Shown here piece by piece: positions 1 through 53,474 of a DNA stretch of 53,474 bases (the stretch's first letter is position 1; each line of letters starts with the position of its first letter). The stretch spans positions 1 to 53,474 of the forward strand of contig DVFL01000013.1 in the NCBI GenBank assembly GCA_018713255.1, written 5' to 3'. Source of the DNA: Candidatus Cottocaccamicrobium excrementipullorum (GTDB lineage Bacteria > Bacillota > Clostridia > Lachnospirales > Lachnospiraceae). The notes under the pieces were generated by a model. That model did no database searches. It was not told the DNA's origin and was given only the letters and a program-made list of their open reading frames with translations. The translations under genes were made by a program, and so were the position numbers.

Positions 1-46
1 GTAACGCATTGAGCTGACTGTTACTAATCGGTCGAGGGCTTATCCA
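1..46 (+). rRNA. 23S rRNA, 3' end (partial)
   Basis: The first ~46 bases match the conserved 3' terminus of bacterial 23S rRNA (GAGCTGACTG, TTACTAATCGGTCGAGGGCTTA). The rest of the gene lies outside the window. The exact 3' end is estimated. No 5S-like sequence follows in the ~95 bases before the first tRNA. Confidence 0.9.
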
Positions 47-141
47 AGAAGGCAAGTAGGGAAGAAGGAAGCGGAAGAGCTTCCAAGGATGGAAAGAAGA
101 TCTTTAATATGTGGTTTTGAGGGTACGTGAGTATCCAATAA

Positions 142-214
142 TCCTCGATAGCTCAGTCGGTAGAGCACGCGGCTGTTAACCGCGCTGTCGTAGGTTCGAG
201 TCCTACTCGGGGAG
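142..214 (+). tRNA. tRNA-Asn (GTT)
   Basis: A 73-nt cloverleaf: acceptor TCCTCGA pairs with TCGGGGA, the anticodon loop is CTGTTAA, and the T-loop is GTTCGAGTC. CCA is not encoded. It sits ~95 nt after the 23S end and is probably co-transcribed with the rRNA operon. Confidence 0.96.
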
Positions 215-313
215 TTAATTTAATATTTCGCAGCCAAAGCACAAAAGATTCATTTCTAAAGTGCCTTGACATTACAGCTGTAATAGTTTTATACTATAGG
301 AGTATTGATACAA
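215..313 (+). promoter_or_regulatory. promoter of the tRNA-Glu..Leu cluster, with a palindrome in its spacer
   Basis: TTGACA at 266-271 and TATACT at 290-295 are separated by 18 nt, placing transcription start just before tRNA-Glu. The spacer contains a perfect 14-bp palindrome, ATTACAGCTGTAAT, at 271-284. The six following tRNAs can therefore be expressed independently of the rRNA operon. Confidence 0.7.
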
Positions 314-385
314 GGCCCCATGGTCAAGCGGTTAAGACATCGCCCTTTCACGGCGGTAACAGGGGTCCGAATCCCCTTGGGGTCA
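314..385 (+). tRNA. tRNA-Glu (TTC)
   Basis: A 72-nt cloverleaf: acceptor GGCCCCA pairs with TGGGGTC, the anticodon arm is CGCCCTTTCACGGCG, and the T-arm loop is GTCCGAATC. No encoded CCA. First tRNA after the internal promoter. Confidence 0.96.
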
Positions 386-390
386 TTGAT

Positions 391-463
391 GCCGATATGG
401 CTCAATTGGCAGAGCAGCTGATTTGTAATCAGCAGGTTATCGGTTCGAGTCCGATTATCGGCT
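391..463 (+). tRNA. tRNA-Thr (TGT)
   Basis: A 73-nt cloverleaf: acceptor GCCGATA pairs with TATCGGC, anticodon TGT lies in GATTTGTAATC, and the T-loop is GTTCGAGTC. No encoded CCA. Only 5 nt separate it from tRNA-Glu. Confidence 0.96.
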
Positions 464-467
464 TTAT

Positions 468-541
468 GGACCTTTAGCTCAGTTGGTTAGAGCAACCGGC
501 TCATAACCGGTCGGTCCTGGGTTCAAGTCCCCGAAGGTCCA
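468..541 (+). tRNA. tRNA-Met (CAT), elongator type
   Basis: A 74-nt cloverleaf: acceptor GGACCTT pairs with AAGGTCC, anticodon CAT lies in GGCTCATAACC. The paired first acceptor position and the T-loop GTTCAAGTC argue for the elongator rather than the initiator form, but a tRNA-Ile2 (lysidine-modified CAT) cannot be fully excluded by eye. Confidence 0.9.
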
Positions 542-575
542 CTTATTCGCGGAACATTAAATTTAATTTTATTAT

Positions 576-649
576 GGCCCGGTGGCTCAGTTGGTTAGAG
601 CGCCGCCCTGTCACGGCGGAGGTCGACGGTTCGAACCCGTTCCGGGTCG
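576..649 (+). tRNA. tRNA-Asp (GTC)
   Basis: A 74-nt cloverleaf: acceptor GGCCCGG pairs with CCGGGTC, anticodon GTC lies in CCCTGTCACGG, and the discriminator base is G as expected for Asp. No encoded CCA. Confidence 0.96.
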
Positions 650-688
650 CTGACATCTTAGGATGTCGCAGAAAATTTAGGTCAGTTT

Positions 689-761
689 GGGGTCTTAGCT
701 CAGCTGGGAGAGCATCTGCCTTACAAGCAGAGGGTCACAGGTTCGAGCCCTGTAGGCCCCA
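689..761 (+). tRNA. tRNA-Val (TAC)
   Basis: A 73-nt cloverleaf: acceptor GGGGTCT pairs with AGGCCCC (one G-T pair), anticodon TAC lies in GCCTTACAAGC, and the T-loop is GTTCGAGCC. No encoded CCA. Confidence 0.96.
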
Positions 762-783
762 TTCGCAGGAGACTGCGAGGCCG

Positions 784-869
784 GCCGGCGTGGCGGAACT
801 GGCAGACGCACAGGACTTAAAATCCTGCGGGACTTACCTCCCGTACCGGTTCGATTCCGGTCGCCGGCA
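784..869 (+). tRNA. tRNA-Leu (TAA)
   Basis: An 86-nt class II tRNA with a long variable arm (GCGGGACTTACCTCCCGT). Acceptor GCCGGCG pairs with CGCCGGC, and anticodon TAA lies in GACTTAAAATC. No encoded CCA. Last gene of the cluster. Confidence 0.96.
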
Positions 870-870
870 T

Positions 871-909
871 AAAAAAGAACTTCTTACTTTGGTAGGAGGT
901 TCTTTTTTT
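871..909 (+). terminator. Rho-independent terminator of the tRNA cluster
   Basis: AAGAACTTCTTAC and GTAGGAGGTTCTT form a hairpin with two G-T pairs and a TTTG loop, followed by a T7 run, right after tRNA-Leu. Confidence 0.85.
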
Positions 910-1022
910 ATTTATATTGTCTTGTCACGAATTTTTAATGTATTTTCTTGAGTATTTATTCGTCAAAAAAATTCCCCAAAGTAAGAAGTTCATAAATACG
1001 GTGTTCAGCAAGAAGTAATATT

Positions 1023-1336
1023 TCAGTCCGGTGAGTAAGGTGGAGAAAAGACAGAAGTATTTGATGCAAGGGCGCTGAGAAGACAGCCGGCGGAAAATAA
1101 TCCGCATCCGATAAGAAATAATTTTTCCGTCCATAGATATCACTGAGATAACCGGAGAGGGGAAGAACGATGCACATGGACAAGGAGATAAGCAGCACGG
1201 CCAGATCGCAGAACTGCTCTCCCTGCAGCTCTGCCAATAAGGATGGCAGGATGACGGAACGGACAGCAATGATGAACATGCCGCAGAAGCTTCCAAAATA
1301 CGCAGGCAGTGAGACCTTTTTTGATTCACATAAATA
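1023..1336 (-). pseudogene. MFS transporter N-terminal remnant, frameshifted
   Basis: Read on the minus strand, one frame gives a membrane segment followed by MFS motif A (GYLSDIYGRKN). The next MFS helix continues in another frame (LFLIGCGLFSAGCLLSALAS). The switch occurs at the homopolymer 1122-1126, so a single-base deletion explains it. The shifted frame stops at 1023. Only about 95 codons remain, with no plausible start codon: the 5' side runs into the terminator of the upstream ureohydrolase gene, and the remaining ten or so helices are absent. It is read as a decayed fragment of an MFS exporter, not a functional gene. Which MFS subfamily it came from cannot be told. Confidence 0.6.
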
Positions 1337-1370
1337 AAGGCTGCCTTCGAGAAAATTCGCTGGCAGCCTT
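1332..1370 (-). terminator. terminator of the ureohydrolase operon
   Basis: On the minus strand AAGGCTGCC and GGCAGCCTT form a perfect 9-bp stem, followed by TATTTAT, 20 nt after the ureohydrolase stop codon. Confidence 0.75.
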
Positions 1371-1389
1371 GCATTCTTTACATCTGGAA

Positions 1390-2490
1390 TTATGAATGAC
1401 GCACTTTATCATTTAGAACAAGATTGCAGAGCACATTGATCAGGCAGCGGCAGGCTGCGATGGATGTGATTTCGCTGTGGTCAAAGGGCGGACTGACTTC
1501 TACCAGATCCATGCCGCAGATTCCTTCTTTGGTGACCAGTCTCAGCAGCCGGAGCAGTTCTCTTGGCAGCATGCCGCCAAAATCCGGGGTGCCGGTGCCG
1601 GGACAGAACGCAGCATCCAGTACGTCAATGTCCAGGCTGACATAGACGGCTTTGCAGCCTTTCCAGGCGGTTTCCAGAGCAATTTCTGCCACTTTTTCAA
1701 TACCGAGTCTGTCGATATCTTCCATGGAAATCATGGTGGATCCCTTGTCTCTGGAAAACTGACTCCATTCCTTTACCCAGAGACCGCCTACTCCTACTTG
1801 AACCAGATTTTCTGCATGTACGTTGGGAATGGTCTGTGTGGCGTAATACCATTCTGTCCCATGCATTTTTTCATCCATCTGGCTGGATTGGCAGTCGCCG
1901 TGCCGGTCAATATGAATTACACCGATATTTCCATCGATATAGGGTGCGATTCCTCTTAAAGAAGGAAAAGTAGTAGAATGATCGCCGCCCATAATGATGG
2001 GAATTACGCCCTGAGATTTAATATAGCCAATGCCTTTTGTGATTTGAGCAAAGGTTTTTTCAGCGTTGGCCGGGATGGTATAGATATCGCCGGCATCGCA
2101 GAATTTCAGCTTTTCATTAATATCCACGCCATAATCCGGATTGTAGGGGGAGAAGCCCAGAGAAGCTCTGCGGATTCCTTCCGGGCCCAGTCTGGTTCCG
2201 GAACGATGGCTGGTTCCGCTGTCATAGGGGATACCCACAAAAGCAACATCATACTTTCCCACATCATGGATATCTTCACAGCGGTCACATTTTAAGAAAG
2301 TTTCGTAACAGCAGAAGGTGGGAGCCATCTGGGTTCGGGCAAAGGTACTGATGCCGGGTTCTTTAATGCAGTCTGCAGGAGGAAGGCCCGTCTGATAACA
2401 GCGCTCGATCAGCCTGGGGCCTCTGTCACTGAACTGTGTGTCAATTTTCTGCGCGTTCTGATACGCCAGCAAGGTTGTTTTATCAAACAT
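1390..2490 (-). CDS. ureohydrolase family protein (agmatinase/guanidine hydrolase-like)
   Basis: A 366-residue metal-dependent ureohydrolase that would split a guanidino or amidino substrate into urea and an amine in the cytoplasm. The binuclear-metal signatures are visible: GGDHS near residue 168, HIDRHGDC near 194, and SLDIDVLD near 285. The middle motif is unusual: agmatinases and arginases normally have D-A-H-x-D, whereas here it is D-R-H-G-D. From memory, an Arg at this position is seen in relatives of the nickel-dependent guanidine hydrolase (GdmH/Sll1077), so guanidine is a candidate substrate alongside agmatine and guanidinobutyrate. It is ~50 residues longer at the N-terminus than E. 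coli SpeB. It lies 18 bp downstream of the substrate-binding protein gene and ends at a terminator, so the two form one operon. The family is secure; the substrate is inference. Confidence 0.9.
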   Translation of the reverse strand: MFDKTTLLAYQNAQKIDTQFSDRGPRLIERCYQTGLPPADCIKEPGISTFARTQMAPTFCCYETFLKCDRCEDIHDVGKYDVAFVGIPYDSGTSHRSGTRLGPEGIRRASLGFSPYNPDYGVDINEKLKFCDAGDIYTIPANAEKTFAQITKGIGYIKSQGVIPIIMGGDHSTTFPSLRGIAPYIDGNIGVIHIDRHGDCQSSQMDEKMHGTEWYYATQTIPNVHAENLVQVGVGGLWVKEWSQFSRDKGSTMISMEDIDRLGIEKVAEIALETAWKGCKAVYVSLDIDVLDAAFCPGTGTPDFGGMLPRELLRLLRLVTKEGICGMDLVEVSPPFDHSEITSIAACRCLINVLCNLVLNDKVRHS

Positions 2491-2508
2491 AATGAATGCC
2501 TCTTTTCT

Positions 2509-3564
2509 TTAGTTTTCTGTAATTGCGGCTAAAACGGATGTATCTACATAATCAGAAGGAGCAATATCCTGTGAAATCCGCCCTCTTTCCAGCAGGAAGG
2601 AGCTCATTGCGGACATGCTGGCTGTCCAGGAATCATCTCCTTCAGCCGTCATTTGCGCGTAGGCCTCTTCGGCAGAAAGCATATTCAGTTTCGTCATGGT
2701 TTCAGCAAATTCTTCGCCGGAGCAGTCCAGATATTTCCCGAGCATTTCATTTGCTTCATCTGGATTTTCCTTCCAATAGTCCACGGCCTGATAGAAACAC
2801 TCCATTACCTTAACCACGTCATCGAAGCGGGTATCCAGAATGTTTCCAGAAAAGACGATACTGTCGTTAATCATTGTAGGATATGCAGAGGTATCCGCCA
2901 CGATACTGATGCTGTCATCAGCATTCATACAAGAGGTAATAAACGGCTCAAATGTGGCCAGTGCATCAATTTCTCCTGTCACAAGGGCAGTGGCACCGTT
3001 GGAAGGACTGGAAAAATCAACTAGTTCGTAGTCATCCAGAGAGCAGCCTTCCTCCTGAGCTAAGAGCATAAGGAAAATGTGGGATACCGTATCCATGCCT
3101 ACGCCGATTCGTTTTCCTTTCAGTTCCTGCAGAGAAGTTTCCCCTCCTCTGGTCAGCAGGGCGTCGGCGCCCACAGAGTCATCAATGACGGATACTAAGC
3201 GGATATCCATATCCAGACTGGCAGGAGCGATCACTTCGAAGGATGAGAAGAAGGCGCCGTCCAGCTGACCGGCGTTAAATGCTTTTGGCACATCGGAAAA
3301 TTCTGCAAAATCGATCAGATCCACACTTACACCGGCATCATCAAAGTAGCCGAGATCCTGGGCAAGATTCATAAATACATTCGGATTCCAGGCCGAAATC
3401 GCAATTTTAATCGGTTCAGCTGAAGAAGAAGCTTCAGCTGTGTCTGAAGAAGCATCGGAGCTGTTTGCTGCAGTGGCATGATTGCCGGAAGATGAACAGG
3501 CAGCAGTAGAAACGGTTAGGGCTGATGCTAAAATGACGCAAAAGAGTGTTCTCCATTTTTTCAT
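2509..3564 (-). CDS. ABC transporter substrate-binding lipoprotein (NMT1/SsuA-like)
   Basis: A 351-residue extracytoplasmic binding protein. It starts at MKKWRTL, 8 nt after AAAGGAGG; a longer in-frame reading upstream lacks a ribosome site. A hydrophobic signal segment ends at a lipobox (STAAC), followed by a Ser/Ala-rich linker. The mature part begins PIKIAISAWNPN and has the two-lobe features of NitT/TauT-family proteins that bind nitrogen- or sulfur-containing small molecules (for example sulfonates or thiamine-pyrimidine precursors). The matching permease and ATPase are not beside it but appear on the plus strand at 7350-8962, across the divergent promoter region. It is co-transcribed with the ureohydrolase, which suggests that the bound ligand is or leads to that enzyme's substrate. 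The ligand cannot be named from sequence. Confidence 0.9.
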   Translation of the reverse strand: MKKWRTLFCVILASALTVSTAACSSSGNHATAANSSDASSDTAEASSSAEPIKIAISAWNPNVFMNLAQDLGYFDDAGVSVDLIDFAEFSDVPKAFNAGQLDGAFFSSFEVIAPASLDMDIRLVSVIDDSVGADALLTRGGETSLQELKGKRIGVGMDTVSHIFLMLLAQEEGCSLDDYELVDFSSPSNGATALVTGEIDALATFEPFITSCMNADDSISIVADTSAYPTMINDSIVFSGNILDTRFDDVVKVMECFYQAVDYWKENPDEANEMLGKYLDCSGEEFAETMTKLNMLSAEEAYAQMTAEGDDSWTASMSAMSSFLLERGRISQDIAPSDYVDTSVLAAITEN

Positions 3565-3640
3565 GATGTGTTCCTCCTTTTCTGCTGTGATGCAGGACGC
3601 AGAAGTATTTGCCCTTTGCTGTTTTTCCAGGTGCACGGCA

Positions 3641-3790
3641 GGAAAAATGAACAAAAGCCGGCAAATACACAGACGAACAGACCTGAACTGTTCTTCTCGT
3701 ATCTACCGGCTACAAACGCTTCAAATCGTTTGTATTCCCTGAATGGAAGAATACAATATTAAATTGCTGATAGCGTTTGCTATCATGGTT
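3641..3790 (-). promoter_or_regulatory. structured 5' leader with alternative hairpins and terminator-like hairpin
   Basis: On the minus strand the transcript from the promoter at 3795-3823 would contain, in order: a perfect hairpin (GATAGC/GCTATC, 3784-3769); an 8-bp hairpin (TTGTATTC/GAATACAA, 3756-3730); a competing 8-bp hairpin (TACAAACG/CGTTTGTA, 3734-3711) sharing bases 3730-3734 with the previous one; and a long hairpin with a 12-bp outer stem (3710-3699 with 3668-3657, two G-U pairs) and a 6-bp inner stem (GAACAG/CTGTTC), followed by TTTTGTTCATTTTT. The mutually exclusive pair ahead of a terminator-like stem is the usual layout of a riboswitch or attenuator. I recognise no known riboswitch consensus. 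Function is inferred only from architecture. Confidence 0.55.
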
Positions 3791-3794
3791 CCAG

Positions 3795-3823
3795 ATTATA
3801 AGAGTAATTATTTCGCATGTCAA
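3795..3823 (-). promoter_or_regulatory. promoter of the binding protein-ureohydrolase operon
   Basis: On the minus strand TTGACA (3823-3818), a 17-nt spacer and TATAAT (3800-3795) form a full consensus sigma-A promoter. The expected transcript has a ~220-nt leader before the start codon at 3564. Confidence 0.85.
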
Positions 3824-3852
3824 GCTTTTTTTTGCTTTTTTCACATTTTTTA

Positions 3853-5601
3853 TTATTTTTCGAGAATTGGTGAGATAATTTTTTGGCTGCGCACATCGAT
3901 CAGTCCCTGATCTGTTAAGCCGAGATCCGGAATAGAAGGAGCCGGCGCCACGCACAAATAGGTGAAGGCAGAAGGGTTCTGGCAGCCTAAGTGGGAAAGC
4001 ATCTTTTCCATCATTCTGCTTCGCTTAACTGCCTCACTGGCAGAACAGGCGTACATAATGCCGCCTATGGGCATGGGATTAGCGGCGATGAGCTGATTGT
4101 TTTTTACAATGACCATTCCGCCGTCAATTTTGGCCACTTCCTGGATGGCTCTGGCCATGTCTTGATAATTTGTGCCGCAGACTGCAATATTGTTGCCTTC
4201 AGAAGCAAGACTGGAGGCAATCGCGCAGTGGTTCAGCTTTAATCCGCGGATAAATCCCTTTCCGATAGTATTGTTCTGGCCGTAACGGCAGATGACAGCA
4301 ATGGGAAGTACATCGTTCGCAAGATCCGGCATGACTAAGCCATCCTGAACGGGGAGATGCCAGGCAATGGCTTTCGGACAGAGGTTGTTTTCCTGTACTT
4401 CCATGACCAAGCAGTTAACCTCCGAAGCATCGGATGAGAGAGCCAGATCGGCGGGAGAAAAGCTGCGGGAAAGATGAATGGTGTGGTCTGCATAACTTTC
4501 AGCAGAGTCAGGCAGTCCAATAGCCTGTCCGTGTTCAGCCGCCAGATTTCCGCCGATATAGACCTGATTCGGCACAATCTGTTCCAGTGAATCAAATAAA
4601 ATAAAGTCCGCTTTTCGGCCGGGAGCAACAGAACCAAGATCCTGGGTCAGGCCGTAGTATCTGGCTGTATTGAAAGTGGCCATTTTTAGAGCTTTTATGG
4701 GAGCCAGGCCGCAGGCAATAGCTTTATTGACGGCATAATCAATATGGCCTTTTTCCAGAAGATCGGGAGGATACTTGTCATCGGTGCAGAACAGCAGATT
4801 GTCTGTAGGAAGCTGGTATTTTACCACGCCTTTAATTAATGCCTCCACGTTCGGCTCAATCGAACCTTCACGGATCATGACCGTTAATCCGCGGGACAGC
4901 TTTTCGGCCAGTTCCTGGAACGTGGTGCTTTCGTGGTCGTCAGTAATTCCCACAGCGGCAACGGTGTTTATATCCTCCGGAGCAATTTCCGGGCAGTGGC
5001 CGTTAATCAGACGATTTTGGTTACGGGCGGACAGAATCTTTGCCAGAATGTTGGGTTCTTCCTGAAGGACAGAAAGATAATTCACTTCTCCCAGAGAGAC
5101 GGTCTGCGGATCTTCCAGGAGCTTTCGGATTTCATCAGGGCCCAGAATACCTCCCATGGTTTCTAATTCTGCTTTGGCTGGAATCCGGGAGGGAATCTGA
5201 TAAAAAACCCGCGTGGGAACTTTCTGGAGCAATGATTTGAGAACCGTTAAAAATTCAGTGCCGTACACACTTGCCGACATCATTGCGTCAAAAAAGATAC
5301 CTGTTGTGCCGTGGGGCAGAGTAGCCTGAGCCCATGCCATGGGATTCAGATGGGAAGTTTCGATATGCATGTGGCCGTCCAGAAGACCAGGGGCCATATA
5401 CTGTCCTTTGCAGTCTACATGCTCTTTGGCATGCTGGTGTCCGGGATTTAATGCGCAGAAGCAGCCGTCCAGTATTGCTACATCCATAAGGCGGATCCTT
5501 TCCGTGAACACATCAACTACCCGGGCATTGTGATAGATCTGATCGTATTCAAGGGCGCCGCGATTTGCTCTGATTCGCCGCAGCAGTGTTTCCTCTTCCA
5601 T
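3853..5601 (-). CDS. adenine deaminase-like amidohydrolase, divergent active site
   Basis: A 582-residue amidohydrolase related over its full length to adenine deaminase (Ade), which converts adenine to hypoxanthine and ammonia. Retained metal and active-site regions include DGHMHIE (~75), LINGHCP (~199), TDDHES (~220) and LFCTDDK (~268). Two Ade hallmarks are changed: the DPHE segment after LPHGTT is replaced by DAMM, and the C-terminal SHDSHN segment is replaced by ASEGNN. This pattern argues for a paralogue acting on another amino-heterocycle or cyclic amidine rather than a housekeeping Ade. The start is set by AAAAGGAGG. It is 1 nt downstream of the DUF2294-like gene, so they are translationally coupled. 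Family assignment is firm; the substrate is unknown. Confidence 0.85.
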   Translation of the reverse strand: MEEETLLRRIRANRGALEYDQIYHNARVVDVFTERIRLMDVAILDGCFCALNPGHQHAKEHVDCKGQYMAPGLLDGHMHIETSHLNPMAWAQATLPHGTTGIFFDAMMSASVYGTEFLTVLKSLLQKVPTRVFYQIPSRIPAKAELETMGGILGPDEIRKLLEDPQTVSLGEVNYLSVLQEEPNILAKILSARNQNRLINGHCPEIAPEDINTVAAVGITDDHESTTFQELAEKLSRGLTVMIREGSIEPNVEALIKGVVKYQLPTDNLLFCTDDKYPPDLLEKGHIDYAVNKAIACGLAPIKALKMATFNTARYYGLTQDLGSVAPGRKADFILFDSLEQIVPNQVYIGGNLAAEHGQAIGLPDSAESYADHTIHLSRSFSPADLALSSDASEVNCLVMEVQENNLCPKAIAWHLPVQDGLVMPDLANDVLPIAVICRYGQNNTIGKGFIRGLKLNHCAIASSLASEGNNIAVCGTNYQDMARAIQEVAKIDGGMVIVKNNQLIAANPMPIGGIMYACSASEAVKRSRMMEKMLSHLGCQNPSAFTYLCVAPAPSIPDLGLTDQGLIDVRSQKIISPILEK

Positions 5602-5602
5602 G

Positions 5603-6325
5603 TCAGCGCCTCCTTTTCAAAATAATCATGGCCCGGTCATTCATAATGTCCACATCACAGAATGCATCGCAAAATATATGGTCGTCTGTGGAGAAATCAT
5701 CCATATTTGCGGTGAATTCACTTTTCAGGATCCCATAATAAAACGCCCTGTTGGCTTCGATTAATTCCTGGTCAAAGCGGTATTTGGTTTCGTTAAAGGG
5801 TCCCAGAAAGCCGTTCAGAAAAATATACAGATCTCCATCCAGAAGATACAGGTCAATATTCCGGGGATAGGCGCCGGTACTGTTGATCATGAACTCGGAG
5901 ACCCGATTGCGGACGAAATTGTGATAAGAGCCACTGATCCGATCGGAATCATCTTCTTTTGCCAGAATTTTATCAGATGAATACAGAATGATGCCGGTGT
6001 TGTCCCTTACATTGAAATCACACATAACGGAGTTTAAGCCGACGCCGGATTCCTGCAAAACTGCCTGGGAAACGGAATCCAGAGAATTTTTCGCCAGTTT
6101 TCCGTAATAAGTTTCCGTGGCTTTGCGCATAGATGGATCTTCGAATAACTTGCTGTTTACCAGGCCGCTGGTAATATAGCCTGTTACGTATACGGCAATA
6201 TCATTTGCAATGAGATCAATGTAAATGCGCTCCGGCCCCTTTCCGGAAATATCCCGAAAATTTTTCCCGATGATTTTGGGGAGAAGTTTTTTCATGTTGT
6301 CTTTTAATTCACTGTAGTTTATCAT
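5603..6325 (-). CDS. DUF2294-like protein
   Basis: A 240-residue soluble protein without signal peptide or membrane segments. The N-terminal half has the look of DUF2294: a KGPERIYIDLIANDIAVYVT strand segment, then a predicted helix and the segment LNSVMCDFNVRDNTG. The C-terminal half (from ~130) resembles a second, weaker copy of the same fold. No catalytic motif is evident. It is the first gene of the minus-strand arm that includes the amidohydrolase, and it starts 30 nt from an inverted repeat overlapping the promoter. DUF2294 proteins have no established biochemical role that I can state with confidence. A sensor or accessory function in the locus is conjecture. Confidence 0.7.
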   Translation of the reverse strand: MINYSELKDNMKKLLPKIIGKNFRDISGKGPERIYIDLIANDIAVYVTGYITSGLVNSKLFEDPSMRKATETYYGKLAKNSLDSVSQAVLQESGVGLNSVMCDFNVRDNTGIILYSSDKILAKEDDSDRISGSYHNFVRNRVSEFMINSTGAYPRNIDLYLLDGDLYIFLNGFLGPFNETKYRFDQELIEANRAFYYGILKSEFTANMDDFSTDDHIFCDAFCDVDIMNDRAMIILKRRR

Positions 6326-6355
6326 CGTTCACCTCCGCGTTTTGTTTCATCACCG

Positions 6356-6377
6356 TGGTAACGTAATCAAGTTACCA
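6356..6377. promoter_or_regulatory. operator-like inverted repeat
   Basis: TGGTAAC and GTTACCA form a perfect 7-bp inverted repeat with an 8-nt spacer. It overlaps the -10 element of the minus-strand promoter, as expected for a repressor site. The regulator is not identifiable here. Confidence 0.6.
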
Positions 6378-6397
6378 TCCGAAGAAAATCTTGTCAA
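6369..6397 (-). promoter_or_regulatory. promoter of the DUF2294-amidohydrolase arm
   Basis: On the minus strand TTGACA (6397-6392), a 17-nt spacer and TAACTT (6374-6369). The weak -10 lies within the inverted repeat, consistent with a regulated promoter. Confidence 0.6.
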
Positions 6398-6424
6398 GAC
6401 CGAAAAATGTTGCCAAGAAAAAGA

Positions 6425-6453
6425 TTGACAAAGCAAAATGGAAGTGCTAGGAT
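6425..6453 (+). promoter_or_regulatory. promoter of the PII-ABC transporter arm
   Basis: TTGACA (6425-6430), 17-nt spacer, TAGGAT (6448-6453). The predicted start is near 6460, only ~20 nt before a terminator hairpin. Confidence 0.65.
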
Positions 6454-6479
6454 AAGTGCCAAGATAATGAAAGTACAAA

Positions 6480-6514
6480 GAGGTACGTCTTTAACCGGGC
6501 GTGCCTCTTTTTTT
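6480..6514 (+). terminator. leader terminator (attenuator) or end of a ~55-nt small RNA
   Basis: GAGGTACGTC pairs with GGCGTGCCTC (10 bp, two G-T pairs, ~8-nt loop), then T7. No gene precedes it on this strand, so it must stop transcripts from the promoter at 6425. It is either an attenuator for the downstream genes or the end of a very short RNA. Confidence 0.75.
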
Positions 6515-6615
6515 CTGACCTGAACAGAAATGGTACGGATTGTTAAGAGACCTGAAGCTTATCAATATTCGTTATCCCGCAGAAATTGACAAACAGACCA
6601 AGGAGGAAATTGATA

Positions 6616-6942
6616 ATGAAAATGATCAAAGCGATTGTACGTCCTGAGAAGTCAGCAGATATTTTAGCATGTCTTGCGAAAAATGGTTTTTCGGCAGCAA
6701 CAAGAGCCAATGTACTTGGGCGTGGTAAGCAGCAGGGATTAAAGATTGATACGATTCATTATGATGAACTGGCAAAGGACAGCATTACTGTAGTTGCAGA
6801 GGATAAAGATGTTCAGAAAGTTGTCAATCTGATCATTGATTCGGCCAAGGTAAAAAAGACCGGCTCTTACGGAGATGGAAAAATTTTCGTCCTTCCGGTA
6901 GATGCGGTATATACTATCAGTTCCGGTAAGGAGGAACTGTAG
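6616..6942 (+). CDS. PII-like nitrogen regulatory protein, NifI1 type
   Basis: A 108-residue PII-superfamily trimeric signal protein. PII proteins sense ATP/ADP and 2-oxoglutarate and control nitrogen enzymes or transporters by direct binding. The start MKMIKAIVRPEK is 10 nt after AAGGAGG. The T-loop region (GRGKQQGLKIDTIHYDELAKDS) and C-terminal GDGKIFVLPVDAVYTI match the NifI1 type found downstream of nifH in archaea and clostridia, not classic GlnB. The usual uridylylation Tyr in GlnB context is not evident. No nif gene is present nearby. It is followed by a second, NifI2-like gene and an ABC permease and ATPase, so the pair probably gates that importer or the linked enzymes. This target assignment is inference. 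Confidence 0.9.
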   Translation: MKMIKAIVRPEKSADILACLAKNGFSAATRANVLGRGKQQGLKIDTIHYDELAKDSITVVAEDKDVQKVVNLIIDSAKVKKTGSYGDGKIFVLPVDAVYTISSGKEEL

Positions 6943-6977
6943 GCAGCTGTGATTTTCAGGGAAAGGCGGGATTTATC

Positions 6978-7337
6978 ATGAAAGAAATCATTGCAGTGAT
7001 TCGTCCGAACATGTACTTCCCCACAAGAGATGCCTTACATGAGGCGGGGATTTTTTCTATGAACAGTCAGATGGTGTACGGACGGGGAAAGAATGTGCAT
7101 GTAGGAATGGAACTTAATGTGGATACAGGAGAGGGCCTGGAGGTGGAGGAATATCCTCTTCTTGCCAAACGGCAGATGAATATTGTGGTTCGGGATACAG
7201 ACGTGAAAAAGGTAATTGATACCATTATCAAAACAAACCAGACGGGAATATCTGGCGATGGAAAAATTTTTGTCCTTCCTGTGGAAAAGACTTATCGGAT
7301 CCGGACAGGAGAAACGGATGATAATGCTTTGATGTAG
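6978..7337 (+). CDS. PII-like nitrogen regulatory protein, NifI2 type
   Basis: A 119-residue PII-family protein, clearly related to but distinct from its upstream neighbour. It begins MKEIIAVIRPN as NifI2 proteins do, has GRGKN at the base of the T-loop, a longer T-loop rich in acidic residues (NVDTGEGLEVEEYPLL), and ends GDGKIFVLPVEKTYRI. In nitrogen fixers NifI1 and NifI2 form a heteromeric complex that inhibits nitrogenase under ammonium. Here they are detached from nif genes and sit 12 bp upstream of a permease, so a heteromer acting on a transporter or hydrolase is plausible. The ribosome site is AAAGGCGGG. Same operon as the first PII gene (35-bp gap). Confidence 0.9.
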   Translation: MKEIIAVIRPNMYFPTRDALHEAGIFSMNSQMVYGRGKNVHVGMELNVDTGEGLEVEEYPLLAKRQMNIVVRDTDVKKVIDTIIKTNQTGISGDGKIFVLPVEKTYRIRTGETDDNALM

Positions 7338-7349
7338 CGAGGTGGCGGT

Positions 7350-8114
7350 ATGAATAGAAAATTGTCTAAATCTCGTTCTGTGATCAATGGAATTACTGTG
7401 TTTGCCGTGATTTTGCTTGCATGGATAGCGGTAACGGAAGCCGGACTGCTGAAGCCCATTATTCTTCCGAAGATCAGCTCTATTATCGAATATTGGATCA
7501 ACGGCTTTGCAGAAAATAATTTGCTGACCGATGTGCTGGTGAGCCTGCGTCGAATTGTTCTAGGGTTTTTATTGTCTGCTGTGATTGCCATTCCCTTAGG
7601 CATTTTGGCCGGAACCTCCCAGATGTGCAATTCGTATATTCGTCCTGTCTGTGAATTTATGCGATATCTGCCGGTACCTACCCTGGTTCCCTTGGTGATG
7701 GTATGGTTTGGCATTGATGAGCTGGCAAAGGTAATGGTTTTATTTCTGGGCTGCGTATTTCAGCTCCTTTTAATGGTAGCAGATGCGGCGGCTTCGGTGT
7801 CTGATGATTTGCTGAATGCAGGATATACCCTGGGTGCCAGCAAGTGGGACGGCCTGTGGACAATTCTGCTTCCGGCTGCCCTGCCTCGGATTTTTGAGGC
7901 CCTCCGTATGACCATGGGGTGGGCCTGGTCTTATCTGACGCTGGCGGAGCTGTTTGCCGCCAGTTCCGGCTTGGGCTATCAGATTCTGAGAGCACAGCGT
8001 TTTATGCAGACTGATGCTATGTTTGGCCTGATTCTCCTGATTGGCTTGATGGGACTGATCACAGACCGACTGTTTGCAATGGTTGATAAACTGGTATTCC
8101 ACTGGAAAGAATAG
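7350..8114 (+). CDS. ABC transporter permease, NitT/TauT (SsuC-like) family
   Basis: A 254-residue inner-membrane permease with about six hydrophobic segments. The cytoplasmic coupling loop (LNAGYTLGASKWDGLWTI, ~152-169) is the EAA motif that docks onto the ATPase. Its relatives carry nitrate, sulfonates, taurine, thiamine pyrimidine precursors and related compounds. The ribosome site is GAGGTGG. It is flanked by PII genes and by its ATPase (11-bp gap). The matching binding protein is most likely the divergently encoded lipoprotein at 2509-3564. The second NitT-type importer at 26675-29237 carries its own fused permease-ATPase, so it does not need this one. Confidence 0.92.
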   Translation: MNRKLSKSRSVINGITVFAVILLAWIAVTEAGLLKPIILPKISSIIEYWINGFAENNLLTDVLVSLRRIVLGFLLSAVIAIPLGILAGTSQMCNSYIRPVCEFMRYLPVPTLVPLVMVWFGIDELAKVMVLFLGCVFQLLLMVADAAASVSDDLLNAGYTLGASKWDGLWTILLPAALPRIFEALRMTMGWAWSYLTLAELFAASSGLGYQILRAQRFMQTDAMFGLILLIGLMGLITDRLFAMVDKLVFHWKE

Positions 8115-8125
8115 GAGGGAGAAGA

Positions 8126-8962
8126 ATGCCTGTAGTTGCTGACGGGAAGAAAGAGGAAGAATATGGACTGAATGCAAAATTAGCCTCCAGTAAAATAGAA
8201 GCAAAACATGTGGGAAAGGTGTATAAAGGAAAGAGGTCAGTCATTACTGCCATGGAAGACTGCAGCATGGAAGTGTTGGATAATGAATTTGTCTGTATCG
8301 TAGGCCCTTCGGGATGCGGAAAATCCACGCTGCTTCGCATGCTGGCCGGACTGGATTTCCCTACCAGCGGTCAGATTACGGTCAGTGACAGACCGGTGAC
8401 GGGGCCCGGGGCTGACCGAGGCATGGTGTTTCAGACGTACACCCTTTTCCCCTGGAAGACGGTAGAGGAAAATATAGCCTTTGGATTTCAGTATAACAAG
8501 AACCATATTCCCAAAGATAAACAGCCGGAGATTGTTGAGAAATATTTGAAACTGATCGGCCTGGAGGAGTTTCGCAAGGCTTATCCGAAAGAGCTTTCCG
8601 GCGGAATGAAGCAGCGGGTTGCTATTGCCAGATCTCTGGCAAATAGTCCGGAGGTACTGCTGATGGACGAGCCCTTTGGGGCGCTGGACTCCCAAACCAA
8701 GGCGTCCATGCAGCTTTTGCTGAGAAGCATCTGGCAGAAGGAAAAACCGACGGTAGCCTTTGTGACCCATGATATTGAAGAAGCCGTTTTTCTGGCGACG
8801 AAAATCTATGTGATGTCTGCAAGACCGGGACACATTAAAGAGGTAGTAGATGTTTTTCTTCCTTATGATAGAACACTGGATTTAAAAGATACCCAGGAAT
8901 TCATCCAGCTGCGGCGATACGTGTCCAGCCTTCTGGATCAGACACAGCTGACGGATGGCTGA
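8126..8962 (+). CDS. ABC transporter ATP-binding protein, NitT/TauT (SsuB-like) family
   Basis: A 278-residue ATPase subunit. The Walker A GPSGCGKST lies near residue 59, the Q-loop at VFQTYTLFPW, the signature LSGGMKQR near 157, Walker B VLLMDEPFG near 175, and the H-loop at TH (~209). The N-terminal 20 residues precede the nucleotide-binding domain and are slightly longer than in typical SsuB. It energises the permease encoded 11 bp upstream. The start is set by AGGAGGGAG. It is the last gene of the PII-transporter operon, followed by a palindrome at 8981 and a terminator at 9018. Confidence 0.93.
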   Translation: MPVVADGKKEEEYGLNAKLASSKIEAKHVGKVYKGKRSVITAMEDCSMEVLDNEFVCIVGPSGCGKSTLLRMLAGLDFPTSGQITVSDRPVTGPGADRGMVFQTYTLFPWKTVEENIAFGFQYNKNHIPKDKQPEIVEKYLKLIGLEEFRKAYPKELSGGMKQRVAIARSLANSPEVLLMDEPFGALDSQTKASMQLLLRSIWQKEKPTVAFVTHDIEEAVFLATKIYVMSARPGHIKEVVDVFLPYDRTLDLKDTQEFIQLRRYVSSLLDQTQLTDG

Positions 8963-8980
8963 AGGCTTAATTTAAAAATG

Positions 8981-8996
8981 ATTGTGCCGGCACAAT
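8981..8996. promoter_or_regulatory. perfect 16-bp palindrome
   Basis: ATTGTGCCGGCACAAT is a perfect palindrome with no loop, so it is better suited to a dimeric DNA-binding protein than to an RNA hairpin. It lies between the ATPase stop codon and the operon terminator. The central CG and the TTGTG/CACAA arms resemble LacI-family operators. No regulator is encoded next to it. Confidence 0.45.
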
Positions 8997-9017
8997 GGTG
9001 TTGGAGAGGACAGAAAG

Positions 9018-9048
9018 AGAGCTTCTTTAATTTTAGAAGCTCTTTTTT
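9018..9048 (+). terminator. terminator of the PII-ABC operon
   Basis: GAGCTTCT and AGAAGCTC form a perfect 8-bp stem with an 8-nt loop, followed by T6. Confidence 0.85.
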
Positions 9049-9114
9049 AGTTGAGGAACAATATCCAGCTAATCCGCATATGATAAAGGCAAATGGACAG
9101 GCGGAGGAAATTGG

Positions 9115-9294
9115 ATGAAAAAGCAGCTGGAAAATTTAATTGATGTAAAATCAATCATGACTCTGGCGTTGACTGGAGGGTTTATTGGACTTACTTGTGC
9201 CGGAGAGATTACTGGAGAGCAGTTTCTGACGATTTTCACCATGATTGTAGGCTTTTATTTTGGCACACAGATTCAGAAAAATAAGATGAAATAG
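9115..9294 (+). CDS. 59-residue small membrane protein
   Basis: A short ORF preceded by GGAGG with good spacing and starting MKKQLENLIDVK. It has one or two hydrophobic segments (SIMTLALTGGFIGLTCAG and FLTIFTMIVGFYFGTQ) and a basic tail ending KNKMK. The layout resembles small phage-type or holin-like membrane proteins common in Firmicutes, but no family can be named. It lies 45 bp upstream of another membrane protein gene and may be co-expressed with it. No lysis or phage genes are nearby. Confidence 0.65.
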   Translation: MKKQLENLIDVKSIMTLALTGGFIGLTCAGEITGEQFLTIFTMIVGFYFGTQIQKNKMK

Positions 9295-9339
9295 CTGGCG
9301 TCAGCATAAGCTTAATGGAAGCGCGAGATCGGCGGGGAA

Positions 9340-9774
9340 ATGGAAATGAATAAAAGCGTCAGAGTGAAGAAAAAACATGGAGCGTTATTTATTACTGGAG
9401 GTTTGGTGTATATTTTAATCGAGCTGGCATGGAGAGGGGAGAGCCATTGGACCATGTTTATGCTGGGGGGCGTGTGCTTTTTGCTTTTGGGACTGATCAA
9501 TGAAGGGATCCCGTGGGAAATGCCTTTATGGCTGCAGATTTTCATTGGTACCTGCATGATCACTCTCCTGGAATTTCTTACTGGATGTGTGGTTAATCTT
9601 TGGCTGGGGTGGAAAGTGTGGGATTACAGCAATATGCCAGGCAATCTTTTCGGTCAAATTTGTCCTCAGTATATTTTGTACTGGATTCCTGTGAGTTTGG
9701 GAGCAATTCTTCTGGATGATTGGCTGAGATACTGCTGGTGGGGGGGAGAAAGACCGAAGTATCGTCTGTGGTAG
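9340..9774 (+). CDS. putative ABC-transporter type IV (CmpB-like) membrane protein
   Basis: A 144-residue integral membrane protein with about four hydrophobic helices. The block NLWLGWKVWDYSNMPGNLFG followed by QICPQYILYWIP is characteristic of the CmpB-type family (PF06541), whose role is poorly established despite the ABC-transporter name. The start at MEMNKS or two codons later at MNKS cannot be decided; the upstream sequence has only a weak GGGG ribosome site. No ATPase partner is adjacent. It forms a possible pair with the 59-residue ORF upstream. Confidence 0.75.
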   Translation: MEMNKSVRVKKKHGALFITGGLVYILIELAWRGESHWTMFMLGGVCFLLLGLINEGIPWEMPLWLQIFIGTCMITLLEFLTGCVVNLWLGWKVWDYSNMPGNLFGQICPQYILYWIPVSLGAILLDDWLRYCWWGGERPKYRLW

Positions 9775-9977
9775 GACGGCATTAATTTTCTGGTGAAACG
9801 ATGGCGCGTATGTCTGTCGAGACCATTGACAAAAGGAATGGAAAGCCGGTAAAATAAAGAGGATTTTCTGATGCTTTTGCCGTCTTTTCCGGCGAAGCAC
9901 AGTAAAAAAGTTTGTCTGCAGACGCAGAGGGGTTGGTCAAAGTTCTGCAATGATACCAGGCAGGCAAGGAGGAGAAT

Positions 9978-10622
9978 ATGAAAATCAGAAGAGAAGATCT
10001 GTGCTTATATGCAGTTACGGATCGGAGCTGGCTGGGGAGTGCGCGGCTGTATGATCAGGTGGAGAAAGCCTTGAAGGGCGGGGCAACCATGATTCAGCTT
10101 CGGGAAAAAAATTTAGAGAAAGAAGAACTTATTCAGGAGGCCAGAGAGATTGGCAGACTTTGCCGGCAGTATGGAGTTCCTTTTTTGATTAATGATCAGG
10201 TAGAGATTGCGCGGCTTGTGGATGCAGACGGGGTCCATGTGGGACAGAATGATGCAAGTCCAGAGGAAGCCAGAAAAATCCTGGGGAAGGGAAAAATTAT
10301 CGGTGTTACGGCAAGAACCTTGGAACAGGCGGTTAAAGCTCAGGAGGAGGGCGCCGATTACCTTGGAGTAGGCGCTGTTTTTCCTACCAGCACAAAGAAA
10401 GATACCTCGCCTGTAACCAGAGAGCAGCTAAAGGAAATCTGCAGTACAGTGTCTATTCCTGTTGTGGCTATTGGAGGGATCAATGAAGAAAATATTCAAA
10501 AACTTTCAGGATGCGGTCTGGCAGGGGTGGCGGTAGTCAGCGCTATTTTTGCAAAAGCGGATATTGAGCAGGCATCCAGAAATCTGCGGGAACTTTCCTG
10601 GCGGGTGGTATCTGGAAAATAG
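9978..10622 (+). CDS. thiE: thiamine-phosphate synthase
   Basis: A 214-residue cytoplasmic enzyme that joins HMP-pyrophosphate and thiazole phosphate to make thiamine monophosphate. It has the TIM-barrel ThiE landmarks IQLREKN (~37), LINDQVEIA (~64), VHVGQND (~83) and GVGAVFPTSTKKD (~127), all in normal order and length. The start follows AAGGAGGAG. It is 33 bp upstream of thiD, forming a two-gene operon. ThiM and the thiazole genes are not in the window, and no TPP riboswitch consensus is visible in the 200 bp upstream, in contrast to thiC at 25031-26341. Confidence 0.95.
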   Translation: MKIRREDLCLYAVTDRSWLGSARLYDQVEKALKGGATMIQLREKNLEKEELIQEAREIGRLCRQYGVPFLINDQVEIARLVDADGVHVGQNDASPEEARKILGKGKIIGVTARTLEQAVKAQEEGADYLGVGAVFPTSTKKDTSPVTREQLKEICSTVSIPVVAIGGINEENIQKLSGCGLAGVAVVSAIFAKADIEQASRNLRELSWRVVSGK

Positions 10623-10655
10623 AACCGGACAAGAGACGGAGAGAGAGGAAAAGGA

Positions 10656-11444
10656 ATGAAAACAGCACTGACGATTGCAGGGAGTGATTCCAGCGGAGGA
10701 GCGGGAATCCAGGCGGATTTAAAAACTATGACCGTTCTTGGGGTTTACGGGATGAGTGCCATTACTGCGCTGACAGCACAAAATACCATGGGAGTAGCAG
10801 GAATCCAGGAAACTGCGCCGGAGTTTCTGGCTCTTCAGCTGGATTGTGTATTTACTGATATTTTTCCGGATGCGGTGAAAATCGGGATGGTTTCTTCAGC
10901 AGGATTAATTCGGGTGATCGGAGAGAAATTAAGAGAATACGAGGCAAAAAACATTGTGGTAGATCCAGTGATGGTGGCCACCAGCGGTGCCAGATTGATG
11001 GAGAATGAAGCAGTGAAAACATTGATGGAAGTTCTTTTTCCTTTGGCTGAACTGCTGACTCCAAATATCCCTGAAGCTCAGGTCCTTTCTGGAATGGAGA
11101 TTCATTGTCCGGAAGATATGGAAAAGGCCGCTCAGAGAATTGGCAGCGCTTATGGGTGCGCAGTTTTGTGTAAGGGCGGCCATCAGCAGAATGAGGCGAA
11201 TGATGTTTTGTACCGGGATGGGAAACTTATGTGGTTTAGAGGTGAAAGAATTGCAAATCCCAATACCCACGGGACAGGGTGCACCTTGTCCAGCGCCATT
11301 GCCTCATATCTTGCCCTTGGCGCATCTTTAGATGAGGCAGTGGCGAAGGCTAAGGATTATCTGTCCGGTGCTTTAGCAGCTGGCCTTAACCTGGGAAAAG
11401 GTCACGGGCCGATGAACCATAGTTACCGGATTTGCGGGAAATAA
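10656..11444 (+). CDS. thiD: HMP/HMP-phosphate kinase
   Basis: A 262-residue ribokinase-fold enzyme that phosphorylates hydroxymethylpyrimidine twice to give HMP-pyrophosphate for ThiE. Hallmarks: TIAGSDSSGGAGIQADLKT at the N-terminus, VVDPVMVATSG (~107), TPNIPEA (~136) and the anion-hole motif NTHGTGCTLSSAIA (~209). Length is normal. It supplies the substrate of the upstream thiE product, and thiC elsewhere in the window makes its HMP-phosphate input. The last 59 bp overlap the 3' end of the convergent acyltransferase gene, so antisense transcripts are possible. Confidence 0.95.
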   Translation: MKTALTIAGSDSSGGAGIQADLKTMTVLGVYGMSAITALTAQNTMGVAGIQETAPEFLALQLDCVFTDIFPDAVKIGMVSSAGLIRVIGEKLREYEAKNIVVDPVMVATSGARLMENEAVKTLMEVLFPLAELLTPNIPEAQVLSGMEIHCPEDMEKAAQRIGSAYGCAVLCKGGHQQNEANDVLYRDGKLMWFRGERIANPNTHGTGCTLSSAIASYLALGASLDEAVAKAKDYLSGALAAGLNLGKGHGPMNHSYRICGK

Positions 11445-12504
11445 TCAAACGATCTATAGCATATTTCCCTGCTGCAGGGAGAAGAACTCCTGCGGCTGCA
11501 TAAAATGGCCAGAGAGAAGTGCCGTAGGCCTGGGGAAAGGCGGAATATACCTCAATAGGATCCCCTATGAAAAATCTTCCGTAAATCAGATCAAGGACTT
11601 TAAAGACCAAAAAATGCAGACACATAATATCAAAGGAATATCGTCCCAGCAGGGCGAAGAGGCCGCCAGCCAGGCGGCTTTTTTTTAGCTTTTTAGCAGC
11701 CCATAAACAACAGTAAATGCCAAGAAATGCCAGAAGATAAAATTCCCATCCGTTTCCAATTCTTCCTAGAGATAAATCGATATGCAAATCGCCAAGGCGG
11801 ATCCAAAGAATCAGAATCAAAAAGCAGGCGAGAGCGGCATACCAGCGAAGATAAGAGGAAAAGGAAGGAAGGAGTTTCCTTAAGAGCCATCCTCCAGCCA
11901 GGAAAGGCTGCAGCAGCAGCACCAGATGGAGAACGTAAGACAGCCAAACTCTGCGGAAAATAAAGCAGGCGCCAGAAATTCCAGCCAGTATGCTTAACCC
12001 CGAAGTGATCCACAAGGCTGCAGAGGATGGCAAATATTTCTGGAAGAAGGGAAGTCTGGAAAACCAGGAAATTCCGCAGAACAAAGTACAGGAAAGAACC
12101 CACAGAGGAATAAACCACATGGCGCCGCCCATGACTTCAACACACTGAAAGGTAACGGAATTTCCCAGAGCGGTCAAGGCTTCCGTCCGGCTGTATGGAA
12201 GGGTTCCTGACGGATTGATTCCCAAACGGATAAAAAAATTGTGCAGCAAAATAAAGATTGCCGCATAAATCATATATTTTGGCCAAGAGCTTTTTAATTT
12301 AGCAGCCAAGAATCCGAAAGGGTCGTCTCCATATTTATGTTCATGGAAGAGATAACCGGAGATAAAAAAGAATATCGCCAAATGATAAGAATATACATAG
12401 GGAACAACCGGTCCGCAGCAGTGTCCCATGACGATAGACAAGATGCCGATGCCCCGGACCAGGTCCCAGAAGATTGAACGAGAAACAGCGCTTTTTTGAA
12501 TCAA
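11386..12504 (-). CDS. acyltransferase 3 family membrane protein
   Basis: A 372-residue polytopic membrane protein of the acyltransferase-3 (OafA-like) family, which O-acetylate cell-surface sugars or peptidoglycan. Features: FWDLVRGIGILSIVMGH near the N-terminus with the conserved Arg and the His of the active-site region, YHLAIFFFISGYLF around 40-53, and about ten hydrophobic segments. It stands at the end of a minus-strand stretch of cell-envelope genes, which suits a surface modification role. Its stop region overlaps thiD by 59 bp. The acceptor is unknown. Confidence 0.85.
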   Translation of the reverse strand: MIQKSAVSRSIFWDLVRGIGILSIVMGHCCGPVVPYVYSYHLAIFFFISGYLFHEHKYGDDPFGFLAAKLKSSWPKYMIYAAIFILLHNFFIRLGINPSGTLPYSRTEALTALGNSVTFQCVEVMGGAMWFIPLWVLSCTLFCGISWFSRLPFFQKYLPSSAALWITSGLSILAGISGACFIFRRVWLSYVLHLVLLLQPFLAGGWLLRKLLPSFSSYLRWYAALACFLILILWIRLGDLHIDLSLGRIGNGWEFYLLAFLGIYCCLWAAKKLKKSRLAGGLFALLGRYSFDIMCLHFLVFKVLDLIYGRFFIGDPIEVYSAFPQAYGTSLWPFYAAAGVLLPAAGKYAIDRLIISRKSGNYGSSARDLFPG

Positions 12505-12593
12505 AGTAATTCCCCCTCATCAGATCATATAAGAGAAAGTATACCACGATCTTAAAGCGCTGTTAAGAAATAATAAAGAGAATTTTCGCGAAA

Positions 12594-13772
12594 TTAGTAA
12601 AGGCGCAGTCCATTTGCGTTAACGTAATGTCCGTCTGGAGTGAAGGTTCCTGTCCACAGTGCACCGCTGGAAGGATCCAGATAGTACCAGCCTCCGTCCA
12701 GCAGATTCCAGCCGGTAGCCATTACGCCGCTGTTGGACAGATAATACCAGTATGGTCCCACCTTCTGCCAGCCTGTAGTCATGGCTCCGTCTGTTCCGCA
12801 GTAATACCAGGCGCCGTTCAGCTGCAGCCAGCCGGTCATCAAATATCCCTGATCATTAAAATAGTACCATTTTCCATCAATTTCCTGCCAGGAACTGAAG
12901 GGCCATCCCCCGTTGTTGTATTCATACCACCAGCCATTAGCATTCTGACGCCACCAGCCCAAGACTGTGCTGCCAGGACCGTACTGAGAGCCTACTTCAC
13001 TGCCATAATAGCCGGGACCGGCGGAATAGATATATTCGCTGTTTACATCGGAACTGTCAGCGTCTCGGTTTTCTCTGGCTTCGTCTTTGTCCAGGTAAAG
13101 CCTGGGAGAGTGGTCTGACCAAAGCTGGCCTGTGTCATATTCGGAATCAACAGGCCGTACCCGGAAGCTGTAGGTACCGCTTTGGGTGAGATAGCTGGTA
13201 AAATCATATTCCCCATCGTCACTTCGCTTGGTGGTCACCACAGAGGTGCTGCTTCCGCTGCTGTTCCACCGGTAAAGCCGCACCTCATAATATTCGGTGG
13301 AATAAATGGGATTCCAAGTGGCAGTATAGCCATCCCAATCAAGTGCATAATTTTCTTCGGAAGAGGTTCCTTCACCAGTTACCCGATTCAGGTAAATGTC
13401 CAGTTCCATGTATGTACCGTTGTCCATAATGTTTGCATCATCAAAGGTAGCGCCGTATCCGCTTAAAGAAAAATGACTTTTGCTGGTATAAGAAAATCGA
13501 TATCCGTCATCGGCATACAGTTCGATGCGCACCTTGGGGCGTTCGTTTCTCTGCCAGATTTCATGATCATTCAGAAAATAGGCATTATCAATGTAGTAGC
13601 CTTCGCCTCCGCCGGAGACCGTGACTTCACCGATGGAAGCGCCGGCTTCAAGGGTGCCTGCGCCGGTCACTGTTACGGTTACCGTATCAATTTTTGTTTC
13701 AGCAAAGGATGAAAAACTGAAAGCGCACATCAACAGGCAGATCACAGCAGTTCTTAAACATTTTATCTTCAT
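12594..13772 (-). CDS. secreted protein with cell wall-binding (choline-binding type) repeats
   Basis: A 392-residue secreted protein. The start MKIKCLRTAV follows GGGAGG; an upstream in-frame ATG lacks a ribosome site. The signal peptide ends near SSFAE. Residues ~30-230 contain beta-rich, fibronectin-like segments. From ~270 there are about six tandem cell wall-binding repeats built around GWWYEYN, GKWYYFN, GAWYYCG, GPYWYYLS and GGWYYLD. Such repeats anchor proteins to choline or other teichoic acid decorations or wall glycans. It is 16 bp downstream of the subtilisin-like protease gene, so the two are probably exported together. No catalytic domain is visible. Confidence 0.85.
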   Translation of the reverse strand: MKIKCLRTAVICLLMCAFSFSSFAETKIDTVTVTVTGAGTLEAGASIGEVTVSGGGEGYYIDNAYFLNDHEIWQRNERPKVRIELYADDGYRFSYTSKSHFSLSGYGATFDDANIMDNGTYMELDIYLNRVTGEGTSSEENYALDWDGYTATWNPIYSTEYYEVRLYRWNSSGSSTSVVTTKRSDDGEYDFTSYLTQSGTYSFRVRPVDSEYDTGQLWSDHSPRLYLDKDEARENRDADSSDVNSEYIYSAGPGYYGSEVGSQYGPGSTVLGWWRQNANGWWYEYNNGGWPFSSWQEIDGKWYYFNDQGYLMTGWLQLNGAWYYCGTDGAMTTGWQKVGPYWYYLSNSGVMATGWNLLDGGWYYLDPSSGALWTGTFTPDGHYVNANGLRLY

Positions 13773-13788
13773 CACAGTCCTCCCTTTT

Positions 13789-15075
13789 TTATTTTCCATA
13801 ATTCATTGCGGCATAGGCATCCAGCATGCCTCCGCTTACTGTTTTTCCCGCCAGGCTTTCCAAGGAATGCACCGTTGATAAAATGGCTTGTTTTACATCA
13901 GCCAGAGAAAAATCTGTCCGATAGGAATACAGCATGGCGGCAGTTCCTGTTACCATAGGAGCGGCCATGGAAGTACCGCTCATAAAAGCGTAGCCGCCTC
14001 CTGGCGCAGTGCTCAAAATGAAAGAACCTGGAGCGGCAAGATCAACAGACTGTGCCCCGAAGTTTGAGCTGGCAGCCAGACTGCCGTCAAACATCAGGCT
14101 GGCTACAGAAATAACATTGTCATAGGGAAGAGAAGCTGGATAAATCGGAGAGACATCAGTGTCGTATCCCTTTCCGTTAGCATCTCCATTTCCGCTGGCG
14201 ATGACGAACAGCATGTGAGAATCGCGGATAGCGGCAGCCAGTTCTTCGTTGTAGGCGGCGGTGCCTAGACTTAAATTGCAGATTGAGGCGCCATTTGCTT
14301 CTGCATAGCGGATGGCTTCGATTACAGAATCAGGGGATCCGATTCCGTACGGACCGCCCAGGGCCTTAAGACTCATGATTTTAACATATCGATTATCGGT
14401 GATGCCCGTAACACCTCCGGCGCCTCTGGCGGCTGCAATCGTGCCGGCGGTATGGGTGCCGTGGCTGTCTTCTGTACCGCTGTAAAGCGTAGAGCTTCCG
14501 GTGTAAAAATTCCAGCCGTGAATATCATCGATATAGCCGTTGCCGTCGTTATCGATGCCGTCGCCGGGAATTTCACCGGGATTCGTCCACATGGCATTTT
14601 CCAGTTCAGGATGGCTGTAATCAATGCCGGTGTCGATGACTGCAACAATAGTATTTCGCCGTTCTGTCTGATCGTCTGCATCGTATTCTTCCCAGGCTGG
14701 GAGAATATTGATGTCCACGCCGGTTACCGCCCGAATAACAGTAGATTCATACTGGATCATGCCAGGTCCCAGATCAGGGAGAGAAATAGAAGATGAGCGT
14801 CCCTTTCGCCCCCCGTACACAGAATCCAGAGAGCGGAAGCTGGCAGTCATCTGCACAAGCCGAAAATCGCCGTCGTTTTTTAAGCCCCATTGGTAAGTGG
14901 CATAATCATCTCCAAGAGAAAGATTTTTAAGACCGGGACCAATCGCCTGGGAATGAACGGCAGGAAGGGAAAGGACTTTTCCTTGTTCCAGCTCGGCGGC
15001 CAGGGCGCTGAATGGTCCGGCTGCTGCAGCAGCCAGAATCAGTGCACCGGCTGCCAGCGTTTTCGTCAATTTCAT
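13789..15075 (-). CDS. subtilisin-like serine protease (peptidase S8)
   Basis: A 428-residue secreted protease. The start MKLTKTL follows AGGAG by 8 nt (a GTG three codons upstream is less likely). A signal peptide ends near ALAA. The catalytic triad is complete: Asp in AVIDTGIDYSHPEL (~148), His in SHGTHTAG (~205) and Ser in GTSMAAPM (~369), with the oxyanion Asn in ASGNG. An N-terminal segment (~30-115) may be a propeptide. A possible calcium-type loop (DNDGNGYIDD) is present. It is followed by the wall-binding repeat protein, a possible scaffold or substrate, in one transcription unit. The physiological target is unknown. Confidence 0.93.
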   Translation of the reverse strand: MKLTKTLAAGALILAAAAAGPFSALAAELEQGKVLSLPAVHSQAIGPGLKNLSLGDDYATYQWGLKNDGDFRLVQMTASFRSLDSVYGGRKGRSSSISLPDLGPGMIQYESTVIRAVTGVDINILPAWEEYDADDQTERRNTIVAVIDTGIDYSHPELENAMWTNPGEIPGDGIDNDGNGYIDDIHGWNFYTGSSTLYSGTEDSHGTHTAGTIAAARGAGGVTGITDNRYVKIMSLKALGGPYGIGSPDSVIEAIRYAEANGASICNLSLGTAAYNEELAAAIRDSHMLFVIASGNGDANGKGYDTDVSPIYPASLPYDNVISVASLMFDGSLAASSNFGAQSVDLAAPGSFILSTAPGGGYAFMSGTSMAAPMVTGTAAMLYSYRTDFSLADVKQAILSTVHSLESLAGKTVSGGMLDAYAAMNYGK

Positions 15076-15139
15076 GGAAAACACTCCTGTATTTTATCGA
15101 TTTAACGTCAGGCTTTTTCTAAATGCCAACGTCACTTTC

Positions 15140-15148
15140 AGTATAGCA
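15140..15148 (-). promoter_or_regulatory. extended -10 promoter of the protease operon
   Basis: On the minus strand TGCTATACT (TGN plus TATACT) lies ~65 nt upstream of the protease start. The -35 region is weak, as is usual for extended -10 promoters. Confidence 0.5.
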
Positions 15149-15211
15149 TAACCATAAAGGAAAAATTTGAAAATTGTGTGAAGATTTTCTTACGAACCCG
15201 GCGGGGAAAGG

Positions 15212-16414
15212 TTATGGTTCAAGATCCTTAGTCTGGTAAACTCTCTGCCATTCCTTGGTGCCTTCCACTTTTCGGGTAAGGGACTGATTCTGTTGGAGAA
15301 ATTTGACCAGTTCATAACAGCTGATCCAGATTTGATTGACGCCGTCTTTCTGTGATTCATGGAAAATCAGCTGAATGCCGAAATGAAGATGGGGCTCCTG
15401 GATATTATTCGTATTTTCCTTTGCGCTGTATCCTGTGCGTCCAAGATAGCCGATTACATCCCCGGCCTGAACCTGGCTTCCTACCTGGAGATTGGACTGA
15501 TAAGGATAATTTTTCCGCAGATGAGCGTAATAGTAATACCGCTTCTGGTCAAAGGAACGAATGCCGATGCGCCAGCCCCCGTACTGATTCCAGCCAAGGG
15601 CTTCTACCGTCCCGGATTCAACGGCAATGATGGGAGTGCCTACCTGGCCCATCATATCATGCCCCAGATGCTGGCGCTTGTAGCCGTAATTTCTGGCAGC
15701 TCCAAAGTCATCGTAATCTGTATAAGGGAATCCTTTAGCGATAGGAGAGAAGGCTTTTAAGCCGTATTTGTATACCCAAACTGTGTCCTCCTCAGAATCA
15801 GGAGATTCTTCCGGGGAATTTTGGGCAGAAGAATCAGAGGGAGTCTGAGAAAGCCAGGTTTCAGGAGGTGCTTGGCTGGCTGGAATTTCAGCTTGAAAAG
15901 TGCCGACCATGCCGCCCAGTACAGCGGAGTAAGCTTCCAGATAATAATCATAGTAGTCCATCCCCTCCGTCAGCTCTTCCATGGTTTTTCCCTGGAGAAG
16001 ATTATTTGCCAGGTTTTCCAGATCAGAGTTCTGATAGCGGGAAAAATCTCCGCCGTAGGTAGCGCCGAGAAAGGCCAGAAGCTGAATCCAGTCCAGATGA
16101 ATATCGGATTGACAGGTATCCACATCCAGACGGAATGCTTTGGTCAGAGCTTCGCTGGTAACCGTAAAATCCACCCACTTAATGTAATTTTGGCTTTCAT
16201 CGGATAAAGAGCCTTCAGTCTGCCTCAGTTCCTGGTTTCGTTCCAAGATACCAGCAAGGAGAGAAAGACTTAAAATCATCAGAAGAACGGCTTCCACATA
16301 AAAGATCAGGGCGGCGGAATCCTTTGAATGCAAGTGAAGCCATGGCTCCTGGGCGCCGTGATCAGCGCTGCGGCTGTGTCTTGACAGAAAATTTTTTTTT
16401 GGGAAAAAAGGCAT
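15212..16414 (-). CDS. membrane-anchored M23 (LytM-type) peptidase
   Basis: A 400-residue protein starting MPFFPKKNF, preceded by AAAGGAGCC. It has a cytoplasmic N-terminus, one membrane anchor (~45-65, ALIFYVEAVLLMILSLSLLA), an ~120-residue extracellular helical region, an acidic Ser/Pro-rich linker (~190-215) and a C-terminal M23 domain. The zinc-site residues are visible in HLGHDMMG, YAHL and HLHFG. Such enzymes cleave peptidoglycan cross-bridges, or act as LytM regulators of amidases. Topology resembles sporulation or division endopeptidases such as SpoIIQ, but zinc ligands look intact. The start lies inside a stable hairpin (16419-16464) that could block translation. Confidence 0.87.
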   Translation of the reverse strand: MPFFPKKNFLSRHSRSADHGAQEPWLHLHSKDSAALIFYVEAVLLMILSLSLLAGILERNQELRQTEGSLSDESQNYIKWVDFTVTSEALTKAFRLDVDTCQSDIHLDWIQLLAFLGATYGGDFSRYQNSDLENLANNLLQGKTMEELTEGMDYYDYYLEAYSAVLGGMVGTFQAEIPASQAPPETWLSQTPSDSSAQNSPEESPDSEEDTVWVYKYGLKAFSPIAKGFPYTDYDDFGAARNYGYKRQHLGHDMMGQVGTPIIAVESGTVEALGWNQYGGWRIGIRSFDQKRYYYYAHLRKNYPYQSNLQVGSQVQAGDVIGYLGRTGYSAKENTNNIQEPHLHFGIQLIFHESQKDGVNQIWISCYELVKFLQQNQSLTRKVEGTKEWQRVYQTKDLEP

Positions 16415-16418
16415 GAAA

Positions 16419-16464
16419 CAGGCTCCTTTCAGGTCATTTCGCAATCATCCTATGAAGGAGCCTG
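16419..16464 (-). promoter_or_regulatory. hairpin covering the ribosome site of the M23 peptidase gene
   Basis: On the minus strand CAGGCTCCTTCA (16464-16453) pairs with TGAAAGGAGCCTG (16431-16419) with one bulged base. The 3' arm contains the Shine-Dalgarno AAAGGAGCC and the start codon follows 4 nt later. It could act as a translational switch or as the terminator of the upstream hydrolase gene; the following TTTC is poor for termination. Confidence 0.55.
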
Positions 16465-16475
16465 GGTAAGTATGC

Positions 16476-17279
16476 TTAAAGAGAAAGAATTTCGCCGTCA
16501 TCTGGGACGAAAAGATTGCCGTGATAATATTGCCGCCCTTCTGCCCCATAGATTTCTTTGCGGTGTGTCAGATCAGAATCTTCGGTGTGCCAGATTACCA
16601 GGTTGGGGATGTTCAGGCTTTCTGCCAGCTCGCAGGCTTCTTTTACCGTGCTGTGGTGCTTTTCGTAAGGCTTAAATTGACTGCGCTGGCTGTATAGGCA
16701 GAATGCCTCGCATAGAAGCCACTGGCTGCCGGATACGTAAGATTCACAGAGCGGATTGTAAGGCTCGTCTCCGGTGCAGGAGAGCTTTTTGCCGTTTTTC
16801 AGCATCATGGTAAAGCCGAACTGTCTGGCTTTTGTGGAATGAATGTCAAAAAAGGTTACGGGACAGCCTAAAATCCAGCGGGTTTCTCCGTCTTCCACAG
16901 GAATCAGCTGAATCGGGCCGCCCAGAAGGTTCTGAATCTTTTTCTGGGTAGTTAAGCTGCAGAGGGTGGTAATGGTGGACACCAGTCCGCTGTGACAGTA
17001 AATGTTTAACTGGCCTTCATAAGTGCCGGCCAGCATTTTCTGGCCGATCATGCGGATCATCCAGATGACTCCGAGAATATGATCGGTGTGTTCGTGAGTG
17101 ACAAACAGATGATGAATAGAAGATAGGGGCACATCCATGCGGTTTAGGATTCCCAGAATGCCGTTTCCGCCTCCTGCGTCTACCATAAAGTATTCATCGT
17201 TTTCCCGGATGGCGAAGCAGGTATTGTAGCAGCGGAATACTGCTGCATTTCCAGTTCCGAATACGTATAGCTGTTCCAT
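16476..17279 (-). CDS. metallo-beta-lactamase fold hydrolase (RNase Z-like)
   Basis: A 267-residue MBL-fold protein starting MEQLYVFGTGNAAV, 6 nt after GGAGG. The zinc motif THEHTDH is at ~61-67, preceded by DAGGGNGIL, and further ligands are plausible in CTGDEPY (~170) and VIWHTED (~236). The GTGNA start and overall spacing resemble RNase Z and related esterase-type MBL proteins, but the long flexible exosite arm of tRNA-processing RNase Z is not recognised. Nucleic acid or cyclic phosphodiester hydrolysis is possible. It is followed by the hairpin at 16419-16464 and the M23 gene on the same strand. Confidence 0.85.
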   Translation of the reverse strand: MEQLYVFGTGNAAVFRCYNTCFAIRENDEYFMVDAGGGNGILGILNRMDVPLSSIHHLFVTHEHTDHILGVIWMIRMIGQKMLAGTYEGQLNIYCHSGLVSTITTLCSLTTQKKIQNLLGGPIQLIPVEDGETRWILGCPVTFFDIHSTKARQFGFTMMLKNGKKLSCTGDEPYNPLCESYVSGSQWLLCEAFCLYSQRSQFKPYEKHHSTVKEACELAESLNIPNLVIWHTEDSDLTHRKEIYGAEGRQYYHGNLFVPDDGEILSL

Positions 17280-17451
17280 AGAAAACCTCCGTTGCAATTA
17301 ATTTCTTCCCATTTTTTTTAATCAATGCTATAATAGCCGCAGATAAAAACGTATCTTTTTACGCGGCTTCTGTTTTATGGTACTACAAAAAGAAAGAAAA
17401 AACAATGGAGGAAGAGAGAACTTCCGCCGGAAGACAGATCAGGGAGGAATT

Positions 17452-19389
17452 ATGAGGGATATTGATTATTTAAAGCTGTTGTCCAGAGAATACCCAACGG
17501 TACGGTCCGCGTGCAGCGAGATCATTAATCTGAGAGCCATTATGGGGCTTCCCAAAGGAACAGAATATTTTTTCAGCGATCTTCATGGAGAGTATGAGGC
17601 CTTTATTCATTTGCTGAAAAGCTCTTCGGGAATTATCCGGGAGAAAATTCGGGAAACCTTCGGCTACGTGATTCCTGAGGAATCTCAGATGGAGATTGCC
17701 AATCTGATCTACTATCCAGAGCGGGTATTAAACAAAATGACTCTTGAGGGACATAATACAGAGGACTGGCAGAAGGTGACCATCTACCGCTTGGTGCGCA
17801 TCTGCAAGGAGGTTTCCTCCAAGTACAGCCGCTCTAAGGTTAGAAAGAAGATGCCTCAGGAATTTGCCTATGCCATTGACGAACTTCTTCATGTGGATTA
17901 TAATGACGAAAACAAAAAAATCTATTACAGCGAGATCATTCAGACCATTCTGGATGTGCAGATTGCAGATCAGTTTATTATTGCGCTCTGTGAGCTGATT
18001 CAGAACCTTACCATTGATAACCTGCACATTATCGGAGATATTTTCGATCGGGGACCCAGGGCGGATATTATTATGAACGCTTTAATGCAGTTTCATGATG
18101 TGGATATCCAATGGGGGAATCATGATATTTCCTGGATGGGCGCTGCCACGGGAAATCTGGCTTGCATCTGCGTAGTGCTGCGGATTGCCATCAGTTACAA
18201 CAGTTTCGATGTGCTGGAGGATGGCTATGGCATTAACTTAAGGCCTTTAAGTATGTTTGCGGCCAATGTTTACCGGGATGATCCCTGCGAACGTTTTCAG
18301 CCGAAGATTCTGGATGAAAATATTTACGATGCAGTGGATCCAGGGCTGGCGGCCAAGATGCACAAAGCCATTGCAGTAATCCAGTTTAAGGTTCAGGAGC
18401 AGATCATTAAGCGTCATTCAGATTATCAGATGCAGGACCGGCTCCTTCTGGAAAATGTAGATTTTTCCAAAGGCACAGTGAAGATCGACGGCAAAGAATA
18501 CGCTATGCTGGATATGAATTTTCCAACTATTGATCCGAAGAATCCTTTGGCCCTTACCCGGGAGGAGGAGGAGCTTCTCCATAATCTGGCTCTTTCCTTT
18601 AAGCACAGCGAGCTTCTTCATCGCCATATCAAGTTTTTGTATTCTCATGGAAGCATGTATAAATGCTATAATTCAAATTTGCTTTATCACGGCTGTATTC
18701 CCATGAAAGCAGATGGAAGCTTTGAAGAGATGGTCATCGACGGCAAAGCATATTCAGGGAAAGCTTTGCTGGATTATATCGATCAGCGGGTGCAGAAGGC
18801 GTATTTCCTGCCGGAGGATGATCCAGAAAAAGAGAAATGCCGGGATTTTATGTGGTATTTATGGTGCGGCGCAAAATCCCCGGTCTTTGGAAAAGACAAA
18901 ATGACTACCTTTGAAAATTATTTTGTAGCAGAAAAAGAAACCCATAAAGAAAAGATGAACCCTTACTACAGCTTAAGCCAGCAGGTGGAGTACTGTGATA
19001 AGATTTTAACGGAGTTTGGTCTTCCTACGCAGGGCTCCCATATTATCAACGGCCATGTGCCGGTAAAAATCAAGGATGGGGAGACTCCGGTAAAGGCGGA
19101 CGGAAAGCTTTATGTCATTGACGGCGGCCTGTCCAAGGCTTACCAGTCCAAAACCGGGATCGCCGGTTATACCTTGATTTACAATTCCCACCATCTGGCG
19201 CTGGCTGAACATAAGCCTTTTGATCCAGATAAAGAAAATACTCCGCGGGTGTCTATTGTGGAGAATATGCCCAGGAGAATTATGGTGGGGGATACGGATA
19301 AGGGAGCGGAATTAAGCTCCAGAATTGAAGATCTCCGGGAGCTGGTCAATGCTTATCGGGAAGGCATCCTGAAAGAGAGGATACATTAA
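17452..19389 (+). CDS. fbp: fructose-1,6-bisphosphatase, class III
   Basis: A 645-residue gluconeogenic enzyme removing the 1-phosphate of fructose-1,6-bisphosphate. It belongs to the class III type of Firmicutes (calcineurin-like phosphoesterase fold). Metal-site motifs: FSDLHGEYEAF (~43), GDIFDRGPRAD (~198), WGNHDISWMGA (~220) and INGHVPVK near 530. Length is typical. The start MRDIDYLKLL follows GGGAGG; upstream in-frame codons lack a ribosome site. A TATAAT at ~17329 may serve as -10. It is followed 4 bp later by a DUF1700 gene. Confidence 0.96.
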   Translation: MRDIDYLKLLSREYPTVRSACSEIINLRAIMGLPKGTEYFFSDLHGEYEAFIHLLKSSSGIIREKIRETFGYVIPEESQMEIANLIYYPERVLNKMTLEGHNTEDWQKVTIYRLVRICKEVSSKYSRSKVRKKMPQEFAYAIDELLHVDYNDENKKIYYSEIIQTILDVQIADQFIIALCELIQNLTIDNLHIIGDIFDRGPRADIIMNALMQFHDVDIQWGNHDISWMGAATGNLACICVVLRIAISYNSFDVLEDGYGINLRPLSMFAANVYRDDPCERFQPKILDENIYDAVDPGLAAKMHKAIAVIQFKVQEQIIKRHSDYQMQDRLLLENVDFSKGTVKIDGKEYAMLDMNFPTIDPKNPLALTREEEELLHNLALSFKHSELLHRHIKFLYSHGSMYKCYNSNLLYHGCIPMKADGSFEEMVIDGKAYSGKALLDYIDQRVQKAYFLPEDDPEKEKCRDFMWYLWCGAKSPVFGKDKMTTFENYFVAEKETHKEKMNPYYSLSQQVEYCDKILTEFGLPTQGSHIINGHVPVKIKDGETPVKADGKLYVIDGGLSKAYQSKTGIAGYTLIYNSHHLALAEHKPFDPDKENTPRVSIVENMPRRIMVGDTDKGAELSSRIEDLRELVNAYREGILKERIH

Positions 19390-19393
19390 CATC

Positions 19394-19873
19394 ATGGATA
19401 AGAGAGAATTTTTGGAAAAACTGGCTCTGGCCCTGGCGGGACAGGTGCCAAGGTCAGTGATAGAGGAAAACATTTCCTATTATGACAGCTATATTTCAGG
19501 GGAAATGCGGAAGGGACGTTCCCAGGCGGATGTGCTCAATGAGCTTGGTGATCCCCGCCTGATTGCCAGGACGATTATTGAGGCCAATGGGGGCGGAAAT
19601 GATATGGCAGGAGTTTATGAGGACAGCGACAGCGGGGAAAACACTGGATATGAGCAGGAAACTCCAGATTATCAGGAACCTCCCCATACCAGTTTTCATC
19701 ATATTCAAATCGGCGGTTTTTGGTTCACGCTGATTGCGGTGATTGTGCTGCTTTTTGTGATTTGGCTGGTGGGCACTGTGATCGGAGGGATATTTATCCT
19801 TCTTGGACCGATTCTCATGCCTGTCCTGTTGATTTGCCTGGTATTATGGATGTTCAAAGGTCCGCGAAGATAG
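19394..19873 (+). CDS. DUF1700 (HAAS-domain) membrane protein
   Basis: A 159-residue protein. Residues 1-65 form the HAAS/DUF1700 helical domain (MDKREFLEKLALALAG, ISYYDSYI, LGDPRLIARTII). An acidic, Tyr/Pro-rich linker follows, then two hydrophobic segments (~112-150) and a basic end. It resembles the larger DUF1700 protein at 49750, which is paired with a PadR regulator, but here no PadR gene is adjacent. It begins 4 bp after fbp and has a weak ribosome site, so it may depend on coupling to fbp. HAAS-domain proteins are thought to act as membrane partners of PadR-type systems; its role here is unknown. Confidence 0.85.
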   Translation: MDKREFLEKLALALAGQVPRSVIEENISYYDSYISGEMRKGRSQADVLNELGDPRLIARTIIEANGGGNDMAGVYEDSDSGENTGYEQETPDYQEPPHTSFHHIQIGGFWFTLIAVIVLLFVIWLVGTVIGGIFILLGPILMPVLLICLVLWMFKGPRR

Positions 19874-19887
19874 TGAATTTTCTCAGT

Positions 19888-19928
19888 CCTGAGAGGAGAT
19901 CAAGATGGATTTCCTCTCAGGTTTTTTT
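19888..19928 (+). terminator. terminator after fbp-DUF1700
   Basis: CCTGAGAGGA and TCCTCTCAGG form a perfect 10-bp stem, followed by T7. Confidence 0.9.
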
Positions 19929-19954
19929 GCCAGAGAAGGCTGTTGAAAAAAGAC

Positions 19955-19983
19955 TTGACGTGTCCTTGTAAAGTGGGTATAAT
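19955..19983 (+). promoter_or_regulatory. promoter of the NlpC/P60 gene
   Basis: TTGACG (19955-19960), 17-nt spacer, TATAAT (19978-19983). It leaves a ~80-nt leader. Confidence 0.85.
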
Positions 19984-20069
19984 ACAAACGTAACAAAAGT
20001 TAACAATTTTGAAATAATTGCTGTAACAAAATGTTGAAATTTATGACAGAATAATTAAGGAGACGAGAC

Positions 20070-20774
20070 ATGCACAAGTGCTGGAAAAAAGCAATGGGAG
20101 TACTTTTCTGCTGGGGAATCATGGCAGGAACGCCTTTTGCTTCTTATGCAGACAGCTTCAGCCAGGTTCAGCTGGTGGAGGCGAAGGAGTCTGCGGGGGC
20201 GGAATATATGGATGTAGACTCAGCAGCAGGACTTTCTGCCGCAGTTAATGCGGCGGCGATTACCAGCCAGATCAAGGTATATGACCGGACGGAAGAGACA
20301 AAGGCTTCTGAAGAAGCAGAGCTGAAGGCGGAGGCTGAAGTGCTGGCAGAGGCTGCGGCGAAGGAAGCGGCAGCGCAGGCGGCACAGGCAGCTCAGACCC
20401 AGGCGAAAGCTGACCTGCGGCAGCAGGTGGTAAATTTCGCATTAAGCTTTTTAGGCGGACCTTACCGGTATGGAGGAAGTGATCCGGCCACAGGAGTAGA
20501 CTGTTCAGGATTTACCCGTTATGTCATGAGCAATGCAGCAGGAATTTCTCTTTCCCGCTCTTCCAAAAGCCAGGCAAATGATGGAGTAGCCATCAGCGCA
20601 GATCAGATGCAGCCAGGCGATTTGATTTTTTACGGCGGAGGAAGCGGCATTAATCATGTGGCCATGTATATTGGTTCGGGAAAAATTGTACATGCCTCTA
20701 CATATGACACCGGAATTAAGATTTCCAACTGGAATTACCGCACTCCGGTGAAGATCGTTAACGTCTTAGGATAG
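20070..20774 (+). CDS. secreted NlpC/P60 peptidoglycan endopeptidase
   Basis: A 234-residue exported protein. The signal peptide ends near SYADS; residues ~30-115 form an Ala/Glu-rich, probably helical or coiled linker; residues ~117-234 are the NlpC/P60 domain. The catalytic triad is visible: Cys in VDCSGFTRYV (~148), His in INHVAMYIG (~200) and a third polar residue in IVHAST (~213). These enzymes cut the gamma-D-Glu to diamino acid bond in wall peptides. The start follows AAGGAGACG. Monocistronic, between a consensus promoter and two terminators. Confidence 0.93.
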   Translation: MHKCWKKAMGVLFCWGIMAGTPFASYADSFSQVQLVEAKESAGAEYMDVDSAAGLSAAVNAAAITSQIKVYDRTEETKASEEAELKAEAEVLAEAAAKEAAAQAAQAAQTQAKADLRQQVVNFALSFLGGPYRYGGSDPATGVDCSGFTRYVMSNAAGISLSRSSKSQANDGVAISADQMQPGDLIFYGGGSGINHVAMYIGSGKIVHASTYDTGIKISNWNYRTPVKIVNVLG

Positions 20775-21114
20775 CGTTGGCCGACAGGGACAAGTTCTTC
20801 TGAATGCAGACGCTGATTATTGAATAAGGATTGTGACTGTACAGTACAGTCGCTGAAGGATTGTGGGAAAGACTGCTGCAGGCGCCCTGAAAGAGGGAGC
20901 TGCAGCGGTCTTTTTCCTTTTAGCGGTTTCTAATCTTAGCATGATAGCTGAAAAAATGGGAAAAGAGCCGGACAGGGGAGCTGTCCGGCTCTTTTGAGGG
21001 GAGTATAAATAATTAATAAGGGTAGGAAAAATCATTTTAAGGGAAACGATTTTTCCGCATATTAATTATAATATAAGAAAACTGAAAAATCAACAGATTA
21101 TATGAAGACCGGCA
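20775..21114 (+). terminator. gene-free stretch with two terminators
   Basis: Two strong hairpins are present. At 20868-20915, AAAGACTGCTGCAG pairs with CTGCAGCGGTCTTT, then T-rich sequence. At 20961-20995, a perfect 15-bp stem AAAAGAGCCGGACAG/CTGTCCGGCTCTTTT can work on both strands. A TATAAT near 21067 may be the -10 for the following operon. Nothing else is seen. Confidence 0.85.
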
Positions 21115-21453
21115 TTGTTAGAAAAAATTTATTTTTTTGTTAGTTCCCTGTTACCTGGATTCGGTATAATGATCGCCGTAAAGCTGACTAGCATCATCTT
21201 TCGGCAGTCATGGGCGGGAAACATCATGGCTGTGGCGGGAATTTCCAGAGCTTTGACATGGCTTCAGGGAGCAGATTTCCTTTCTCCAGAAACGGCGGAT
21301 GAGCTGTTTGCCGATGTGATCAGACACCGGATTTATATGAATGCAGCAGCCAGGAGAGAAGGCGTGGAAGAGGCGCGGCTTATCGCGGCAATGAAAGCAC
21401 AGGCGGCAAGACCGGTAAAGCGCTCTGTTTTTGAACGGATTGGAAAACCATGA
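21115..21453 (+). CDS. hypothetical protein upstream of two-component system
   Basis: About 112 residues if it starts at the TTG at 21115; an ATG 18 codons later is an alternative, and neither has a clear ribosome site. The N-terminal third is hydrophobic (one likely membrane segment, LLPGFGIMIAVKLTSIIF); the rest is helical, rich in Ala and Arg, with RREGVEEARLIAAMKAQAA. It overlaps the histidine kinase gene by 4 bp (ATGA), which argues that it is translated and belongs to the signalling operon. I do not recognise a family. A small membrane partner of the kinase is one possibility. Confidence 0.6.
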   Translation: MLEKIYFFVSSLLPGFGIMIAVKLTSIIFRQSWAGNIMAVAGISRALTWLQGADFLSPETADELFADVIRHRIYMNAAARREGVEEARLIAAMKAQAARPVKRSVFERIGKP

Positions 21454-23006
21454 GGAAGAAAAGAGGACTTGTTAATCGAATTTCGCAATGGTATAGTAAA
21501 CATAAATATGCCAAAGATAGGGATGATACAATGACATTGCGGAAAAAGATTATCTTGTCCAATATTTTAATGGTGCTGATTCCGACAGTGATTACCGTGT
21601 CGGTGATTGTATTCTGCATGCAGACTTCCATGGGCAGCTACTGGCATACTCTGGAAACCATGTATAAAGACGAAAATAATCTCCAGTCTGCCCAGAGCCT
21701 GATCTATACGTATAAGAAAGAATTGTGGGACACAGACTGGGAAAGCGCAGTGTTCGATCACAATGAAACCATGAATTTGCTGGAGCGAAAGCTGGCAGAA
21801 CAGGGGTATTATATTCAGATCAAGATGAATGGGAAAGAAGTGTATTCCAATATTTCCGAGGCGGATATGGAAGCTGCTTTTTCTGTGGCGGGAAGTGCGC
21901 TTTCTACAGCCAAAATGCTTACCGCCAGCAAGGGCAGCGTGTCGGTGATCAAATATACCTTTTACCGGGATGCGGATGCCTGCTCGATCATTGCAGTGAA
22001 CAATGCCCACGCCGCCTGTCAGGCTAAGTCTTATTTTCAGGCTTATATCTTGAAATATGTGATTATTTTTAGCCTGCTTTTTTTTGGCATGGTGCTGTTG
22101 GTTAATGTGGTTCTTTCTTATTGGATTTCTTCCAGCGTGCTGGAACCATTAAAAAAGCTCAGTGCAGGAGCCAGGGAAATTCGAGATGGCAATCTGGATG
22201 CTGTGATTACATATAAGAAAAATGATGAGTTTGGTCAGGTATGTCATGACTTTAATGAGATGTGCCAGTATTTAAAACAGTCGGTGGAGCAGAGGCTGGA
22301 ATACGAGAAACGGAGAAAGGAGTTAATCTCCGGCATTTCCCATGATCTCAGGACGCCTTTAACCTCCATCAGCGGTTATCTGGACGGATTAATAGAAGGA
22401 ATCGCTTCGACTCCGGAGATGCAGAAGCGTTATCTGAACGCCATGAAGATTAGAACCATGGATTTGAAGCGTTTGGTGGGAAATCTATCTGAATACAATC
22501 GGCTGGAGAGTGAAAACTTCCATTATAATTTTGTGAAAGAAAGCTTGAAAAATTTCATTGAGCAGTATCTTGAAGCAGAACGGGGAGAATTGGGAAAGAG
22601 AAATGTAAAGATACAGTTTACTTGTGAGCAGGACTGTCAGATATGGATGGATGAAATTGAGTTGAAGAGAGTATTCGACAACCTGATGACCAATACGATC
22701 CGCTATCGGGAGAAGGACAGTTCTCTTGTAGAGATTAAAATAGGACAAACAGAGGATAAAAAGCAAGCCTGGCTGGAGTTTTCTGATGATGGGCCGGGAG
22801 TGCCTGAGGACAGCCTGGAGCGGATTTTCGAGAGCTTTTACCGGGTGGATGCTTCCCGGACCCGGTCAGATGAAGGAAGCGGCATGGGGCTGGCGGTGGT
22901 GATGGAAATCATCAAGGGCCACGGAGGTTCAATTCGGGCAGTGAATCGGAACGGCCTGACCTTTTGGATTACAATACCTCTGGAAAAGGAGATGCAGAAT
23001 GGATAA
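21450..23006 (+). CDS. sensor histidine kinase
   Basis: A 518-residue membrane kinase. A cytoplasmic N-terminus leads to a first membrane helix (~30-55), an extracellular sensor region of ~140 residues, a second helix (~195-220) and a HAMP segment (SSVLEPLKKLSAGAREIRDG). HisKA follows with the phospho-acceptor His in GISHDLRTPLTSISG, then HATPase_c with N-box LMTNTIRYRE (unusual R for the common NAxK/NAIKYS), G1 DDGPGVP, F-box ERIFESFYR and G2 GSGMGLAVV. The domain order is that of EnvZ/PhoR-type kinases. It overlaps the response regulator gene by 8 bp. The stimulus is unknown. Confidence 0.95.
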   Translation: MRKKRGLVNRISQWYSKHKYAKDRDDTMTLRKKIILSNILMVLIPTVITVSVIVFCMQTSMGSYWHTLETMYKDENNLQSAQSLIYTYKKELWDTDWESAVFDHNETMNLLERKLAEQGYYIQIKMNGKEVYSNISEADMEAAFSVAGSALSTAKMLTASKGSVSVIKYTFYRDADACSIIAVNNAHAACQAKSYFQAYILKYVIIFSLLFFGMVLLVNVVLSYWISSSVLEPLKKLSAGAREIRDGNLDAVITYKKNDEFGQVCHDFNEMCQYLKQSVEQRLEYEKRRKELISGISHDLRTPLTSISGYLDGLIEGIASTPEMQKRYLNAMKIRTMDLKRLVGNLSEYNRLESENFHYNFVKESLKNFIEQYLEAERGELGKRNVKIQFTCEQDCQIWMDEIELKRVFDNLMTNTIRYREKDSSLVEIKIGQTEDKKQAWLEFSDDGPGVPEDSLERIFESFYRVDASRTRSDEGSGMGLAVVMEIIKGHGGSIRAVNRNGLTFWITIPLEKEMQNG

Positions 23007-23694
23007 AGTACTGATTGTAGAAGATGACAGGCTGATTGCAGAGCTGGAACGGGATTATCTTGAGGCGGCGGGCTTTAGCGTAAAGATCATGGCGGACGGC
23101 ACAGGTGTGGTGGAGGAGATGAAAAAAGAAACTTACAGCGCTGTGATTTTAGACGTTATGCTGCCGGGGAAAAATGGATTTGATATTTGCCGGGAGGCCA
23201 GGAAAGAGATGAATATTCCCATCATTATGGTAACGGCAAAAAAAGAGGATATTGACAAGATCCGCGGCCTGGGCTTAGGGGCAGATGACTATATGATCAA
23301 ACCTTTCAGTCCAGCAGAGCTGGTGGCCAGAGTAAAATCCCACATTCAGATTCACTCCATGCTGTTGGCGCAGAAGCGGAAAGAAGAAGAGAAGGGAATG
23401 GAGATCGGCCCTTTAAAGATTCTTCCGAGAGAGCGGCGGATATTTGTAGGCGGAAAAGAAATTTTTCTTTCCAACAAAGAATTTGATCTATTATTGTTTT
23501 TGGCAGAAAATCCCAATATTGTATTTTCTAAGGATACGCTGTTTGAGCGGATATGGGGGCTGGATGCAGTGGGAAATACGGCCACAGTAACCGTACATAT
23601 CAACCGCCTTCGGGAAAAATTAGAAAGCGGTCCCGTTCCGGTTTCCTTTATTCAGACAGTCTGGGGAGCTGGTTATCGCTTTAAGGTGGGATAA
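22999..23694 (+). CDS. OmpR-family response regulator
   Basis: A 231-residue regulator. The receiver domain (1-~120) has acidic residues EDD at 8-10, phospho-acceptor Asp52 in LDVMLPGKNG, and the conserved Lys in MIKPFSPAE. The C-terminal winged-helix domain (~130-231) includes EFDLLLFLAENPN and TVTVHINRLREKLE with the recognition helix. It is the partner of the overlapping upstream kinase. No target gene can be read from the sequence, though the adjacent small repeat protein gene is the nearest downstream. Confidence 0.96.
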   Translation: MDKVLIVEDDRLIAELERDYLEAAGFSVKIMADGTGVVEEMKKETYSAVILDVMLPGKNGFDICREARKEMNIPIIMVTAKKEDIDKIRGLGLGADDYMIKPFSPAELVARVKSHIQIHSMLLAQKRKEEEKGMEIGPLKILPRERRIFVGGKEIFLSNKEFDLLLFLAENPNIVFSKDTLFERIWGLDAVGNTATVTVHINRLREKLESGPVPVSFIQTVWGAGYRFKVG

Positions 23695-23805
23695 GGACCC
23701 TGAAAAATTATTGAATTGCCATGAATAAGTTAAACGAAAACAACCATACTATTCCCGTAACCAAAAAAGCCGAAAAACCGGCTGAACTATCAGGAGGTAT
23801 GGAAA

Positions 23806-23994
23806 ATGGCAAAGAATAACTACAACAATATGGAGAATACTTCTTCCCGCAATAGCAGCAGAAATGAGTATGAGAACGAATCTCAGGGAACGTCCAAAAA
23901 CAGCGTTAAAAATTGCCGGGACAATTCTCAGGGAAGTTCCAGAAACAGTTCTGATTATTCTCAGGGAACGTCCAGAAACAGCCAGAGAGACTAA
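23806..23994 (+). CDS. 62-residue Asn/Ser-rich repeat protein
   Basis: A small hydrophilic protein starting MAKNNYNNMEN, 8 nt after AGGAGG. It contains three copies of an octapeptide (SQGTSKNS, SQGSSRNS, SQGTSRNS) spaced unevenly, and only one Cys. Asn, Ser, Gln, Arg and Asp make up most of the chain, so it should be disordered. Composition and length recall small acid-soluble spore proteins or other tiny Clostridia spore-coat or stress proteins, but no SASP motif is present. A terminator follows at 24042. Lone gene; function unknown. Confidence 0.7.
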   Translation: MAKNNYNNMENTSSRNSSRNEYENESQGTSKNSVKNCRDNSQGSSRNSSDYSQGTSRNSQRD

Positions 23995-24041
23995 AGAAAG
24001 GCTTAAAAAACAGCAGAACGTCCTGTAATTTGAATGATGAG

Positions 24042-24082
24042 AAGACCGCCTGTCAGCGCAGAACGCTGGGGCGGTCTTTTTT
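24042..24082 (+). terminator. terminator after the small repeat protein
   Basis: AAGACCGCC pairs with GGCGGTCTT, with an inner CAGCG/CGCTG stem, followed by T6. Confidence 0.88.
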
Positions 24083-24115
24083 AGGCCAAAATAAAAAGGG
24101 AGCAGGTTCGCCGTG

Positions 24116-24145
24116 TTGACAGAAGACGGGACAATGGCGTATACT
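24116..24145 (+). promoter_or_regulatory. promoter of the HD hydrolase gene
   Basis: TTGACA (24116-24121), 18-nt spacer, TATACT (24140-24145). Confidence 0.75.
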
Positions 24146-24175
24146 ACCTTCAAAAAGCAAAGGAGCTGAATCTGG

Positions 24176-24949
24176 ATGATTGATCTGAATAATGCCAGAA
24201 AACAGTTTGAGGAATATTTAAAGGGCTACGATGGGAGCGACAGCAAAATTCACTTAAAAGCAGTACATACCTTTTGTGTAATGGAAGCGGCGGACTCCAT
24301 CTGTCAGGGGGAAGGATTTTCCCAGGAAGACCGGCAGCTGGCGCTTTTGATTGCCCTTCTCCACGATATCGGGCGGTTTGAACAGCTGAAAGCCTTCAGC
24401 AGCTTTGACGACAAGCTTTTTGATCATGCCAGCTTCGGGGTGAAGGTACTGTTCGAAGAGGGATTGATCCGCCGGTTTATCGCTGATCCTCAGTATGACG
24501 GCATCATCCAGGCCGCTATCCGCTGGCATTCTGTGTACTCTTTAGATCAGGCAGGAGAACTGACGCCCCGTCAGCTCCTTCACTGCCGTATTATCCGGGA
24601 TGCGGACAAACTAGATAATTTCCGGGTAAAAGATACAGAACGACTGGAAACGTTATTTGATGTACCGGAGAAAGTGGTGGCTAATGAATCCATAACGCCG
24701 GCAATTCTGGAGGCCGTGCGCAGCCATCGCTGCATTCTTTCTTCAGACCGAGTTACCCATATGGACTGCTGGGTATCTTATCTGGCGTTTATTTTTGATT
24801 TGAATTTTGCAGCCAGTTTCCGCTGGATTAAGGAGAGAGATTACATGAACCGGAACATTAACCGGATTGCTTATGAGAATCCTCAGACGAAACGAGACAT
24901 GGAAGAAATTCGAAGAATTTGCTGTGCGTATATTGACCAGCATATTTAG
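24176..24949 (+). CDS. HD-domain phosphohydrolase
   Basis: A 257-residue cytoplasmic protein with the metal-binding HD signature: His in LKAVHTFCV (~31), HDIGR (~64-68), further His in DHASFG (~85) and HS in IRWHSVY (~117), and Asp in IRDADKLDNF (~141). This arrangement is typical of metal-dependent phosphohydrolases acting on nucleotides or phosphate esters. The start MIDLNNARK follows AAAGGAG. It stands alone between its promoter and the convergent thiC gene. The substrate cannot be inferred. Confidence 0.9.
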   Translation: MIDLNNARKQFEEYLKGYDGSDSKIHLKAVHTFCVMEAADSICQGEGFSQEDRQLALLIALLHDIGRFEQLKAFSSFDDKLFDHASFGVKVLFEEGLIRRFIADPQYDGIIQAAIRWHSVYSLDQAGELTPRQLLHCRIIRDADKLDNFRVKDTERLETLFDVPEKVVANESITPAILEAVRSHRCILSSDRVTHMDCWVSYLAFIFDLNFAASFRWIKERDYMNRNINRIAYENPQTKRDMEEIRRICCAYIDQHI

Positions 24950-24987
24950 CCCTCAGCGGGCAAAAAAACCATCAGAATCAGGAATAA

Positions 24988-25030
24988 AGGGCCTGGCTTC
25001 AAGGATTTGCAGAAGCCGGGCCCTGTTGTT
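24988..25030. terminator. terminator between convergent HD hydrolase and thiC genes
   Basis: AGGGCC-TGGCTTC pairs with GAAGCC-GGGCCCT around an 11-nt loop. On the plus strand it is followed by TGTTGTTTTATT, so it best serves the HD gene; on the minus strand the T-rich tail is short. Confidence 0.7.
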
Positions 25031-26341
25031 TTATTCATCAAAAATGCTGACGATTTCTCCGTCCAGAATCCGATTGGTATTTTTTACTGCACAGAAGTTT
25101 CCGCACATGCTGCAGGTATCTTCCTTTTCTGGCTTGGCTTCTGCGCGGTAGCGCCGGGCTTTCTCCGGGTCCATGCTTAAGTTGAACATCGCTTCCCAGT
25201 CCAGACGTTTTCTGGCTTCGCTCATCTGGTAATCCCAGTCAGCAGCGCCGGGAATTCCTTTGGCGATATCTGCAGCGTGGGCGGCGATTTTGGCGGCAAT
25301 GATTCCTTCTTTTACGTCAGCGGCGTTAGGCAGACGAAGATGTTCTGCCGGCGTTACATAGCAGAGGAAGGAGGCTCCGGCGGCAGCGGCGATGGCGCCT
25401 CCGATGGCGGAAGTAATATGATCATAGCCAGGGGCTACATCAGTGACCAGAGGCCCTAACACGTAGAAGGGAGCGCCGTGGCACAAGGTTTTCTGAATTT
25501 CCATGTTGGCGGCGATCTGGTTCATCGGCATATGGCCCGGCCCTTCAATCATTACCTGTACATCCTTTGCCCAGGCTCTTTTTGTCAGTTCTCCCAAGGT
25601 AACCAGTTCCTCGATCTGGGCTGTGTCTGTGGCATCGGCAAGACAGCCGGGACGGCAGGCATCTCCCAGGCTTAAGGTAATGTCGTATTCCTGACAGATA
25701 TCAAGAATGTCATCGAAATATTCGAAGAATGGATTTTCCTTTCCCGTCATTTCCATCCAGGCAAACATGATGGAACCGCCTCTGGAGACAATGTTCATCA
25801 GACGTTTGTTTTCTTTGAAGCGGGCGGCGGTAGCACGGTTCATGCCGCAGTGAATGGTCATGAAATCCACTCCGTCTTCTGCGTGCATCCGAACAATATC
25901 CAGCCACTCTTCAGAGGTAATCTGACCTAAGGGCTTGTGATAATATACCACCGCGTCATAAATGGGAACTGTTCCGATCATGGCAGGGCAGTCGGCGGTC
26001 AGTTTTCTGCGGAAGGTTCTGGTATCGCCGTAGGAACTTAAATCCATAATGGATTCTGCCCCCATCTCTACTGCAGAGCGGACTTTTTCGTACTCCATCT
26101 CCACATCTTTCCAGTCCCGGGATACTCCGAGATTTACGTTGATTTTTGTGGTAAGTTTAGCCCCTACGCCGTTTGGACGGATCGAGGTGTGCTTTTTGTT
26201 GCAGGGAATGATCACTTGTCCCTTTGCCATCAGTTCCCTTAAAGCTTCTGGTTCCATATGCTCCTTTTCGGCAACCGCTTTCATCTGCGGAGTGATAATG
26301 CCCTGGCGGGCAGCATTCATCTGTGTAGTATACTCAGACAT
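25031..26341 (-). CDS. thiC: phosphomethylpyrimidine synthase
   Basis: A 436-residue radical SAM enzyme converting aminoimidazole ribotide to HMP-phosphate, the pyrimidine half of thiamine. Visible landmarks: GTVPIYDAV (~128), MTIHCGMN (~155), [10 protein letters not shown] (~217), [11 protein letters not shown] (~255) and a C-terminal Cys cluster CSMCGNFC (~410) for the 4Fe-4S cluster. The Cys spacing is CX2CX3C as written here, one residue shorter than the textbook CX2CX4C. Length is that of the short clostridial form lacking the N-terminal domain. It is preceded by a TPP riboswitch and terminator, so it is repressed when thiamine pyrophosphate is abundant. Confidence 0.96.
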
Positions 26342-26420
26342 CGTTTTCCTCCTTAACCGTAACCTTAAGCTTCACCTAAGAGGCGGCGAGCTTTTTAGCA
26401 AGTATACTGATTGGCTGCCC

Positions 26421-26463
26421 GAGAAAAAGAAAAACTGCGGCATACCCGCAAGGTATGACGCAG
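26421..26463 (-). terminator. expression-platform terminator of the TPP riboswitch
   Basis: On the minus strand CTGCGTCATACC and GGTATGCCGCAG form a 12-bp stem with one mismatch, followed by TTTTTCTTTTTCT. It lies between the aptamer and thiC, giving transcription attenuation. Confidence 0.85.
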
Positions 26464-26477
26464 CAGCATCCGGCAAT

Positions 26478-26566
26478 CTTTCCCTACGTTGGCATTATCC
26501 AAATCAGGTTATGGGTCAAAGCAATATCAGCTTACTCTCAGCCTGCTTTCTGCAAGCTCCCCTTAA
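26478..26566 (-). ncRNA. TPP riboswitch (THI element) upstream of thiC
   Basis: On the minus strand the conserved THI elements are all present in order: GGGGAGC, CTGAGAG, GACCCATAACCTGATTTGG, and ATAATGCCAACGTAGGGAA. The aptamer binds thiamine pyrophosphate and is followed by the terminator at 26421-26463. Confidence 0.95.
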
Positions 26567-26674
26567 TTAATCCATATTTTACCCCAGGGAGCGGGACAAG
26601 TCAAGGAACTTTTTGGCCCTTCCTGTTTTCTTAGCATCGGCGTACAGGGGGAACATCAGTCCTGAACCCTGATG

Positions 26675-28063
26675 CTAGTTTTGCTCCAGATGAAGAATCT
26701 GTCCTCCCAGCTTTTGGGCGTCTTCTTCTTCGTGGGTAGATAAAATCAAAAGTCTTTTTTGAGATTTTTCCAGGATATACAGGATCACCTGATCCTTCGT
26801 CTCTTCATCCAGTCCCGTAAACGGTTCATCCATAATCAGGATGGGAGAGGGCGTCAACAGCGCCCGGGCGATGGCGGTCCGGCGTTTCATTCCTCCGCTG
26901 AGGGTGGAGACAGGCCGATTCAGGCATTCTGCAGGAAGAATCCGCTGGAGTTCTCTGGCAGCCTGGGCCCGGGAGAGGGAGGGAACTGCCAGCCGAATAT
27001 TATCAATGGGAGAAAAATTCTGACACAGCCGGTCCTCCTGGAAAACCGCAGCGACAGGTACCGGACTCTTTTTGGTCTCTTGAAAGAAAACTTCTCCGGA
27101 GTCTGCTGATTCAAGTCCTAGAAGAATCCGAAAAAGAGTGGTTTTTCCGTAGCCAGAGGGGGCCATAATACATTGCGGCTTCCCGGGAAGAAGGGTAAGG
27201 GACAAATTTTTCAGTACTTTGAGCTGCCCATAACTTTTGTTCAGGTTTTGGATCACAAGACCAGGAGAAGAAAAAGATTCTGGACTGGGCGGAAGGATTG
27301 AACTCCACACCAAAAGACCGCCTTTTCGAGTCTGGGACAGCAGGAAAAGAAACAGGTGCTCAAATAGTCCGCTGACCAGAATAATCACCAGGGTCCAGGC
27401 GAACAAACCTGGGGTATCCAGATAAATTTTAGACATATAAAGGCCTTCTCCAATCGTATTGTCCGGTACGCCGATTACCTCGGCAGCTACGCCGGATTTC
27501 CAGCTCATTCCCAATGCAGTGCGGCAGGCGCTGGTCAAATAGGGAAGAAGAGCAGGCCAGTACAGGCAGCGGATTTTTCTCCATCCAGTAATGGAAAAAA
27601 CCTGAGCCATTTCCAGAAGCTTTTGGTCGGTGCTGGACAGCCCGGCGATGGTATTAACATAAAGAATAGGAAATACCACCAGAAATGCAATGAGCACCGA
27701 AAGATTTTCAGAACCTGCCCAAATCAGGGCAAGAATCACAAAAGAAGCCACAGGAACGGACTTGAGGAATGCAATTACCGGCTGCAGAACATCCTGGAGA
27801 AAGGGGAAAACAAATGCTGCCGCCCCCACTAGAATTCCCAGGAAAAAGGCGCCAAGGAATCCAAGGCTGATTTTCGTGAAGGAGGCGGCTAAAGAGAGCC
27901 AGAAGCTGCCTTCCCAAAACAGGGATGCCAAAGCTAAAAGCACCTCTGCCGGCCCTACCAGCAGAATATTATTGTGGATCATCCAGGCTGCAGCCTGCCA
28001 TAAAACCAGCCAGAACAGAATAATCATCACTGACCGAAGCCTTTTGGCGGAAGGATGCTTCAT
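26675..28063 (-). CDS. ABC transporter permease-ATPase fusion
   Basis: A 462-residue single-chain fusion. Residues 1-~245 are a NitT/TauT-type permease with about six membrane helices and a coupling loop (LLEMAQVFSITGWRKI, ~149). Residues ~260-462 are a compact ATPase: Walker A APSGYGKTT (~293), a Q-loop at VFQEDRLC, signature TLSGGMKRR (~378), Walker B ILIMDEPFTG (~398) and H-loop STHEEED. In this family permease and ATPase are normally separate chains, and the ATPase here is ~50 residues shorter than usual SsuB. It lies 64 bp downstream of a binding-protein gene. Proximity to thiC hints at a thiamine-precursor importer, but the substrate is unproven and no riboswitch precedes it. Confidence 0.88.
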   Translation of the reverse strand: MKHPSAKRLRSVMIILFWLVLWQAAAWMIHNNILLVGPAEVLLALASLFWEGSFWLSLAASFTKISLGFLGAFFLGILVGAAAFVFPFLQDVLQPVIAFLKSVPVASFVILALIWAGSENLSVLIAFLVVFPILYVNTIAGLSSTDQKLLEMAQVFSITGWRKIRCLYWPALLPYLTSACRTALGMSWKSGVAAEVIGVPDNTIGEGLYMSKIYLDTPGLFAWTLVIILVSGLFEHLFLFLLSQTRKGGLLVWSSILPPSPESFSSPGLVIQNLNKSYGQLKVLKNLSLTLLPGKPQCIMAPSGYGKTTLFRILLGLESADSGEVFFQETKKSPVPVAAVFQEDRLCQNFSPIDNIRLAVPSLSRAQAARELQRILPAECLNRPVSTLSGGMKRRTAIARALLTPSPILIMDEPFTGLDEETKDQVILYILEKSQKRLLILSTHEEEDAQKLGGQILHLEQN

Positions 28064-28127
28064 GCTCCCTGCCTCCTTTCTTTAACGGATTATTAGCCGG
28101 CTTATGCCGGGTTAAATCAAGCTGAAA

Positions 28128-29237
28128 TTATGCCCCGTAATAGAAATCATCAGCCGGCATAGCGCCGCCGACAGAAGCTGGATCCTGGTCAAACAGCACC
28201 TGAAGGTATCCGCTTAAAGCTGCTTTCATATCGCTGCCGGTAATGCAGGTGATATTGCAGTAAGGAAGAGCCTTCTGGGCAATGGGAGCCTGTTCAATGA
28301 TTCCGGTTTTTACCACAAGTTCAGCAGCGGCCTCCGGCTCGGTGTTGACATAGTCGGCAGATTTTGCATGTTCTTCCAGGAAAGCTTCCACTGCTTCCGG
28401 CTGTTCTTCCAGAAATTCATTGCGCACCACAGTAACACCGGTAACCAGCTGACTTCCGGCTTCAGTCTGAACAGAATCCCATTCCTTTGTCAGATCAAGC
28501 ACAATCTTTAAATCCGGGTTTTGAGTGCAGGCTACGGTAACAAAAGGCTGAGGCAGAACGCCGATGGCATCTGGATCTTCCTTCAGCAAAGCAGCAACCT
28601 CGGCAGATTCAGATTTGTACTCCAAAGTAAGATCCTCTGTGGTCATGCCGTTGGCAGATAACAGGTACTGGAAGATATAATCGGGAGTGGTTCCCTTTCC
28701 CGTCATATAGATGGTCCGCCCTTTCAGATCAGAGATAGTCTTAATGGAATCATCTGCAGAAACAACGTAAAGCACGCCAAGCGTATTAATATCAATGACG
28801 GAAATCTGGCCTTCCGTTTTGTTATAGAGGGTGGAGGCTACATTCGCCGGCACCAGGGCAATATCCAGATTTCCATTAATGATCTGAGGCATCAGTTCAT
28901 CGGCTGCAGTCACCATGGTGAATTCATAATCATTGGCGGCTGTTCCTTGTTCATTCTCCTCCATTAAGTATACTAATCCCATGGAGGTAGGACCTTTTAA
29001 TGAGCCCACCCGAACTTGGGTTTTCTCTCCATCACTTTCCTCTGCAGAAGGGGCGGCTTCCTCGGAAGCTTCCTGTGAATCTTCTGCGGCGGTTTCTGTG
29101 GTTTCTGCGGCGGTTTCCGCTGAAGTTTCTGCGGCGGTCTCTGCAGCAGTTTCATTGCTGGAGGAAGCATTGGAGCAGCCTCCAAGAATAGACAAGGCGG
29201 CGGCGCCGGCCAGAAGATAAGCTAACGTTTTTTTCAT
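28128..29237 (-). CDS. ABC transporter substrate-binding lipoprotein
   Basis: A 369-residue binding protein. The start MKKTLAYLLAG follows GAGAGGAG. A lipobox (LGGCS) ends the signal peptide, then an ~50-residue low-complexity linker of Ala/Glu/Thr repeats (AAETAAETSAETAAET) precedes the mature domain (QVRVGSLKGPTSMGLVYLM). The GPTSMGL start is typical of a NitT/TauT subgroup of unknown ligand. It is the first gene of an operon with the fused permease-ATPase and has its own consensus promoter. The next gene on that strand is thiC with its separate riboswitch. Confidence 0.9.
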   Translation of the reverse strand: MKKTLAYLLAGAAALSILGGCSNASSSNETAAETAAETSAETAAETTETAAEDSQEASEEAAPSAEESDGEKTQVRVGSLKGPTSMGLVYLMEENEQGTAANDYEFTMVTAADELMPQIINGNLDIALVPANVASTLYNKTEGQISVIDINTLGVLYVVSADDSIKTISDLKGRTIYMTGKGTTPDYIFQYLLSANGMTTEDLTLEYKSESAEVAALLKEDPDAIGVLPQPFVTVACTQNPDLKIVLDLTKEWDSVQTEAGSQLVTGVTVVRNEFLEEQPEAVEAFLEEHAKSADYVNTEPEAAAELVVKTGIIEQAPIAQKALPYCNITCITGSDMKAALSGYLQVLFDQDPASVGGAMPADDFYYGA

Positions 29238-29293
29238 GATAATCTCCTCTCAATTCTGTTTCAAAATTTGCGTTGCACTGAAACACAACCTAG

Positions 29294-29322
29294 ATTATAC
29301 TCCCAACCTCATCATTTGGCAA
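29294..29322 (-). promoter_or_regulatory. promoter of the fused-ABC operon
   Basis: On the minus strand TTGCCA (29322-29317), 17-nt spacer, TATAAT (29299-29294). Confidence 0.8.
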
Positions 29323-29434
29323 TTCCTCCGATGACTTCTGCAACCTCGGAAAAATGAGAAAAAATAGCAGCATATACAGTGAATCATGAGGAGTGACAAT
29401 TTCCGCGACAAGGCAAAATTCTATTGATAATAAG

Positions 29435-29464
29435 TTGACAATATGCGATAATATGCAGTATAAA
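29435..29464 (+). promoter_or_regulatory. promoter of the hydrogenase cluster
   Basis: TTGACA (29435-29440), 18-nt spacer, TATAAA (29459-29464), ~48 nt before the first start codon. Confidence 0.75.
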
Positions 29465-29512
29465 CTGGCGTTTGTCGCCTGGAATTTTTACAATTTTTCG
29501 GAGGGGATTACC

Positions 29513-29752
29513 ATGAAAGTAAAAATCTGTATTGGAAGTGCATGTCACCTTAAAGGTTCCAGAGAAATTATCCAAAAGCTGCAGCAGCTGGTGGCAGAAA
29601 ATCACCTTGAAGGCAAAGTGGATTTAAATGGAGCCTTCTGTACAGGAAACTGTGTGAAAGGCGTTTGTGTAACAGTGGATGGAGAATTATTTACCGTGTC
29701 TCCAGAAACGGCAGAGGACTTTTTCAAAAAGGAGATTATGGGGAGGCTGTAG
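29513..29752 (+). CDS. 2Fe-2S thioredoxin-like ferredoxin domain protein
   Basis: A 79-residue stand-alone version of the thioredoxin-like 2Fe-2S domain found in NuoE and HydC-type subunits. Cys ligands are in GSACHLKGS (~8) and GAFCTGNCVKGVC (~43-52). The start MKVKICIGSACH follows CGGAGGGG; the reading frame stays open further upstream but without a ribosome site. It likely carries electrons to the sensory hydrogenase encoded 3 bp downstream. Such small proteins head sensory [FeFe] hydrogenase clusters in Clostridia. Confidence 0.88.
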   Translation: MKVKICIGSACHLKGSREIIQKLQQLVAENHLEGKVDLNGAFCTGNCVKGVCVTVDGELFTVSPETAEDFFKKEIMGRL

Positions 29753-29755
29753 TCC

Positions 29756-31498
29756 ATGAAGCGGATTATCGACTTTAAAGCCACGAAATGTAAGCATTGT
29801 TACAAATGTGTCCGCAACTGCGGAGTGAAGGCCATTATGATTAAGAACGAGCGGGCGGAGATTATGCCGGATCGCTGTATTCTTTGCGGCCACTGCCTTC
29901 AGGTCTGTCCCCAGTCGGCCAAAACCCTGATCAGCGATTTGGAGAAGGTGCAGGAGATGGTTCGCCGGGGAGAAAAGGTGATTGTGTCCATTGCGCCATC
30001 ATACATGGGACTGTTAAAGCATCGTTCTATTGGTCAGGTCAATACCGCTCTGCGCAAGCTGGGTTTTGCCGATGTGCGCGAGACGTCAGAAGGGGCGGCT
30101 GTGGTGACGGCAGAATACGCCAGGCTTCTGGAAGAAGGCAAGATGGAGAATATCCTGACGACCTGCTGCCCCAGCGTCAATGATCTGATTGAGATTTACT
30201 ACCCTCAGCTTACTCCCTATATGGCGCCGGTGGTTTCCCCTATGATCGCCCATGGAATGATGCTGCGGAAGGAATACGGTCCTGAGGCGAAGATAGTTTT
30301 CCTGGGACCCTGCATTGCCAAAAAGAAAGAAGCGGCGGATGAACGTCATGAAGGCTATATTGACGCGGTGCTGAACTTTAACGACATTAACCGCTGGCTG
30401 GATGAAGAAAAAATTTCTATTGAAGAGTGCGAGGATACGCCCTTTAAGCAGCTTGATCCTAAGGTGAACCGACTTTATCCTGTGACGAACGGCATCGTGA
30501 ATTCCGTTCTCGCCACCGAAAAAAAGGTGGATCATTATCGGAAATTTTATGTTCATGGGACGAAAAACTGCATGGATCTTTGTGAAAGCATGCTGCGGGG
30601 AGAAATTTCCGGCTGCTTTATTGAGATCAATATGTGTACCGGCGGCTGTGTAAAAGGACCTACCGTGGAAGATGAAGGGTTCATCTCCCGCTTTAAGATT
30701 AAGCTGGATATGGAAGAGAATATATCTCGGGAGCCGGCAGATGAAGGGAGCCTTGAACGAGCCGTTGAGGGCCTGAATTTTAGCAAAGTATTTATGGACC
30801 GGGCGCCCAGAGATCCCATGCCCAGTGAAGAACAGATACGTCAGATCTTACATAAAACCGGAAAGGATCGTCCGGAAGATGAATTGAACTGCGGTGCCTG
30901 CGGCTATGCAACCTGCCGGGAGAAAGCAGTTGCCGTGTTCCAGGGCAAGGCGGAGCTGGAAATGTGTATTCCTTACATGCACGAGAAGGCGGAATCTCTG
31001 GCCAACCTGGTGATGGAAACTTCTCCCAACATGGTGCTGATTGTAGACCGGGATATGCGGATTAAAGAATATTCAGCAGTAGGAGAGAAATTCTTCGGCA
31101 AAACCAGACAGGAAGCGCTGCAGATGTATCTGGATGAATTTATTGATACCACAGATTTCCGATGGGTAATGGAAACGAAAAATAATATTCACGGCAAAAA
31201 GGTAGTTTATACCGACTACAATAATCTGGCAACACTGCAGAATATTGTTTACGTAGAAAAAGAAGATGTGGTGCTTGCTACTTTGATCGACATTACTCAC
31301 GAAGAAGAGCAGGCAAGAATGGAATATGAAAAGAAGCTGGAAACCATCGACCTGGCCCAGCGGGTTATCCATAAGCAGATGATGGTAGCGCAGGAGATCG
31401 CAGGGCTTCTCGGAGAGACCACAGCAGAGACGAAGACTACCTTGACCAAGCTTTGCGAGTCCCTGCTGGAGGACGGAAGTGAAAGCGAGGTCAAGTAA
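29756..31498 (+). CDS. sensory [FeFe] hydrogenase with PAS domain (HydS-type)
   Basis: A 580-residue protein. Two 4Fe-4S motifs (Cys 12/15/18/22 and 41/44/47/51) precede an H-cluster domain with TTCCPS (Cys 137/138), GPCIAKKKE (Cys 186) and MCTGGCVKG (Cys 294/298). An extra 4Fe-4S motif (Cys 379/382/387/404) is followed by a PAS domain (~415-525) and a helical tail. The L2 motif has Gly where catalytic hydrogenases have Met (MPC), while both L1 Cys are kept. In this layout the H-cluster domain is thought to sense H2 and pass a signal through PAS to the phosphatase encoded immediately downstream (TAATG overlap). Redox sensing rather than H2 turnover is the expected role. Confidence 0.9.
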   Translation: MKRIIDFKATKCKHCYKCVRNCGVKAIMIKNERAEIMPDRCILCGHCLQVCPQSAKTLISDLEKVQEMVRRGEKVIVSIAPSYMGLLKHRSIGQVNTALRKLGFADVRETSEGAAVVTAEYARLLEEGKMENILTTCCPSVNDLIEIYYPQLTPYMAPVVSPMIAHGMMLRKEYGPEAKIVFLGPCIAKKKEAADERHEGYIDAVLNFNDINRWLDEEKISIEECEDTPFKQLDPKVNRLYPVTNGIVNSVLATEKKVDHYRKFYVHGTKNCMDLCESMLRGEISGCFIEINMCTGGCVKGPTVEDEGFISRFKIKLDMEENISREPADEGSLERAVEGLNFSKVFMDRAPRDPMPSEEQIRQILHKTGKDRPEDELNCGACGYATCREKAVAVFQGKAELEMCIPYMHEKAESLANLVMETSPNMVLIVDRDMRIKEYSAVGEKFFGKTRQEALQMYLDEFIDTTDFRWVMETKNNIHGKKVVYTDYNNLATLQNIVYVEKEDVVLATLIDITHEEEQARMEYEKKLETIDLAQRVIHKQMMVAQEIAGLLGETTAETKTTLTKLCESLLEDGSESEVK

Positions 31499-32676
31499 TG
31501 GGAATTACGGTAGATGTTGCCTACAAAAGCCTGAACAAATTTACAGAAATTTTGTGTGGAGACAAGGTAGAGATTCTTCAGACCAAAGATTCTGATATTA
31601 TGATTCTGGCAGACGGCATGGGAAGCGGAGTAAAGGCAAATATTCTGGCTACTTTGACCTCCAAAATTTTGGGTACCATGTTTTTAAACGGCGCCACCCT
31701 GGAGGAATGTGTAGACACCATTGTCCAGACCCTTCCCGTATGCCAGGTGCGCCAGGTGGCTTATTCTACCTTCAGCATCTTGCAGGTTTATCACAGCGGC
31801 GAGGCTTATCTGGTAGAATTCGACAATCCAGGCTGCATTTTTATCCGGGACGGAAAATTGGTGCCGATTCCCCAGAATATTCGGGAGGTAGAAGGCAAGA
31901 AGATCAATGAATATCGCTTTACGGTTAAGCGGGGAGACGCCTTCATTCTCATGAGCGACGGCACCATTCATGCAGGAGTGGGAGAATTGCTGAATTTTGG
32001 CTGGCTCTGGGAGGATATTGCCGCCTATGCGGTAAAGCAGTACGCTCTGACAGTATCTGCCATTCGCCTGGCTAATGCGATCAGTCAGGCTTGTGATGAG
32101 CTTTACCAGTACCGGCCAGGAGACGATACGACTGTGGCGGTGATGCGGATTATTGACAGCAAGCCGGTGCACCTGATGACCGGTCCTGCCCAGAATCCTG
32201 CGGACGATGAAAAGATGGTGCGTGAATTTTTGAGCGACTCTACTGCCAGAACCATTGTCTGCGGCGGAACCAGCGCGACTATCGTTTCCAGAGTGCTGAA
32301 ACGGGAGCTGGACGTATCCATGGACTATGTAGATCCAGATATCCCGCCCATCGCCTACCTGGAGGGTATCGACCTGGTAACGGAAGGCGTGCTCACCCTA
32401 AATCGGGTTCTGCAGCTTCTGCGGCGTTATGTGAAGAACGAAACGGTGTCTGAGGAATTTTTCGATGAACTGGATAAGCCCAACGGGGCGTCCATGGTGG
32501 CGAAGATGATTATTGAGGACTGTACCGAGGTTCATCTGTATGTGGGGAGAGCTATTAACAGCGCTTACCAGAATCCGGGAATCCCCTTTGATCTGGGAAT
32601 CCGCCAGAATCTGGTGGAGCAGCTGAAACATACCATCGAGGAGATGGGCAAGCGAGTCACCGTCACTTATTATTAA
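31498..32676 (+). CDS. PP2C/SpoIIE-type protein phosphatase of the hydrogenase cluster
   Basis: A 392-residue cytoplasmic protein. Residues 1-~220 form a PP2C/SpoIIE phosphatase domain with metal motifs ILADGMGSG (~37), LMSDGTIHAG (~150) and GDDTTVAVMRI (~208). Residues ~230-392 form a second domain starting at the segment VCGGTSATIVSRVL, not recognised as a known enzyme. It starts inside the stop codon of the HydS gene (1-bp overlap), so translation is coupled. In sensory hydrogenase clusters the phosphatase is expected to relay the H2/redox signal to a phosphoprotein; no kinase or anti-sigma partner is in the window. Confidence 0.9.
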   Translation: MGITVDVAYKSLNKFTEILCGDKVEILQTKDSDIMILADGMGSGVKANILATLTSKILGTMFLNGATLEECVDTIVQTLPVCQVRQVAYSTFSILQVYHSGEAYLVEFDNPGCIFIRDGKLVPIPQNIREVEGKKINEYRFTVKRGDAFILMSDGTIHAGVGELLNFGWLWEDIAAYAVKQYALTVSAIRLANAISQACDELYQYRPGDDTTVAVMRIIDSKPVHLMTGPAQNPADDEKMVREFLSDSTARTIVCGGTSATIVSRVLKRELDVSMDYVDPDIPPIAYLEGIDLVTEGVLTLNRVLQLLRRYVKNETVSEEFFDELDKPNGASMVAKMIIEDCTEVHLYVGRAINSAYQNPGIPFDLGIRQNLVEQLKHTIEEMGKRVTVTYY

Positions 32677-32732
32677 AGGATATCAGAGGAAACAAGATTT
32701 GCATAAGAAAGTTGTTTAGAGGAGGAAAAATC

Positions 32733-34184
32733 ATGGTAACGAATGATGCAACAATTTTGCGTATTAAGCATGATGTGCTGTACGAGGTAGCGAAAAGAGC
32801 ATGGGAGGGCACCCTTGAGGAAACTCGAGAGGAAATTCCTTATCAGATGATTCCCGGTCCCCAGGCCAGCTATCGATGCTGCATCTACAAAGAACGAGAA
32901 ATCATCAAGCAGAGGGTTCGTCTTGCAGAGGGAAAATGCCCTACAGACCGGGATACCAACAATGTGGTTCAGGTAATTAACGCAGCCTGCGAGGAGTGTC
33001 CTATTGCTTCTTATCTGGTAACAGATAACTGCCGGAAATGTATGGGAAAGGCCTGTCAGAATTCTTGTAATTTCAGCGCCATTTCCATGGGGGCGAACCA
33101 TGCCTACATTGATCCTGGAAAATGCCGGGAGTGCGGCAAATGCGCGCAGGCCTGCCCTTATAATGCAATCGCTCATCTGGAGCGTCCCTGCAAGAAAGTA
33201 TGTCCGGTGGATGCGATTACTTATGATGAGTACGGCATCTGTGTGATTGATGAGAGCAAGTGCATCCAGTGCGGCGCATGTATCCACAGCTGCCCCTTTG
33301 GTGCCATTGGAACGAAAACCTTCATGGTGGATATCATCAAGTTAATTAAGGCAGGAAAGCGCGTGGTTGCGATGGTGGCTCCGGCCACAGAAGGCCAGTT
33401 CGGTGGGAATATTACCATGGGAAGCTGGAAGACGGCATTAAAGAAGGTAGGATTCGCCGATATGGTCGAAGTAGGCCTTGGCGGCGACATGACAGCAGCT
33501 TATGAGGCTCAGGAGTGGGCGGAAGCTTACAAAGAAGGAAAGAAGATGACCACATCCTGCTGTCCTGCATTCGTCAACATGATTCAGAAACACTTCCCCA
33601 TGCTTCTGGAGAATATGTCCACCACCGTGTCTCCCATGTGTGCCGTTTCTCGTATGCTGAAGTCTCAGGATCCAGAGGTGGTTACGGTATTTATCGGCCC
33701 ATGTATTGCCAAAAAGAGCGAGGCGTTGGATTTAAATATTAAGGATAATGCAGATTATGTTCTTACCTTCGGCGAGATCCGTGCAATGATGCGGGCTAAG
33801 GATGTGGAACTTGAGCCTGAAGAATACGACTATCAGGAAAGCTCTGTATTCGGCAAGCGTTTCGGAAACGGCGGCGGCGTGGCCAATGCGGTGCTGGAGT
33901 GCTTTAAGGAGATGGGAGAGGATATCGAGCCGAAAGTAGCCCGCTGCAGCGGCGGCGCAGAGTGCAAGAAGGCTCTCCTTCTGATGAAGGTAGGCCGTCT
34001 TCCTGAGGACTTCATTGAAGGCATGGTCTGCGTGGGCGGCTGTGTAGGCGGTCCCAGCAAGCATAAGACGGAAATGGAAGCCAAGAAAGACAGGGATGCG
34101 CTGATTAAGCAGGCAGACGGACGGAAAGTTCTGGATAATCTGAAGAATTATCCTATGGACAAGTTTTCCATGCACCGCCATTAA
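32733..34184 (+). CDS. [FeFe] hydrogenase, ferredoxin-type (group B-like)
   Basis: A 483-residue hydrogenase reducing protons to H2 or oxidising H2. The start MVTNDATILR follows GAGGAGG. Cys-rich regions for several 4Fe-4S clusters lie at ~87-112 and ~131-187 (CRECGKCAQAC, CIQCGACIHSC). The H-cluster motifs are TSCCPA (Cys 276/277), GPCIAKKSE (Cys 324) and VCVGGCVGGP (Cys 433/437). The TSCCPA and GPCIAKK forms, with Gly in place of Met before PC, differ from classical group A enzymes and suit group B. It is last in the cluster, so the sensory genes upstream may tune it. The maturation genes hydEFG are not in the window. Confidence 0.93.
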   Translation: MVTNDATILRIKHDVLYEVAKRAWEGTLEETREEIPYQMIPGPQASYRCCIYKEREIIKQRVRLAEGKCPTDRDTNNVVQVINAACEECPIASYLVTDNCRKCMGKACQNSCNFSAISMGANHAYIDPGKCRECGKCAQACPYNAIAHLERPCKKVCPVDAITYDEYGICVIDESKCIQCGACIHSCPFGAIGTKTFMVDIIKLIKAGKRVVAMVAPATEGQFGGNITMGSWKTALKKVGFADMVEVGLGGDMTAAYEAQEWAEAYKEGKKMTTSCCPAFVNMIQKHFPMLLENMSTTVSPMCAVSRMLKSQDPEVVTVFIGPCIAKKSEALDLNIKDNADYVLTFGEIRAMMRAKDVELEPEEYDYQESSVFGKRFGNGGGVANAVLECFKEMGEDIEPKVARCSGGAECKKALLLMKVGRLPEDFIEGMVCVGGCVGGPSKHKTEMEAKKDRDALIKQADGRKVLDNLKNYPMDKFSMHRH

Positions 34185-34225
34185 TGGCGTCAGCTTAACG
34201 TAAGAATTTCGAAGGATTTTGTTTA

Positions 34226-34254
34226 TTGAAACCCTGATTTCCCTGTGCTAAAAT
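34226..34254 (+). promoter_or_regulatory. promoter of the L,D-transpeptidase-like gene
   Basis: TTGAAA (34226-34231), 17-nt spacer, TAAAAT (34249-34254). Confidence 0.7.
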
Positions 34255-34295
34255 AAGATAAATTTGGCAAAATACAGGAGAGGAAGGGATCAGTC

Positions 34296-35213
34296 ATGGG
34301 TAAACATAATCCACAGAACAATAAACCTTTAGCCAAGAGAAGAATCATGGCTAAAGCTGCCGTCCAGAGAGGGATGATCGGGCTTGCTGCCGGAATGCTT
34401 CTCCTGGCGAATCCGGCCATGGCCTGGGGAAGCCAGGTGATTTCGGCAGTTTCTGTCCAGAATGCTGCTTCTGCGTTTTCTGGATCCTGGATTCAAGATC
34501 AGGCAGGAAATTACCGATATTATGGGGAGGATGGAAAGATGTACATGAATACAGTGACTCCTGACGGGTACTATGTGGATCAGAACGGCGTCTGGATTCC
34601 AGATATGTATGATGTTTCTGCTCTCACTACCATCCCGGAGGATGCCAAAAGCCTTATGGTGATTGAAGGCCATGGAACGGCGGCCAGGGCAACATTTTAC
34701 ATAAAGAACGAACCGGATGGTTCCTGGGAGAAGATTACGGACACCGGCGCTTATGTGGGCAGAAATGGAATCGGGAAAGAACGCGAAGGGGACGAGAAAA
34801 CCCCCAGAGGTCTGTTTACCTTAGATCAGGCATTCGGAACCAAGCCAAATCCTGGTAATTTTTCGATCCCATATTTGATGGTAGATGACGGATACTACTG
34901 GGTAGGAGACAGCAGCTCTTCTTACTATAATCAAATGGTGGATATCCGCAAAACGGGAGCTGTGTTTGACACTGCAGCTTCAGAGCATTTAAGCACGTAT
35001 GGAGGAAAGGCCTACTATTATTGCATGGCGGTAGGATACAATAAAGAGCAGACGCCGTACAAAGGCTCCGCTATTTTTCTTCATTGCATGGACGGCCCGG
35101 GAACAGGCGGCTGCATTGCCATTCCGGAGGAGGCCATGGTCACAGTGCTGCAGAATGTTTCCCAGCCGGCATATATTCTCATCGATGAAGGAGAAAATCT
35201 GATTCATGATTAA
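34296..35213 (+). CDS. L,D-transpeptidase-like secreted protein (YkuD family)
   Basis: A 305-residue exported protein. A long N-terminal signal region (hydrophobic GLAAGMLLLANPAMA ~26-40) is followed by one wall-binding-type repeat (GSWIQDQAGNYRYYGEDG, ~63-80) and a catalytic region from ~110 to the end. The active-site signature reads HCMDGPGTGGCIAIPE near 268-283, with the nucleophile Cys in TGGCI. The usual YkuD motif has S-H/x-G-C-[IV]-R; the Arg is replaced here by Ala, as in a subgroup of Firmicutes proteins. Its role would be 3-3 cross-linking or protein anchoring in peptidoglycan. The start is the ATG at 34296 after GAGAGGAAGG. Monocistronic. Confidence 0.85.
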   Translation: MGKHNPQNNKPLAKRRIMAKAAVQRGMIGLAAGMLLLANPAMAWGSQVISAVSVQNAASAFSGSWIQDQAGNYRYYGEDGKMYMNTVTPDGYYVDQNGVWIPDMYDVSALTTIPEDAKSLMVIEGHGTAARATFYIKNEPDGSWEKITDTGAYVGRNGIGKEREGDEKTPRGLFTLDQAFGTKPNPGNFSIPYLMVDDGYYWVGDSSSSYYNQMVDIRKTGAVFDTAASEHLSTYGGKAYYYCMAVGYNKEQTPYKGSAIFLHCMDGPGTGGCIAIPEEAMVTVLQNVSQPAYILIDEGENLIHD

Positions 35214-35218
35214 TCCTG

Positions 35219-35257
35219 GGCTGTCCCATTCCAATTAGTGGGACAGCCTATTTTTTG
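35219..35257 (+). terminator. terminator of the L,D-transpeptidase gene
   Basis: GGCTGTCCCA and TGGGACAGCC form a perfect 10-bp stem, then TATTTTTT. Confidence 0.9.
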
Positions 35258-35386
35258 TAGAAGAAACAATATTCAGATAATTTTTAAAATAAAAGGGAGA
35301 AAATAAGAGATAAACCTAAAACATTCAAAATAATTATATACAAATAGAAAATTAACAAAAAAGAGAAGAAAAATGTTAAAAAAGCA

Positions 35387-35415
35387 TTGACAAAAATGAA
35401 GATATTATATATAAT
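35387..35415 (+). promoter_or_regulatory. full-consensus promoter of the ncRNA candidate
   Basis: TTGACA (35387-35392), exact 17-nt spacer, TATAAT (35410-35415): a perfect sigma-A consensus in a very A-rich region. It has no protein-coding gene until its own terminator. Confidence 0.9.
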
Positions 35416-35421
35416 AAAAAC

Positions 35422-36015
35422 AACAAAAGAAGAGAGAAAAAAGAAAGGGAAAGGATCTTCCCAATGAGAGAGAGAAAGAAAAGAAAAATCTAAGCAAAGG
35501 AGGTACGGACCGCCAAAGACGTAAGCTTCGTCTCGTTATAATCACCGATTATAATTGAGGCAATAGGACAAACCATTTTTTGAACCGGAAGCTCCCATAG
35601 CACAAATACATACGAAAGTATGGATGGCAGCTATACATTAAGATTTTATCTGACTATGCAAGAGAATAAAAGCATCGGTTTAGTGATATGACGAGAAAGT
35701 ATTATTAGAACGAGAGGTATTCCTCATAGTGTACGCAACAGCAAAAGAAAAAATCACGGCCAGAGCAGAAGATTCAAAAGATGCGGAACAATTAAATATA
35801 GAGTCATAGATGAATGCACTCGAAGAATTTATTAAACTGCATTACAAAACGAAAAGGCAGATCTAATGGAAAAACGATGGGGTGATTCATTAGAAGCCGA
35901 AGAACGAAAGACCAAAAAACAAAAAAGAGAGGTTACGGTCCAATGGATGTAGCGCTGTAGGAGCGGATATCGAAAAAGAAAAAATCGATATCCGCTCCTT
36001 TTATTTTTTTGTGAA
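35422..36015 (+). ncRNA. candidate large structured non-coding RNA (~590 nt)
   Basis: A transcription unit running from the perfect promoter to a 13-bp terminator (GGAGCGGATATCG/CGATATCCGCTCC, 35960-36007, then T-rich). No ORF over ~40 codons with a ribosome site is seen. Many local hairpins can be drawn: GGGAA/TTCCC near 35450; AGACG/CGTCT near 35517; TTATAAT/ATTATAA near 35536; CATAC-GAAA-GTATG (GNRA loop) near 35609 enclosed by ATAGC/GCTAT; GAGG-TATT-CCTC near 35712; AATGCA/TGCATT near 35813; and TCTAATG/CATTAGA near 35862. GGACCG at ~35507 can pair with CGGTCC at ~35936, closing almost the whole molecule. Size and layout fit large ornate RNA classes such as ROOL or OLE, but I cannot verify a consensus; it may be new. 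Confidence 0.6.
35959..36015 (+). terminator. terminator of the ncRNA unit
   Basis: AGGAGCGGATATCG and CGATATCCGCTCCT form a perfect 14-bp stem with a purine-rich loop, followed by TTTATTTTTTT. Confidence 0.92.
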
Positions 36016-36098
36016 AAATGGCAGTTGTAAAAAATATAGTTTTTCGATAGAATCTCTCCTGAATTTATTCTTTAATCACAGATATAAGGAGAGCAGCA

Positions 36099-37520
36099 AT
36101 GAGCAGAGGTAGTTCGAATGGATTGATCCGGGATATGACATCGGGAAAGCCCTTAACATTGATCCTGGGATTTGCATTTCCCATGCTTTTGGGAATGTTG
36201 TTTCAGCAGTTTTATAGTATGGTGGATACGATTGTAGTAGGAAGGTTTTTGGGCGTAGATGCTTTGGCATCAGTAGGATCTACCAGTGCCATTAATTTTA
36301 TGGTGATCGGTTTCGTCCAGGGGGTGTGCTCTGGATTTGCGATTCCCGTAGCCCAGCGCTTTGGCGCCCAGGATTACAGCGATATGAGAAAGTTTGCGGC
36401 GAATGCCGGATGGCTTTCTGCTGCCTTTGCCTTAGTGATGACAACAGTGATCTGCTTTTTTACCTGGGATATTTTGATCTGGATGCAGACCCCGGAAAAT
36501 ATTATTCAGGGTGCTTATGATTATATTTTTTATATCTTTTTGGGAATTCCTGCCACTTTTCTTTATAACATGTTGTCTGGGATTATTCGGTCTTTGGGGG
36601 ACTCAAAGACGCCGGTATATTTTTTGATCCTTTCCAGTCTGCTGAATGTGGTTTTGGATCTCTTATTTATTGCCGGCGTGGGCATGGGAGTTGAGGGAGC
36701 TGCTTATGCCACTGTTATTTCCCAGGTGGTGTCAGGAATTCTTTGCTGGGTGTATATGAAGAAAAAATTCCCGATTTTACAGATGAAGCCGGAGGAGATA
36801 AAGATCAGCGGAAATCATATGGCCATTCTCTGCAATATGGGAATTCCTATGGGGCTGCAGTATTCCATTACGGCGATTGGCTCTGTGGTGATTCAAACTT
36901 CCATTAATGGCCTGGGATCAGTGGCGGTGGCATCTGTAACAGCTGGACAGAAGATCAGTGCATTTTTCTGCTGCCCCTTTGACGCCCTGGGAGCAACCAT
37001 GGCGACTTATGCAGGACAAAATGTGGGGGCGAAAAAGCTGGAGCGGATCAGCCAGGGTGTAGGAGCGGCTACTCGTATCGGCTTGGTTTACGCCGTGGCA
37101 GCTTTTGGAATTTTATCCCTATTTGGAGGCGTTATTCCGCTGCTGTTTGTGGATGCATCTGAACGGGAAGTAATTGCCCAGGCGCATGAATTCCTTATTT
37201 TCAATTCTCTGGCCTATGTGCTGCTGGTATTGGTAAATGTGTGGAGATTTACCATTCAGGGAATGGGATTCAGCTTATTTGCTGTGCTGGCTGGAGTGTG
37301 TGAGATGGCGGCCAGAGCTCTTGTTGGAGTTTTGCTGGTGCCGATTTTCGGATATCTTGTTATTTGTTTTGCTTCTCCTCTAGCGTGGCTGATGGCGGAC
37401 TGCTTTTTAGTTCCGGCCTTCCACAGCTGCATGGGAAAGCTGAGAAAAAAATTCGGACAGGAGAAGCCGGGGAAAGCCTCGGGCAGTGAGGCTTCTTCGG
37501 CAAGAGGGCAGATTGCTTAA
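36099..37520 (+). CDS. MATE family efflux transporter
   Basis: A 473-residue multidrug/toxin extrusion protein with about 12 membrane helices, working as a Na+ or H+ antiporter. Visible family features include the start GKPLTLILGFAFPMLLGMLF, the motif QQFYSMVDTIVVGRFLGVDA (~35-54) and the symmetrical second half beginning near 240 (MGIPMGLQYSITAIGSV). It resembles the MepA/NorM-type pumps of Clostridia. The start follows AAGGAGAGCAGC. It stands alone, 90 bp after the ncRNA terminator, and converges with the radical SAM gene (6-bp gap). Substrates are unknown. Confidence 0.95.
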   Translation: MSRGSSNGLIRDMTSGKPLTLILGFAFPMLLGMLFQQFYSMVDTIVVGRFLGVDALASVGSTSAINFMVIGFVQGVCSGFAIPVAQRFGAQDYSDMRKFAANAGWLSAAFALVMTTVICFFTWDILIWMQTPENIIQGAYDYIFYIFLGIPATFLYNMLSGIIRSLGDSKTPVYFLILSSLLNVVLDLLFIAGVGMGVEGAAYATVISQVVSGILCWVYMKKKFPILQMKPEEIKISGNHMAILCNMGIPMGLQYSITAIGSVVIQTSINGLGSVAVASVTAGQKISAFFCCPFDALGATMATYAGQNVGAKKLERISQGVGAATRIGLVYAVAAFGILSLFGGVIPLLFVDASEREVIAQAHEFLIFNSLAYVLLVLVNVWRFTIQGMGFSLFAVLAGVCEMAARALVGVLLVPIFGYLVICFASPLAWLMADCFLVPAFHSCMGKLRKKFGQEKPGKASGSEASSARGQIA

Positions 37521-37526
37521 TCTGCA

Positions 37527-38435
37527 TTATAATCCTTCAAAATTAAAGGGCGGCGTGTATTCCTCTCGGGCGCTGCTCTTTTTTTGCATAAATCCCTGAG
37601 TGAGTCCCAGTCTTATGGCCTCATCGATGACCTTGTTATACTCATAGGAAGTGATTCTCCGATTGATTTCCGGATAATCGGCGGCGCGGTAAAAGGGAGT
37701 ATACTGGCTCATCAAGCTGACCAGACAGGAACCGGGGGAAAAATGATCGTGGATCCAGCCAAGAACGTTGAAAGAATCTTCTTTCCCGCCAGGAAGTACC
37801 ATATGGCGGATGATGATTCCCCGCTTCATCAGACCAGTTTTTTCATCGAATACTGGCGGGCCGGTTTGAGCTGCCATTTCCAGAATGGCGGCGGAGGCCC
37901 AGGTAAAATAGTCCTCTGCACCGGAATAGCGTTTGGATAAATCAGAACTCACATATTTTAAATCGGGAAGATAGATGTCCACCAGTCCTTTTAGCTGACG
38001 GAGAATTTCCGGGCGTTCATAGCCGCCGCAGTTGTAGACCACAGGAATGGACAGGGCAGGACGCGCCATTTCCAGGGCTTCCAGGATATGAGGAAGAAAT
38101 TGCGTAGGAGTGACCAGATTAATATTGTGAGCGCCCTGGTCCTGAAGACGAAGAAAGATCTGGCTTAGTTTTGCAGCGGATAGGGCCTTCCCCAGTCCCT
38201 GGCTGCTGATGGGATAATTTTGACAGAAGCAGCAGCGAAGGGTGCAGCCGGTAAAAAAGACCGTGCCGCTTCCGTTGGTCCCGCTGAGTACAGGTTCTTC
38301 CCAGGGATGCAGGGCGGCCCTGGCGGCTTTCAATTCATTGGTGCATCCGCAGTAGCCGGGGGAAGTGGTCCGATCTGTCCGGCACATACGAGGACAGAGG
38401 ACACAATGTTGATAGATTGATAGATTCATTGACAT
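37527..38435 (-). CDS. radical SAM protein, PflA-like
   Basis: A 302-residue enzyme. The start MSMNLSIYQHC follows AAAGGATG; the frame is open upstream without a ribosome site. A Cys-rich N-terminus (CVLCPRMCRTDR..GYCGC) is followed by the radical SAM cluster motif CTLRCCFC (CX3CX2C, ~69-76), then NPTQ-like and GGYE segments. It matches the family annotated as pyruvate formate-lyase activating enzyme homologues, which often have uncharacterised glycyl-radical or peptide targets. No glycyl radical enzyme gene is nearby, so its substrate is open. Convergent with the MATE gene. Confidence 0.87.
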   Translation of the reverse strand: MSMNLSIYQHCVLCPRMCRTDRTTSPGYCGCTNELKAARAALHPWEEPVLSGTNGSGTVFFTGCTLRCCFCQNYPISSQGLGKALSAAKLSQIFLRLQDQGAHNINLVTPTQFLPHILEALEMARPALSIPVVYNCGGYERPEILRQLKGLVDIYLPDLKYVSSDLSKRYSGAEDYFTWASAAILEMAAQTGPPVFDEKTGLMKRGIIIRHMVLPGGKEDSFNVLGWIHDHFSPGSCLVSLMSQYTPFYRAADYPEINRRITSYEYNKVIDEAIRLGLTQGFMQKKSSAREEYTPPFNFEGL

Positions 38436-38554
38436 GGCATCCTTTCTTCGGTAAAATAAAAGCGTTTTGCCTGAAACCGGAGATAACCGGTAAAGGCAGA
38501 TAATATCATATCTGTTATTGATAAAAAAAGCAAGATGGCAGGAGGATAGATGGG

Positions 38555-39289
38555 ATGGAAGCAGAAAGAGAAACCAGAAGGGAGTCGGCATTACGCTGGG
38601 CTTTTCCCAGAACGGTTCCTGTGATGGTGGGATATTTGGTGCTGGGAACAGCTTATGGAATTCTGATGAAGGTTAATGGATTCGGGTTCTGGTGGGCAGC
38701 GGCTATGAGTATTTTTGTCTATGCTGGAAGTCTGCAGTATGTGGGCATTACTTTTCTTGCATCGGCAGTGCATCCAGCTTATGCATTTTTGATGACGCTG
38801 ATGATCAACGCCAGGCATTTATTTTATGGGATTTCGATGCTGGGAAAATACAGTGGAATAAAGGCAGTTAAACCTTATTTGATTTTCGGCCTGACGGACG
38901 AAACGTTTTCTGTGGTCTGCGGGGAAGAGCCGCCTGAAGGAGTGGACCGGGAAAAGGCATATTTTTGGATAACGTTTTTGGACCAGCTGTATTGGCTGGC
39001 AGGGTCTGTTCTGGGAGTAATGCTGGGGAGTCTCATTGCCTTTGATACCACAGGAATGGATTTTGCCCTTACGGCGCTGTTTGTGGTAATTTTTGTGGAA
39101 CAGTGGGAGAGCCAGCGGGATCACAGGCCTGCTATTGCCGGCGTGGCGGCATCAGTAATTTGCCTGGAAGTGTTTGGATCGGATAATTTCATTATTCCGG
39201 CAATGACGCTTATTCTGGCGGCGGCCGGAGGACTTTATTTTATGGAGACAAGCAGGGAGGAGAAGAGAAATGAACGGAGAGACGGTTAG
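38555..39289 (+). CDS. azlC: branched-chain amino acid exporter, large subunit
   Basis: A 244-residue membrane protein of the AzlC family with about six to seven helices. The conserved block SIFVYAGSLQYVGITF (~50) and INARHLFYGIS (~90) are diagnostic. With AzlD it exports valine, leucine and related amino acids or analogues such as azaleucine. The start follows AGGAGG by 9 nt. It overlaps azlD by 20 bp, so the two subunits are co-translated. Confidence 0.95.
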   Translation: MEAERETRRESALRWAFPRTVPVMVGYLVLGTAYGILMKVNGFGFWWAAAMSIFVYAGSLQYVGITFLASAVHPAYAFLMTLMINARHLFYGISMLGKYSGIKAVKPYLIFGLTDETFSVVCGEEPPEGVDREKAYFWITFLDQLYWLAGSVLGVMLGSLIAFDTTGMDFALTALFVVIFVEQWESQRDHRPAIAGVAASVICLEVFGSDNFIIPAMTLILAAAGGLYFMETSREEKRNERRDG

Positions 39290-39617
39290 AGGAATCATAC
39301 TGATTATTGTCATGGCTGCGGGGACCATGCTTACCCGTTTTCTCCCTTTCTTGCTTTTTCCCGGGACGAAGAAAATGCCGGCGTTTGTGGAATATTTGAG
39401 CAGAAGCCTGCCTTATGCCACCATGGGGCTTTTGGTAGTGTACTGTCTGAAGGGCGTGACATTTAGCCAAAGTCCTTATGGACTTCCGGAGATCGGGGCT
39501 GTTGTTTTGGTGGGGGTTCTTCATCATCTTAAACATAACATTCTGCTGAGCATTGGAGGAGGAACGGTGGTCTATATGCTGCTTATCCAGCTGGCGGTGC
39601 CTGCGCTTGCAGGATAA
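39270..39617 (+). CDS. azlD: branched-chain amino acid exporter, small subunit
   Basis: A 115-residue membrane protein with four hydrophobic segments and the AzlD features TMLTRFLPFLLFP (~20) and LSRSLPYATMGLLVVYCLK (~45). It is the partner of AzlC, encoded with a 20-bp overlap. Nothing unusual in length. No Lrp-type regulator (AzlB) is adjacent; the next gene encodes a LytTR regulator 140 bp away. Confidence 0.93.
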   Translation: MNGETVRGIILIIVMAAGTMLTRFLPFLLFPGTKKMPAFVEYLSRSLPYATMGLLVVYCLKGVTFSQSPYGLPEIGAVVLVGVLHHLKHNILLSIGGGTVVYMLLIQLAVPALAG

Positions 39618-39756
39618 TTCTGCCCGAAAACATGGGAATTATCCAGTAAAGGCTACGAAAAATGCAGTAACGAAAGTTCCTCTTTTCCGTAAATATTTCT
39701 TGAAAAAAGCGGGAAAACCGAAAAAAGTACAGAGAAATTGCAAAAGGGGGATGAAT

Positions 39757-40326
39757 ATGAGAGTTCTGATCTACAGCAGAGATGAACAGTGGAGGAGATA
39801 TGCAGAAAGCGGATATCGTATGTGCAGAGAAAGCTTGAAACCTCTGGAAACGGACAGTGCAGGATCAGATAAAGAATTCTGGAATATTTTAAATAAGAAA
39901 TGCTTCGATTTAATCGTCATTCATGGACTGCCTCAGCAAAAAATCAGCTGGGGCAAATTTTTTTCTGTGGTGGAGAAGATCTGGAGGGAGACCGCCAGAA
40001 AAAAGAAGAAATATACCTGGCAGTTTGGGAGCGGCGCCGTTGCATTGGAGGAACAGGAAATTTACTATATCTGTTCGGGGCGAAAGCAAATTAAGGTTTA
40101 TACAGAATCAGAAGGCTATCGGATTACCACTACAATGAAGCGGGAAGCAATGCGGCTGCCAGAAGATAAATTTATTCGGATTCACCGGAATTGTTTGGTG
40201 AATATGGAGCATATTAATCGTATTGAAGGCAGTCAGGTTATTCTTGTAAATGGAAAGCATCTTGCCATCAGTGCCAGAAGAAAAGCCATGGTGGTGAAAA
40301 CATTTCTTGAATACGGAAAGAAATGA
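39757..40326 (+). CDS. LytTR-domain DNA-binding regulator without a typical receiver
   Basis: A 189-residue regulator. The start MRVLIYSRDEQW is 6 nt after AAAAGGGGG; an ATG two codons earlier abuts that site. Residues ~95-189 form the LytTR domain (EEQEIYYICSGRKQIKVYT, FIRIHRNCLVNMEHINRI, LAISARRKAMVVKTF), which binds imperfect direct repeats. The N-terminal ~90 residues are shorter than a receiver and lack the phospho-acceptor Asp, so the protein is probably not part of a standard AgrA/LytR two-component pair. It is followed directly by a structured RNA region and rpsO. Confidence 0.85.
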   Translation: MRVLIYSRDEQWRRYAESGYRMCRESLKPLETDSAGSDKEFWNILNKKCFDLIVIHGLPQQKISWGKFFSVVEKIWRETARKKKKYTWQFGSGAVALEEQEIYYICSGRKQIKVYTESEGYRITTTMKREAMRLPEDKFIRIHRNCLVNMEHINRIEGSQVILVNGKHLAISARRKAMVVKTFLEYGKK

Positions 40327-40344
40327 CTGGAGGGGAAAGATTAA

Positions 40345-40530
40345 CATTAATGTGACGAATAGGGCGAAAAAGCCTACGTACAAGAAGCCTCTCTTGTACC
40401 TGAACATAGATGGTGCTAAGGTTAGCGAAGTCGGGGATGTTCCCGTTTTCAAATCTGGCAGCCGTTCGGTTTTGCCCCATGGAACTCCGGCGCAAATGGG
40501 GCGCCGGAGCTTCTCCTCCATGTGGAAAAG
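40345..40530 (+). ncRNA. candidate structured RNA with H-type pseudoknot (raiA-motif-like?)
   Basis: A gene-free, G+C-richer stretch with compact pairing. Hairpin GTACAAG/CTTGTAC lies near 40378-40399, GCTA/TAGC near 40414, and CGGG/CCCG near 40433-40446. Then CCCAT (near 40479) pairs with ATGGG (near 40496) while CTCCGGCGC (40487-40495) pairs with GCGCCGGAG (40501-40509), giving an interlocked H-type pseudoknot. Size (~190 nt) and host group suggest the raiA-motif class of clostridial ncRNA, but I identify it by architecture only. It begins within 20 nt of the LytTR gene and ends before the rpsO promoter. Confidence 0.5.
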
Positions 40531-40556
40531 CGGAGTCTGAGGATGTGAAAAACAAA

Positions 40557-40585
40557 TTGACAAGACACATCAGGTATGCTATAGT
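40557..40585 (+). promoter_or_regulatory. rpsO promoter
   Basis: TTGACA (40557-40562), 17-nt spacer, TATAGT (40580-40585). Confidence 0.85.
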
Positions 40586-40591
40586 GTCAAA

Positions 40592-40679
40592 GTATGAGTT
40601 AACGCCGAAGCTCGGTTGCTGGCTGGTCCAGCCGCGGCTTAGCTTTGGGTAAGAATTTTAGTGTTTTAAGGAGGACGTT
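40592..40679 (+). promoter_or_regulatory. rpsO 5' leader, possible S15 autoregulatory element
   Basis: CCGAAGCT (40605-40612) pairs with AGCTTTGG (40641-40648), enclosing a GGCT/AGCC hairpin. Ribosomal protein S15 is known to repress its own mRNA by binding leader structures in several bacteria; this leader is a candidate. The Shine-Dalgarno AAGGAGG lies outside the stem. Confidence 0.5.
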
Positions 40680-40946
40680 ATGATTTCTAAGGAAAAGAAA
40701 GCGGCGATTATCGCTGAGTACGGCAGAAAGCCGGGAGACACCGGATCACCGGAGGTACAGATTGCAATCCTGACTGAGAGAATTGCCGAGTTAACCGAGC
40801 ATTTAAAGAATAATCAGAAGGATCATCATTCCAGACGCGGTCTGCTGATGATGGTAGGTCAAAGACGTGGTTTATTAAACTACTTAAAGAAAACTGACCT
40901 GGAAGGTTATCGTGCATTAATTGAGAAGTTAGGCATCAGAAAGTAA
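40680..40946 (+). CDS. rpsO: 30S ribosomal protein S15
   Basis: An 88-residue protein of normal length with the S15 signatures [15 protein letters not shown] (~21-35), [16 protein letters not shown] (~41-56) and [10 protein letters not shown] (~64). It binds 16S rRNA at the central domain junction early in 30S assembly. The start follows AAGGAGG. It sits upstream of pnp, an arrangement shared with many bacteria, and is separated from it by a terminator-like hairpin at 40957. Confidence 0.98.
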
Positions 40947-40956
40947 CTTTTAAGCG

Positions 40957-40985
40957 TAGGGTGGAGTTTTCTCCACCCTATTGTA
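40957..40985 (+). terminator. terminator or processing hairpin between rpsO and pnp
   Basis: TAGGGTGGAG and CTCCACCCTA form a perfect 10-bp stem with a TTTT loop, followed only by TTGTAATG. Readthrough into pnp is likely. Confidence 0.65.
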
Positions 40986-41121
40986 ATGTTTGCCCTGCTG
41001 CCGGTTCAGAAGATCTCCGAGACCGCTGAAGTGGGCGCAGAAAGTTCTGCGGGCAGTTCAGTAGTTTCGGCCCTTCCTGAAAGCAGATGGGCGAAGGAAA
41101 ATCAAGAAAAGGAGACAAGTG

Positions 41122-43245
41122 ATGGCAAAAGAGTATAAGACTTACAGTATGGAACTGGCCGGACGTACCCTCACCGTGGATATCGGCAGAGTAGCGGCTC
41201 AGGCCAACGGCGCTGCCCTGATGCATTATGCAGACACTGTGGTGCTGTCCACTGCTACTGCGTCAGAGAAGCCAAGAGACGGCATTGATTTCTTCCCTCT
41301 GTCTGTAGAATATGAGGAGAAAATGTATTCCGTAGGAAAAATTCCTGGAGGTTTTAATAAGAGAGAGGGAAAGGCGGCAGAGAATGCAGTGCTTACCTGC
41401 CGGGTGATCGACCGCCCGATGCGTCCTCTTTTCCCAAAGGATTACCGCAATGATGTGCTGCTGGATAATCTGGTTCTCTGTGTTGACCAGGATGCTTCTC
41501 CGGAACTTCTGGCCATGCTGGGCTCTTCTTTGGCGACCTGCATTTCCGATATTCCCTTTGACGGACCATGCACTGCAACCCAGGTAGGCCTGATTGACGG
41601 CGAGCTGATCATTAATCCTACCAATGCTCAGAAGCAGGTATCTGATTTGAACCTGACGGTGGCTTCCACCAGAGAAAAGGTGATTATGATCGAAGCAGGA
41701 GCCAATGAGGTTCCTGAAGATGTGATGATTCAGGCGATTTATAAGGCTCATGAGGTGAACCAGACGCTAATTGCCTTCTTTGACCAGATCATTGCTGAAT
41801 GTGGAAAAGAAAAGCATGCTTACGAGTCCTATGCGGTTCCTCAGGAGCTGTTTGACCGGATTAAGGAATTGGTTCCTCAGGAAGAGATGGAGGAAGCCGT
41901 ATTTACTGATGAGAAGCAGAAGAGAGAAGAAAATATTGCAAAGATTACCGAACGTCTGACCGAAGCTTTTGCTGAGGATGAGGACGCTCTGGCGATGTTG
42001 GGAGATGCCATTTATCAGTATGAGAAGAAGACGGTTCGGAAGATGATCTTAAAGGATCATAAGCGCCCAGATGGACGTCAGATTACAGAAATTCGTCCTC
42101 TGGCAGCAGAAATCGATCTTCTTCCCAGAGTACATGGTTCAGGCATGTTTACCAGAGGCCAGACGCAGATTATGAATATTTGTACGTTGGCTCCCCTGTC
42201 TGAAGTGCAGAAGGTAGATGGATTAAATGAATATGTAACGGAAAAGCGGTATATGCACCATTATAATTTCCCGGGATATTCTGTAGGTGAGGCTAAGGCC
42301 AGCAGAGGACCGGGCCGGCGTGAGATCGGACATGGCGCTTTGGCGGAGCGTGCATTAGTTCCGGTGCTTCCTTCCGTTGAGGAATTCCCTTATGCTATTC
42401 GTACTGTATCAGAGACCATGGAGTCTAACGGTTCCACTTCTCAGGCGTCTGTGTGCGCTTCTTCTCTGTCCTTAATGGCAGCCGGCGTGCCCATCAAGGA
42501 TATGGTGGCAGGCATTTCCTGCGGTTTGGTGACCGGAGATACAGATGATGATTATCTGGTTCTTACCGATATTCAGGGTCTGGAAGATTTCTTCGGCGAT
42601 ATGGACTTTAAGGTAGCCGGAACCCACAAGGGCATTACTGCCATTCAGATGGACATTAAGATTCACGGTTTAACTCGTCCTATTGTTGAGGAAGCGATTG
42701 CCCGCACCAGGGAAGCCAGACTGTATATTATGGATCAGGTAATGGCTCCGGTGATTGACAAGCCCAGAACTGAACTGAGCAAGTATGCGCCGAAGATTGA
42801 GACCATCACCATTGATCCTTCCAAGATCGGCGACGTAGTAGGAAAACAGGGCAAGGTAATCAACAAGATTATCGAAGAGACCGGCGTGAAAATTGATATT
42901 AACGATGATGGCGTAGTATCAGTTTGCGGTACGGACAGCGCCATGATCAAGAAGGCGATTAGAATTATTGAGAGCATTGTCATGGAGATTGAACCTGGAA
43001 TGGTGCTCACCGGAACGGTAGTGCGGATCATGAATTTCGGCGCATTCGTTCAGCTGTCTCCCAACAAGGATGGTATGATTCATATTTCTAAACTTTCGGA
43101 CAAGCGGGTAGCCAAAGTTGAGGATGTAGTAAACATCGGAGATGAGGTTACAGTAAAGGTTATTGAAGTAGATAAGATGGGACGGATCAACCTGAGCATG
43201 AAACCAGGCGATTTGGCTGAAACCAGTTCAAAGGATCCTCAATAA
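41122..43245 (+). CDS. pnp: polyribonucleotide nucleotidyltransferase (PNPase)
   Basis: A 707-residue phosphorolytic 3'-5' exoribonuclease of the RNA decay machinery. Domain order is two RNase PH-like halves (~10-220 and ~310-545) separated by a helical linker, then KH (~555-615, IGKQGK-type GDVVGKQGKVINKI) and S1 (~620-690, GTVVRIMNFGAFVQL). The active-site FTRGQTQ and the phosphate-binding SNGSTSQASVC are intact. The start is the ATG at 41122, 7 nt after AAGGAG. It follows rpsO and ends at a strong terminator. Confidence 0.98.
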   Translation: MAKEYKTYSMELAGRTLTVDIGRVAAQANGAALMHYADTVVLSTATASEKPRDGIDFFPLSVEYEEKMYSVGKIPGGFNKREGKAAENAVLTCRVIDRPMRPLFPKDYRNDVLLDNLVLCVDQDASPELLAMLGSSLATCISDIPFDGPCTATQVGLIDGELIINPTNAQKQVSDLNLTVASTREKVIMIEAGANEVPEDVMIQAIYKAHEVNQTLIAFFDQIIAECGKEKHAYESYAVPQELFDRIKELVPQEEMEEAVFTDEKQKREENIAKITERLTEAFAEDEDALAMLGDAIYQYEKKTVRKMILKDHKRPDGRQITEIRPLAAEIDLLPRVHGSGMFTRGQTQIMNICTLAPLSEVQKVDGLNEYVTEKRYMHHYNFPGYSVGEAKASRGPGRREIGHGALAERALVPVLPSVEEFPYAIRTVSETMESNGSTSQASVCASSLSLMAAGVPIKDMVAGISCGLVTGDTDDDYLVLTDIQGLEDFFGDMDFKVAGTHKGITAIQMDIKIHGLTRPIVEEAIARTREARLYIMDQVMAPVIDKPRTELSKYAPKIETITIDPSKIGDVVGKQGKVINKIIEETGVKIDINDDGVVSVCGTDSAMIKKAIRIIESIVMEIEPGMVLTGTVVRIMNFGAFVQLSPNKDGMIHISKLSDKRVAKVEDVVNIGDEVTVKVIEVDKMGRINLSMKPGDLAETSSKDPQ

Positions 43246-43254
43246 GAGATGTTT

Positions 43255-43288
43255 AAGCTGCGGCAAGGAGCGTTTGCCGCAGCTTTTT
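43255..43288 (+). terminator. terminator of pnp
   Basis: AAGCTGCGGCAA and TTGCCGCAGCTT form a perfect 12-bp stem, followed by TTTTTG. Confidence 0.9.
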
Positions 43289-43444
43289 GCAGTTGTATCT
43301 GCGAAGCCGCCTTCATAAGCTGTGGAAAAGACTGCGAAAAAATGAAGGTTTTGTAAGAAAGTTGTAAATAACGGCATTGAGGAATGGTGTTATAATCGAT
43401 AACATACGGAATTTGACGAGTTACAGAATTGGAGGAGACAGCTG

Positions 43445-44845
43445 ATGATAAATTACCATAAAGAAAATGGACTGGCGGGGAGAAAAGAGTTATGCCGCCG
43501 CCTGGCAGTCCTGGCCGGCGCAGCTGTGCTTGCTTTTGGGAGTTCTTTTGCAGCATTTGCGGAGGAACCTGTTCGGGGCGGCGATACCATGGAAACAGCG
43601 GTGCTGGTGCCCGCTTTCCCGGAAGGAAACCAGAGTACAGCAGAAAATGCAGGGGAAAGCCAGAATGCTGCCGGAACAGAAGAAACCGCTGGGGCAGCGA
43701 ATCGGATTATTCGCATTGAGCAGAATGCTGCTTCTTCGGAGTCCCAGCAGAGTACGGGGACTTCTTCCGGGATCGATTATTCTGCCGGACCTGGGGCATT
43801 TATGCAGTCAGGAGGAAGCGAAAGTTCTCAGTCTCAGCAAGCAGAAGATCAGACAGGACTTCAGAGCAACGCACAGATTTACGATGTGCAGAACCCCATT
43901 GTGCAGACGGTGGAAAAGTATTCCTATGATCAGATGGTTCGGGATATTAACAGCCTGAAAGCCCGGTACGGGAATAAGATCCAGGTAAATACTATTGGGA
44001 CCTCTCTGGATGGCCGTGCCATTTATGACTGTATAGTGGGAAACGTAAATGCTTCTAAGCATATTTTGATCCAGGGAGGAATTCATGGCCGGGAATATTT
44101 AAATCCTATGCTCCTGATGCAGCAGATGGAACTGGCCTTAGCCAATTATGATACTGGTTCTTTTAATGGAAATTCTCTCTCCTCCATGTTCAGTCAAGTG
44201 GCGGTGCATTTTGTGCCGATGACCAATCCAGACGGAATTACCATCAGTCAGTTCGGGCCGGATTTGCTGAATTCTCAGGAACTGAAGGATACGGTAAGCA
44301 CCTGTTACGTCATGGATACCGCAGCAGGAAGGACTACGGCGGATACTGCGGGATATTTCAGCAAGTGGAAGGCCAATGCCAGAGGCGTGGATCTGAATTT
44401 AAATTTTGATGCGTTGTGGGATCAGGTGTCCTCCACAGAATTCCCATCTTATTCGGGATATAAGGGAACTGCTCCTGGGACAGAGCCGGAGGCTCAGGCG
44501 CTGATGAATCTTTATCATAACAGCCAGTACAACTGGAAGGCGGTGATTCACTACCATTCTATGGGTGATGTGATTTACTGGGATATTGCAGGGAACAAGG
44601 TGCAGCAGGAATCTTCAGATTTGGCGAACCTGATGTCTGTGGTAACCGGCGGTTATCGTATTCTTCCTTCTGAGGGCGGCGGCGGATATAAGGATTGGAT
44701 TCAGCTGAGCAGCCATCCGGTGCCAAGCGTAACCTTGGAGACAGGAAAGGTGGCCTGCCCAATGCCTCTTTCGGAGTACAGCACTATTTGGAGCCAGAAC
44801 CGGCTTACCTGGGTGGTGACCATGGAGTGGGTAGCTGCCAGATAA
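43445..44845 (+). CDS. secreted M14-family zinc carboxypeptidase
   Basis: A 466-residue exported peptidase. The signal peptide ends near AAFAEE. Residues ~45-150 form a low-complexity Ser/Gln/Glu-rich linker. The catalytic domain follows from ~155 (YSYDQMVRDINSLKARY). Zinc ligands and active-site residues are visible: HGREY (HxxE, ~217-221), RGVDLNLNF (~318), HYHSMGD (His, ~363) and TLETG (catalytic Glu, ~434). Relatives include gamma-D-glutamyl-diamino acid peptidases that trim wall peptides, a likely role given the number of wall enzymes in the window. The start follows TTGGAGGAG. A TATAAT at 43391 is the probable -10. Confidence 0.9.
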   Translation: MINYHKENGLAGRKELCRRLAVLAGAAVLAFGSSFAAFAEEPVRGGDTMETAVLVPAFPEGNQSTAENAGESQNAAGTEETAGAANRIIRIEQNAASSESQQSTGTSSGIDYSAGPGAFMQSGGSESSQSQQAEDQTGLQSNAQIYDVQNPIVQTVEKYSYDQMVRDINSLKARYGNKIQVNTIGTSLDGRAIYDCIVGNVNASKHILIQGGIHGREYLNPMLLMQQMELALANYDTGSFNGNSLSSMFSQVAVHFVPMTNPDGITISQFGPDLLNSQELKDTVSTCYVMDTAAGRTTADTAGYFSKWKANARGVDLNLNFDALWDQVSSTEFPSYSGYKGTAPGTEPEAQALMNLYHNSQYNWKAVIHYHSMGDVIYWDIAGNKVQQESSDLANLMSVVTGGYRILPSEGGGGYKDWIQLSSHPVPSVTLETGKVACPMPLSEYSTIWSQNRLTWVVTMEWVAAR

Positions 44846-44865
44846 GGCAGATTAAGGCGGAGGCA

Positions 44866-44894
44866 TTGTTATTTTTCTGCCTTTGCTTTATAAT
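44866..44894 (+). promoter_or_regulatory. gltX promoter
   Basis: TTGTTA (44866-44871), 17-nt spacer, TATAAT (44889-44894). Confidence 0.7.
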
Positions 44895-44936
44895 GAGAAT
44901 GATTTGTAAAGAATAAAGAGTTTAGGAGAGTGTATC

Positions 44937-46394
44937 ATGAAGGTTAGAACCAGATATGCGCCCAGCCCTACAGGCCGGATGCATGTGGGAAATTTGAGAA
45001 CGGCGCTGTATGCCTACTTGATTGCAAAGCATGAAGGCGGAGATTTTCTTCTTCGTATCGAAGATACAGATCAGGAGCGATATGTGGAGGGCGCCACGGA
45101 GATTATTTACCGGACTCTTCAGGAGACGGGACTGATTCACGATGAAGGACCAGACAAAGATGGAGGCTGCGGCCCATATGTGCAGAGCGAGCGCCAGAAA
45201 GCGGGAATTTACATGAAGTACGCAAAGGAGCTGATTGATAAAGGCGAGGCGTATTATTGTTTCTGTACACCTGAGCGTCTGGAGAGCTTAAAGCATGAGG
45301 CCAACGGCGAAACCATTATGACTTACGACAAGCATTGCCTTCATCTGTCCAAGGAAGAGGTGCAGGCTAAGCTGGAAGCTGGTGTTCCTTATGTAATCCG
45401 CCAGAATAACCCGACAGAAGGAACGACGACCTTTCACGATGAAATTTATGGAGATATTACGGTAGATAATTCTGAGCTGGACGATATGATTCTGATTAAG
45501 TCCGATGGATATCCTACGTATAATTTTGCTAACGTGGTAGATGATCATCTTATGGGGATCACCCATGTGGTGCGGGGAAATGAGTATTTGTCCTCAGCGC
45601 CTAAATATAACCGGCTTTATGAGGCCTTTGGATGGGAGATACCAGTTTACGTTCATTGTCCTCTGATTACGAATGAAGAGCATCAGAAGCTGAGCAAACG
45701 GAGCGGACATTCTTCTTATGAAGATTTGATCGAGCAGGGATTCCTGACGGAAGCTGTGGTGAATTATGTGGCCCTGTTAGGATGGTCCCCTGAAAGCAAC
45801 CGGGAGATCTTTTCTCTGGAGGAGATGGTTAAGGAATTTGATTATCACCGGATGAGCAAATCCCCTGCCGTTTTCGATATGACCAAGCTGAAATGGATGA
45901 ACGGGGAATACATGAAGGCCATGGATGAGGAGAAATTTTATGAGAAAGCGCTTCCTTATCTTCAGGCGGTCATTCACAAGGATCTTGACCTGCGCAAAAT
46001 TGCAGCTATGGTGAAGACCAGAATTGAGATTTTCCCGGATATTGCAGGGCATATTGATTTCTTTGAGGAAATGCCTGAGTATGATGTTTCCATGTACCAG
46101 CACAAGAAGATGAAGTGCACCCAGGAAACCTCTCTTCAGGTTCTGAACGATGTGCTTCCCATTCTGGAAGCTCAGGAAGATTATTCCAACGATGCTTTGT
46201 ACCAGAGCTTGATGGAATATGTGAAGGACAAAGGATATAAAACTGGTTTTGTAATGTGGCCTATCCGCACGGCAGTATCGGGAAAGCAGATGACTCCTGC
46301 AGGAGCCACAGAGATTATGGAGGTTCTGGGCAAAGAAGAATCCTTAAAGAGGATTCGGGCCGGAATTCAGAAATTGTCAGAAGAAAACGCATAA
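44937..46394 (+). CDS. gltX: glutamyl-tRNA synthetase
   Basis: A 485-residue class I synthetase charging tRNA-Glu (and possibly tRNA-Gln for later amidation). The HIGH-type signature [17 protein letters not shown] is at ~8-24, [11 protein letters not shown] at ~41 and the KMSKS-type KLSKRSG near 254. The C-terminal anticodon-binding helical domain is complete. Start after TTAGGAG. It is followed 11 bp later by a helicase gene, suggesting one operon. A tRNA-Glu gene is at the start of this window. Confidence 0.97.
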
Positions 46395-46405
46395 GAGGAG
46401 TACAG

Positions 46406-48343
46406 ATGCCATTTAACGAAGCACAGACCAGAGCGGTGCGCCATAATAAGGGGCCCATGATGGTGCTGGCCGGACCAGGCTCGGGCAAAACGACGGTGAT
46501 CGTTGGAAGAATCAGGAATTTGGTGGAAAACTGCGGCGTAAGCCCTTCCAATATCCTGGTGATTACGTTTACCAGAGCGGCGGCCAGGGAGATGGAAGAA
46601 CGGTATCTGGCATTAGAACAGGATGATACAGATGGAAGGGTCAGTTTTGGCACCTTCCATTCTGTGTTTTTCCGGATTTTAAAGCTGGCTTACCGGTATG
46701 ATGCAAATAATATTGTGAGAGAAGAGCAGCAGATCCAGTTTGTCCGGGAGGAGCTGGGGAGGCTTTCTCTGGATGTGGAGGATGAAGGGGAATTTATCCG
46801 GTCGGTACTAAGCGAAATCAGTGCAGTAAAGGGAGAAATGATTCCTCTGGAGCATTATTATGCCAAGAGCTGTTCAGAAGAGGTCTTTAAACAAATTTAC
46901 GGCAGATATGATATGGAAATGAAGGCCAGAGGCCTTCTGGATTTTGATGATATGCTGGTGATGTGTTATCAGCTGTTTTGCCAGCGGAAGGATATTTTAG
47001 CTGCATGGCAGAAAAAATATCAGTATATTCTGATTGATGAGTTTCAGGATATTAACCGGATTCAGTATGAAATTGTGCGGATGATGGCCCTTCCGGAGAA
47101 TAATTTGTTTATTGTAGGGGATGACGACCAGTCGATTTACCGCTTTCGGGGAGCGAAGCCGGAGCTGATGCTTGGGTTCCCGAAAGATTATCCTCAGGGA
47201 AAGCAGGTGCTGTTAAACATTAATTACCGTTCCACTCCGGAGATTGTGGAGGCGGCAGGAAAGGTGATCCGTCATAACCAGGCTAGATTTCCTAAAGAAA
47301 TCCGTGCCAACAGGAAGGCCGGGCGTCCGGTGGTTACCAGAATGTGGAAGGATGGAGCCCAGGAAGCAGAGGCGATCTGCCGGGAACTGCGGGACTATTT
47401 TCGAGTCGGAGCAGCCTGGGAAGAGATGGCGGTTTTGTTTCGGACAAATCTTGGACCGAGGCTGTTGGTGGAGAAGCTTATGGAATACAACATTCCTTTT
47501 TGTCTCAGGGATGAGCTTCCCAATCTGTTTGATCACTGGATTGCACGAAATATATTAGATTATCTTCTGGCAGCCAGAGGTCATACAGAGCGGGCGAGGA
47601 TCCTGTCCATTATCAATCGCCCGAAACGGTATATCAGCCGGGACGCCCTGGAAGGGGAGTTGATTCGATGGGAACAGGTAAAGTCCTTTTACCAGGATAA
47701 ACCTTGGATTGAGGAGCGGGTTGAAGAACTGGAAGATCAGCTGATGGCCGTTAAGCAGATGGCTCCTGCGGCTGCGGTGAATTATATCCGCAAGGCTATA
47801 GGTTACGACGAATTTTTGCGGGAGTATGCACAATTTCGGAGAATGAAGCCGGAAGAACTTTTGGAAATTGCCGATCAGGTGCAGGAAAGTGCGGCCCAAT
47901 ATCAGACGGCGGAAGAGTGGTTTGCTCATATTGAACGTTACCGGGAGCAATTAAAGGAACAGGCTCGGGAGAAAAAACGGAAGCGTGAAGGGGTTTCTCT
48001 CATGACCATGCACAGCGCCAAGGGCTTGGAATTCAGGATAGTCTATATCCTGGACGCCAACGAAGGGGTAACGCCTCACCATAAGGCTTTTTTGGATGCC
48101 GACATGGAAGAGGAGCGTCGGATGTTTTATGTGGCGATGACCAGAGCGAAAGAAAGGCTGCACATCTATTGCGTCAAAGAGCGGTATCATAAAAAACAGG
48201 AGGTTTCCCGGTTCGTCAAAGAGTATCTTGAACCTGAGCCAGAGGGAAAACGGAAGGGAGAAGGACATGGAGAACAAAAAGCAGCCGGAAAGGAACGCAG
48301 AAAAGGGCTTGGTGCATATTTACTGCGGGAACGGCAAAGGTAA
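46406..48343 (+). CDS. UvrD/PcrA-like superfamily 1 DNA helicase
   Basis: A 645-residue 3'-5' helicase. The start MPFNEAQTRAV follows AGAGGAG. Motifs in order: Walker A LAGPGSGKTT (~22), TFTRAAAREM (Ia), DEFQDIN (II, ~213), GDDDQSIYRFRGA (III, ~237), NYRST (IV), TMHSAKGLEF (V, ~534) and EERRMFYVAMTRAKERL (VI, ~570). It is ~80 residues shorter than typical PcrA, and the C-terminal tail is Lys/Glu/Gly-rich, unlike the PcrA Tudor-like end. The last 77 bp overlap the next gene in another frame, which may explain the odd tail. Confidence 0.93.
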   Translation: MPFNEAQTRAVRHNKGPMMVLAGPGSGKTTVIVGRIRNLVENCGVSPSNILVITFTRAAAREMEERYLALEQDDTDGRVSFGTFHSVFFRILKLAYRYDANNIVREEQQIQFVREELGRLSLDVEDEGEFIRSVLSEISAVKGEMIPLEHYYAKSCSEEVFKQIYGRYDMEMKARGLLDFDDMLVMCYQLFCQRKDILAAWQKKYQYILIDEFQDINRIQYEIVRMMALPENNLFIVGDDDQSIYRFRGAKPELMLGFPKDYPQGKQVLLNINYRSTPEIVEAAGKVIRHNQARFPKEIRANRKAGRPVVTRMWKDGAQEAEAICRELRDYFRVGAAWEEMAVLFRTNLGPRLLVEKLMEYNIPFCLRDELPNLFDHWIARNILDYLLAARGHTERARILSIINRPKRYISRDALEGELIRWEQVKSFYQDKPWIEERVEELEDQLMAVKQMAPAAAVNYIRKAIGYDEFLREYAQFRRMKPEELLEIADQVQESAAQYQTAEEWFAHIERYREQLKEQAREKKRKREGVSLMTMHSAKGLEFRIVYILDANEGVTPHHKAFLDADMEEERRMFYVAMTRAKERLHIYCVKERYHKKQEVSRFVKEYLEPEPEGKRKGEGHGEQKAAGKERRKGLGAYLLRERQR

Positions 48344-48818
48344 GACTACGGCAGCTCTTGGACTGGCAATGCGAGCGGCCGGGAGAGGCAAAAAGGTGGT
48401 TGTAGCCCGCTTCTTAAAAACTGATGATTCAGGAGAGGTTAAAATTCTGCAGAGTATTCCAGAAATCCATCTGATGCCTTGTGAGAAAAGTTTCGGCTTT
48501 ACTTTTCAAATGAGCCCGAAAGAGCGGGAAGAGGCGGGAAAGTATTACACGGAAAAATTTCTTCAGGCTGCGGAGCTGGCTCAATCGGCTGATCTTTTGA
48601 TTCTGGATGAAATTATTGGGACCTGCAATGAAGGCTTGGTGGAAAAACAGCTGGTTGATCAGTTCCTTCAAGATAAACCGGATAACCTGGAAGTAGTTCT
48701 TACAGGAAGGAATCCATGGGAGGAACTTTTTAACCGAGGAGATTATATTACATCCATGGAAGAGGTGCGTCACCCTTATCATTATGGCCTTGCGGCCAGG
48801 GAAGGAATTGAATACTAG
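48267..48818 (+). CDS. cobO: cob(I)yrinic acid a,c-diamide adenosyltransferase (CobA/CobO/BtuR type)
   Basis: A 183-residue enzyme transferring the adenosyl group of ATP to corrinoid cobalt. The P-loop GNGKGKTTAALGLAMRAAG near residue 23 is diagnostic, with VVVARFLK, the LILDEI segment (~107) and LTGRNP (~148). The start MENKKQPERN follows GAGAAGGAC, giving a 77-bp overlap with the helicase gene; an earlier in-frame ATG has no better site. No other cobalamin biosynthesis gene is near, so it may serve corrinoid salvage. Confidence 0.92.
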   Translation: MENKKQPERNAEKGLVHIYCGNGKGKTTAALGLAMRAAGRGKKVVVARFLKTDDSGEVKILQSIPEIHLMPCEKSFGFTFQMSPKEREEAGKYYTEKFLQAAELAQSADLLILDEIIGTCNEGLVEKQLVDQFLQDKPDNLEVVLTGRNPWEELFNRGDYITSMEEVRHPYHYGLAAREGIEY

Positions 48819-48918
48819 AAAAGAATCCCACAAATGGAGAAAATGTCCGTTGTCCTATTGCTTTTCTGCCCGCTTTTTGATAAAGTGTAAAGGAATAATG
48901 GCCTAGGAGGAACCACAG

Positions 48919-49266
48919 ATGAAAGATAACGATAAGTTAAACTGGAACTTGGGCGCGAATGGAGAGGAACAGGAAGAAACCACCGTTACTCTGACACTGG
49001 ATGATGATACCACTCTGGAATGCGTGGTAATCAATATTTTCAAAGCTGGAGACCGGGAATATATCGCGCTTCTTCCCATGGAAGGCGCTGCCGCCGAGGA
49101 GGGCGAGGTTTATCTGTACCGCTATTCCGAAGATGAGGACGGCCAGCCGAATCTGGAAAACATTGAGGATGACGAGGAATTTGAGATCGTATCCGACGCT
49201 TTTGACGAGATGCTGGATTCCGCAGAATTTGACGAATTAATCAGCGAGGATGAATTAGAAGACTAA
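48919..49266 (+). CDS. DUF1292 family protein
   Basis: A 115-residue very acidic protein (Asp/Glu near a third of the chain). The core TVTLTLDDDTTLECVVINIF (~22-41) and YIALLPM (~48) are the DUF1292 (YrzB-like) signature; an acidic tail ends DELISEDELED. The family is widespread in Firmicutes, often near Holliday junction resolvase and alaS genes, but its function is not established. The start follows TAGGAGG. Monocistronic with its own terminator. Confidence 0.9.
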   Translation: MKDNDKLNWNLGANGEEQEETTVTLTLDDDTTLECVVINIFKAGDREYIALLPMEGAAAEEGEVYLYRYSEDEDGQPNLENIEDDEEFEIVSDAFDEMLDSAEFDELISEDELED

Positions 49267-49294
49267 GTTGGCGATCAGAACAGACGGAAGAAAG

Positions 49295-49340
49295 TAGCGG
49301 CTAAACCGAATAAAACGGTTTAACCGCTATTTTATATTTT
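49295..49340 (+). terminator. terminator after DUF1292
   Basis: TAGCGG-TAAACCG pairs with CGGTTTA-CCGCTA (one mismatch), followed by TTTTATATTTT. Confidence 0.85.
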
Positions 49341-49347
49341 CTAGTAC

Positions 49348-49374
49348 TTGACAATGTATAGTAGTATGTATAAT
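49348..49374 (+). promoter_or_regulatory. promoter/operator of the PadR operon
   Basis: TTGACA (49348-49353) and TATAAT (49369-49374) with a short 15-nt spacer of repeated TAGTA units. Short spacers with repeats between -35 and -10 suit autoregulation by PadR, but the site is inferred. Confidence 0.55.
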
Positions 49375-49427
49375 ATAGTAATTACAAAGCCTGCCGTTTT
49401 GACAGGGCAAATTCAGGGAGGAACCCG

Positions 49428-49757
49428 ATGAATCCACAATTTAAAAAAGGCGTGCTGGAGCTGATTGTTCTGGAGTCGGTCCGCAAGAGGGATATGTATG
49501 GCTACGAGCTGGTAGAAGAGGTTTCTAAGGTGATTGACGTTAATGAAGGAACCATTTATCCGCTGTTAAAGCGCCTGACCAATGAGCATTATTTTGAGAC
49601 CTATCTCCGGGAATCCACGGAGGGCCCGCCGAGGAAATATTATCATTTGACGGCTGCCGGCATTTTATACAGAGATTCTCTGGAGGAGGAATGGCTGCAG
49701 CTGAAAGACAGGGTTTCTGCATTTTTGCAGAAGCAGAGCGGAGGAGAAGATGAATAG
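49428..49757 (+). CDS. PadR-family transcriptional regulator
   Basis: A 109-residue winged-helix regulator. The start MNPQFKKGVLELIVLESV follows GGGAGGAAC. Family marks include DMYGYELVEEVSKV (~23-36), NEGTIYPLLKRL (~41-52) and GPPRKYYHLTAAG (~67-79). PadR proteins repress their own operons and neighbours in response to envelope stress or phenolics. It overlaps the DUF1700 gene by 8 bp, giving the classic PadR-DUF1700 pair. It probably controls the promoter at 49348. Confidence 0.95.
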   Translation: MNPQFKKGVLELIVLESVRKRDMYGYELVEEVSKVIDVNEGTIYPLLKRLTNEHYFETYLRESTEGPPRKYYHLTAAGILYRDSLEEEWLQLKDRVSAFLQKQSGGEDE

Positions 49758-50649
49758 ACAGGAATTTTTTGATGAACTGCGGGAGTATCTGAAGATCCTG
49801 GAGGATGAGGAGCAGGAGGATATACTGGCAGAATATTCTCAGCATATTGAGATGAAGATGAAAAGCGGTCTCAGCGAAGAAGAAGCGATAAAGGATTTTG
49901 GGCAGGTAAAGGAATTAGCCGCACAGATTCTGGAGGCTTATCATGTGAACCCTGAATATGAACCGGACAGAGGGGGGAAGAATGGACGGATCAAGAATAT
50001 GTCTGCCAGATTTTCTGCCCTTAGCCTGCTGGGAAAGGGAAAGGAAGAGAATCAGAATGGCAGAAGAGCGGGAGAAGAATCTGGGGAAAATCTTGGAACA
50101 GATATTTCCCGAGAAAACAGTCTGCCGGCGAACCTGAAGAAGTGGCTGCTGAGAGTGAGTTCTCAGGGCGGAAGACAAATTCGAAAGGGATGGCAGTTCT
50201 TGGAAAGACAGGTTCGAAGGCCTTTTACGTGGATCAGAAAGAGGATAGAGAGCATGACGGCAGGGGTGAAAGAAGGGGCTGCACCAGAGACGATGGATAA
50301 AAGAAGAGAAGCAGACAAAAGGGAAAAACGAGAACGCTTCGTGGAAAATGGCGCCGGTCTTTTGACGGGCGTTTCCAGAGGAATTCGAAAGACTGTCCGC
50401 CTGATTTGGCGGATTGCTGCAGGATGTTTCCGCTTGGCGTGGAATGGGGCAGTCGTCTTTGGAACTGGCTTCTTTGGGCTGCTGGGGCTTTTTTCCCTGT
50501 TCTTGTTCGGTATGCTGACTGTTTTATGGATACAGGGCTATCCTTTGGCTGGATTGGTATGCAGCTGTCTTGGCGCGGTTTTGTGCTGCATGTCGCTTAT
50601 GCTGTTTGTCGGAACATTTTTTTGGAAAAAGAAGAGAGGAGAACAGTAG
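49750..50649 (+). CDS. DUF1700 (HAAS-domain) membrane protein
   Basis: A 299-residue protein. Residues 1-65 form the HAAS domain (FFDELREYLKILEDEEQEDI, YSQHIEMKM, FGQVKELAAQIL). The middle ~160 residues are basic, Arg/Lys/Gly/Glu-rich and probably disordered. The C-terminal ~80 residues contain two or three membrane segments (FGTGFFGLLGLFSLFLFG and later). It is translationally coupled to PadR (8-bp overlap) and 1 nt from the next gene. Such proteins are proposed partners of PadR sensing at the membrane. A second, shorter paralogue is at 19394. Confidence 0.88.
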   Translation: MNRQEFFDELREYLKILEDEEQEDILAEYSQHIEMKMKSGLSEEEAIKDFGQVKELAAQILEAYHVNPEYEPDRGGKNGRIKNMSARFSALSLLGKGKEENQNGRRAGEESGENLGTDISRENSLPANLKKWLLRVSSQGGRQIRKGWQFLERQVRRPFTWIRKRIESMTAGVKEGAAPETMDKRREADKREKRERFVENGAGLLTGVSRGIRKTVRLIWRIAAGCFRLAWNGAVVFGTGFFGLLGLFSLFLFGMLTVLWIQGYPLAGLVCSCLGAVLCCMSLMLFVGTFFWKKKRGEQ

Positions 50650-50650
50650 G

Positions 50651-51145
50651 ATGAAGAGGATGAGACTGCTGGCGGGAGGAATACTTTGCCTGGGCGTATT
50701 GTTGGGCGGTATCGGCGCAGGGATTACTGTTGGGGAATTTTCCGGCTTTGCCTATAAAAAGATTGTGGCTGATGCAGACGCGTTTCAGACAGAAAATTAC
50801 ACCTGCACCCTGGAGGCGGCAGAAGAACCGTTTTACATTCTTTCCTATGGAGGAGGTGCAAGATCCATTGAACCGGATGAAACAATGCCGGAAAATACCA
50901 TGGAAGTTTCGGTGGTTTATAATGGTCAGGTATGCCGGCCGGATATATGGTCTGAGGAAGGGAGAGTGGTCATTGATTTATATGATACGAATACCACCAG
51001 CGACTTGGAGAGATTGATGGAATGGAAAGATCAGGTGCTGGAAGGACTAAAAGAAAGAGAATTTCGCGACTATCAGGTAGAGTGGATACAGTCAGTAACT
51101 TGTCGGGTAAACCCGGCGGATCTGGACAAAGTTACTTTTTATTAA
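50651..51145 (+). CDS. hypothetical envelope protein of the PadR operon
   Basis: A 164-residue protein starting MKRMRLLAGG after GAGGAG. One N-terminal membrane or signal segment (LLAGGILCLGVLLGGIGAGIT) is followed by an extracytoplasmic beta-rich domain (~45-164). It occupies the position usually held by a DUF4097-type protein in PadR-DUF1700 operons, but it is shorter and the DUF4097 repeats are not clear. It follows the DUF1700 gene by 1 nt. No catalytic motif is seen. Confidence 0.8.
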   Translation: MKRMRLLAGGILCLGVLLGGIGAGITVGEFSGFAYKKIVADADAFQTENYTCTLEAAEEPFYILSYGGGARSIEPDETMPENTMEVSVVYNGQVCRPDIWSEEGRVVIDLYDTNTTSDLERLMEWKDQVLEGLKEREFRDYQVEWIQSVTCRVNPADLDKVTFY

Positions 51146-51206
51146 ACCAGATAAGGGAGAAGTCGTCTGACAAACAAAAAAGACAAAAGAAAAAATCAGA
51201 AAAATA

Positions 51207-51236
51207 TTGACAACCCCTGGAGGAACGTGCTATACG
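51207..51236 (+). promoter_or_regulatory. promoter of the cytidylate-kinase-like gene
   Basis: TTGACA (51207-51212), 18-nt spacer, TATACG (51231-51236). Confidence 0.65.
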
Positions 51237-51313
51237 TATCTCTATAAAGAAAGGCTGCAAGAATCCATCTTTTGCATGGAAAATCAGAACACCTGAGAAA
51301 AGGGGGGAGCAAA

Positions 51314-51904
51314 ATGAAACGGTATACCATTACCATCAGCCGGCAATTCGGCAGTATGGGAAGACCTATTGCCCGCCGTCTGGCTGAACTTTTAGATGTG
51401 AATTTTTATGACCGGGAAGCGGTAGAAAATCAGGCAAGACAAGAACATCTTCCGGTATCCATTATTAATGATCTGCAGCGTGCTGCGGAAGATCCCTATT
51501 TTATGATGAAGTATCCTTTAGGAAATGGACCCAGCGACGTGCAGTTTCACCTGTACCAGATGCAGAGCAAGATTGTCCGCCAGTTGGCCGACCAGGGATC
51601 CTGCGTGTTTGTAGGGCGCTGTTCAGATTATGTTTTGAAAGATCGGGAAAATCACATTAAGATTTTTATTTATGCTCCCCTTGAATCCAGAATCAAGGTC
51701 TGCATGGAACGATTTGGCATGAACGAGCATCAGGCTAGAATGATGACGGCGGTGGTGGATAAGGCCAGACAAGCTTACCATATGACGTATACAGGATATC
51801 TGCCGGAGGCTGAGAAAGATATGCTGGTAAACAGCCAGAAGCTTGGGGTGGAAAAAACAGCAGAAATGCTGCGAGATATGATCTGGCAGCGCTTATCAGA
51901 ATAA
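51314..51904 (+). CDS. cytidylate kinase-like family protein
   Basis: A 196-residue protein starting MKRYTITISRQFGSMG after AAGGGGGGAGC. The ISRQFGSMGRPIARRLAELL block replaces a standard P-loop, as in the cytidylate kinase-like family (PF13189); VFVGRCSDYVL (~98) and ERFGMNEHQARMM (~133) are further family blocks. These proteins resemble CMP kinases but lack several substrate-binding residues of Cmk, so their activity is uncertain. Monocistronic, with a short palindromic run (GAGGGCCTTGAAGGTCCTC) after the stop codon. Confidence 0.88.
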   Translation: MKRYTITISRQFGSMGRPIARRLAELLDVNFYDREAVENQARQEHLPVSIINDLQRAAEDPYFMMKYPLGNGPSDVQFHLYQMQSKIVRQLADQGSCVFVGRCSDYVLKDRENHIKIFIYAPLESRIKVCMERFGMNEHQARMMTAVVDKARQAYHMTYTGYLPEAEKDMLVNSQKLGVEKTAEMLRDMIWQRLSE

Positions 51905-51961
51905 GAGGGCCTTGAAGGTCCTCTTAAACTATGAAACTATGAAATAGTCAGGAGGAAAATC

Positions 51962-53173
51962 ATGAAATACGATTTTACAACCATTATGGATCGCCGGGGA
52001 AAGGATGCCATTGCAGTGGATGGCCCTGGACATCAGGGCGGCAATACGCCGCAGGCGCCGAAGGAGGGCTTCAGTTTAATTCCTATGTGGATTGCAGACA
52101 TGAATTTCCCAACGGCTCCTACAATTATTGAAGAGATCATTAAGCGGGCTCAGCATCCGGCTTTTGGGTATTTCCAGCCAAGAGATGAGTATTTTCAGGC
52201 TATTCAAAGCTGGCAGAAACTGCGAAATGGCGTAGAAGACCTCCCTAAGGAGGCGATCGGCTATGAAAATGGGGTGTTAGGATGCGTGGTGTCAGCAGCA
52301 GATGCGTTCTGTTCTCCGGGAGATTTTATATTGGTGCATTCTCCCACTTATGTGGGCTTTACCAACTCGCTGACCAATAAAGGCTATCGTCTGATCCATA
52401 GCGATTTGATCCGGGACGAAAATGGAGTCTGGAGGATGGATTATGAGGATATGGATAGAAAACTGAAAGCCTATGCCATTCATTTTGCTGTTTTTTGCTC
52501 TCCGCATAATCCCACTGGCCGAGTTTGGGAGCCTTGGGAGATTGAAAAGGCCATGGAAGTTTATAAAAATAATCATTGTGTAGTGCTGTCTGATGAAATC
52601 TGGTCGGATATTATTCTCAATGGACATCATCACACGCCGACTCAATCAGTGTCGGAGGATGCCAGAAATCGGACCATTGCCGTGTACGCGCCTTCAAAGA
52701 CCTTTAATTTGGCAGGTCTGGTGGGATCTTATCATATTGTCTATGATCCTTATCTTAGGGACCGGCTGAGACGGCAGGCTTCTTTAAGCCATTATAATTC
52801 TCAGAATGTTCTGTCCATGCATGCGCTGATGGGAGCCTATACGCCAGAAGGCAGAGAATGGGTGGAAGAACTGTGCCAGGTACTGAGTGAAAACGTTAAT
52901 TATGGATATCAGTTTATTCAGGAGAATTTTCCGGGAGTGGACTTGGCTAAACCAGAAGGAACATATATGCTGTATTTGGACTGCAGCCAATGGTGCCAGG
53001 AGAAAAATCAAACTCTGGATCAAGTGCTGAAAGCAGGGTGGGATGTAGGAGTAGCTTGGCAGGATGGGCGTCCTTTTAACCGGCCTTTTGCTATCCGAAT
53101 GAATCTGGCGCTGCCTAAGAGTTTGGTGGAGGAAGCATTTGAACGGTTAAAGAAATATGTATTCTGTTCTTAG
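51962..53173 (+). CDS. MalY/PatB-family PLP-dependent C-S lyase (aminotransferase class I/II fold)
   Basis: A 403-residue enzyme of fold type I. Features: IPMWIADMNFPTAPTI (~32-47), YENGVLG (~95), CSPHNPTGRVW (~180), SDEIWSDI (~213) and the PLP Lys in APSKTFNLAGL (~244). PatB/MalY proteins cleave cystathionine or cysteine conjugates and can act as beta-lyases in methionine or sulfide metabolism. The N-terminal DRRG..DA segment is a MalY/PatB mark. The start follows AGGAGG. It is monocistronic with a terminator after the stop. Confidence 0.93.
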   Translation: MKYDFTTIMDRRGKDAIAVDGPGHQGGNTPQAPKEGFSLIPMWIADMNFPTAPTIIEEIIKRAQHPAFGYFQPRDEYFQAIQSWQKLRNGVEDLPKEAIGYENGVLGCVVSAADAFCSPGDFILVHSPTYVGFTNSLTNKGYRLIHSDLIRDENGVWRMDYEDMDRKLKAYAIHFAVFCSPHNPTGRVWEPWEIEKAMEVYKNNHCVVLSDEIWSDIILNGHHHTPTQSVSEDARNRTIAVYAPSKTFNLAGLVGSYHIVYDPYLRDRLRRQASLSHYNSQNVLSMHALMGAYTPEGREWVEELCQVLSENVNYGYQFIQENFPGVDLAKPEGTYMLYLDCSQWCQEKNQTLDQVLKAGWDVGVAWQDGRPFNRPFAIRMNLALPKSLVEEAFERLKKYVFCS

Positions 53174-53238
53174 CGAACACTGGCTTTTAGGTTCCCTGAT
53201 ACACCGATGCCGTATCGAAAAGAGAGAAGAAGGAAAAT

Positions 53239-53279
53239 CGCCGCGTCAAGTTCGAGCTTTAGAAGACGCGGCGGTTTTT
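53239..53279 (+). terminator. terminator of the MalY/PatB gene
   Basis: CGCCGCGTC and GACGCGGCG form a perfect 9-bp stem around a 17-nt loop, followed by GTTTTTG. Confidence 0.85.
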
Positions 53280-53379
53280 GTTTGTGGCGGGGAAATGAAA
53301 GGCAGAAGGGGAGCAGGAAGGCATTTTCTCCGGGAAAAGATAGAAAAGAAAAAAACTTCAAACTTTTTGAAAAAAGCTG

Positions 53380-53411
53380 TTGACATTTGGCGGCAGGAGT
53401 GATATTATAAT
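53380..53411 (+). promoter_or_regulatory. outward-reading promoter at the window end
   Basis: TTGACA (53380-53385) followed by overlapping -10 candidates TATTAT (17-nt spacer, 53403-53408) and TATAAT (20-nt spacer, 53406-53411). The downstream GC-rich start (CCTCGCGCCGCTG) and lack of an ORF suggest a stable-RNA or leader-bearing gene beyond the window. The remaining 53174-53474 holds nothing else. Confidence 0.65.
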
Positions 53412-53474
53412 CCTCGCGCCGCTGATGAGGCGGCCAAAACCTTCCAAAATTCCTGCATTACGGCAGCGAATCTT

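Follow-up and report, generated by a model that had tools for sequence, protein, structure and literature searches.

ROOL RNAs are encoded in phages and prophages, often near tRNA islands. CsrB titrates CsrA, and RNAs that titrate CsrA display ANGGA in hairpin loops. The type III toxin-antitoxin RNA (ToxI) is built of tandem repeats, with the toxin gene directly downstream. OLE, a large RNA of Bacillota, contains a mimic of the SD/anti-SD duplex (P6) that, according to the excerpted text of PMC12054373, binds bS21, and mutants of this mimic share stress phenotypes with a bS21 knockout (PMC12054373). Within the same excerpt, the mutants indicate that the paired G-C positions are decisive rather than the SD letters as such, and changes of the SD/anti-SD letters that keep the pairing did not abolish bS21 binding (PMC12054373). 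Toxic minigenes, as characterized in an excerpt of PMC8708949, are very short ORFs with a strong SD, certain last codons, including ACT, and a UAA stop; the minigene of that excerpt with such features did not inhibit growth when induced (PMC8708949). The GOLLD, ROOL and OLE profiles are included in Rfam, as stated in the excerpt of PMC12286853.

The locus described here lies in a window of 53,474 nucleotides, by which we mean the whole stretch of DNA that was analysed, and comprises what looks like a real transcription unit, with a perfect promoter, about 590 nt of RNA and a 15-bp terminator (Table 1). The full-consensus promoter with an exact 17-nt spacer that the original prediction had reported is confirmed. 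Between positions 34500 and 37000, six promoter-like sites match at least 9 of the 12 consensus positions, compared with 5.9 in shuffled sequences, and the one listed in Table 1 is the single 12/12 site. The TTGACA box is present in 10 of 11 genus members, the exception (L006) being a locus whose excised stretch starts 3' of it. The terminator, previously counted as a perfect 14-bp stem, proves to be a perfect stem of 15 bp with an 11-nt loop and a T-run, and the stop codon of a micro-ORF overlaps the stem base. It is absent from the motif-scan list because the scan admits loops of 3-8 nt. The folding energy of the 591 nt is lower than that of all 100 of 100 shuffles (z -6.8), to which the terminator contributes part. 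The stretch had been described as lacking a convincing ORF; this holds for ORFs of at least 40 aa, none of which occurs on the + strand, but not for a 9-codon ORF (35464-35493) and a 5-codon ORF (35943-35960), the latter of a kind that recurs across the RNA family. The 9-codon ORF is kept in 10 of 11 genus members and is replaced by ATG TAC AGT TAA in L011.

Table 1. Predicted features of the RNA locus (positions in the window).
Feature	Position	Strand	Remarks
Sigma-A type promoter TTGACA-17-TATAAT	35387..35415	+	12/12 consensus positions
Whole predicted RNA, ~590 nt	35421..36010	+	Start inferred from promoter spacing, end from T-run
5' AUG-type module, SD AAAGGA and 9-codon ORF 35464-35493 (ATG AGA GAG AGA AAG AAA AGA AAA ATC TAA)	35450..35493	+	
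Canonical CC module UCUAAG-CAAAGGAGGU-ACGGACC-G-CCA-AAG-ACG-UAA	35487..35525	+	Model R1, 38.5 bits, single match of the window
Hairpin H1	35530..35561	+	5/13 pairs with a two-sided change in one or more genus members
Conserved strand CAATAGGACAAACC 3' of H1	35561..35574	+	
Hairpin H2, 9-nt loop GACGAGAAA at 35690-35698	35675..35713	+	Covariation, 23 sequences
Terminal module: SD GAGAGGU, UACGGUCCA, start ATG 35943, micro-ORF ATG GAT GTA GCG CTG TAG (M-D-V-A-L)	35927..35960	+	
Intrinsic terminator, 15-bp stem (35959-35973 with 35985-35999) and T-run	35959..36011	+	Read from sequence; pairs counted

A search of Rfam revealed no family at the gathering threshold at the locus, nor in 20 relatives; the covariance comparison with ROOL, OLE and GOLLD that the original prediction had suggested is thus negative in all of them. 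Relaxing the threshold to E ≤10 gave nine weak matches at the locus, several of them on the terminator hairpin and none to ROOL or OLE, so that the proposed membership of ROOL or OLE is not supported. Nor does the locus have an Rfam match to the raiA motif RNA, in so far as a raiA profile is among the models searched. The tRNA cluster of the window lies 34 kb from the RNA; it consists of seven tRNA genes (142-869, + strand). No match of the window copy was found by blastn in phage or plasmid records, which lends no support to an origin from such elements. Eighteen viral contigs carry the 15-mer; three of these also fit the longer module pattern, none of the three with a promoter-like or terminal element.

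Homologues, which the original prediction had proposed to collect by nucleotide search, were recovered in this way from 11 of the 11 genus genomes examined. Eight relatives align at 69-88% identity over nearly the whole RNA (one of them over positions 60-587), and two align in shorter pieces. Among 50 genomes outside the genus, weak pieces were detected in two; they cover the same ~40 nt, which form a tandem pair in one genome. This piece is a module that recurs in the fetched loci, and a pattern search for it matches many Lachnospiraceae genomes. Sixty loci were fetched; 16 were read at length and the module sites of all 60 were listed. A sequence-only model, R1, was built from 74 modules (with A1). 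At E ≤0.01, this 39-nt module model matches 142 of 299 family genomes (141 of 298 genera), with about three nominally expected, and the other 157 genomes of the window's family have no module match at that threshold. The scanned set includes 49 genomes that had supplied modules to the model, all of which match; the remaining 93 matches are independent. A looser pattern count of 150/397 at three mismatches contains chance matches, as the reversed controls match too, and 142/299 is the cleaner figure.

Inside the family fall 68 of the 74 matches of an order-level sample (six outside), and 10 of the 30 matches of a class-level sample (20 outside), where about four are nominally expected and the model E-values are rough. 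Four matches outside the family were read: two look real (L304 and L327), one is doubtful (L328) and one is not real (L307). On the reverse strand of L328, a promoter-like stretch and AGGTACAGACCC lead to a 26-codon ORF with a longer protein gene 3' of it; in this case the module may be used in a leader. The carriers named among the matches listed are Anaerobutyricum hallii, Blautia schinkii, Blautia sp., Anaerostipes sp., Pseudobutyrivibrio sp., Enterocloster alcoholdehydrogenati and Sporofaciens musculi, which represent seven of eight loci read together. Anaerobutyricum hallii DSM 3353 belongs to the Lachnospiraceae, and we take the others to belong there as well; from these named relatives we infer that the RNA family is found mostly in Lachnospiraceae.

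Comparison of these sequences shows the predicted RNA of the window to be one member of a widespread family of free-standing RNA genes. Of the 60 family loci, which were picked by module and not by promoter, 51 have a strict TTGACW-16/18-TANWWT promoter no more than 420 nt 5' of the first module; block shuffles give a mean of 0.2. The RNA ranges by eye from ~200 nt to >800 nt among relatives, and the ~590-nt size is therefore no family trait. Around 81 loci, most predicted neighbour proteins have no relation to one another (107 of 160 are singletons), and downstream gene clusters are evenly oriented, 24 co-directional versus 23 opposed (upstream, 32 versus 22). A MATE gene follows the RNA in 8 of 11 genus loci, and a radical-SAM gene on the opposite strand follows it in five loci of another group. 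Because the neighbours vary and the downstream orientation is even, the RNA is taken as a free-standing gene rather than a cis leader; on the same grounds, a leader of the MATE gene was rejected. In the window, the upstream neighbour (34296-35213) is a YkuD L,D-transpeptidase with a choline-binding repeat, preceded at 29756-34184 by a SpoIIE-type phosphatase between two proteins with an iron-only hydrogenase large-subunit domain. A TPP riboswitch (57.3 bits) is found at 26464-26573 on the - strand.

The original prediction had looked to covarying helices among homologues, and these are present. The hairpin with loop GACGAGAAA, H2, covaries strongly. In 23 distinct sequences, 87.9% of the cells of its stem pair, 46 cells are changed on both sides compared with 13.8 in shuffles, and the covariation score is 0.756 compared with 0.227 in shuffles and at most 0.368 when slid. 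This set derives from 24 sequences less one, a second copy in L028 with 4/9 pairs; a chance match in L070 had been excluded earlier. Of the 195 listed loci, 36 have this loop 3' of the module. By eye, it also caps terminator-like stems in L045, L146, L166 and L220, which raises the possibility that the loop itself outweighs its place. Other predicted elements of the fold fared less well. The GNRA tetraloop stem is present as CATAC-GAAA-GTATG (35609-35622), but is kept in only 4 of 11 genus members, or 6 of 11 if a bulged A is allowed. The GGACCG/CGGTCC pairing that had been thought to close nearly the whole molecule was rejected, the 3' CGGTCC being kept in 2 of 11 genus members. Long-range pairs proposed by RNAalifold (columns 112-115/585-588 and 1-4/591-594) show no change on both sides and are not claimed.

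The module comprises, in order, SD-like AAGGAGGU, UACRGACC and CCR-RAN-ACN-UAA, the full pattern being (UYUAAG)AAAGGAGGU-AYRGWCC-A-[CCR or AUG]-RAN-ACN-UAA. In their letters, the modules imitate translation-initiation regions, with a strong SD and a conserved UACRGWCC spacer element. The 60 loci contain one core in 27 cases, two in 21 and three to eight in 12. Anaerobutyricum hallii DSM 3353 has an array of 8 canonical copies at a spacing of 53-59 nt, and the array linkers in L080 and L191 fold weakly alone (0 to -5.3 kcal/mol). At the start-codon position, the 355 distinct sites carry CC in 217 cases, AUG or UUG in 97 and other letters in 41, so that 258 have no start codon; these copies share descent, and the events behind the class counts are not independent. 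That CC modules are translated from upstream was considered and rejected, as they are preceded by an in-frame stop and a start is absent in most cases. The live modules (AUG/UUG) start ORFs of 2-13 codons. Among them are 31 distinct interior sites with a start, 1-3 codons and a stop, that is, ORFs of 2-4 codons; the stops are TAA in 24, TAG in 4 and TGA in 3, and a Thr codon stands last in 8.

The two classes differ at positions that the search pattern left unselected. Position 6 is G in 152 of 217 CC modules and A in 72 of 97 AUG modules; at position 8, 191 of the CC modules have A and 66 of the AUG modules have T. With A at position 8, U3 can pair with it, a pair that is possible in 195/217 CC versus 31/97 AUG modules. 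The SD GGAGGU of the CC modules can thereby face ACCRCC, which resembles the anti-SD ACCUCC, and the two outer pairs of the hairpin are possible in 160/217 and 175/217 CC modules. No covariation was found in the CC hairpin, no pair being ever changed on both sides; the case for it is therefore built on conservation and on the class difference, which kinship could inflate. The CC module of the window, which has a strong SD and lacks a start codon, is foldable as such a hairpin, GGAGGU-ACGG-ACCGCC (35499-35514). The 3' end of 16S rRNA is GGATCACCTCCTTTCT in four relatives (the window's own assembly has no 16S match), and the median of the predicted anti-SD duplex is -13.9 kcal/mol for CC modules (n=217), -10.3 for AUG/UUG modules (n=97) and, as a best case, -11.4 for the long ORFs of the window (n=34), a comparison with genes that is favoured by the AGGU in the module search pattern. 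Because the search patterns contain the core, they also selected for its near-invariance and, in part, for SD strength and UAA; they left free positions 6 and 8, the letters that precede AGGU, and the stops of AUG copies. Nevertheless, the canonical module hardly varies among the 11 genus members, which were found by whole-RNA similarity, and A4, C5, G7 and C9-C10, although part of the search pattern, are invariant in them and conserved beyond the need of SD pairing. A longer pairing between the spacer and 16S rRNA, and a resemblance to 5S rRNA, were weighed by eye and are not claimed.

In 65 of 195 loci, the last module copy starts, with ATG or UUG, an acidic micro-ORF of 5-13 codons that ends before the terminator. 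These 65 non-redundant RNAs come from loci that include some chance matches, and were obtained from 68 rows after three had been dropped as chance or interior (L086, L334 and L143). The starts are ATG in 38 and TTG in 27; the stops are TAA in 34, TAG in 20 and TGA in 11. Asp and Glu account for 34% of the residues and Lys and Arg for 2%, and the stop abuts the terminator stem (-8 to +2 nt) in 59 of 65. Within one group, lengths differ by whole codons (L302 versus L303 and L306), and among 29 distinct 5-codon ORFs the entropy is highest at codon position 3 (1.34 versus 0.88 and 0.99), a modest difference. The search pattern held [AT]TG and mostly GGA, so that the start codon and the D at position 2 are partly selected, while the stops and the remaining peptide are not. 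With these caveats, the pattern is good evidence of translation, and the RNA is probably not purely non-coding. The conserved protein frame that the original prediction had named as contrary evidence is thus absent as a long frame, and present as the micro-ORF. In the other ten genus members, the terminal micropeptide is M-D-E-I-A or M-D-E-I-V. Some genomes have two family RNAs (L254 and L190, both in genome G174). By eye, a second RNA type ends in M-[IT]-E-x-x-[KV] peptides (L203, L204, L209, L243 and L264; compare L254/L190), and a third has M-K-L-x-x-I-H peptides 3' of GAAGGUGUA (L231, L261 and L262).

From these features we infer a mechanism for the family. Our preferred reading, tentative and somewhat short of an even chance, is that this free-standing RNA acts as a decoy or a sensor, the target in either case being the translation-initiation machinery (30S or bS21). 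It is favoured because the SD/anti-SD mimic of OLE binds bS21, in the excerpt cited above, and the CC modules offer a comparable mimic. A near-consensus promoter would make an RNA in which the SD of each CC module faces a 3' arm, ACCRCC, of anti-SD character; each such module could take one of two courses, binding the 3' end of 16S rRNA or closing on itself as an SD/anti-SD-like duplex of the type that bS21 binds in OLE. Tandem copies might titrate 30S subunits or bS21, as CsrB does CsrA. The terminal micro-ORF would provide a live initiation site on the same molecule. Translation of this ORF, which would end at the terminator, could link free initiation capacity to how well the RNA itself is translated or how stable it is. 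Several points temper this reading. The CC hairpin does not covary, and 157 of 299 family genomes have no module match. Capture of 30S by CC modules would be weak without initiator tRNA, because the start codon is absent. Likeness in SD/anti-SD letters is no proof, because letter changes in OLE that keep pairing retained bS21 binding in the excerpted account. Titration by number is less convincing for the RNA of the window, which has one canonical copy. Another partner may exist, because A4, C5, G7 and C9-C10 are conserved more than SD pairing needs.

Such a partner is central to a second explanation, which we consider rather unlikely, namely that a dedicated RNA-binding protein recognises AGGU-ACRGWCC near an SD and has the module as its operator, with the arrays titrating the protein and the terminal live module acting as its autoregulated sensor. 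The nucleotides conserved beyond the SD, the array architecture and the free-standing position are in line with such a sponge. The genome of the window speaks against it: the exact core AGGTAYRGWCC occurs 8 times, below the reversed control (27), the seven other core sites all lack an ATG, TTG or GTG where a start codon would stand, and the known locus is the one significant R1 match, no other being better than E 1.4. There is consequently no visible regulon to de-repress, and an mRNA regulon sharing the exact core was rejected for this genome. CsrA is also disfavoured as the partner and was rejected, since in 65 of 217 CC modules an A at position 6 destroys the loop motif ACGGA, although AAGGA remains in the SD.

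It is improbable that the function resides instead in the acidic peptide of 5-13 residues (M-D-E-I-V and kin), with the modules and hairpins tuning its translation. The acidic composition, the use of all three stop codons, the whole-codon length differences and the further peptide types seen by eye agree with a micropeptide gene. By contrast, an RNA of 590 nt is not needed for a peptide of five residues, and the peptide varies among relatives, as in the M-D-V-A-L of the window, while the canonical module hardly changes within the genus. More doubtful still is a brake on translation by minigene toxicity, in which live modules would cause peptidyl-tRNA drop-off and lower the supply of tRNA and ribosomes. 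The 31 interior live modules, with their 2-4 codons, strong SDs, 24 UAA stops and 8 final Thr codons, resemble the minigenes in the excerpt of PMC8708949, but most sites (258 of 355) have no start codon, the modules in the RNA of the window start ORFs of 9 and 5 codons only, and the similarly built minigene in that excerpt did not inhibit growth. A large structural RNA of the ROOL/OLE/GOLLD type, acting by its fold or as an oligomer, is very improbable: H1 and H2 covary and the folding energy is low, but there is no Rfam match, no blastn match of the window copy in phage or plasmid records and no constant length, and GACGAGAAA lies 3' of the module in a minority of the listed loci.

Returning to the decoy or sensor of initiation, we propose, slightly more guardedly than that reading itself, a new class of regulatory RNA in which SD/anti-SD-mimic hairpin arrays, minigenes and a terminator-coupled acidic micro-ORF would together titrate or sense the initiation machinery (30S or bS21) across Lachnospiraceae. 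The suggestion in the original prediction of a new class that is not in Rfam is supported by its presence in all 11 genus genomes examined, by covariation, by the 142 matching family genomes and by the promoters. A search of the open-licence literature for such an RNA found nothing alike; judged against Rfam 15, at the loci tested, and open-licence papers, the family is apparently undescribed. With module matches in 141 of the 298 genera sampled from a dominant family of gut bacteria, and a near-consensus promoter in 51 of 60 loci, it is of broad relevance. If the RNA does act on translation initiation, it would represent an RNA-based setting of translation capacity, comparable in kind to 6S RNA, which acts on polymerase, and to CsrB, which acts on CsrA.

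The RNA shares with ROOL and GOLLD the size of the window copy and a structured character, and differs from them in that neither it nor its relatives give a covariance match. The stand-alone RNA with repeated modules is reminiscent of CsrB/RsmY-type sponges, but the loop GGA is lost in 65 of 217 CC modules and the stem would contain the SD. With ToxI it has in common tandem repeats flanked by a promoter and a terminator, whereas here no downstream gene is common to the family, downstream clusters being about equally co-directional and opposed. The very short ORFs, strong SDs, mostly UAA stops and Thr as last residue in 8 of 31 liken the interior sites to minigenes such as mg2 of axe-txe, as excerpted from PMC8708949, and all 31 consist of two to few codons after a strong SD; such likeness is no proof of function. 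The family differs in its stand-alone array, its start-less copies and its terminal ORF of 5-13 codons. Like OLE, as the excerpt of PMC12054373 presents it, a large Bacillota RNA here appears to imitate an SD/anti-SD duplex, the CC modules offering a comparable predicted mimic; unlike OLE, there is no OLE covariance match, and the mimic is short, in tandem in relatives and placed beside minigenes and a micro-ORF. Overall, the family most closely resembles the P6 idea of OLE combined with minigenes.
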